Shown here: positions 1-33,830 of the stretch, in pieces | How positions within the stretch are numbered: the stretch's first letter is position 1 | Layout: every line of letters starts with the position of its first letter | Source: an uncultured Clostridia bacterium | GTDB taxonomy: Bacteria; Bacillota; Clostridia; Oscillospirales; CAG-272 | Direction: 5' to 3' | Length of the DNA stretch: 33,830 nucleotides | NCBI GenBank assembly: GCA_947632285.1 | Contig: CANROT010000010.1 | Location: 1 to 33,830 of the forward strand | Translations under genes and position numbers: made by a program | The notes under the pieces: generated by a model | The model's input: only the letters and a program-made list of their open reading frames with translations | Databases searched by the model: none | Told to the model about the DNA's origin: nothing

Positions 1-1050
1 TTTGATACAACACCGATGAAAAATTGAAAGGTGCGCCTTTGCGGTGTAATTTTCCGCTTGCGGTGTAAAATGTGTGCCGGGTTAATAGCGGTAGATTTAT
101 TCACGATTTTGTGGTATGATTTATCAAAATAGAAATTTAACGGGGGACAACATGAACAATATCTGGTCAGAAAATGTGCAGGGCGTTATGACGTTGTATC
201 TCAGTCGAAAACTGAGATTTGATGATGTGTTCTTTGAACAGTATAAGCAATTGTTCAATATAGATGAAAATACTGATATGAAAATATTAGAGATTGGATG
301 CGGTCCCGGGGCACTTGCAGAATCATTACACAGATGGTATCCCAAGGCGCAAATTACCGCAATAGACAGGGACAGCAAATTCATTTCATTTGCGAAAGAG
401 AACATTCCTGGAATTGATTTCAGAGAAGGAGACGCAACAAAGCTTCCATTCGGGGATTGCTCGTTTGACATCACAATTTCCAATACGGTACAGGAACATA
501 TTGAACCAACAGTTTTTTGGGGCGAACAGTTGCGTGTGTTGAAACCGGGCGGTGTGTGCCTTTGCCTTTCTGCAAGGAAGGGCTTGCAGTGCATCGCACA
601 ATGCTTGGAAACAACAGCGGCGGAAAAAGAATTTTGGAAAAGTATTTCGCAGTCGGAGGACGAATTGGAGAAGTATGATGTCGCCCGATATCCGATGTCC
701 GAGGCGGAACTTCCCGCGTCAATGGAGCATAATGGATTTTCAGATGTATCTATTGGGTATGCGATCATTGATCTTACCCCGGACGCATCAAAGTATCCGG
801 CTCAGATGGCAAAATCAATGATCGAAGCGATGAGGCAGATGAATCTTGAGGCAATTCAGTCTGTTCATTCAGATTGTGCTGAGAGGGTTATTTCGGCAGT
901 GAATGCCAAATATGATGAGCGGCTTCGATTGTATTGTGAAGGAATTAAACAGTGGGACACATCGGTTTCGGTGACAATGATTTTACGTGGAGTAAAAAGA
1001 TAAAAACGCATTACTGCCGATAAAGAAAGACTTTTTCCTGTTGTATCAAA
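1..1050. repeat. 11-bp inverted repeat bounding the low-GC methyltransferase gene
   Basis: The first 11 bases, tttgatacaac, recur in perfect inverted orientation (gttgtatcaaa) at 1040-1050, just after the methyltransferase stop codon. The DNA between is visibly AT-richer than the following gene. The left copy lies at the window edge, so its true extent is unknown. There is also a short direct repeat, ttgcggtgtaa, at 39-49 and 58-68. No transposase is present. This could be the ends of a small mobile cassette or a chance match. Confidence 0.4.
152..1003 (+). CDS. class I SAM-dependent methyltransferase (Methyltransf_11 type)
   Basis: This 283-residue protein has the class I methyltransferase Rossmann fold signatures. 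Motif I is LEIGCGPGALAE, the acidic loop after strand 2 is AIDRDS, a GDATKLPF motif follows, and there is a post-motif LRVLKPGG. The substrate cannot be told; such proteins methylate small molecules, quinones or proteins. The track start at 116 lies inside a TATGAT -10-like box (115-120). The ATG at 152 follows GGGGGA at a good distance and is preferred. Base composition is clearly AT-richer than the neighbours and an 11-bp inverted repeat bounds the gene, which suggests horizontal acquisition. The function beyond the family is unknown. Confidence 0.85.
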   Translation: MNNIWSENVQGVMTLYLSRKLRFDDVFFEQYKQLFNIDENTDMKILEIGCGPGALAESLHRWYPKAQITAIDRDSKFISFAKENIPGIDFREGDATKLPFGDCSFDITISNTVQEHIEPTVFWGEQLRVLKPGGVCLCLSARKGLQCIAQCLETTAAEKEFWKSISQSEDELEKYDVARYPMSEAELPASMEHNGFSDVSIGYAIIDLTPDASKYPAQMAKSMIEAMRQMNLEAIQSVHSDCAERVISAVNAKYDERLRLYCEGIKQWDTSVSVTMILRGVKR

Positions 1051-1083
1051 TTCGCCAACAACATAGACCCCCGGTGCAAATAT

Positions 1084-1106
1084 GGCACGCTCTTGATTTG
1101 CGTGCC
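1084..1106. terminator. possible hairpin terminator after the methyltransferase gene
   Basis: The arms ggcacgc and gcgtgcc (7 bp, 9-nt loop) form a hairpin about 80 nt after the methyltransferase stop. No U-tract follows directly on the plus strand, so termination is uncertain. Confidence 0.25.
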
Positions 1107-1142
1107 GTGCTTGTTGACGGGCGGACGTGATCATCAAAATAA

Positions 1143-1212
1143 AGTAATAAAAAGTTTTGAAAAAGGGGAGCGCGAGGGGGAAAAACTTTTTCAAAAGTTT
1201 TTCCCCCTCGCG
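1143..1212. repeat. hairpin repeat element, copy 1
   Basis: A lead-in 'aataaaaagttttg' is followed by a perfect 20-bp inverted repeat (1171-1190 and 1193-1212) with a 2-nt centre. Its core is ctttttcaaaag. The same architecture, lead-in and core recur at 18641-18703, and a looser version occurs at 8502-8542. It sits about 20 nt before the rqcH start codon, so in the transcript it would fold just ahead of the ribosome binding site. It could act as terminator, RNA stabiliser or translation modulator. No protein is encoded. Confidence 0.75.
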
Positions 1213-1232
1213 AAAAAGGAGACACAACACAC

Positions 1233-2996
1233 ATGCCATACGATGCGGCAATGCTTGCCGCGGTCTGCCGCGAGGTCAATTCCATGCGCGGCGCGCGGTG
1301 CGAGAAGGTATACGGGCTGTCGAACGAGGAGATATCGGTCGTTCTGCGCGGGAGGGGCGAATCCCGGCGGCTGTATATAAACGCGGGCTCGTCGAACCCG
1401 AGAATGTGTTTTGAGAGCGAGGACGCGGAGAACCCGACGACGCCGCCGAGTTTCTGCATGATGCTCCGAAAGCATCTCGGCGGTGCGGTCTTCGCCGGGG
1501 CGGAGCAGTTCGGCTCGGAGAGGGCGGCGAGGCTCACGTTTGAGACGCGCGACGAGATGGGATTCCCGTGCGAGCGGTATCTCATCGTCGAGATCATGAA
1601 CAAATACAGCAATATAATCCTCTGCCGCGACGGCGACAGGATAATCGGCGCCTCCCGCGTTGTCGATTTTACGACGAGCAGACTGCGACAGGTGCTGCCG
1701 GGAATGACGTATGAGACGCCGCCTAAGCAGGACAAGGCGGACATTCTCGACGCGGACAGGTCCGCGCTGTTTGACGCCGCGATCTCGGCGGGGGACGCGC
1801 CAGCGGACAAATTCCTGATAAGAACATACGCGGGGCTCTCCCCGCTGTTGTGCCGCGAGATCGCGTACCGCGCCGGGGGCAGCGTTGACGCGCCCGTGTC
1901 CGACTGCGACGGCGGGCGGCTGTGGGCAGCGTTTTCCGAGGTGCGCGAGATGATCCGCACGGGGGAGACGGCGGAGCTGACGCTCGTTTACGACGAGGGC
2001 GGGCGGCCGCTCGAATTCGGCGTCGTCGATATACTCGAATACGGCGAAAAATATAAAAAGACGCATTTTGACTCCCCGTCAAAGCTCATCGAATCGTTTT
2101 ACCGCGAGCGCGGGCGCGTTGACAGAGTGTCCCAGCGCGGCGGCGACGTCGTAAAGCTCGTGGCGGCGGCGCGGCGGCGCATCGAGCGCAAGCTCGAAAA
2201 GCTGAGGGAGGAGCTCGAGCGCGCCGCAGAGGGCGAGAGCTACAAGCGGATCGGGGACATCATAAATTCAAACCTGCACCTGCTCTCGCGCGGAATGCGG
2301 GAGGCGGAGCTCATTGACTACTACGACCCCGAATGCAAAACGGTCCGCGTCACGCTGAACGAGCGGCTGTCGCCGTCCGAAAACGCGCAGTTCTGCTACC
2401 GCAGATACGCAAAGTGCAAGACGTCCCGCGTGATGACGGCGGAGCAGATAAAGCTCGCGGAGGCGGAGCTCTCATATATCGAAACGGTCGAGGACGCGCT
2501 GTCGCGCGCGAAGGGCGACGCCGAGATAGACGAGCTGCGCGCGGAGCTCGCGGCAGCGGGATACGCGAAGGCGCTCAAATCGAGCGCGAAGGGCAGGCTG
2601 AAGTCGCAGCCGTCCCACCCGGACAAATATCTGACGTCCGGCGGATATACGGTTTTGTGCGGCAAAAACAATATACAGAACGACAAGCTCACGCTGAAAA
2701 CGGCGGCGGGCGGCGACTGGTGGTTCCACGTCAAGGGCGCGGCGGGCAGCCATGTCATTATGATAACGCCGGACGGGGAGGAGCCGCCGGAGGCGGACTT
2801 CACCGAGGCGGCAATGATCGCGGCGTACAATTCGAGCGTGTCGCACGGGGTCAACGTGCCCGTCGACTATACGCAGGTCAAAAACATCAAAAAGCCGTCC
2901 GGCTCAAAGCCCGGATATGTCACATACAAGACGAACTGGACCGCGTATGTGACGCCGGAGCGGGAGCGCGTCGAGGCGATGAAGGTGAAAAAATAG
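1233..2996 (+). CDS. rqcH: NFACT family ribosome quality control protein RqcH
   Basis: The 587-residue protein has the order NFACT-N, coiled-coil middle (about 300-440) and NFACT-R, with 'KNNIQND' and 'DWWFHVKG' near 490-520. Members bind obstructed 50S subunits and recruit Ala-tRNA to add C-terminal alanine tails to stalled peptides; older annotations call them fibronectin-binding proteins. AAGGAG (1216-1221) precedes the ATG. The early motif 'NPTTPPSFCMMLRKHL' matches the family well. The usual Asp-Arg pair needed for alanine tailing appears here as Glu96-Arg97 ('GSERAAR'). It heads a plus-strand run with DUF4416 nine bases downstream and probably shares its transcript. Confidence 0.93.
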   Translation: MPYDAAMLAAVCREVNSMRGARCEKVYGLSNEEISVVLRGRGESRRLYINAGSSNPRMCFESEDAENPTTPPSFCMMLRKHLGGAVFAGAEQFGSERAARLTFETRDEMGFPCERYLIVEIMNKYSNIILCRDGDRIIGASRVVDFTTSRLRQVLPGMTYETPPKQDKADILDADRSALFDAAISAGDAPADKFLIRTYAGLSPLLCREIAYRAGGSVDAPVSDCDGGRLWAAFSEVREMIRTGETAELTLVYDEGGRPLEFGVVDILEYGEKYKKTHFDSPSKLIESFYRERGRVDRVSQRGGDVVKLVAAARRRIERKLEKLREELERAAEGESYKRIGDIINSNLHLLSRGMREAELIDYYDPECKTVRVTLNERLSPSENAQFCYRRYAKCKTSRVMTAEQIKLAEAELSYIETVEDALSRAKGDAEIDELRAELAAAGYAKALKSSAKGRLKSQPSHPDKYLTSGGYTVLCGKNNIQNDKLTLKTAAGGDWWFHVKGAAGSHVIMITPDGEEPPEADFTEAAMIAAYNSSVSHGVNVPVDYTQVKNIKKPSGSKPGYVTYKTNWTAYVTPERERVEAMKVKK

Positions 2997-3005
2997 GAGG
3001 AATAT

Positions 3006-3554
3006 ATGGGAACGCCGCACGCGTTTGAACCGGAAAAGCTGTTCTGCGGGCTGCTGTATACGGACGCGGACGCATACGCCCGCGCAAAGGAAAAGCTGAT
3101 ATCGGACTTCGGCCCCGTCGACCTCGAGTCCGAGGAGATGTCGTTTTCGGCTTTCAGCGACTATTATTCATACGAGATGACGGGCGAGGTCAAGAGGCGG
3201 TTTCTGTCGTTTGAAAATCTCGTCCCGCCGGACACGATAGCGGAGATAAAGGAGAGGACGAACGCGATGGAGGCGGAGATGTCGGAGGGCGGCGGCCGCA
3301 CCGTCAACCTCGACCCCGGGCTCATCGGCCACGGGCGGCTCCTTTTGCCGACGACGAAACCCGCCGGGCACAGGATAGCGCTGCGCGACGGGATATATAT
3401 CGAGATGACGCTGTTTTATTCGCGCGGCGGCTGGCACGCGTTCCCGTGGACGTACAGGGACTTCGCCTCCGAGCGCGTCATGGCGATAATGTCAAAGATA
3501 CGCGCCTCATATATAAAGGAGCGGCGCGCGATGATGAAGGAGGGAACGATTTGA
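3006..3554 (+). CDS. DUF4416 family protein
   Basis: This 182-residue protein matches the DUF4416 family by recall. Signatures are 'KLFCGLLYTD' near the N-terminus, 'FSDYYSYEMT', 'KRRFLSFE', 'NLDPGLIGHGRLLLPTTK', 'HRIALRDGIYIEMTL' and 'FPWTYRDF'. The length is normal for the family. The start follows AGGAGG at ideal spacing, nine bases after the rqcH stop. No biochemical role is established. No signal peptide or membrane segment is visible, so it is probably cytosolic. Its stop codon overlaps the TTG start of the next gene, suggesting translational coupling. Confidence 0.88.
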   Translation: MGTPHAFEPEKLFCGLLYTDADAYARAKEKLISDFGPVDLESEEMSFSAFSDYYSYEMTGEVKRRFLSFENLVPPDTIAEIKERTNAMEAEMSEGGGRTVNLDPGLIGHGRLLLPTTKPAGHRIALRDGIYIEMTLFYSRGGWHAFPWTYRDFASERVMAIMSKIRASYIKERRAMMKEGTI

Positions 3555-4276
3555 AGGAGAAGATCACGGTCACAAAATATATGCTCTCAACGTCCGGGCG
3601 CGCGCGGCTGCGGCTCGCCGTCGTTTCCGACACGCACGAGGCGGACCCGGTGCCCGTCGCGGACGCCGTGCGCAGCATCGCGCCGGATATAATTATCCTC
3701 GCCGGGGACATAGTCGAGGCGAAGACGAAGATGTCCGCGGCGCTGCACGACGGCGCAAGGAGCGAGGCTTCATACGAACTGATCCGGTCGCTCTGCCGGA
3801 TCGCGCCCGTATATTACGGGCTCGGGAACCACGAGGCGAACCTGACCGAGCGCCAGCTTGAAAACATAAAGAGGACGGAGGCTCACCTGCTCGTCGACGA
3901 ATACGCGAGGATAAAGGCGCGCGGGTGCGAGCTCGCGATAGGCGCCGTGTCGCCGGAGGACGACGCGGCGGCGCGCTCGATGCTTGAAGGGCTGCGGCGG
4001 CAGGACTGCTATCGAATACTGATCTGCCACCGCCCGGAGCGGTATGTGAGGGAATTTTACGATCCGCGCGACGACCTTGTCCTCGCCGGGCACGCGCACG
4101 GCGGACAGTGGCGCGCCTTCGGCATCGGCGCGTTCGCGCCGGGGCAGGGGATTTTCCCGCGGTATACAAAAGGTTTTTACGGCAATCTGCTCGTCTCCGC
4201 AGGCGCGCACAACAGCGAATTTGTCCCGAGGATAAACGACCCGTGCGAGGTGCTGTCGGTCGAGCTCGTCGACTGA
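3551..4276 (+). CDS. calcineurin-like metallophosphoesterase (YkuE-like)
   Basis: The protein has the ordered metal-binding motifs of calcineurin-like phosphoesterases: VVSDTHE, ILAGDIVE, GLGNHEA, LICHRPE and GHAHGGQW. A likely two-metal hydrolase of about 241 residues; the substrate is unknown. YkuE-like relatives are linked to the cell envelope, but no signal peptide is visible here. The track start at 3446 lies inside the DUF4416 gene. A TTG at 3551 sits seven bases after AAGGAGG and overlaps the preceding TGA, so it is the better start. It lies 16 bases before ahcY in the same run. Confidence 0.88.
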   Translation: MKEKITVTKYMLSTSGRARLRLAVVSDTHEADPVPVADAVRSIAPDIIILAGDIVEAKTKMSAALHDGARSEASYELIRSLCRIAPVYYGLGNHEANLTERQLENIKRTEAHLLVDEYARIKARGCELAIGAVSPEDDAAARSMLEGLRRQDCYRILICHRPERYVREFYDPRDDLVLAGHAHGGQWRAFGIGAFAPGQGIFPRYTKGFYGNLLVSAGAHNSEFVPRINDPCEVLSVELVD

Positions 4277-4292
4277 AAGAAAGGAAAAAGAT

Positions 4293-5549
4293 ATGGAAAA
4301 CATCATAAGGGACGCGTCGCTTTCGCCGTCCGGAATAATGAAAATTGATTGGGTACGCGCGCACATGCCGATAGTCGGCGAGATAGAGCGCCGGTTCGAG
4401 AGGGAAAAACCGTTCTCGGGGAAGAAGATCGCGATGTCGATACACATGGAGGCGAAGACGGCGCGGACCGCGCTGCTTTTGAAGGCGGGCGGCGCGGACG
4501 TTTACGCAACGGGGTGCAATCCGCTCTCGACTCAGGACGACGTTGCGGCGGGGCTCGCCTCGCTCGGCGTACACGTATTCGCGATACACGGGGCGACAGA
4601 TGAGGAATATCACAGCCACCTCTGCCGCACGCTGTCCTGCCGCCCGGACGTCTTTATCGACGACGGCGGCGACCTGACGGCGATCCTCTGCGACGAGCAC
4701 CCCGAGTACGGGGAAAACCTCCTCGGCGGCAGCGAGGAGACGACGACGGGCGTCATGCGCCTGCGCGCGCGTGCGGCGACGGGCGGGCTCCCGTTCCCGA
4801 TGGTGTGCGTAAACGACGCGAGAATGAAATATCTGTTCGACAACAGATACGGCACGGGCCAGTCCGTGCTCGACGGCATAATGCGGACGACGAATCTCGT
4901 CATAGCGGGAAAGGTGTTCGTCGTCGCCGGTTACGGCTGGTGCGGCAAGGGCGCCGCGATGCGGGCGAAGGGAATGGGCGCACGCGTCATCGTCTGCGAG
5001 GTCGACCCGGTCCGCGCGGTCGAGGCGGTCATGGACGGATTCGACGTCATGAAAATGGCGGACGCCGCGCCGCTCGGCGACATTTTCCTCACCGTGACCG
5101 GCTGCCGCGACGTCATAACGACGGAGCATATAAAGAAGATGAAAAACGGCGCCGTCCTCTGCAACGCGGGCCACTTCGACGTTGAGGTAGCGGTCGCGGA
5201 GATGAGGGCGAGGGCGAAGTCCGTCTCGGAGGCGCGGCACAATATAGAAAAATTCGTCTTCGACGTCGGCGGCGAGAACAAGACCGTATATCTGCTCGCG
5301 GAGGGGCGGCTCGTCAACCTCGCGTCAGGCGACGGGCACCCGGCGGAGATAATGGACACGAGCTTTGCGCTCCAGGCGCTGACCGCCGAATATCTCATAA
5401 AGTACGGCGGCGAGATGGAGCCCGGCGTTTACGCCGTGCCGGAGGATATCGACCGCACGGTCGCAGAGATGAAGCTCGGAACGATGGGGAAGACGATAGA
5501 CGCGCTGACAGAGGCGCAGCGCGCGTATATAAATTCGACCGGCGCGTGA
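4293..5549 (+). CDS. ahcY: S-adenosylhomocysteine hydrolase
   Basis: The enzyme splits S-adenosylhomocysteine into adenosine and homocysteine, relieving product inhibition of methyltransferases. At 418 residues it is the shorter archaeal/bacterial type. Visible signatures are 'SIHMEAKTA' with the active-site His, 'NPLSTQDD', 'DDGGDLT', 'SEETTTG', 'KYLFDNRYGTGQS' and the NAD-binding loop 'GYGWCGKG'. The position held by Cys195 in the animal enzyme is Thr, as is usual in the short type. The next gene encodes a deaminase that acts on SAH, MTA or adenosine in known relatives, so the two form a methyl-cycle pair. Confidence 0.96.
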   Translation: MENIIRDASLSPSGIMKIDWVRAHMPIVGEIERRFEREKPFSGKKIAMSIHMEAKTARTALLLKAGGADVYATGCNPLSTQDDVAAGLASLGVHVFAIHGATDEEYHSHLCRTLSCRPDVFIDDGGDLTAILCDEHPEYGENLLGGSEETTTGVMRLRARAATGGLPFPMVCVNDARMKYLFDNRYGTGQSVLDGIMRTTNLVIAGKVFVVAGYGWCGKGAAMRAKGMGARVIVCEVDPVRAVEAVMDGFDVMKMADAAPLGDIFLTVTGCRDVITTEHIKKMKNGAVLCNAGHFDVEVAVAEMRARAKSVSEARHNIEKFVFDVGGENKTVYLLAEGRLVNLASGDGHPAEIMDTSFALQALTAEYLIKYGGEMEPGVYAVPEDIDRTVAEMKLGTMGKTIDALTEAQRAYINSTGA

Positions 5550-5562
5550 GCGGAGGGGAAAG

Positions 5563-6819
5563 ATGTATTATATAAAAAATGTAAGGCTTTATACGGGGGA
5601 GCGGTCGTTCCCCCGCGGCGCCGTGATTACGGACGGGAACAGCATCGTCTACGCGGGCGCCGAAAATGACGCGCCGGAGGCGAAGGGCGCCGAGGTGATA
5701 GACGGCAGGGGCGGGATATGCATGCCCGGACTCTCGAACGCACACTCACACGCGCCGATGGTGCTTTTGCGCGGAGAGGGAGCCGACCTCCCGCTCGCGG
5801 AGTGGCTCGCGTGCGTGCAGCGGCTGGAGGACAATTTCACGCCGGAGACGATATACACGGGCACGATGCTCGCGATAATGGAGATGATGCGCGGCGGGAT
5901 AACGTCGTTTGCGGACATGTATTTCGAGTGCCCCGATATGATCCGCGCCGTGCTCGATTCGGGCATACGCGCGAACATCTCGCGCGGCTCAACGTCTGTC
6001 GAGGGCGTCATGTCGCACCGCGAGCTTCACCGCGAGTTTGACGGCGCGGACGGGCGAGTCCGCATATATGTCGGGCTGCACGCGGAGTATACGTCGGACG
6101 AGACGACCGCCCGCGCGGCGGCCGGGCTCGCGCGCGAGCTCGGGGTCGGCGTACACGTCCACCTGTCCGAGAGCGCGCCGGAGGTCGCGGGCTGCTTTGA
6201 GCGGCACGGAATGACGCCGCCCGCGTATTTTGAGCGGACGGGACTATTTGACGTCCCGGTCATAGCGGCGCACTGTGTCCACCTGTCGGACGGGGATATC
6301 GAAATCCTCGCATCGCACGGCGTCACGGCGGCGCACTGTCCGGCGAGCAATATGTATCTGTGCAGCGGCGTCTCGCATGTCGCAAAGCTGCTCGCGCGCG
6401 GCGTGCGCGTCGGCATAGGGACGGACGGCGCGGCGAGCAACAACACGCTCGATATGTTCCGCGAAATGCGGCTCGCGGCGCTTGCGGCGAAGATATCGGC
6501 CGGCTCGGCGTCGGCGCTCCCGGCGCGCAAGGTCATAGAAATGGCGACGGCTGACGGAGCCGCCGCGATGGGCTTTGATCGCTCTGGCGTGCTCGCACCC
6601 GGGCGCGCGGCCGATCTCGTCCTGCTCGACGGGGACGCGCTGCATCTGAACGCGGACGATATTCCGACCGCGGTCGTCTACTCGGCGTCCGCAGCAGACG
6701 TCAGGCTGACGATGGCGGCGGGGCGTATCCTCTACCGCGACGGGGAATATAAAACGGTCGACGCCGAGCGCATTCGCGCCGAGGGCAAAAAGGCGGCGGC
6801 GCATCTGCGCGGAAAATAA
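5563..6819 (+). CDS. mtaD: amidohydrolase, SAH/MTA deaminase type
   Basis: This 418-residue amidohydrolase has the metal ligands of the MtaD/TrzA-like branch: 'NAHSHAPM' (HxH), 'GLHAEYTS', 'AAHCVHLSD' and 'GIGTDGAASNN'. Family members deaminate 5'-methylthioadenosine, S-adenosylhomocysteine or adenosine to inosine products. It follows ahcY by 13 bases with GGAGGGG before the ATG, so the two are probably co-transcribed. It could deaminate SAH itself or the adenosine released by AhcY. The exact substrate cannot be decided from sequence; other members of this branch act on chlorohydrolase or guanine-like substrates. Confidence 0.85.
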   Translation: MYYIKNVRLYTGERSFPRGAVITDGNSIVYAGAENDAPEAKGAEVIDGRGGICMPGLSNAHSHAPMVLLRGEGADLPLAEWLACVQRLEDNFTPETIYTGTMLAIMEMMRGGITSFADMYFECPDMIRAVLDSGIRANISRGSTSVEGVMSHRELHREFDGADGRVRIYVGLHAEYTSDETTARAAAGLARELGVGVHVHLSESAPEVAGCFERHGMTPPAYFERTGLFDVPVIAAHCVHLSDGDIEILASHGVTAAHCPASNMYLCSGVSHVAKLLARGVRVGIGTDGAASNNTLDMFREMRLAALAAKISAGSASALPARKVIEMATADGAAAMGFDRSGVLAPGRAADLVLLDGDALHLNADDIPTAVVYSASAADVRLTMAAGRILYRDGEYKTVDAERIRAEGKKAAAHLRGK

Positions 6820-6895
6820 AGGAAAATAAAGGAAAGGTAAAAATTTACGGCGGTAAACTGCCAAGGATTTTACATTATACGGATATAAGGAAACA

Positions 6896-6924
6896 TTGTT
6901 ATCCGCGACATAAAAGTATATAAT
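6896..6924 (+). promoter_or_regulatory. sigma-A-type promoter of the surface protein gene
   Basis: TTGTTA at 6896-6901 and TATAAT at 6919-6924 are separated by 17 bp. The start codon lies about 48 bp downstream, with AGGAGG before it. The stretch from 6820 to 6895 holds two copies of aaaataaagg and a short tttac/gtaaa palindrome, but no clear terminator. Confidence 0.8.
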
Positions 6925-6971
6925 TTAAGCAAATGCAAAGGACATATTAAACAAAGTAGGAGGTTTTCTAT

Positions 6972-7724
6972 ATGAGAAAACAGATCAAAGTCCTTATCAG
7001 CGTCGTCGCAGTCGTATGCATGATCGCAGCGCTGATGATTCCTTCATTCGCAGCAGACGAAGGCAGCATAAAGGTTACTGGAAGCTGGAACGAATCCGCA
7101 ACAGAAGCAGAAGGCGTAAAGACTGTTACGCTTGACAACGGCAAGGTCACATGGACCGGTCTTAATGACATGGGCGTTCAGGTAAAAGACGGCAGAGACG
7201 ATGCTATCGGGCTTAAGCCGGCTGATGAAGCAAACCCGGCAAGCGCTTATATTGATTTCGTGTTTACCGTAGAAAAGGCCGGAGAATACGAGCTCAGCAT
7301 CGGCATCGCCGGTGATGCGGCGAATAGAGCGGCAAAGGTTATCGTTAACGGTGACAACGCAAGCGTTGCGACCGTTAAATGCGATGACGGAAATGGTTGG
7401 ACGACACAGACCAAGACTGTTTCTGTAAAGCTTGCTGCTGGCGAGAATACGGTTCGCCTGACAAATACCGATCCCTATGAGAAGTCTCCCAACGTTGCTT
7501 CCGTTGGCTGGAAGCTGACGAAGGCTGACGCGGCAGACACGCAGAAGCCTGCCGACACGCAGAAGCCCGCTGACACGCAGAAACCGGCTGACACGACGGG
7601 TTCCGCCGGCGGCAGCGGCAGCGCTTCTCAGGGCTCGACCTCTCCGGCGACCGGCTTTGCAACGGCGGCTATCGTTCTCGGTATCGCTGCAACGGGCGCT
7701 TACATCTGCTCGAAGAAGCACTGA
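6972..7724 (+). CDS. secreted surface protein with CBM-like domain and sortase-type SPATG tail
   Basis: The 250-residue protein has a signal peptide (KQIK, then a hydrophobic core, cleavage near 'SFA'). A beta-sandwich-like region at about 30-180 resembles carbohydrate-binding modules of the CBM6/35 type ('FTVEKAGEYELSIGIAG', 'VKLAAGENTVRLTN'). A tandem ADTQKP linker and a Gly/Ser stretch follow. It ends with SPATG, a hydrophobic segment and 'SKKH', matching a variant sortase sorting signal. It is probably anchored to peptidoglycan and may bind glycan. Codon use is less GC-rich and resembles highly expressed genes. No partner enzyme or sortase gene is in the window. The CBM assignment is a fold-level guess. 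Confidence 0.75.
   Translation: MRKQIKVLISVVAVVCMIAALMIPSFAADEGSIKVTGSWNESATEAEGVKTVTLDNGKVTWTGLNDMGVQVKDGRDDAIGLKPADEANPASAYIDFVFTVEKAGEYELSIGIAGDAANRAAKVIVNGDNASVATVKCDDGNGWTTQTKTVSVKLAAGENTVRLTNTDPYEKSPNVASVGWKLTKADAADTQKPADTQKPADTQKPADTTGSAGGSGSASQGSTSPATGFATAAIVLGIAATGAYICSKKH
7550..7594 (+). repeat. tandem repeat encoding ADTQKP linker
   Basis: Three near-identical 18-base units (gcngacacgcagaagccn), plus a partial fourth, encode ADTQKP within the surface protein. This is a typical cell-wall-spanning Pro/Thr linker and could vary in copy number between strains. Confidence 0.8.
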
Positions 7725-7772
7725 GTCATTTAACATTTCGGGAATATTAAAACACTGAAATAAAATGTACAT

Positions 7773-7819
7773 ATATCGGAGAAGGCAAGCCGTAAAGGCC
7801 GTCTTCTCCGATATTTTTT
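7773..7819 (+). terminator. rho-independent terminator after the surface protein gene
   Basis: The arms atatcggagaag (7773-7784) and cttctccgatat (7803-7814) form a perfect 12-bp stem, followed by a T-run. It separates the surface protein gene from rpsU. Confidence 0.88.
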
Positions 7820-7852
7820 GCCGAAATGTGAAAATTTATTGAAGAAAAGACA

Positions 7853-7881
7853 TTGACATGCGGCGCCAATTCTGCTATAAT
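7853..7881 (+). promoter_or_regulatory. consensus sigma-A promoter of rpsU
   Basis: Perfect TTGACA (7853-7858) and TATAAT (7876-7881) boxes with a 17-bp spacer lie about 60 bp before the rpsU start. This suggests strong expression. The track ORF starting at 7858 begins inside the -35 box, so its start is not real. Confidence 0.92.
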
Positions 7882-7941
7882 AGCCGATGGCGGTTTGAAA
7901 AACGCCGGCGTCATACCATTGCGAAGGGGGGGATATCAAAG

Positions 7942-8118
7942 ATGGCAGAAATCAGAGTCAAGGAGAATGAATCTCTCGACAGCGCGCTCCGCAGATTTAA
8001 GCGTCAGTGTGCGAGATCGGGCGTCCTCGCTGAACTTCGCAAAAGGGAACACTACGAAAAGCCCAGCGTGAAGAAAAAGAAAAAGGCCGAGGCTGCAAGA
8101 AAGCGCAAGTATAAGTAA
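7942..8118 (+). CDS. rpsU: 30S ribosomal protein S21
   Basis: The 58-residue basic protein begins '[22 protein letters not shown]' in spirit and ends in a Lys/Arg-rich tail, typical of bS21, a late-assembling small-subunit protein near the mRNA exit. Length is normal. The ATG at 7942 follows GAAGGGGGG. The upstream track start is rejected because it lies within the promoter. It is monocistronic, with its own consensus promoter and terminator. In many Firmicutes rpsU is followed by yqeY, which is absent here. Confidence 0.95.
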
Positions 8119-8126
8119 GTTATACG

Positions 8127-8163
8127 AAAACGCGCCGTCCCTATTCGGGCGGCGCGTTTTGCG
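8127..8163 (+). terminator. rho-independent terminator of rpsU
   Basis: The arms aaaacgcgccgtcc (8127-8140) and gggcggcgcgtttt (8147-8160) pair over 14 bp with one G-U and a six-base loop. The stem ends in a U-tract, nine bases after the rpsU stop. Confidence 0.9.
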
Positions 8164-8227
8164 TAGGTGTTATTGCATCGGAGACACGGTTCACCGCAAA
8201 AAATTTATTGCCCATTCGGAGGGGATC

Positions 8228-8470
8228 ATGCGGACAAAAGAGGCGGTTGCAAATCGCATACTTGAGCTTTGCCTTGAGCGTGGGATCGCGGTGAATTCGC
8301 TTGCTAATATCGCGGGCATACCGCCGTCGACAGTGTACAGTATTCTGAACGAAAAGAGCCGCAACCCCGGGGTGGTTACCTTAAAAAAGCTCTGCGACGG
8401 GCTCGGGATAACTGTCCGGCAGTTTTTTGACTCCGAGCTGTTTGACGACACGGAGCAGGAGATAGAATAA
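8228..8470 (+). CDS. small XRE/Cro-type helix-turn-helix regulator
   Basis: This 80-residue protein is essentially one HTH_3 (XRE) domain. It runs from 'ANRILELCLERG' through the turn 'LANIAGIPPSTVYSIL' to 'TLKKLCDGLGITVRQFF', with a short acidic tail. It would bind DNA as a dimer; its targets are unknown. The ATG at 8228 follows GGAGGGG at proper spacing, which is better than the track start at 8159 inside the rpsU terminator. No clear promoter of its own was found, so rpsU read-through is possible. Confidence 0.85.
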   Translation: MRTKEAVANRILELCLERGIAVNSLANIAGIPPSTVYSILNEKSRNPGVVTLKKLCDGLGITVRQFFDSELFDDTEQEIE

Positions 8471-8501
8471 CGGGCGGCAAAGGCTAAAAGATAATATGAC
8501 A

Positions 8502-8542
8502 GGGGGAGGGACTTTTTGCAAAAGGCCCTCCCGCGTTTTTTT
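8502..8542 (+). terminator. terminator hairpin resembling the dispersed hairpin family
   Basis: The arms gggaggg (8504-8510) and ccctccc (8526-8532) enclose actttttgcaaaag and are followed by gcg and seven T residues. The loop resembles the actttttcaaaagt core of the repeats at 1143 and 18641, so this may be a diverged copy that works as a terminator for the HTH gene. Confidence 0.75.
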
Positions 8543-8562
8543 GTTTTCGCTTTTTGCGTCTC

Positions 8563-8591
8563 TTGACAAATTTGCCCCTTAATTATATAAT
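8563..8591 (+). promoter_or_regulatory. consensus sigma-A promoter of the tcdA operon
   Basis: TTGACA (8563-8568) and TATAAT (8586-8591) are perfect matches with a 17-bp spacer, about 35 bp before the tcdA start codon. Confidence 0.92.
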
Positions 8592-8625
8592 AACGGCGGC
8601 AATACTGTAACCGAGACGGTAAAAA

Positions 8626-9342
8626 ATGAAAGAACGGTTTATAAGAACGGAAATGCTGCTCGGCGGCGAGGCGCTCGAGGTGCTCGTGCGCTCGCGCGTC
8701 GCCGTTTTCGGCGTCGGCGGCGTCGGCGGGTATGCGGTGGAGGCGCTCGCGCGCTCCGGCGTCGGTGCGCTCGACCTCATCGACCCGGACACGGTCAGCG
8801 AATCGAATATAAACAGGCAGATAGTTGCGCTTTCGAGCACCGTCGGAAAATACAAGGTCGACGTCGCCGCCGAACGCGTCCGGGACATAAATCCGGACGC
8901 CGCCGTCCGCACGTATAAGACGTTTTTCCTGCCGGAGGAGGCGGAAAAGTTTGATTTTTCCGCCTATGACTACGTCGTCGACGCGATAGACACGGTTTCC
9001 GGTAAGATCGGGCTCGCCGTCGCGGCGACGGAGGCAGGGGTGCCGATAATCTCGTCTATGGGCGCGGGAAATAAGCTTGACCCGACGCAGTTCGAGGTCG
9101 CGGACATATATAAGACGTCCGTGTGCCCGCTCGCGCGCGTCATGCGGCGCGAGCTGCGGCAGCGCGGGATCAAAAAGCTGAAGGTCGTTTATTCAAGGGA
9201 AATACCGAAGGTGCCGTGCGGCGAATGTGAGCCCGCCGCGGGCGGAAAGCGGGCGCCGGGGAGCTGCGCGTTCGTCCCGAGCGTCGCCGGGCTTATTATT
9301 GCCGGCGAAGTCGTGCGCGACCTGACCGGAGTCGGAAGATGA
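8626..9342 (+). CDS. tcdA: tRNA threonylcarbamoyladenosine dehydratase (TcdA/CsdL, ThiF family)
   Basis: This E1-like ThiF-fold enzyme of 238 residues has the nucleotide-binding loop FGVGGVGGYA, an acidic 'LIDPDTV', the conserved 'SNINRQ', and the C-terminal 'PSVAGLIIAGEVVRDL'. TcdA uses ATP to cyclise t6A at position 37 of ANN-decoding tRNAs to ct6A. The Cys-containing 'PCGECEP' region is typical of the group. The ribosome binding site before the ATG is weak. The stop codon overlaps the start of the ttcA-like gene (ATGA), so the two are translationally coupled. Confidence 0.92.
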   Translation: MKERFIRTEMLLGGEALEVLVRSRVAVFGVGGVGGYAVEALARSGVGALDLIDPDTVSESNINRQIVALSSTVGKYKVDVAAERVRDINPDAAVRTYKTFFLPEEAEKFDFSAYDYVVDAIDTVSGKIGLAVAATEAGVPIISSMGAGNKLDPTQFEVADIYKTSVCPLARVMRRELRQRGIKKLKVVYSREIPKVPCGECEPAAGGKRAPGSCAFVPSVAGLIIAGEVVRDLTGVGR

Positions 9343-10175
9343 CAGGCGAAAAGAGCACGGCCGCACGCTCCGAGGAATACATACTCAAGGCATACAGGCG
9401 GGAGCTGTGGCGGCCGTTTATCGAGGGGATCAAGCAGTACGAGCTTGTCGGCAGCGGGGACAGGATCGCGGTCTGCGTCTCGGGCGGTAAGGATTCGATG
9501 CTGACCGCGAAGCTGATGCAGCTTTTGCACCGCACGGGCGAGGTCAGGTTCGATCTCGAATTCATCGCCATGGACCCGGGGTACAGCCCGGAGCACAGGC
9601 GGTTGCTCGAAGCAAACGCGGAGCTGCTCGGAATACCGCTCAAGGTGTTTGAAACGGATATTTTCGGCGCGGTGGATAATACCGAAAAGTCGCCGTGCTA
9701 CCTTTGCGCGCGTATGAGGCGCGGGCACCTGTACAGTCAGGCACAAAAGCTCGGCTGCAACAAGATCGCGCTCGGCCACCACTTTGACGACGTCGTGGAG
9801 ACGACGCTGATCGGAATGTTCTACGGCTCGCAGCTCCAGGCGATGATCCCGAAGGTGAAAAGCGAGAATTTCCCCGGCATGGAGCTGATACGCCCGATAT
9901 ACTGCGTCCACGAGGAGGACATCTCCGTTTGGGGCCGCGCCGTCGGCGTTGAATTTCTGCGGTGCGCGTGCCGCGCTGCCGAAAAGGCCGATGCGGACGC
10001 CTCCGCGTCAAAGCGGCAGACGGTGAAGCTGTGGCTCCGGAACCTCAGCCGCGACGACCCGGACATAGAAAAGCGCATCTTCAGGAGTATCCATTCCGTC
10101 TGGCTCGACACCTTCCCGGCGTACAAGACAAAGGGCGAGACGCACAGCTTTCTCGAAAACTACGATAAGGAATAA
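9339..10175 (+). CDS. TtcA/TtuA-like tRNA thiolation ATP-pyrophosphatase
   Basis: The 278-residue PP-loop protein has SGGKDS at 48-53, 'CYLCARMRRG' (Cys120, Cys123) and 'RCACR' (Cys209, Cys211). TtcA relatives use a [4Fe-4S] cluster held by such cysteines to make 2-thiocytidine at position 32 of tRNA. The 'GHHFDDVVET' motif also fits. It overlaps tcdA by four bases, and both act on the tRNA anticodon loop. The enzyme could instead belong to the broader TtcA-like group with another target base. Confidence 0.88.
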   Translation: MTGEKSTAARSEEYILKAYRRELWRPFIEGIKQYELVGSGDRIAVCVSGGKDSMLTAKLMQLLHRTGEVRFDLEFIAMDPGYSPEHRRLLEANAELLGIPLKVFETDIFGAVDNTEKSPCYLCARMRRGHLYSQAQKLGCNKIALGHHFDDVVETTLIGMFYGSQLQAMIPKVKSENFPGMELIRPIYCVHEEDISVWGRAVGVEFLRCACRAAEKADADASASKRQTVKLWLRNLSRDDPDIEKRIFRSIHSVWLDTFPAYKTKGETHSFLENYDKE

Positions 10176-10202
10176 AAAACGTCCCGCTTGGGACGTTTTT
10201 TC
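10174..10202. terminator. bidirectional terminator between convergent operons
   Basis: The arms aaaaacgtccc (10175-10185) and gggacgttttt (10190-10200) form a perfect 11-bp stem with a four-base loop. T-runs lie on both strands, so it can serve the ttcA-like gene (plus) and the FkbM gene (minus), which ends at 10213. Confidence 0.9.
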
Positions 10203-10212
10203 AATTGCTTTC

Positions 10213-11310
10213 TTATTCTTGCCTGTTTTTCACCGTCGCAAAAAGGTCGATCCCCCAGGCGGGGACGCCGGGCTCGCGGCGAAGGTACAGCCTGTATTCC
10301 GGGACGAGGCTCCGCACGAGCGCGGGCAGCGACAAGAGGTCGCCGGTTTTGTGATAGACGGAGACGATCATGTCCGGGCGGTCGCGGCGTATCGTCTCTG
10401 CCGCGCCGAGGATCGCCTCCGCCTCTGCACCCTCAACGTCAAATTTGATGAGGTCGACGCGCTCATTCGAGATCCCGTCGACAGCGAGCGCCCGCACCGT
10501 TCGCGTCTTTGTCCCCGCGTGCCCGGAGGCGGCGGACGATGAGCCCCTGCCGGATCGTGTCACAAATTCGAGCGCCGTGTCGCATTTCCACGCGGCGGCA
10601 TTGTATGTTTCAATATGCGGGCGCGCTGATGTTTCGGCGAGCGCGCTCAGCTTTTTGTATGCATGTGGCTCGGGCTCGAGCGCTATGACGCGCCGCAGGC
10701 GCGGCATACATTTTACGGCACCTCGCACCGTGTCCCCGGTGTAAGCGCCGAGGTCGATGTACGTTTCGTACTCCCCGCAGTCAAAAAATCCGAACGGCAG
10801 GCCGCCGGACGCGGAGGCGGCGAGCGGTGTGATCGAGCCTGTGAGCTTATATTCGAGAATGAGCGAGAGCACCCGGCGGGACTCGCCGTCCGCGAGCGAA
10901 TCATAAAGGCGGCAGAACGCGCCGTAGTTTTCGCGGTAGTATGCGGCGTCAAACACCGTCTCGCCGAACGCTGGCACGTCCGGGCACAAAAGCGTGTGCT
11001 CGCGCGAAATTTTCCCGATATTGTCGAGCACGTCCGGGCGCGACGTCCCGAACGCGAGCAGCACCGTGAAGTCCGAAAGCTCGCGGCTGACCTCCGCATA
11101 TGACATGACGCGGTACCCGCGAAACGCGCGCTCGCGGACAAATCCGTCCGAGGCGAAGACGGCGGCGACCGGGATCTTGCGGCGCTCGAGCTCGTCCATC
11201 ACCTTGTCCGCGCCGTTGCCGGTGCCGTATATCACGGCGGGGAGCCCGGCGGCAAGGGTGCGCTCCCAGACGTCCGGCGCACCCGGTGAGGTCAGGGGAT
11301 ATTCCTTCAT
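10213..11310 (-). CDS. FkbM family SAM-dependent methyltransferase
   Basis: This protein of about 365 residues has an N-terminal nucleotide-binding-like segment ('VIYGTGNGADKV', then 'FRGYRVMSYAEV') and a C-terminal FkbM methyltransferase domain. The latter shows 'YIDLGAYTGDT', 'VIALEPEPHAYKKL' and 'DLIKFDVEGAEAEAI'. FkbM proteins usually O-methylate sugars or small molecules, and this two-part layout is common in glycan or cell-surface loci. The track start is inside the previous gene. The ATG at 11310 overlaps the amidohydrolase stop (ATGA) and is preferred. No glycosyltransferases are nearby, so the substrate is unknown. Confidence 0.87.
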   Translation of the reverse strand: MKEYPLTSPGAPDVWERTLAAGLPAVIYGTGNGADKVMDELERRKIPVAAVFASDGFVRERAFRGYRVMSYAEVSRELSDFTVLLAFGTSRPDVLDNIGKISREHTLLCPDVPAFGETVFDAAYYRENYGAFCRLYDSLADGESRRVLSLILEYKLTGSITPLAASASGGLPFGFFDCGEYETYIDLGAYTGDTVRGAVKCMPRLRRVIALEPEPHAYKKLSALAETSARPHIETYNAAAWKCDTALEFVTRSGRGSSSAASGHAGTKTRTVRALAVDGISNERVDLIKFDVEGAEAEAILGAAETIRRDRPDMIVSVYHKTGDLLSLPALVRSLVPEYRLYLRREPGVPAWGIDLFATVKNRQE

Positions 11311-12119
11311 TCTATTCCGAAAAAGCGCGCGGCGTTGTCCCAGAGGACGGCGCGCCGCTCCCTCTCGGTGAGCGGGAGCTTGTCGAAGAGCTTCATATAG
11401 TCGGCGGCGCTGACGACGGGGTAGTCCGTCCCGAACATCACGTTTTCGACGCCGAGCGCGCGTATCTGCTCCGCCGCCGCCTCCGGGGAGAGCGCCCAAA
11501 GCGAGCTTGACGCGTCATAGACGACATTTTCTCTCCCGGCGAGCAGCTCGCGCGCCTCGTCCCACGCGCGCCAGCCGCCGAGGTGGGAGGCGAGCACGCG
11601 GAGGCGGGGGAACATTTCAAGTATGCGGACGAGGCGGCACGGCTCGCTGAACCTGTACTCGGGCCTGTCGTCCCCCATGTGAAAGCACACGGGCAGCTCT
11701 CTTTCCTCCGCGAGCGCGTACAGCGGCAAGAGCCGCGCGTCATCTATCGCGACGCCCTGAATGTCCGGGTGCAGCTTGACGCCCGAAAGCCCGAGGGAGA
11801 CGGCATAGTCGAGCTCGGCGGCGATATCCTCCGTGTCCTGATGCATCGCCGCGTAGCCGAAGGCGGAAAATCCGTCCTCCCTCGCGGCGCGTATCTCGGC
11901 GGAGATCGTTTCGTTTATGTGGCGGACCTGCCTTGCGTTCGTCGCGACGCCGAGAATGAGAAAGCCGGCGACGCCCGCCTCGCGGGAGGTGCGGCAGAGG
12001 TCAGCTGCCGTCCCCTCGCGCATCACGCGGAAATTGTAGAATGCGCCGAGGTTCGCGGTCGCCTTCGGGGCGAGGGCGGGCGGGTATGTATGCGTGTGTG
12101 CGTCAAAGATTTTTTCCAT
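11307..12119 (-). CDS. amidohydrolase family protein (amidohydro_2, TIM barrel)
   Basis: This 270-residue metal-dependent hydrolase begins with 'DAHTHTYP' (HxH), followed by 'GVKLHPD', 'CFHMGDD', 'LASHLGG' and the late 'FGTDYPVV' Asp motif. It resembles the decarboxylase/lactonase branch of the superfamily (ACMSD-like, amidohydro_2). AAAGGA precedes the ATG. It is translationally coupled to the FkbM gene (4-base overlap), forming a two-gene minus-strand operon. The reaction cannot be predicted. It is divergent from the HIT gene, and the two 5' regions share about 110 bp. Confidence 0.85.
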   Translation of the reverse strand: MEKIFDAHTHTYPPALAPKATANLGAFYNFRVMREGTAADLCRTSREAGVAGFLILGVATNARQVRHINETISAEIRAAREDGFSAFGYAAMHQDTEDIAAELDYAVSLGLSGVKLHPDIQGVAIDDARLLPLYALAEERELPVCFHMGDDRPEYRFSEPCRLVRILEMFPRLRVLASHLGGWRAWDEARELLAGRENVVYDASSSLWALSPEAAAEQIRALGVENVMFGTDYPVVSAADYMKLFDKLPLTERERRAVLWDNAARFFGIE

Positions 12120-12146
12120 TTTTGCGTTCCTTTCGCCCGAAAGCCG

Positions 12147-12175
12147 TTGCGGCGGGTGCTTTTTTGTGGTATCAT
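12147..12175 (+). promoter_or_regulatory. sigma-A-type promoter of the HIT gene
   Basis: TTGCGG (12147-12152) and TATCAT (12170-12175) have a 17-bp spacer. They lie in the intergenic region divergent to the amidohydrolase operon. Confidence 0.65.
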
Positions 12176-12179
12176 TTAT

Positions 12180-12200
12180 CCGTCGGCAGCGAGCCGACGG
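12180..12200 (+). other. 5' leader hairpin before the HIT gene
   Basis: The arms ccgtcggc and gccgacgg (8 bp, loop agcga) would form at the very 5' end of the HIT transcript. It may stabilise the mRNA. No known riboswitch is recognised. Confidence 0.5.
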
Positions 12201-12230
12201 AAATTTGTTTTTTAAGGAGAGCTACAAATC

Positions 12231-12581
12231 ATGGACTGCCTGTTTTGCAGCATAGTGAAAGGGGATATCCCCTCAAATAAGGTCTACGAGGACGAAACGA
12301 TACTCGCGTTCCGCGACATCGCGCCGGAGGCGCCGTGCCACGTGCTCGTCGTGCCGAAGACGCATATCGGCTCGGTCGACGGGATAACGGCGGAGAACAG
12401 CGCCGTCATTGCGCACATATTTGAGTGCATACCGGAGATAGCAAAGCTCGGCGGCGCCGACAACGGCTACCGCGTCATAACGAACTGCGGGCCGGACGCG
12501 TGCCAGAGCGTTCCGCACCTGCACTTTCATGTGATCGGCGGCACGCAGCTCCCGGCGCACTGTTTCCCGGAAAACGACTGA
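12231..12581 (+). CDS. HIT family (HINT-like) nucleotide hydrolase/transferase
   Basis: This 116-residue protein begins 'CLFCSIVKGDIPS' and ends with the histidine triad 'HLHFHVIGG' (His96, His98, His100), the signature of the HINT branch. Cys3, Cys6 and His45 may bind zinc, as in many bacterial HIT proteins. HINT enzymes hydrolyse nucleoside phosphoramidates and aminoacyl adenylates. The usual 'QDAGQSV' appears here as 'PDACQSV'. AAGGAG precedes the ATG. Apparently monocistronic. Confidence 0.93.
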   Translation: MDCLFCSIVKGDIPSNKVYEDETILAFRDIAPEAPCHVLVVPKTHIGSVDGITAENSAVIAHIFECIPEIAKLGGADNGYRVITNCGPDACQSVPHLHFHVIGGTQLPAHCFPEND

Positions 12582-12633
12582 AGGACAGTTTATCACAATT
12601 CCGCCCCGATTGCAAGACCGCGAGCCGACTGAC

Positions 12634-12677
12634 AAAAAAATCCGCGGCAGGCAGCCGTCATGGCCGCCTGCCGCGGA
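12634..12677 (-). terminator. rho-independent terminator of the aspartokinase gene
   Basis: A perfect 12-bp stem, tccgcggcaggc (12641-12652) with gcctgccgcgga (12666-12677), is followed on the minus strand by seven T residues. It begins five bases after the aspartokinase stop and may also stop HIT transcripts on the plus strand. Confidence 0.92.
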
Positions 12678-12681
12678 GCTT

Positions 12682-14001
12682 TTATCTTCTCACAAATTCG
12701 TGGTAGATGACGCGGACCGAGTCTTCGAAATCCTCCGCTGCGACGCCGACGATGATGTTTATCTCGCAGGCGCCCTGGTCGATCATGCGGACGTTTATAG
12801 ACGCCTTTGCAAGCGCGTCAAAAACGCGCGCGGCGACGCCGGGGCTGCCGACCATGCTGCGCCCGACGACGGCGATGAGCGCGAGCCCGTCCTCGATGCC
12901 GATGTAATCGGGGTCGACGGCGCGGCGTATCGAATCTATCAAAATGTCGTATTTTCCCGTGAGCTGCTCGGTGTGCGCGACGATGGACATCGTGTCGATA
13001 CCGGAGGGAATGTGCTCGGCGTGGACGCCGTTGTAGTCAAGTATCTCGACGATCCGGTGCAGCATACCGCGGCGGTACGCCATTCTGTCCTTGTCTATGC
13101 GAATGACGGAGAAGTTTTTCTTCCCGGCAACGCCCGTTATGATGTGTTCGCGGTCGTATATGTCCGTCCCGGCAACGATCGTTGTGCCCTCGTCGTCCGG
13201 GCGATTCGTGTTTTTGATAATTATCGGTATGCCCGCCGAGCGGACGGGGAAGACGCTGTCCTCGTGCAGCACCCCGGCGCCCATGTACGAAAGCTCGCGC
13301 AGCTCGCGGTATGTGACGACCTTGATCCCGAGCGGCTCGCGGACTATTTTCGGATCTGCCATGAGAAAGCCGGAAACGTCAGTCCAGTTTTCGTAAATGT
13401 CGGAGCCGGAGGCGCGGGCGACTATCGAGCCGGATATATCGGAGCCGCCGCGCGAGAACGTCCGCACGGTGTAGTTCGGCATCGAGCCGTAAAACCCGGG
13501 AACGACGGCGCGCTCGTGCATACGCAGCGCGGAGGCGAGCGTTTTATACGTAATCTCTTCGTCAAGGCTGCCGTCCTCGCTGAAGAAGACAACCTCGGCG
13601 GCGTCAATGAAATCGTAGCCGAGATAGCGGGCGAGGATCAGCGAATTCAGGTATTCGCCGCGCGAGGCGGCGTAATCGCGCCCGGAGCCGTGGCGGAACG
13701 ATTCCTTTATCGATTCGTATTCGAGTGACAGGTCGAGGTCGAGCCCGAGCCCCGCGATTATCTCGTCAAAGCGCGCCCTTATCCCGTCGAAGAACAGTTC
13801 GAAGTCAAGCCCGGCGACCGCCATGTCGTAGCAGGCGTAGAGCATATCGGTGACCTTCGTGTCCTCGGGAAAGCGCTTTCCGGGCGCGGACGCGACGACA
13901 TAGCGCCGGGTCGGGTCCGCCATGACGATATCGTAGACTTTTTTGAACTGTTCCGGGCTCGCGAGCGAGGAGCCGCCGAATTTTGCTGTCCTGACCTGCA
14001 C
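12682..14001 (-). CDS. aspartate kinase
   Basis: The enzyme phosphorylates aspartate, the first step to lysine, diaminopimelate, threonine and methionine. Of about 439 residues, it has 'AKFGGSSLA' at the N-terminus, 'SRGEYLNSLILARYLG', 'PGFYGS', 'FSRGGSDISGS' and 'MADPKIV'. A C-terminal tandem ACT region follows ('MSIVAHTEQL', 'VVGRSMVGSPGVAARVFDALA', 'NIIVGV'). The track start at 14034 directly abuts a perfect -10 box and would precede the transcription start. The GTG at 14001, nine bases after AGAGG, is the likely start. Feedback control through the ACT region is expected from the family. Confidence 0.93.
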   Translation of the reverse strand: MQVRTAKFGGSSLASPEQFKKVYDIVMADPTRRYVVASAPGKRFPEDTKVTDMLYACYDMAVAGLDFELFFDGIRARFDEIIAGLGLDLDLSLEYESIKESFRHGSGRDYAASRGEYLNSLILARYLGYDFIDAAEVVFFSEDGSLDEEITYKTLASALRMHERAVVPGFYGSMPNYTVRTFSRGGSDISGSIVARASGSDIYENWTDVSGFLMADPKIVREPLGIKVVTYRELRELSYMGAGVLHEDSVFPVRSAGIPIIIKNTNRPDDEGTTIVAGTDIYDREHIITGVAGKKNFSVIRIDKDRMAYRRGMLHRIVEILDYNGVHAEHIPSGIDTMSIVAHTEQLTGKYDILIDSIRRAVDPDYIGIEDGLALIAVVGRSMVGSPGVAARVFDALAKASINVRMIDQGACEINIIVGVAAEDFEDSVRVIYHEFVRR

Positions 14002-14034
14002 GGTAAAATACCTCTGCTTATATATTGTCATCAT

Positions 14035-14063
14035 ATTATATGCGAAAGCTCCCGCCGTGTCAA
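14035..14063 (-). promoter_or_regulatory. consensus sigma-A promoter of aspartokinase
   Basis: On the minus strand TTGACA (14063-14058) and TATAAT (14040-14035) are perfect, with a 17-bp spacer. Transcription should start near 14028, leaving a leader of about 27 nt before the GTG start. Confidence 0.9.
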
Positions 14064-14096
14064 TTCATGAAATGCGAAAATTAAAACATGCGAAAA
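14040..14096. repeat. three direct repeats of atgcgaaa in the divergent intergenic region
   Basis: The octamer atgcgaaa occurs at 14040, 14072 and 14088 (spacings 32 and 16 bp) between the aspartokinase gene and the small membrane protein gene. The first copy runs into the spacer of the aspartokinase promoter. The arrangement resembles regulator boxes, but no factor is known. Confidence 0.45.
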
Positions 14097-14149
14097 GCCC
14101 CCGTTTTTGTCGATAATATAGGATAATTTAGCGGGAATCTGGGCGGCGC

Positions 14150-14178
14150 TTGACTTTTTTTGCCCGGCGCGGTAAAAT
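14150..14178 (+). promoter_or_regulatory. sigma-A-type promoter of the small membrane protein gene
   Basis: TTGACT (14150-14155) and TAAAAT (14173-14178) have a 17-bp spacer, about 40 bp before the ATG at 14219. The track ORF start at 14150 coincides with the -35 box and is not real. Confidence 0.8.
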
Positions 14179-14218
14179 AACAGAAAAAGCAGGCAAAGTT
14201 TCGGGGGAAAAAAGAAAA

Positions 14219-14527
14219 ATGAAGGTGTCGGTGTTGAAATCGGTCGCGGCTGCCGCGATATTTACAGTTATAGCATATCTTTTGATCTTCCTTGTCACAG
14301 GGACGAACGCCGGGGGCGACGACGTTGCCGGTGCGCTCGGAGGGGTCTTCGGCGGGGACGCCGCGATAATCGCCGCAGGCGTCGTCTGCGGCAGGATAAA
14401 GTCGGCGGAGCAGAATATGTTGAAAGCGCTCGCTGAGGCGGACAGGGAAACGGTCGACCGGCTCGTCGGTATAAAGAAGACCGTCGACAGCATCGACTCA
14501 GCCGAAAAAGAAAGCGGGAAACAATAA
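14219..14527 (+). CDS. small membrane protein of unknown function
   Basis: This 102-residue protein is not recognised. It has one clear transmembrane helix near residues 5-28 ('AAAAIFTVIAYLLIFLV') and a second, Gly/Ala-rich hydrophobic stretch near 38-60. A charged, probably helical C-terminal region follows ('ADRETVDRLVGIKKTVDSI'). The start was chosen from the GGGGG-containing purine stretch upstream and the promoter position. It has its own promoter and terminator, so it is an independent unit. It may sense or scaffold at the membrane, but nothing in the sequence proves a role. Confidence 0.7.
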   Translation: MKVSVLKSVAAAAIFTVIAYLLIFLVTGTNAGGDDVAGALGGVFGGDAAIIAAGVVCGRIKSAEQNMLKALAEADRETVDRLVGIKKTVDSIDSAEKESGKQ

Positions 14528-14541
14528 AATCGCACATAAGG

Positions 14542-14572
14542 AACCGCCGCGCAGGATAGCGCGGCGGTTTTC
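14542..14572. terminator. terminator between convergent small membrane gene and ABC transporter gene
   Basis: A perfect 11-bp stem, aaccgccgcgc (14542-14552) with gcgcggcggtt (14559-14569), has a six-base loop and a short T-run on the plus strand. It lies 14 bases from each neighbouring stop codon, roughly. Confidence 0.82.
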
Positions 14573-14585
14573 GCGTATTCGTGAT

Positions 14586-16625
14586 TCAGCCTCTGTCGGG
14601 GAGCTCGCGCCGCCCGGCGGCGGGCTTTTTCGGCGCGATGTCGTCGTCGAGGCGGTCGTTTTCGTCGACCTCGGTGAGGTAGCGCTTTGCCTGGGTCGAG
14701 AAGAGCTCCCAATAGCGCCCGCGCTTGTTCATGAGCTGGCTGTGGTTGCCCTCTTCGATTATCTCACCGTATTCGAGCACGAGTATCTTTGAGGCGACGG
14801 TCGCGCTCGACAGCCTGTGCGAGACGAAAATAGTCGTCTTGTCGGCGCGCAGACTGTCAAACTGGTTGAATATCTCCTGCTCCGCAATGGCGTCGAGCGA
14901 CGCGGTCGGCTCGTCGAGGATGAGAAAATCCGAGTCCGAGTAGAACGCGCGCGCTATCGAGAGCTTTTGCCACTGGCCGATGGAGAGCTCGATGCCGTTC
15001 TCCTCAAAATACCGCATCAAGGGCGTGTTGTAGCCGTCGGGCAGCTTTTCTATGAACCCGTCCGACGAGGACTGACGCGCCGCATCGATTATGTCTTCCT
15101 CACTGTGCTCCTTCGTTATGTCGCCGAATTTGATATTTTCGCGGACGGAGACGGCGTATTTGCCGAAGTCCTGGAAGATGATGCCGAACATTTCGTACAG
15201 CTCGTCTGTGTCGTATTCGCGGATATCGTGCCCGTCAAGGAGGATCGTACCCTCGGTCGGGTCGTAAAGCCGCGTTAAGAGCTTGATGAGCGTCGTCTTC
15301 CCGGCGCCGTTCAGGCCGACGAGGACGCACGTTTCCCCGGCGTCGAGCTTGAAATTTATGTCGCGGAGCACCATGCGCTCTGTCCCGGGGTAGCGGAAGC
15401 TGACGTGGCGGAACTCGACCGTGTGCCCCGTGTGGCGCGCGACGTGGCGCGGCTCCGAAAGGATCGGGACGATATGCTTTTTCTCCGCCATGAAGATTAT
15501 CATGTTGTCGATAAAGAGCGCGCCCTCGTATATCGAAGATGTCGTCGTGATGAGCGAGGAGACGCCGTTTGAAACGTTGTTGAGCGAGCTCGTGTAGAGC
15601 GAGTAGTCGCCGAGCGTGAATATGCCCGTGAAGACGTTCTTCGCTATGACGAGGTAGAGCAGGCAGTTGACGACCGTTGTTAATATCGAGATTGAGATGT
15701 GCCACACGTTTTCATTGACGATCAGGCGCTTGATGCCGGAATAATAGTTTTTGAACGTCTGACGGAAGCGGTCGATGAACGTGTCGGAAAGGCCGAACAG
15801 GCGTATCTCCTTCACCATGTCCTTGTTCACCATCAGGTTGCTGTAATATTCCATCTGGCGGCGGTCCTTCGACCGGCGGCGCATATAGAAAAACGTCTTG
15901 CGCCTGTACGTGAAGTTGATGACGGCGGACGGTATCGCGAGCAGTATTACGACGACGGGCATCCACGCGCCGACGGCGGAGAGAATGACGATGAAGCTCA
16001 CCATGCTGATGACCGTGCTGATGAGGGAGAACGTCGAGCGCATTATGTTGATCGGGCGCATACCCGCCTCGCGGTTCGCGTTTTCGAGCTTTTCGTAAAA
16101 TTCGGGCAGGTCGAAGCTCGCGACGTCTACTTCCTTCGCCTTTTTGATGATCTTTACCTTGATGTGGTTCGTCACAAGCTCGCCCGAGATGTTGACGAAC
16201 ATGTTGTACAGGCTCGTCACGACGGAGTTGAAGAGCATATACGCGAACTGAAGTATAAGGAGCGCGGTTATGATGCGCCAGCCGTCGCCGGAGGCGGCGG
16301 CGCCCGTCGCGTTGACGATGAGCTGACCGATCGCCGAATATTTTTCGACGGCGAGCGGGGTGGCGAGCGAATTGAGCAGGTCCGCCGCTATCCGCGCGCC
16401 GAACACGGGAATGATGCCGTTGAAAATGCTCATGAAGAGCATGATGAACAGTAGAGACGGGCGCGCCTCCCACACGAGCCCGAATATGTAAAAAAGCCTG
16501 TAAAAGAATCCGAATATAACAGTCTTTAAATATTTCGGAACCTCGCGAATGTTCTTCGGTTTCGGCGGTTTCAGCTTGTCGTTCTGCCGCCCTCCTCCGG
16601 GCGGGGGTCCCATCATCGGTCCCAT
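14586..16625 (-). CDS. ABC exporter, fused permease and ATPase
   Basis: This protein of about 679 residues has a Met/Gly/Pro-rich N-terminal tail, an exporter membrane domain with about six helices (residues 40-380) and a nucleotide-binding domain (about 400-650). The latter shows Walker A 'GLNGAGKTT', Q-loop 'IIFQDF', signature 'LSIGQWQ', Walker B 'FLILDEP' and H-loop 'FVSHR'. The substrate is unknown; the type is like peptide or lantibiotic exporters without a peptidase domain. The track start is a GTG at 16640. The ATG at 16625, eight bases after GAAGG, is preferred. It is a lone gene, so it probably acts as a homodimer. Confidence 0.9.
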   Translation of the reverse strand: MGPMMGPPPGGGRQNDKLKPPKPKNIREVPKYLKTVIFGFFYRLFYIFGLVWEARPSLLFIMLFMSIFNGIIPVFGARIAADLLNSLATPLAVEKYSAIGQLIVNATGAAASGDGWRIITALLILQFAYMLFNSVVTSLYNMFVNISGELVTNHIKVKIIKKAKEVDVASFDLPEFYEKLENANREAGMRPINIMRSTFSLISTVISMVSFIVILSAVGAWMPVVVILLAIPSAVINFTYRRKTFFYMRRRSKDRRQMEYYSNLMVNKDMVKEIRLFGLSDTFIDRFRQTFKNYYSGIKRLIVNENVWHISISILTTVVNCLLYLVIAKNVFTGIFTLGDYSLYTSSLNNVSNGVSSLITTTSSIYEGALFIDNMIIFMAEKKHIVPILSEPRHVARHTGHTVEFRHVSFRYPGTERMVLRDINFKLDAGETCVLVGLNGAGKTTLIKLLTRLYDPTEGTILLDGHDIREYDTDELYEMFGIIFQDFGKYAVSVRENIKFGDITKEHSEEDIIDAARQSSSDGFIEKLPDGYNTPLMRYFEENGIELSIGQWQKLSIARAFYSDSDFLILDEPTASLDAIAEQEIFNQFDSLRADKTTIFVSHRLSSATVASKILVLEYGEIIEEGNHSQLMNKRGRYWELFSTQAKRYLTEVDENDRLDDDIAPKKPAAGRRELPDRG

Positions 16626-16666
16626 TTTGTGTACCTTCACTTTAACATTAAATTATCAACAGCTCA

Positions 16667-16695
16667 ATTATACCGAAAAAAAGCGCGCGTTTCAA
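16667..16695 (-). promoter_or_regulatory. sigma-A-type promoter of the ABC exporter gene
   Basis: On the minus strand TTGAAA (16695-16690) and TATAAT (16672-16667) have a 17-bp spacer. The -35 box sits in the loop of a GC-rich hairpin (see next entry). Confidence 0.82.
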
Positions 16696-16703
16696 GCGCG
16701 CGC
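16676..16703 (-). terminator. terminator-like hairpin overlapping the ABC promoter
   Basis: The minus strand reads gcgcgcg, loop, cgcgcgc, then seven T residues, which is a complete terminator (stem arms 16683-16689 and 16697-16703). It is fused to the ABC promoter: the loop carries the -35 box and the T-run lies in the spacer. It would stop read-through from the upstream sigma factor gene. Confidence 0.65.
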
Positions 16704-16735
16704 CGGCAAAAATAAAAAAGTTAACAGGCAGACGT

Positions 16736-16749
16736 ATTTGTGAACAAAT
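16736..16749. promoter_or_regulatory. 14-bp palindrome upstream of the ABC promoter
   Basis: atttgt-ga-acaaat is a perfect palindrome about 40 bp upstream of the -35 box of the ABC exporter promoter. It could be an operator. No regulator gene is adjacent. Confidence 0.3.
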
Positions 16750-16822
16750 TATGAACCGACAGATCTGCGGGGCGGCGGGAGAGAGGGAGATTTTTTTGCA
16801 TCTCGTGCTTTGTAAATAAAGG

Positions 16823-16854
16823 GCGGGGGAGCCTTTCCGGGAGGGCTCCCCCGC
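16823..16854 (-). terminator. hairpin terminator after the extended sigma factor gene
   Basis: A perfect 11-bp stem, gcgggggagcc (16823-16833) with ggctcccccgc (16844-16854), is followed on the minus strand by ccctttattt. The intergenic span 16626-16879 otherwise holds the palindrome and promoter listed separately. Confidence 0.7.
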
Positions 16855-16879
16855 AATTATCCGGCGCCGTTCCGGCAGC

Positions 16880-18490
16880 CTACTTTTTATATCTTATAAA
16901 TATTATCGGCGTCTTTCCGATCTCGACATGCCACGGCATGAGGTTTTTTTCCGCTATCGCGAAAAGCTGCGCCTTTTCATATGCGCCGAGCGCGCCGACG
17001 TGCTCGTAATATTTATATGCGTCCACATGCTTTGGAACGAGGTTTCTGTGCTTGTCCGCGAGCTGTGCGAGCTCGCCGCACAGCAGCGGACTGAGCGCAG
17101 ACTTGACCGCCTCTTTCGCGGGCTGCCAGTGCGCGAACCATTCGTCAAACGTCATGTACGGGACGTCGAGCACAGCTTTCCCGTTCGCGTCACGGCGGAG
17201 AATGTGAAGTTTCTCGAAATAGCCGGCATTTTCGTACAGCGCCGCGTTGTGCGGTTTCACACCGTCAACGAGGAAAGACACGTAAAACCGCGCGATGTCC
17301 TCTATTTTGGCAGCAGTATCAAGACGGTCGTATACCCAGTGCGTATCGCCGAACGCGGACTGATAATCGGAGACGTTCGCGACGCCGTCCGAGAGGTTTA
17401 TACGGCAGGGTCCCGAGCTGTCGTATTTTCCGAGCTTCTCGTCCGGCTCAAAAACAGTCGCCGTCGCGAGCCAGCGGCCGCCGTTCGGGCGCTCGGGCGG
17501 CTCTATGTTCCGGGCGTCGGGAGCTATGCTCGCGCTGACGGTGAGCTCCGTAAGTATCTCATTCATAAAAAGCAGCAAAAGCGTCGCCTTCTGTTTGTCC
17601 GTCATCGCCGCAAATTCCGGCCTGTCCCAAAGCGGCTGTGTGCCGCGCCTCACGGCCTCCCATACATCTGCGGCAAGTCTGTCCGCGAGCGATTCCTGTG
17701 CCGCTATGTCGCCGAATTCGTCACTGTGCTTTCGCATGAAACAGCGCGTGTAATAGAGACCGCCGTCAGTGCGCCCCATCAGCTCGCCCGCGACGAGCCT
17801 GTCGGCGAGCGGCTCGATATACGCCGTCGGTATCCCCATCGCGTCGGCGATACCGACGGCGGAGATCGGTTTTTCATACGCCGCAATCAGGATATTTCCC
17901 TCGATCTTCGAGTTCAAAAGCGAGAACGGCTCGCCTTTATAGCTGTCGCTGCCCCAGATCCCGACGCTGACCGTCTTCGGCTCGTAGCTGATCCTGTCGT
18001 ATTTTTCCATCTTCTTCATGCCCTCTCTGATACGGCTCCGCGCGCCCGAGAGCCGTGACTTCACCGTCCCGACCGGGACGCCGAGATCGTGTGCGATCTT
18101 CTCGACGGATCCCCCGTCGATATAGTACCTGACCGCGACCTCGCGGTAGATGCGGACGAGCCTGCCAAGCTCGCGCCGAACGGCGGCATATTCTTCATCT
18201 CTGCCGTCTATGTCGTCCGTGCTGTCAAAGACTTCCTCTGCCTCCGTCCCGAAATATACGATCCTGTCGCGGTACTTTTGCCTCAGCCAGCCGTTGTAGA
18301 GGTTTTTCATGACCGTCGAAAGAAACCCCTTCGGAGACTCGACCGCCTCGCCACGCCATTCCCTCTCGACGAGCGCCATGACGGTGTCCTGTATAAGTGC
18401 CTCGGTGTCGGGGTGGTCCGCATACTTGTGCGACGCAAGCTCACAGCAGTATAAAAGATATTCTTTATACCTGCGCTCGGTGTCGTTCAT
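16880..18490 (-). CDS. ECF-like sigma factor with long C-terminal extension
   Basis: This 536-residue protein has sigma-70 region 2 at about 1-75 ('ALIQDTVMALVE', 'FLSTVMKNLYNGWLRQKYR') and region 4 at about 105-160 ('REVAVRYYIDGGSVEKIAHDLGVPVGTVKSRLSGARSR'). A winged-helix-like segment at about 198-252 ('PISAVGIADAMGIPTAYIEPLADRLV') and about 280 further residues with no recognised domain follow. ECF factors are normally near 180 residues. AAAGGAG before the ATG at 18490 fixes the start; the track start at 18646 has no such support. No anti-sigma gene is adjacent, so the extension may sense a signal. Its targets are unknown. Confidence 0.83.
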   Translation of the reverse strand: MNDTERRYKEYLLYCCELASHKYADHPDTEALIQDTVMALVEREWRGEAVESPKGFLSTVMKNLYNGWLRQKYRDRIVYFGTEAEEVFDSTDDIDGRDEEYAAVRRELGRLVRIYREVAVRYYIDGGSVEKIAHDLGVPVGTVKSRLSGARSRIREGMKKMEKYDRISYEPKTVSVGIWGSDSYKGEPFSLLNSKIEGNILIAAYEKPISAVGIADAMGIPTAYIEPLADRLVAGELMGRTDGGLYYTRCFMRKHSDEFGDIAAQESLADRLAADVWEAVRRGTQPLWDRPEFAAMTDKQKATLLLLFMNEILTELTVSASIAPDARNIEPPERPNGGRWLATATVFEPDEKLGKYDSSGPCRINLSDGVANVSDYQSAFGDTHWVYDRLDTAAKIEDIARFYVSFLVDGVKPHNAALYENAGYFEKLHILRRDANGKAVLDVPYMTFDEWFAHWQPAKEAVKSALSPLLCGELAQLADKHRNLVPKHVDAYKYYEHVGALGAYEKAQLFAIAEKNLMPWHVEIGKTPIIFIRYKK

Positions 18491-18640
18491 TGAGGTATCT
18501 CCTTTCCGCCCTTCCCGGGCTGTTTTCACCCTTTTAGTTGCAAAAAAGCCCCGCGGTTCGCGATCCCGGTGAAAAAATTGTATTTCCGCCTTGATGAAAC
18601 AAACGCCCCCTCCGGCATAGGTCAAAATCCAGCAAAACAT

Positions 18641-18703
18641 AAGCAATAAAAAGTTTTGCAGAGGGGGCGTGGGGGAGTGACTTTTTCAAAAGTCACTCCC
18701 CCA
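18641..18703. repeat. hairpin repeat element, copy 2
   Basis: A lead-in 'agcaataaaaagttttg' and a G-rich spacer precede a perfect 17-bp inverted repeat (18668-18684 and 18687-18703) with a 2-nt centre and the same ctttttcaaaag core as copy 1. On the minus strand it directly follows the SUFU/DUF2185 gene, so it could help end that transcript. The rest of 18491-18715 shows no other gene. Confidence 0.75.
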
Positions 18704-18715
18704 CAAGTTTTTATA

Positions 18716-20659
18716 TCAATCCTCATCGAACCTGTAGTAGCTGCCGTCGTCGCCGCGCTCGTAGCAGGCGCCGTAGGGCGCGTCGAGCAGGTCGACGATG
18801 TGCGAGTCATAGTTGCAGACGGTGTTCAGGTCGTAGACGGCGAATTTGTCGTCTATGTCGGAGTCGTCACCGCCGTCGACGTATTCGTCGTACTCGTCGG
18901 CGGTCATGATGCGCCAGCCGCTGTCCCACCCGCGGTCGGCGGGCTCGGGTATCTCGCGGCAGATGACGCCGACCGGCTCGCCGTCTATGATGATGCGGTC
19001 GGTCGCGAGGCAGCCGCGCGGCCCCGTGAAGTTCGGGAGCATGTCGACGAGCTCGTCCTTGCTTATATACGGGTCGCCCTCCGGCTCCTCCGTCCCCGCG
19101 AGCCACTGTGAAAAGCGCGCCTCCATGACCTTTGCCATCGCGCGGTAGTAGTGCTCGCCCCAGCGCAGATAGAGGTATCTGTCGCCGCCCTTCGGCGGGC
19201 GGCCGAACAGCCGCTTTGAGAACGTATCCTCCGCGTATGCCTCAAGGTCGCGCATATAAGAGTGAGAATCGTCCTCGCCGATGTAGTACCACTTCGTAAA
19301 GTCGACGCCGTCGCAGTTGAAGAAGGGCAGCGTCAGAACGCCGCGGCAGCGCTCGTCGTCCCGGATAAAGAGGCGCAGGTCAAAGCCGTAGTGCTGCTCG
19401 AGCACGGCGGCCTCGATGTCCGGACACGCGTCGAGAAAGATGTCGCTCATCAGGTCGTGCTCGATGCAGAAACGCAGATATGCGGCCATGTGGCTGTATG
19501 CGGAGAGCTCATCGACGGGGAGACTGTTTTTCCTTATTTTTTCAATATGCGTCCGCGCGTCGTCAACGATGAGCCCGTACCCGACCTCGTCCCCGTCGCG
19601 GTCGACGACCGCGGGACGCGAAACGTCAACGACCGAGAGCATCTTGTCCGAAAGAAGGTCGAGCAGCGCGTCGGCATCGTTTTTCAGCTTATATTTGATT
19701 TCGGATGGGTAGAGCGGGACGAGCTGATAGAAATTGACCTCGTCGCCGGAGGGCAGGCGGCACGCGGCGGCCTCCTTGCCGTATGCGCCGGGCGTGACGA
19801 GCATGACGCCGGAAAATCCGACGCTCTTGTCGTATGTCCCCATGTTGTCGGCGGTCGCCGAAACGGTGTGCCCCCAGCCGAGCCACGTTTCGTTTTCTAT
19901 CGGCAGGCGCGCCACGTCCTTCAGGAGCCGGATCGGCCAATAGAGCGCCTCCCCGCCGGCGCCGGACATGCACGAAGCGATGTCCCAATCGGGCGGGAGC
20001 GATATCATGAGCTCGGCCCTGCCGAACGTCTCGGGGACGACGTCGTCCGGTACGTCCATTCTGTGCGCGCCCATGCCGAGCGTCACGAGCGTATAGCAGT
20101 CGTGCCCCTCGCACGGCGGTATGACGCAGATGTCAAGGCGGACGTCCGGCGAGCAGATCTCGCGCAGCACGCTTTTATAGCTGCCGAAATTTTCCTTTAT
20201 GTGCTCCTCGACTGCTGAAAGCTCGTCGTCTGTATATACCTCGGTCGGCTTGATCCCGTCAATGCGGCCGCGGCAGACGGAGAGCATCACCTCGACCGTG
20301 CGGCCGCCTATCTGTTCGCCGCCCGCGCCGCCGTTCACGGCGCGCAGAAGATATCCCGCCGCCTCATCGTATTTTTCAAAGAAGAACAGCACCGCTCCGA
20401 AAACGGAGAGCCACAAAACGTCGTTTTGTCCATCTGTGCCGACCTCGTCGAGCAGAGAGGCGGCGCGCAGGAGCATGTCGCGGTCCGCCGGAGACTGCGA
20501 CGACGCAAAGTCACAGTACGCGCGCGCGAGCTCGACCGTCATACGGAAAGTGCGCTTTCCGTCCGGGACTGCCTCGATGATGCCGATGATCATTCCGAAC
20601 TCTCCCGCCTCGCGCAGCCGGCCGAGTCTTTCGAAAAATTCGCCGTCGGTCACGTTCAT
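18716..20659 (-). CDS. multidomain protein: TPR-like region, SUFU domain, unknown domain, DUF2185
   Basis: The 647-residue protein has four parts. Residues about 1-140 are helical and TPR-like ('EKYDEAAGYLLRAV'). Residues about 150-345 look like a suppressor-of-fused (SUFU) domain ('YTLVTLGMGAHRMDVP', 'AELMISLPPDWDI'). Residues about 385-535 are an unrecognised Tyr/Trp-rich region ('AYLRFCIEHDLMSD'). Residues about 546-640 match DUF2185 ('GCLATDRIIIDG', 'DSGWRIMTADEYDEY', 'LNTVCNYD', 'LDAPYG'). SUFU and DUF2185 domains are known from immunity proteins of polymorphic toxin systems. No signal peptide is seen, so it is cytosolic. GGGGGAGGAAC precedes the ATG. No toxin is adjacent. Domain calls are from recalled family patterns. 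Confidence 0.8.
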   Translation of the reverse strand: MNVTDGEFFERLGRLREAGEFGMIIGIIEAVPDGKRTFRMTVELARAYCDFASSQSPADRDMLLRAASLLDEVGTDGQNDVLWLSVFGAVLFFFEKYDEAAGYLLRAVNGGAGGEQIGGRTVEVMLSVCRGRIDGIKPTEVYTDDELSAVEEHIKENFGSYKSVLREICSPDVRLDICVIPPCEGHDCYTLVTLGMGAHRMDVPDDVVPETFGRAELMISLPPDWDIASCMSGAGGEALYWPIRLLKDVARLPIENETWLGWGHTVSATADNMGTYDKSVGFSGVMLVTPGAYGKEAAACRLPSGDEVNFYQLVPLYPSEIKYKLKNDADALLDLLSDKMLSVVDVSRPAVVDRDGDEVGYGLIVDDARTHIEKIRKNSLPVDELSAYSHMAAYLRFCIEHDLMSDIFLDACPDIEAAVLEQHYGFDLRLFIRDDERCRGVLTLPFFNCDGVDFTKWYYIGEDDSHSYMRDLEAYAEDTFSKRLFGRPPKGGDRYLYLRWGEHYYRAMAKVMEARFSQWLAGTEEPEGDPYISKDELVDMLPNFTGPRGCLATDRIIIDGEPVGVICREIPEPADRGWDSGWRIMTADEYDEYVDGGDDSDIDDKFAVYDLNTVCNYDSHIVDLLDAPYGACYERGDDGSYYRFDED

Positions 20660-20690
20660 GTTCCTCCCCCGTTTTCATTGCTTACGGGAC

Positions 20691-20719
20691 AGTATATCAC
20701 GCCCGGGCGAATAAGTCAA
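20691..20719 (-). promoter_or_regulatory. sigma-A-type promoter of the SUFU/DUF2185 gene
   Basis: On the minus strand TTGACT (20719-20714) and TATACT (20696-20691) have a 17-bp spacer, about 32 bp before the start codon. Confidence 0.75.
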
Positions 20720-20967
20720 TCGCAAAAGCGAGACTTTTTCGCGCGCCCGCGCGGCGGCGCCACACGCGAAAACGGAAAATCGCCCCCGCCCGCACGGGAA
20801 ATAAATGCAGCTGACAAAAGCGCGCCGGAAAAGAGAAAAACCGCCCCCACGGTGCGACCGCGTTTTTGCGCGCGCGGGACTATACTTTCCTGTGACGGGG
20901 ACAAACATCGGGCGGCAGGGGCCGGTACGATCACGTCCCGCCGACGCATCATTCCGGAGGTGATATT
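20720..20967. other. GC-rich intergenic region before spoIIGA
   Basis: This is most of the 308-base gap between the divergent SUFU/DUF2185 and spoIIGA genes. A TATACT box at 20881-20886 could be the spoIIGA -10, but no good -35 box or clear Spo0A box (TGTCGAA) was found. Low-complexity GC-rich runs fill the rest. No ORF with a credible start was seen. Confidence 0.5.
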
Positions 20968-21819
20968 TTGACCGTATATGCGGACGTGCTGTTTTTGGTT
21001 AATTTCAGCCTCGATTACGTCTCGCTCTACATAACGGGGCGGCTGCTCAGCGAGCCGATGAAAACGGCGCGCCTGTGCGCCGCCGCCGCGCTCGGCGCCG
21101 TTTACGCCGTGGCGGCGCTGTTTTTCGACGTGCCGGAGGCGATATATATTGCGGTGACGCTCGCGGTCTCGGCGCTGATGTGCGTCTGCGCGTTCCGGCG
21201 GACGGGCATTCTCGGGACGGTCGGCGCCTCGGTGCTGCTATTTTCCGTCGGGTGCGCGCTCGGCGGCGCGATGACGGCGATATATTCGCTCGGCGCCGGA
21301 TACCGCGAGTCGCTTTCCGGCAGCGCCGGGGGCGGGGGCGCCGCCGTTATCGTCGCGGTCGCGGCGCTGGCGATGGGCGCGGTTTTTATCGCCAGCCGCG
21401 TTGCCGTGAGGCGGCGCGGCGTCGGCTCGGCGAAGGTAACGGTCGAGGCGGGGGAGAGGTCGGCGACGTTTGACGCGCTCGCCGACAGCGGGAATTTGCT
21501 GCGCGACCCGGTGACCGGCCGCCCGGCGCTCATACTGTCGCCGTCCGCGGCGTCTCGCGTGCTGCCGGAGGCGGCGGTCGGAGCCGCCGTGTCGGACGAT
21601 GCGGCAACGGCGGCGACCTCGCTCCCGCCGGACATACTTTCGCGCGTGCGCATACTCCCCGTCAAAAACGTGTACGGGGACGGCGTGCTCCTCGGCTACC
21701 GCCCGGACAGGGTAGTCGTCGGCGACAAGCGGGAGGTCGACTGCGTCATCGCGGTTTCGGCAAAGAAAGACGGGTTCGGCGGTTACGAGGCGGTCCTGCC
21801 CGCCGAGCTTTCACGGTAA
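20968..21819 (+). CDS. spoIIGA: sporulation sigma-E factor-processing peptidase SpoIIGA
   Basis: This membrane aspartic protease activates pro-sigma-E in the mother cell after asymmetric division. The N-terminal half (about 1-145) has five hydrophobic helices starting '[18 protein letters not shown]', a hallmark of the family. The C-terminal half has the protease motif 'ALADSGN' with Asp173. At 283 residues it is slightly shorter than the Bacillus protein. The start is a TTG with an ideal GGAGGTGAT site. sigE follows 23 bases downstream, the conserved spoIIG operon order. Confidence 0.95.
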
Positions 21820-21842
21820 TATATAAAGAGAGGGTGGATATT

Positions 21843-22577
21843 ATGTTGAAAAGACTTTCGGCATGGTTGTCGCAGATGCGGTTCCGCGTCATGGCGGCGC
21901 TCGCGCGCATCTTGCGCCCGCTGCGGGACGGCGAGCAGTATTATATCGGCGGCAGGGACGTGCTCCCGCCGCCGCTGACTCAGGCGGAGGAGGCGGATAT
22001 TCTCTCGCGGCTCAAGGAGGACGAGGGGCTCCGCTCCGTCCTCATCGAGCGGAATCTGCGCCTTGTCGTATATATCGCGAAAAAATTCGAGAATACGGGC
22101 ACGGATATCGAGGATCTCATCAGCATCGGGACGATAGGGCTCATTAAAGCGGTCAACACGTTTGACCCGGACCGCGGCATAAAGCTCGCGACATATGCGT
22201 CGCGCTGCATCGAGAACGAGATATTGATGCATATCCGCAAAAACGCGGGCAAGCGCGTCGACATTTCGATAGACGAGCCGCTGAACGTCGATTGGGACGG
22301 GAACGAGCTTTTGCTCTCAGACGTGCTCTCGAGCGATGAGGACGAGGTCTACGGCGCGATAGAGCACGACGAGGATTACAGGCTCCTTTACCGCGCCGTT
22401 GAGAGCCTGCCGGAGCGCGAGCAGGTCATAATCACGCTGCGGTTCGGGCTCGGCGGCGGGCGCGAGCGGACGCAGGCTGAGGTCGCAAAGATGCTCGGAA
22501 TTTCGCAGTCCTACATCTCGCGCCTCGAAAAGAAGATACTTTCCGATCTCCGTCGCGCCATCGGCTCGGGGATTTGA
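21843..22577 (+). CDS. sigE: RNA polymerase sporulation sigma factor sigma-E
   Basis: This early mother-cell sigma factor of about 244 residues is made as an inactive precursor. An amphipathic pro-sequence precedes '[16 protein letters not shown]', the same context in which SpoIIGA cuts the Bacillus protein; by analogy cleavage is near Tyr33-Tyr34. Region 2 ('[34 protein letters not shown]') and region 4 ('[21 protein letters not shown]') are near-identical to family consensus. The ATG at 21843 after AGAGGGTGG is preferred to the GTG at 21834. sigG, which usually follows, is absent; rpmE is next. Confidence 0.96.
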
Positions 22578-22587
22578 ATAAACGGTA

Positions 22588-22606
22588 AAAAATCTTTTTG
22601 ATTTTT
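22588..22606 (+). terminator. weak AT-rich hairpin after sigE
   Basis: The arms aaaaatc and gattttt with a T5 loop lie ten bases after the sigE stop. The stem is weak and no long T-run follows, so termination is doubtful. Confidence 0.3.
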
Positions 22607-22629
22607 GCAAAAAAATTTTCTAAATGCTA

Positions 22630-22658
22630 TTGCATTTTGAGCGCGGGCGTGATACAAT
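22630..22658 (+). promoter_or_regulatory. sigma-A-type promoter of rpmE
   Basis: TTGCAT (22630-22635) and TACAAT (22653-22658) have a 17-bp spacer. Both boxes are embedded in inverted repeats: aaatgc-tatt-gcattt at 22622-22637 and the palindrome over the -10. Confidence 0.75.
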
Positions 22659-22670
22659 ACAGTGTATTGT
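22654..22670. promoter_or_regulatory. operator-like palindrome over the rpmE -10 box
   Basis: acaataca-g-tgtattgt is a perfect 8-bp inverted repeat with a one-base centre. It covers the -10 box and the expected transcription start of rpmE. This placement is typical of a repressor operator. The regulator is unknown; a zinc-responsive factor is one option because the L31 here is the zinc-binding form. Confidence 0.5.
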
Positions 22671-22703
22671 GACGATAATGATTACAGAGAAGGGGACAGT
22701 GCA

Positions 22704-22910
22704 ATGAAGAAGGGTATCCATCCTGAATATAAGGAATGCACGATCAGGTGCGCTTGCGGCGAAACCGTAGTGACGAGATCCACCAAGGGCGATATGCGTG
22801 TTGAAATATGCTCGAAATGCCATCCGTTCTTCACGGGCAAGCAGAAGTTCGTGGATACGGGCGGACGTGTTGATAAGTTCAAGCGTCGTCTTCAGTCGAG
22901 CGGAAAATAA
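22704..22910 (+). CDS. rpmE: 50S ribosomal protein L31, zinc-binding (C+) type
   Basis: This 68-residue protein bridges the large and small subunits. It begins '[18 protein letters not shown]' and has a second cysteine pair in '[12 protein letters not shown]', so it is the zinc-ribbon C+ form. The ATG at 22704 follows AAGGGG. The track start at 22662 lies at the transcription start and inside the palindrome, so it is rejected. It is monocistronic, with a promoter, operator-like palindrome and terminator. Codon use is of the high-expression type. Confidence 0.96.
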
Positions 22911-22935
22911 TCGCATATCATAATATGCAAAGCCC

Positions 22936-22968
22936 GGAGTGTCACGCGCGGTGTGGCACTCCTTTTTT
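22936..22968 (+). terminator. rho-independent terminator of rpmE
   Basis: A 10-bp stem (ggagtgtcac with gtggcactcc, one G-U) with a seven-base loop is followed by six T residues. The upstream start of the hflX track ORF (22925) falls before this terminator and is therefore unlikely. Confidence 0.88.
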
Positions 22969-23005
22969 CTGCGCTATCATATCTATAATAAGGACGGTAC
23001 GCGAA

Positions 23006-24304
23006 ATGCCGGAGATGTACGACAACGAAAAAGAAAAGAATGAACGGAGGCGGTGCGCGCTCGTCGGGATATATGACGGGCTGACCGTCACCGCCGACAT
23101 GTGCGAGCGCCTTGAGGACGAGCTTGAATGCCTCGCTTTCACGGCGGGCGCCGACGTTGTGTTCCGCCTGACACAGGCGCGCGCGACGCCGGACAACAGG
23201 ACATATATAGGAAAAGGAAAGCTCGAGGAGCTTTCAAAGCTGTGCGAGGAGAATGAGGTCGACCTCGTCATATTTGACGATGAGCTTTCCCCCTCGCAGA
23301 TAAAGAATATCGAGGACGGGCTCCCGGACGGTGTCGACGTCATCGACCGCTCGATGCTGATCCTCGACATATTCGCGAGCCACGCGGTCACGGGGGAGGG
23401 CAAGCTCCAGGTCGAGCTCGCCCAGCTCAGGTATTCCGCCCCGCGCCTCATCGGTCACGGAGAGGACATGTCGCGGCAGGGCGCCGTCGGCGGGAACCCG
23501 ATAGGAACGCGCGGCCCCGGCGAGACAAAGCTCGAGCGCGACCGCCGCCGCATGCGCGCGCGCATAGCGGCGCTCGAGGCGGAGCTCTCCGAGCTCGAAC
23601 GCACGCGCGCGACGATGCGCGCCGCGCGGCAGCGCAGCGGGACCGTGCGCGTCTCGATCGTCGGCTATACGAACGCCGGAAAATCGACGCTTCTGAACCT
23701 TTTGACGGACGCCGGAATCCTTGCCGAGGACAAGCTCTTTGCGACGCTCGACCCGACGACAAGGAAGTACAGGCTCCCCTCCGGCGCGGAGATCCTTCTG
23801 ACGGACACGGTCGGCTTCATACGCAAGCTGCCGCACCATCTTATACGCGCGTTCCGCTCGACGCTGGACGAGGCTGCGACGGCGGACATTATCCTCATCA
23901 TCGTCGACGCCTCCGATCCCGAATACGCGGAGCATATCGCGGTGACCGAAAATATCCTCGTCTCGCTCGGGGCGGAGGGCAAGCCGGTGCTCTACGTCTT
24001 CAACAAGTGCGACCTCCCGGCGAGCGCGCTGCCGCGCGTCGGCGCCGGGAAGCGCGCCGTCTATATCTCCGCCCTGACGGGGCGCGGGATAGACGAGCTT
24101 TTGTCCGCGCTCGAAACGATAGTCCGCTCGGCGCGCCGCGTGACGACGTTTTTGTTCCCGCCGTCTGCCGGGGCGGAGATATCGCGGCTGTACCGCTCGG
24201 GGGCGGAGGTCGTCGAAACGGAATACCTTCCGGACGGGTCGACGCGCGTCACGGCGACGGTCGATGATGCGGCGCGCGGCCAGCTCTCCGCATATATCGT
24301 CTGA
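23006..24304 (+). CDS. hflX: ribosome-associated GTPase HflX
   Basis: HflX is a GTPase that binds 50S subunits and splits stalled or stressed 70S ribosomes. This protein of about 432 residues has the N-terminal HflX domain ('TYIGKGKLEEL', 'FDDELSPSQIKNIE', 'DRSMLILDIFA') and a linker helix ('GPGETKLERDRRR'). The GTPase domain shows G1 'GYTNAGKST', G3 'DTVGF' and G4 'NKCD'. The ATG at 23006 was chosen because the longer ORF begins before the rpmE terminator; ATG 23015 is an alternative. A TATAAT at 22984-22989 lacks a good -35. The YigZ-family gene follows by three bases. Confidence 0.94.
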   Translation: MPEMYDNEKEKNERRRCALVGIYDGLTVTADMCERLEDELECLAFTAGADVVFRLTQARATPDNRTYIGKGKLEELSKLCEENEVDLVIFDDELSPSQIKNIEDGLPDGVDVIDRSMLILDIFASHAVTGEGKLQVELAQLRYSAPRLIGHGEDMSRQGAVGGNPIGTRGPGETKLERDRRRMRARIAALEAELSELERTRATMRAARQRSGTVRVSIVGYTNAGKSTLLNLLTDAGILAEDKLFATLDPTTRKYRLPSGAEILLTDTVGFIRKLPHHLIRAFRSTLDEAATADIILIIVDASDPEYAEHIAVTENILVSLGAEGKPVLYVFNKCDLPASALPRVGAGKRAVYISALTGRGIDELLSALETIVRSARRVTTFLFPPSAGAEISRLYRSGAEVVETEYLPDGSTRVTATVDDAARGQLSAYIV

Positions 24305-24307
24305 GCC

Positions 24308-24931
24308 ATGGCGGAGAATGTCTATGTAACGCTCGGCGCGCACGGGCAGGGAAAATTCGAGGACAGGCGCTCCGTCTTTATCGGTTCGGCGGCGCACGTT
24401 TCAAACGAAGGTGAGGCGCGCGAATACGTCGCGTCCGTGAAAAAGAAATATTCGGACGCGCGCCACAACGCGTGGGCATACCTCATGACCGAGGGCGGCA
24501 TCGCGCGCTATACTGATGACGGCGAGCCGCAGGGGACGGCAGGGCTGCCGATACTGAACGTCATAAAGGGGTCCGGCGCGTTCGACTGCGCCGTCGTCGT
24601 GACGCGGTATTTCGGCGGAATCCTGCTCGGTACGGGCGGGCTCGTCCACGCATACGGCGAGGCGGCAAAGCTCGCGGTCGCGGACGCGGGCGTCGTCACG
24701 TACCGCGAATACGCGGAGCTCTCGTTCACCGTTTCCTATTCGGACTATCAGCGGCTCTCGGCCGAGCTGTCGCGCGCGGGCGCCATCACCGATTCCGTCG
24801 ATTACGGCGAGGCTGTGACGGTGCGCGCCGCCGTCCTCTCCGGGGCGGCGGACGCTTTCGCCGCGCGCGCTTCCGAGGTGACGTCCGGGCGGGCGAAAAT
24901 AGAGCGGCTCGGCGCCAGATTTGACGCGTAA
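24308..24931 (+). CDS. YigZ/IMPACT family protein
   Basis: The 207-residue protein has the IMPACT N-terminal domain ('DARHNAWAYL', 'YTDDGEPQGTAGLPIL', 'VVVTRYFGGILLGTGGLVHAYGEAA') and a C-terminal ferredoxin-like DUF1949 region. Length is normal for bacterial YigZ. Eukaryotic IMPACT regulates Gcn2; the bacterial role is unclear. It starts three bases after the hflX stop, so the two are co-transcribed. Confidence 0.92.
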   Translation: MAENVYVTLGAHGQGKFEDRRSVFIGSAAHVSNEGEAREYVASVKKKYSDARHNAWAYLMTEGGIARYTDDGEPQGTAGLPILNVIKGSGAFDCAVVVTRYFGGILLGTGGLVHAYGEAAKLAVADAGVVTYREYAELSFTVSYSDYQRLSAELSRAGAITDSVDYGEAVTVRAAVLSGAADAFAARASEVTSGRAKIERLGARFDA

Positions 24932-24960
24932 AACAACGAAAACGATAAAAAATCGAAATT

Positions 24961-24990
24961 TACGCAAGTGTTTTTCGGAACGCTTGCGTA
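24961..24990 (+). terminator. hairpin between the YigZ gene and dgt
   Basis: tacgcaagtg (24961-24970) pairs with cgcttgcgta (24981-24990) over 10 bp including one G-U. The following tattattgtt is only moderately T-rich. It may partly end the hflX transcript; the long dgt track start at 24968 lies inside it. Confidence 0.5.
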
Positions 24991-25027
24991 TATTATTGTT
25001 GATATGAGTTCACGGGAGGCGGGAAAT

Positions 25028-26062
25028 ATGGAAAACTTGACTGTGCGCGACATGTTTTTGCAGCGGGAACACGGATTTCTCTCGGAGTACGCGTTTCTGA
25101 CCGAAAACACGCGCGGCAGGGATCACCCGTATATCCCGTGCGTGAACAGGACGGAGTTCCAGCGCGACCGCGACCGGATAATACACAGCAAGGCGTTCCG
25201 CCGCCTGATGCACAAGACGCAGGTGTTCCTCCTGCCGAAGGACGAGCACTACAGGACGCGAATGACGCACACGCTCGAGGTCGCGCAGATAGCGCGCATA
25301 ATCTGCCGCGCGCTGCGGCTCAACGAGGACCTCTGCGAGGCGGCGGCGCTCGGGCACGACCTCGGGCACACGCCGTTCGGCCACGCGGGCGAGGACGTGA
25401 TGCGCCGCTGCTTCGACCCGTCGTTCGCACACTATACGCAGAGCCTCCGCGTCGTCGAATTTCTCGAGCACGAGGGGGAGGGGCTGAACCTCACCTGGGA
25501 GGTGCGCGACGGGATCGTGAACCACTCCGGCGGCGACTTGCGCGGTAACCACGGCGCCTCGACGCTCGAGGGCGTCGTCGTAAAGTTCGCGGACAAGATA
25601 GCGTACATAAACCATGATATAGACGACGCGATCCGCGGAGGGATCCTCTGCCAGGAGGACATACCGAAGGAGCTCCGACGCACGCTCGGCGAGACGCACA
25701 GCGGCAGGATAAACACGATGGTCACCGACGTGATAGACGCCTCGACCGACAGCCCGGAGATAAAAATGTCGGACGGGATCTGCGAGGCGACGATGGAGCT
25801 CCGCCGGTTCCTGTTTGACAACGTCTACCTGAACAGCGAGGCGAAGGCGGAGGAATCAAAGGCGAAGGAGCTTTTGGCACGCCTCTACGACTATTATTTC
25901 ACGCACCCCGAAAAAATGCCCGAGTTCTACTTTAAGAACGCGGAGCGCGAGGGGATCGGGCGGTCCGTCTGCGACTATATTTCGAGCATGACGGACAGGT
26001 ACGCGATCGACAAGTATAAGGAGCTGTTCATACCTGTCGCATGGCAGAGAGTTTCATATTGA
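25028..26062 (+). CDS. dgt: deoxyguanosinetriphosphate triphosphohydrolase-like HD protein
   Basis: This HD-domain dNTPase of about 344 residues hydrolyses dNTPs to the nucleoside and triphosphate. Signatures are 'NRTEFQRDRDRIIHSKAFRRL', 'RTRMTHTLEVAQIAR', the HD motif 'GHDLGHTPFGHAGE', 'IVNHSGG' and 'FADKIAYINHDIDDA'. The ATG at 25028 follows GGGAGG, better than the track start at 24968 in a hairpin. It opens the dgt-dnaG-rpoD block, a common Clostridia arrangement, with 12 bases to dnaG. Confidence 0.93.
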   Translation: MENLTVRDMFLQREHGFLSEYAFLTENTRGRDHPYIPCVNRTEFQRDRDRIIHSKAFRRLMHKTQVFLLPKDEHYRTRMTHTLEVAQIARIICRALRLNEDLCEAAALGHDLGHTPFGHAGEDVMRRCFDPSFAHYTQSLRVVEFLEHEGEGLNLTWEVRDGIVNHSGGDLRGNHGASTLEGVVVKFADKIAYINHDIDDAIRGGILCQEDIPKELRRTLGETHSGRINTMVTDVIDASTDSPEIKMSDGICEATMELRRFLFDNVYLNSEAKAEESKAKELLARLYDYYFTHPEKMPEFYFKNAEREGIGRSVCDYISSMTDRYAIDKYKELFIPVAWQRVSY

Positions 26063-26074
26063 CGGAGGCTGAGA

Positions 26075-27841
26075 ATGGCAAGGATCCCCGTTTCCGTCAT
26101 TGAAGAAATAAAAGAGCGGTGCGTGATAGAGGACGTCGTCTCGCGGTACGTGCCGCTGAAGCGCGCGGGCAGCAACCTGACGGCGAGCTGTCCGTTCCAC
26201 TCGGAGCGGACGCCGTCATTCGTCGTTTTCCCGTCTACGCAGTCGTTTTACTGCTTCGGCTGCGGCGCGGGCGGGGACGTGATATCGTTTCTGATGCGGA
26301 TCGAGAACCTCGAATATCCGGAGGCGATCCGCAGGCTCGCGGAGTCGGTCGGCGTCTCCGTCCCTGAGGACGACGGCGCACCCGGCGAGCGGACAGTCCC
26401 ACGCAAGCGTCTCTTTGAGATGAACACGGAGGCGGCGCGGTTCTACCGCAGCATGCTGTTCGATGAGCGCATCGGAGCGGAGGCGAGGCGGTATCTTGAT
26501 TCGCGCGGGCTCTCGCAGACCGTCATAAAGCGATTCGGCCTCGGATTTGCGCCGGACGATTTTTCGATGAGCCGCCATATGCGTTCCCTCGGATATACGG
26601 AAGACGAGCTCGTCGCCGGGTTCCTCATGAAGGTGAGCGAGCGGACCGGCAAGCCGTATGACCTGTTCCGCGGCCGCGTGATGTTCCCGATAATCGACAC
26701 GTCCGGGCGCGTCATCGCGTTCGGCGGCAGAGTTATGGACGGCTCCGAACCGAAGTATCTCAATTCTTCGGACACCCCGGTGTTCAAAAAGAGCCGGAAC
26801 CTGTTCGCGCTCAACTATGCGAAGGACAACTGCTCCGAGGAGATGATCCTGTGCGAGGGGTATATGGACGTCATATCGCTGCACGCCGCGGGCGTCGGCA
26901 ACGCCGTCGCGACGCTCGGCACGGCGCTGACGCCGGAGCAGGCGCGGATCATGACGAAATATACAAAGCGCGTTATCCTGACGTATGACAGCGACGCCGC
27001 CGGCCAGCGCGCCGACGAGCGCGCGATAGGGCTGCTCTCGGAGGTCGGGCTCGACGTCCGAGTTCTCAAGCTCAAGGGCGCGAAGGATCCGGACGAGTTC
27101 ATCAAAAAATACGGAGTCGACGCATTCCGGGAGGCGCTGTCGGACAGCAGCACGACGTTCCGGTACAAGGTCGGCGCGATAGCGGGAAAGCACGACATCT
27201 CAACGGAGGACGGAAAGATCCGCGCGGTGAGAGAGGTCTGCGAGTACCTGTCCGGGATCGGCAGCGAGGTCGAGCGCGAGGTTTATATCGGGCAGGCGGC
27301 GGATATATTCGGAATATCGCGCGAGAGTATAAAAAACGACGTTTCGCTAATCATAAAAAAGAGGCGATACGCAAAGAAAAAGACCGAAGCGGCGGATATC
27401 GCGCGGGAGGCGGCCGGGTTCGGCGACCGCATAAACCGGGACAAGCTGACGCAGCTCCGCACGGCGTCATGCGAAGAATCCGTGCTCGGTATGCTGATCG
27501 CATATCCCGAATATATAAAGGACGCCGCCGAAGGAAAAATAAGCCTTACTGCGGACGACTTCGGGACCGATTTCGGCAGGCGCGTCTATACGGCGGTGAC
27601 GGACGTTTACCGCGAGAACGGCGCGTTCGACATCGGCGCGCTCGGCGGGGACTTCACCCCTGAGGAGATCTCCCGAATAGTTAAGCTCGGGATCGGGCGC
27701 GAAAGGCTCGACAACGGCAGGAGCGTCTTCCTGGAAAACGTGCGAGCGCTGCGCGAGGAGCGCGAACAGCAGCGTGCAAAATCGGACGACGCTTTTTCGG
27801 TCATAATGCGGCTTCGTGAAAAAAACAGCGGAAATACATAA
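26075..27841 (+). CDS. dnaG: DNA primase DnaG
   Basis: The primase makes RNA primers for replication. This 588-residue protein has the CHC2 zinc motif (Cys39, His42, Cys60, Cys63; '[11 protein letters not shown]' and '[11 protein letters not shown]'). The TOPRIM core shows '[15 protein letters not shown]' and 'TYDSDAAGQ'. The C-terminal helicase-binding region (about 460-588) follows. Length is normal. GGAGG precedes the ATG. It sits between dgt and rpoD in the macromolecular synthesis block. Confidence 0.97.
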
Positions 27842-27858
27842 ACGAAAGGTCTATTGAA

Positions 27859-28944
27859 ATGGAAAACACGGACGAAAGAGAACTCGATCTAATTGAGAAG
27901 GGCAGAGCCAACGGAGGCCTCACCCAGAGCGACATCGAGGACGCCATCGGCGACGACGAAGATGTCGATCTTGAGAGCATAGAAAAGCTCTACGACACCC
28001 TTGAGAGCAACGGCATCGGCATCGATGCGGGCATGTCCGCCGACGATATCGAGAGCGAGGTCGAAAGAATGGGCAGCGCCGAGGACATGGAGAAGGCGCT
28101 CTCGCAGGAGGGCCTCGCGATAGACGACCCGGTCAGAATGTATCTGAAGGAGATCGGCAAGGTCCCGCTGCTCGACACGGAGCGCGAGCTCGAACTCGCA
28201 AAGCGCATGGCGGAGGGGGACGAAAAGGCAAAGGAAGAGCTCGTCGTTGCAAACCTGCGCCTTGTCGTCAGCATCGCGAAGCGCTACGTCGGGAAGGGAA
28301 TGTTCTTCCTCGACCTCATTCAGGAGGGCAACCTCGGGCTGATGAAGGCGGTCGACAAGTTCGACTACACAAAGGGCTACAAATTCTCGACCTATGCGAC
28401 CTGGTGGATACGCCAGGCGATAACGCGCGCGATAGCGGATCAGGCAAGGACGATCAGAATACCGGTGCACATGGTCGAGACGATACACAAGGTCTCGCGC
28501 TATTCGCGCCAGCTCCTCCAGGAGCTCGGCCACGAGGCGACGCCGGAGGAGATCGCGGAAAAGCTGAACATGACGCCGGAAAAGGTGCGCGAGATAATGA
28601 AGATAGCGCGCGACCCCGTCTCGCTCGAAACGCCTATCGGCGAGGAGGAGGACTCCCACCTCGGCGACTTCATAGAGGATCAGGAGAGCCCGGCTCCGCC
28701 GGACGCGGCGTCATACGCCGTCCTGCGCGAGCAGATCGCGGAAGTGCTGCACACGCTGACGCCGCGCGAGGAGCTCGTGCTGAAGCGCCGCTTCGGCCTT
28801 GACGACGGGAAGACGCGCACGCTCGAGGAGGTCGGCAAGGAGTTCAACGTCACCCGCGAGCGTATCCGCCAGATAGAGGCGAAGGCGCTCCGCAAGCTGC
28901 GCCACCCGAGCCGCTCGAAGAGACTGCGCGATTTTCTTGACTGA
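27859..28944 (+). CDS. rpoD: primary sigma factor RpoD/SigA
   Basis: This 361-residue housekeeping sigma factor has a short acidic region 1, region 1.2 '[16 protein letters not shown]', region 2 '[22 protein letters not shown]', then '[20 protein letters not shown]'. Region 3 and region 4.2 '[30 protein letters not shown]' follow. It recognises the TTGACA/TATAAT promoters seen across the window. AAAGG lies before the ATG, 17 bases after the dnaG stop. No clear terminator follows. Confidence 0.97.
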
Positions 28945-29132
28945 AGAAAACTTTTTCTCGCAAACCGTACAATTTTGAGCGGCGATTTTTGTGTATTTGC
29001 CACAATATCCGCAAAGAGTTTCACAAAAAATCAAACTGATTTTAGTGCAACTGTCACAATAAAATCGGTGTCAAAATGACGGTTTTGGGCGCGGAACGCA
29101 TCAATAGTTTTATCAACTTTGACAAATAACGC
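28945..29132. other. AT-rich spacer after rpoD
   Basis: This stretch holds only a weak hairpin (aaaatca-aac-tgatttt, 29027-29043) and no canonical terminator, tRNA or ORF. A second TTGACA at 29119-29124 lacks a matching -10. Confidence 0.4.
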
Positions 29133-29161
29133 TTGACACGGCGGTTTGTTTGATGTAAAAT
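29133..29161 (+). promoter_or_regulatory. sigma-A promoter of the solute-binding lipoprotein gene
   Basis: TTGACA (29133-29138) and TAAAAT (29156-29161) have a 17-bp spacer. A leader of about 65 nt follows, containing the hairpin tcgccc-tcggc-gggcga (29182-29198), then AGGAGG. Confidence 0.85.
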
Positions 29162-29231
29162 ATCATAAGAATATATCGGTGTCGCCCTCGGCGGGCGATC
29201 TTTCCGTAATATTTTAGGAGGATGTTCCATA

Positions 29232-31001
29232 ATGGGTAAAAAACTTGTATGTCTCGTGCTCGTTTTCATGATGCTCTTCGCATTCGTCCTTTCGAGCTGC
29301 ACGCCTGACAGCACCGAAGAAGGCGACGCTACCACGGGTGAAGAAGATGCCGATGCCGATCTGAGCAACCGTACACCCTATACTCTGACGCTCTGGCTCC
29401 CCACAGAGGAGGGGACCACAGAGGACTCCGTGAAGCAGGTCGAGGCGGCTATCAACGAGATACTCAACTCGAGCTACACGACGTCGATCCAGCTCCGCGT
29501 CTTCAGCGAAGACGAGTATGAGAGCGCCGTCTACGACAAGATCAATTCCATCGCGCAGAAGATAGAGGACGACAGGGCCGAATCTTCCCGCCGCAAGGAG
29601 CTTGAACAGAGCCTGCGCCAGGAAGGTCTTACGATGCCCCCGGAAACGACCGGCGAGCAGACCGAGGTCGAGACTTACGTCAATGAATATTCGCAGAGCC
29701 TGAAGAAATATCCGGCCGTCGAAGAATATCAGTTTGACATTTTCCTCATTACAAGCTACGATACATACATCGATCTTATAGATAAAGATGCCATCATGAA
29801 TATCGAGGATAAGCTCACGGGAAGCTTCAAGAGCCTGAAGCAGTACATTTATCCTTCGTTCCTTGAGGCGGTCAGATTCTATAAGGACTCCGCGTATGCC
29901 GTCCCGAACAATCACGGCATGGGCGAATACAGGTTCCTCCTCACGAACAAGGAGCTTGCAAAGAAGTATGACTACAACCCTGCGGATCTTGAGGGCTCGA
30001 TCGCAAACTGCGAGCACTTTATCCGCAGCGTCGCAAGATATGAAGAAGACAAGACGATAGCTCCGCTGCTCTCATGGGTCGAGCCCGCCGGCATGACGTA
30101 TTGGTCCTCCGACGGGAGCTGGAGCCCGCTCGCGTCCATCGTCAGCAACGATTCCACGTTTGATTCTCAGGGAACGATCTCGAACATCTTCTCGAATGCG
30201 GAATATAAGGCGAACTTCAAGCTCATGAAGGAGTTTGAGGAAGCCGGCATGATCGCCGAGGATCCCGACACCTGCGAGAAATTCGCAGTAGGCGTCGTGT
30301 CCGCTCAGTCGCTCTCCGAGGTCGAGGAAAAGTACGGCGACGAATACGATATCTCGATATTCGAGCGTCCGAAGGCAACGCAGGAAGAGCTGTTCACCGG
30401 CGCGTTCGCGGTCAGCACCGCGACAAAGAACCTCAACCGTGCGATGGAAGTCATCACGATGATCAACACGAACGAACAGGTCCGCAACCTGCTCCAGTAC
30501 GGCATCGAGGGCGTCCACTACAACCGCACGGAAGACGGCAGAGTCGAGCGCATCAGGGACGAAAACGGCAATACGACGTACAACATGAACATTCTCTACA
30601 CGGGCAACACGTATATGGCGTACCCCGAGGAGTACATGGATCCCGATCAGTGGGAGATGGACAAGGCGAGAAACCTTGACACGGTCCTCACGCCGTTCTC
30701 GTATGTTCCCGGCCTCAGAAACGAGTCCAACAAGGCGAACTATGAGGAACTCACAAAGCTCGGCAAAGAGTACTACAGCAAGATGATGGCGACAAAGCTT
30801 GAGGACGTTGACACATCTTTCAGGGAATGGGCGTCCGAACTGAGCAATAACGAAATGTTCAGCCAGATGTCGGGCAACGCATGGGAGTTCGGCCTCAACA
30901 AGATCTACAGTGCTTACTATAACGAGCACTTCGCGCCTGCAGATGACGGTGAAGATACAGGCGAGGCAGGCGGCGCGGAAACCGCGGCGCCGCAGTCCTG
31001 A
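29232..31001 (+). CDS. extracellular solute-binding lipoprotein (ABC transporter family 1)
   Basis: This 589-residue protein has a lipoprotein signal peptide ending at the lipobox VLSSC (Cys23), an acidic linker, and a mature part that starts 'YTLTLWLPTEE' like family 1 substrate-binding proteins. Residues near 370-400 ('FTGAFAVSTATKNLNRAMEVITMINT') match the usual C-lobe 'ISATSKNPEKAME' pattern. It would be anchored outside the membrane and bind a sugar or oligopeptide. No permease or ATPase gene is adjacent, so it is an orphan. Codon use indicates high expression. The C-terminal tail is Glu/Ala/Gly-rich. Confidence 0.88.
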   Translation: MGKKLVCLVLVFMMLFAFVLSSCTPDSTEEGDATTGEEDADADLSNRTPYTLTLWLPTEEGTTEDSVKQVEAAINEILNSSYTTSIQLRVFSEDEYESAVYDKINSIAQKIEDDRAESSRRKELEQSLRQEGLTMPPETTGEQTEVETYVNEYSQSLKKYPAVEEYQFDIFLITSYDTYIDLIDKDAIMNIEDKLTGSFKSLKQYIYPSFLEAVRFYKDSAYAVPNNHGMGEYRFLLTNKELAKKYDYNPADLEGSIANCEHFIRSVARYEEDKTIAPLLSWVEPAGMTYWSSDGSWSPLASIVSNDSTFDSQGTISNIFSNAEYKANFKLMKEFEEAGMIAEDPDTCEKFAVGVVSAQSLSEVEEKYGDEYDISIFERPKATQEELFTGAFAVSTATKNLNRAMEVITMINTNEQVRNLLQYGIEGVHYNRTEDGRVERIRDENGNTTYNMNILYTGNTYMAYPEEYMDPDQWEMDKARNLDTVLTPFSYVPGLRNESNKANYEELTKLGKEYYSKMMATKLEDVDTSFREWASELSNNEMFSQMSGNAWEFGLNKIYSAYYNEHFAPADDGEDTGEAGGAETAAPQS

Positions 31002-31030
31002 TAGGATATCCGCATAAATAAAAAGTACCG

Positions 31031-31065
31031 GCCGGGAAGCGTTTCGCTTCCCGGCTGTATTTATT
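31031..31065 (+). terminator. rho-independent terminator after the lipoprotein gene
   Basis: A perfect 11-bp stem, gccgggaagcg (31031-31041) with cgcttcccggc (31045-31055), has a three-base loop and is followed by tgtatttatt. Confidence 0.82.
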
Positions 31066-31142
31066 ATGTAAGAGGCGGACTGCAAGCCGGTATATAACTT
31101 TTAAAATCAGATTACATTAAGGAAAAAGACTGCATTTCGGTG

Positions 31143-31171
31143 TTGACACGGAGGAAATTTTATGATAATAT
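31143..31171 (+). promoter_or_regulatory. sigma-A promoter of rpsB-tsf
   Basis: TTGACA (31143-31148) and TAATAT (31166-31171) have a 17-bp spacer; a TATAAT three bases further right gives a 20-bp spacer. Transcription should start near 31178. Confidence 0.82.
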
Positions 31172-31177
31172 AATCGG

Positions 31178-31296
31178 TGCGTGTGTATCGCGCAAATATT
31201 TATCTCACACACGACGCGGAAATTGCGGTCGGTGCCGGCTTTTCGGCTGCCGCAGGATTGCGGACGTGGTGGAAAAACCGAAGGAGGACATTTGAA
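31178..31296 (+). promoter_or_regulatory. structured 5' leader of rpsB
   Basis: The leader of about 120 nt has a 7-bp hairpin, cgtgtgt (31180-31186) with acacacg (31207-31213), then a GC-rich region with ccggc/gccg complementarity before AAGGAGG. rpsB is autoregulated by S2 through its leader in many bacteria, so a similar element is possible here. No defined Rfam motif is recognised. Confidence 0.4.
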
Positions 31297-32052
31297 ATGT
31301 CTATTATCTCGATCAAGCAGCTGCTTGAAGCAGGCGTCCATTTCGGACACCAGACAAGAAGATGGAACCCGAAGATGCAGGAATACATCTTCACGGAGCG
31401 CAACGGTATTTATATCATTGACCTCCAGAAGACCGTAAAGAAATTTGACGAAGCTTACATGTTCGTCCGCGACCTCTCCGCTCAGGGCGGCACGATCCTG
31501 TTCGTCGGCACGAAGAAGCAGGCGGCGGATGCCATCAAGGAAGAGGCTAAGCGCTGCGGTCAGTTCTATGTAAACGTCCGCTGGCTCGGCGGTATGCTCA
31601 CGAACTACAGAACGATCAGAAAATCCATTCAGCGCCTGTATCAGCTTGAAAAAATGCAGGAGGACGGCACATTCAACTCGCTCCCGAAGAAGGAAGTTGC
31701 GGCTCTCCAGAAGGAAATGGACAACCTCGAGCGCAACCTCGGCGGTATAAAGGAAATGGACCGCCTGCCCGACGCGGTGTTCATAGTCGATACGCGCAAG
31801 GAGCACAACGCGGTGCTCGAAGCGAAGAAGCTCGGAATCCCGGTCGTCGCTATCGTCGACACGAACTGCGACCCGGAAGATGCGGACTATATCATTCCCG
31901 GCAACGATGACGCAATCCGCGCCATCAAGCTCATCTCCTCCGTCCTCGCAGACGCGGTCATCGAGGGCAAGCAGGGCGAGTCCTTTGACGCGGCCGAGGC
32001 TGAAAAAACCGAGGCGGAGGACGCCGAGGACGCAGAAGCAGCGGCTGAATAA
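31297..32052 (+). CDS. rpsB: 30S ribosomal protein S2
   Basis: The 251-residue S2 begins '[24 protein letters not shown]' and contains 'YIDLQKT'-like '[12 protein letters not shown]', 'FVGTKKQA', '[13 protein letters not shown]', '[15 protein letters not shown]' and '[13 protein letters not shown]'. The tail is acidic. AAGGAGG at 31281 fixes the ATG at 31297; the track start at 31177 is at the transcription start. tsf follows by 30 bases, the standard pair. Confidence 0.97.
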
Positions 32053-32082
32053 TATATTAAAGGTTATAGAGAGGTATATAAA

Positions 32083-33021
32083 ATGGCAGCAATCACCGCA
32101 AAAATGGTATCCGACCTCCGCACCAAGACCGGCTGCGGAATGATGGAGTGCAAGAAGGCGCTCACCGCCGCTGACGGAGACTTTGACGAGGCCGTAAAGA
32201 TCCTTCGCGAGAAGGGGCTCGCCGTCGCCGCGAAGAAGGCTTCGCGCGTCGCGGCTGAGGGCATCGTTGACATTATGCTCTCCGAGGACGGCAGGACCGC
32301 GGCCATGATCGAGGTCAACGCCGAGACGGACTTCGTCGCGAAGAACGCTTCTTTCCAGGAATTCGTCCGCGGAATTCTTTCCGTTATAATCAAGAACAAG
32401 CCCGCCGACATCGCCGAGCTGAACGCGCTTCCTTATGACGACAGCTTCACGGTCGAAGGAAAGCTCAAGGACATGGTATTCACGATCGGCGAAAACATGA
32501 ATATCCGCCGCTTCGTCATCGTTGACGGCGTGCTTGCAACGTATATCCACGGCAAGGGCACCACGGGCGTTATCGTTAAATTCGACACGACGGACGAGGT
32601 CGCCTCCAAGCCGGAGTTCCCCGAATTCGCGAAGAACATCACGCTCCAGATCGCCGCAGGCAGCCCTCCGACGTATATCGCGAAGGCGGACGTCCCGCAG
32701 AGCGTTATCGATGAGGAGATGGAGGTCCAGGTCACGGCCGCGAAGAACGACGAAAAGCTCGCGAACAAGCCGGACGCTGTGCTCCACAAGATCGTCGAGG
32801 GCAAGCTCGACAAGCTCTTCTTCGAGCGCGTCTGCCTGCTTGAGCAGCCCTATGTCAAGGAAGACAGCATGAAGGTCGGAAAATATGTGTCCGACACGGC
32901 AAAGGCGCTCGGCGGAGATATCAAGGTCAGCGGTTTCTGGCTCTATGAGAGAGGCGAAGGTCTTGAAAAGCGCGAGGACAACTTCGCGGAAGAGATCGCG
33001 TCGCTCGTTAACGGCAACTGA
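32083..33021 (+). CDS. tsf: elongation factor Ts
   Basis: EF-Ts exchanges GDP for GTP on EF-Tu. The 312-residue protein has the N-terminal UBA-like domain ('VSDLRTKTGCGMMECKKAL'), the conserved 'TDFVAKN' contact motif and the two-part dimerisation core. It is somewhat longer than the compact Gram-positive forms but normal overall. It follows rpsB in one transcript. A terminator-like hairpin starts 12 bases after the stop. Confidence 0.97.
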   Translation: MAAITAKMVSDLRTKTGCGMMECKKALTAADGDFDEAVKILREKGLAVAAKKASRVAAEGIVDIMLSEDGRTAAMIEVNAETDFVAKNASFQEFVRGILSVIIKNKPADIAELNALPYDDSFTVEGKLKDMVFTIGENMNIRRFVIVDGVLATYIHGKGTTGVIVKFDTTDEVASKPEFPEFAKNITLQIAAGSPPTYIAKADVPQSVIDEEMEVQVTAAKNDEKLANKPDAVLHKIVEGKLDKLFFERVCLLEQPYVKEDSMKVGKYVSDTAKALGGDIKVSGFWLYERGEGLEKREDNFAEEIASLVNGN

Positions 33022-33032
33022 CAATAAAACGC

Positions 33033-33068
33033 AAAAGGGAGACGGGTTTTCGGCCCGCCTCCCGTTTT
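33033..33068 (+). terminator. terminator hairpin after tsf
   Basis: gggag-a-cggg (33037-33046) pairs with cccg-c-ctccc (33054-33063), with one internal mismatch, followed by gtttta. Its 3' arm is also part of a larger inverted repeat, listed next. Confidence 0.75.
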
Positions 33069-33109
33069 ATTGACCGGGAACGCTCTCCCGACCGATAAAA
33101 CGGGAGGCG
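33056..33109. repeat. 15-bp inverted repeat competing with the tsf terminator
   Basis: cgcctcccgttttat (33056-33070) and ataaaacgggaggcg (33095-33109) are perfect complements. Between them is a smaller cggga/tcccg hairpin (33075-33079 and 33086-33090). The left arm overlaps the 3' arm and U-tract of the tsf terminator, so both structures cannot form together. Confidence 0.65.
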
Positions 33110-33154
33110 CACGGTGAAAAAACGCATTTATTTCACATAATCGGCAAATTTGGG

Positions 33155-33183
33155 TTTACAAGCGGCAAAAAAATCGGTATAAT
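33155..33183 (+). promoter_or_regulatory. sigma-A-type promoter of pyrH
   Basis: TTTACA (33155-33160) and TATAAT (33178-33183) have a 17-bp spacer, about 50 bp before the pyrH start. pyrH can therefore be expressed apart from rpsB-tsf. Confidence 0.82.
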
Positions 33184-33234
33184 AGTAAAAGGGCGCGTGC
33201 GGCGCTCCAAATAATAAAAAGGTGAATCATTATC

Positions 33235-33830
33235 ATGCAGGCAAAATATAAACGGGTACTTGTAAAGCTGTCCGGAGAGGCGCTTGCCGGAAAGGGGAGC
33301 GTGCTCGATTTTGAAATGCTCGACAAGACCGCGCGCGCGATAAAAGCGTGCGTCGACATGGGCGTTGAAGTCGCGATACTTGTCGGAGGCGGAAACATCT
33401 GGCGCGGTGCAAAGGGCGTCGGCATGGACCGCTCCCGCGCGGACCACATGGGCATGCTCGCAACGGTGATAAACGCGCTCGGAATTGAAGACGCGCTCTT
33501 GCGCGCCGGGGTGCGCGCGGTCGTCATGTCCGCGATAGAGATGACGGAATTCGCGCAGGTCTTCGTCCGCGACAAGGCGGTCAAATACTTATCCGAGGGG
33601 ACGGTCGTCGTCCTCGGCGGCGGCATCGGCAACCCGTTCTTCACGACGGATACGGCGGCGGTCATTCGCGCGGCGGAGCTCGGCGTCGACGTTGCGATAC
33701 TCGCGAAGAACATAGACGCGGTATACGACCGCGACCCGCGCCGCTTTGCGGACGCGAAGCCCTTCCGCGTCGTCGACTACGATTTCATAATCGAGAATAA
33801 GCTCGGCGTCATCGACCTCGCGGCGGCAAC
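33235..33830 (+). CDS. pyrH: UMP kinase (uridylate kinase), 3' end cut by window
   Basis: This gene is absent from the ORF track because it runs off the window. Reading from the ATG at 33235 gives 198 codons beginning 'QAKYKRVLVKLSGEALAG', then 'VGGGNIWRG', 'DHMGMLATVINAL', 'GGGIGNPFFTTDTAA' and 'KNIDAVYDRDPR'. These are the bacterial PyrH signatures of the amino acid kinase fold. It converts UMP to UDP and is normally near 240 residues, so about 40 are missing. AAGGTGA lies nine bases upstream. The order rpsB-tsf-pyrH is standard; frr is expected next. Confidence 0.96.
   Translation, partial: MQAKYKRVLVKLSGEALAGKGSVLDFEMLDKTARAIKACVDMGVEVAILVGGGNIWRGAKGVGMDRSRADHMGMLATVINALGIEDALLRAGVRAVVMSAIEMTEFAQVFVRDKAVKYLSEGTVVVLGGGIGNPFFTTDTAAVIRAAELGVDVAILAKNIDAVYDRDPRRFADAKPFRVVDYDFIIENKLGVIDLAAA

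Follow-up and report, generated by a model that had tools for sequence, protein, structure and literature searches.

Gene and domain architecture

The window (the whole stretch of DNA analysed, 33,830 nucleotides of contig CANROT010000010.1 from an uncultured Clostridia bacterium) carries on its minus strand, at 18716–20659, a gene for a protein of 647 amino acids with an ATG start, and the listing of open reading frames confirmed this gene as it had been drawn in a first-pass annotation made from the DNA sequence alone. The gene is supported by its open reading frame, Pfam matches, orthologues and dN/dS values below 1 in every domain; the encoded protein, hereafter the polyimmunity protein, has a TPR-like region followed by SUFU, DUF7832 and Imm33 domains.

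The first-pass annotation had read the protein as a fusion of TPR, SUFU, an uncharacterised and unclassified central domain, and DUF2185, and had called for HMM searches of the separate segments. These searches placed SUFU and DUF2185 both well over the curated Pfam cut-offs: the SUFU domain (PF05076; residues 173–349; 19613–20143, minus strand) scored 150.6 bits against a cut-off of 25 (E 5e-44), and DUF2185, whose current name is Imm33 (PF09951; residues 550–644; 18728–19012, minus strand), scored 82.7 bits against 25.4 (E 2e-23), so that one chain holds at least two recognised immunity domains. The central segment proved to belong to DUF7832, a named Pfam family of unknown function (PF25191; residues 365–478; 19226–19567, minus strand; 74.7 bits against a cut-off of 27, E 9e-21), and is mostly alpha-helical. 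Imm-SuFu membership follows from the profile match together with the SUFU fold, and Imm33 membership from the profile match; the Imm33 part was poorly modelled (pLDDT about 40–60), which counts against the polyimmunity reading. An NCBIfam search of the protein assigned no family.

Residues 1–140 (20240–20659, minus strand) gave no significant TPR match in Pfam. In the structural model it forms paired helices, at fair to high confidence; homologues of the protein matched TPR_2, TPR_14 and TPR_19, and solved TPR proteins were hit, down to E 7e-9, when the family alignment was searched as a profile. The N-terminus can accordingly be retained as TPR-like.

Transcription signals and the neighbouring sigma factor

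A sigma-A type promoter sequence (TTGACT-N17-TATACT) is located ahead of the polyimmunity gene at 20691–20719 on the minus strand, and is kept in all three genus members that have the gene. On the other side, in the gap before the sigma factor gene, is a bidirectional terminator-type hairpin at 18669–18704 (16 pairs; -31 kcal/mol, z -7.9), accompanied by T-runs. Because the gene has its own promoter and a strong hairpin 3' of it, it reads from these signals as a single-gene unit. The hairpin is a near-perfect GGGGGAGTGACTTT, and a second, almost identical copy occurs elsewhere in the same genome (G000:C57:11350-11382).

The gene at 16880–18490 on the minus strand encodes an ECF-like sigma factor (536 amino acids from the ATG at 18490) whose C-terminus carries a long extension. 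The first-pass annotation had joined it with the multi-domain protein as the best candidate for an undescribed system. Such a system would be a regulatory conflict in which the extended sigma factor controls, or is controlled by, the multi-domain protein. In both the window and the genus member G116, the two genes are neighbours that run in the same direction; however, the strong terminator between them is present in both genomes, and in G231 the ABC transporter gene comes directly after the polyimmunity gene with no sigma match at the locus. Members of the sigma factor family occurred in 166 of the 246 genomes sampled from the taxonomic family, often in several copies and nearly always without a polyimmunity gene, compared with 6 of 246 that gave any match to the polyimmunity protein. 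A sigma-controlled system is thereby largely contradicted already and we consider it extremely improbable. The sigma factor was judged to lie outside the unit because of the terminator, its absence at the G231 locus, and the spread of its family in genomes without a polyimmunity gene; since co-occurrence is not conserved, the locus is not classed as a sigma-factor-linked system, and nothing but their being neighbours in two closely related species links the genes.

Relatives and genomic surroundings

Within the genus, orthologues of the protein were found in G116 (87% identity) and G231 (70% identity), and the gene was missing from two of the five members examined (G159 and G199). In all three pairwise comparisons dN/dS was below 1 for each of the four parts of the protein (range 0.03–0.48), and the gene is under purifying selection. 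Comparison of the gene in the window with that in G116 (L017:14449-16398) gave a synonymous divergence of 0.88 at its 5' end but of 0.11 at the Imm33 end, a fall suggestive of recent recombination in the 3' part. In G159, where the gene is missing, spoIIGA and the ABC transporter gene are instead separated by a DUF1015 gene and an ORF of 174 amino acids (L134:3405-5449).

In a sample of 246 genomes from the family, just 6 gave any match to the protein, counting partial ones, so the gene is patchy in this family. Across the order, SUFU proteins occurred in 43 of 394 genomes, many as frames of 1000 to 1885 amino acids, and these long relatives mix TPR, SUFU, DUF7832, Imm33, Imm68, SUKH, DUF4261, DUF4253 and DUF6891 in varying sets; the genes beside them include Imm32, Imm-NTF2, DUF6547, DUF4241, DUF5071 and DUF4261, plus ordinary genes. 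The order SUFU-DUF7832-Imm33 is common to Subdoligranulum variabile, G554 and G442 (the last with a shorter N-terminus). The S. variabile homologue (OY725843.1) is colinear with the window protein over its full length at 33% identity, and differs in setting: its gene is carried on a circular record of 76 kb, with genes for SUKH-3, ankyrin, DUF6138 and DUF1963 proteins close by. Relatives of the window protein have other immunity genes nearby or are themselves longer strings of such domains. A phage collection yielded a single weak SUFU match. In G055, a genome of the same family as the window, two proteins of ~1500 amino acids on separate contigs (L013:9389-13948 and L016:5658-10073) carry complementary sets of immunity-type domains, one being TPR-SUFU-DUF7832-DUF4253 and the other Imm68-Imm33-SUKH-DUF4261.

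The genome-wide toxin search covered LXG, WXG100 and RHS. Neither an LXG nor a WXG100 protein was matched in this genome, with a working B. subtilis positive control, and the locus is accordingly not an LXG/T7SS locus; RHS was not matched in this genome, G116 or G231. None of 15 genomes with relatives had an LXG match above the cut-off, and among the Pfam families listed for the two ORFs flanking each of 22 relatives on both sides, no toxin family was recognised. The genome thus yielded no cognate toxin from the LXG, WXG100 or RHS families, and this counts against the polyimmunity reading. So do the neighbours of the gene in the window, namely spoIIGA, sigE, the sigma factor, the ABC transporter and an aspartokinase-type gene, which belong to sporulation and metabolism and not to immunity; the earlier statement that no toxin stands beside the gene was correct among the genes checked.

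These surroundings bear upon a different explanation, that of a domesticated cellular protein whose immunity-type domains were recruited for binding an endogenous partner, perhaps in sporulation or stress. SUFU binds Gli in animals. The position of the gene beside spoIIGA/sigE is stable in three species and the gene is under purifying selection, both of which favour domestication, as do a window free of toxin or immunity neighbours and a genome in which LXG, WXG100 and RHS were not detected. However, transcription of the gene runs away from spoIIGA, it has the patchy distribution described above for both genus and family, and its full-length S. variabile homologue is encoded within an array of immunity genes. 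Domestication is, on balance, unlikely.

SUFU, DUF7832 and the proposed immunity function

DUF7832 was located directly behind SUFU, in the same orientation and with a gap of 25 to 133 bases, in 24 of its 26 matches in the 394 genomes of the order; of the remaining two, one was a fragment at the edge of a contig and the other lay in a frame containing a stop. The SUFU-DUF7832 block aligned end to end with distant relatives at about 35–44% identity. DUF7832 is better regarded as a fixed, almost obligate partner of SUFU than as a free domain. The modelled block (pLDDT 81, pTM 0.56) was matched by Foldseek to the N-terminal domain of human SUFU (1m1l) and to the Neisseria protein 3k5j, with E of about 2e-6 to 3e-6, in alignments spanning about 220–240 columns, roughly the length of the SUFU part itself; the Foldseek search gave no PDB match for DUF7832 outside the SUFU part. 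The idea that DUF7832 is the bacterial counterpart of the C-terminal domain of animal SUFU was unsupported, Foldseek having aligned mainly the SUFU part. Animal SUFU grips its ligand between two lobes. It is possible, and we suggest it tentatively, that DUF7832 is an unrecognised immunity domain forming the obligate second lobe of bacterial SUFU, with a C-terminal fold unlike that of animal SUFU, where it might widen or fix the range of toxins bound. No mention of DUF7832 was found in the literature searched, and the near-obligate pairing with SUFU is a first functional context for this family.

The pairing could also be taken to favour an immunity protein of single specificity, wherein either the SUFU-DUF7832 unit or Imm33 alone meets toxins and the rest of the chain is structural, as DUF7832 acts as an obligate companion of SUFU and not as a free domain. 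Against this, SUFU and Imm33 were each found without the other in related proteins and plasmid records, a sign that either may be able to function by itself, and we regard a single specificity as very unlikely.

Chains that string several immunity domains together were described as polyimmunity proteins by Zhang et al. 2012 (PMC3482391), who listed SUKH, SuFu, Imm33, Imm34 and Imm66-69 as their commonest domains, noted fusions to TPR or ankyrin repeats with up to ten domains in Firmicutes, found their operons usually without toxin genes, and gave HNH/EndoVII nucleases as one class of toxin paired with SuFu and likewise with Imm33. The window protein resembles these in joining SuFu and Imm33 in one chain with a TPR-like fusion, in coming from Firmicutes, and in having no adjacent toxin gene; judged from its neighbours, promoter and terminator, no toxin gene or cassette shares its operon. 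It differs in being shorter, with two named immunity domains as opposed to up to 10, in holding DUF7832, and in being encoded alone and not in a small immunity operon. Neither the window nor the two genus relatives had an immunity gene adjoining the polyimmunity gene, such an operon being usual but not required. The domains, architecture, relatives and neighbours of the relatives all fit published polyimmunity proteins, which supports the multi-immunity part of the first-pass reading; the suggestion of an undescribed class or system was not borne out, as proteins with the same fusions were described in 2012. By its sequence features the window protein is a polyimmunity protein, and because multi-antidote proteins of this kind were already described in 2012, the find is real but ordinary.

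With fair assurance, we propose a standalone polyimmunity protein as the product of the gene, one that would neutralise delivered toxins via SUFU and/or Imm33. Going by its domain families, the protein is likely to be expressed from its own housekeeping-type promoter and to wait in the cytoplasm, its TPR-like N-terminal arm likely serving as a scaffold that bears the SUFU-DUF7832 module and the C-terminal Imm33. If a rival cell delivered a polymorphic toxin, with an HNH/EndoVII-type nuclease as the likeliest kind, SUFU and/or Imm33 would bind the catalytic domain of the toxin and so block it. In Neisseria, where some of the MafI immunity proteins contain SUFU domains, direct binding was demonstrated for one MafI (PMC4287609), and by analogy direct binding is the most likely mode for the window protein. 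The N. gonorrhoeae SUFU homologue 3k5j and the SUFU-type MafI share domain family and fold with the window protein, but they are small and without other domains, and the maf immunity genes are directly behind the MafB toxin gene (PMC4287609). The animal Suppressor of fused (1m1l, 4bl8) shares the N-terminal SUFU fold; it differs in that its C-terminal domain was not matched by DUF7832, and there is no Hedgehog pathway here.

These results assign a polyimmunity protein to a lineage of rabbit-gut-type Clostridia where the secreted toxin families searched for (LXG, WXG100 and RHS) were not found, which fits the idea that some gut bacteria hold antidotes to the toxins of other bacteria.
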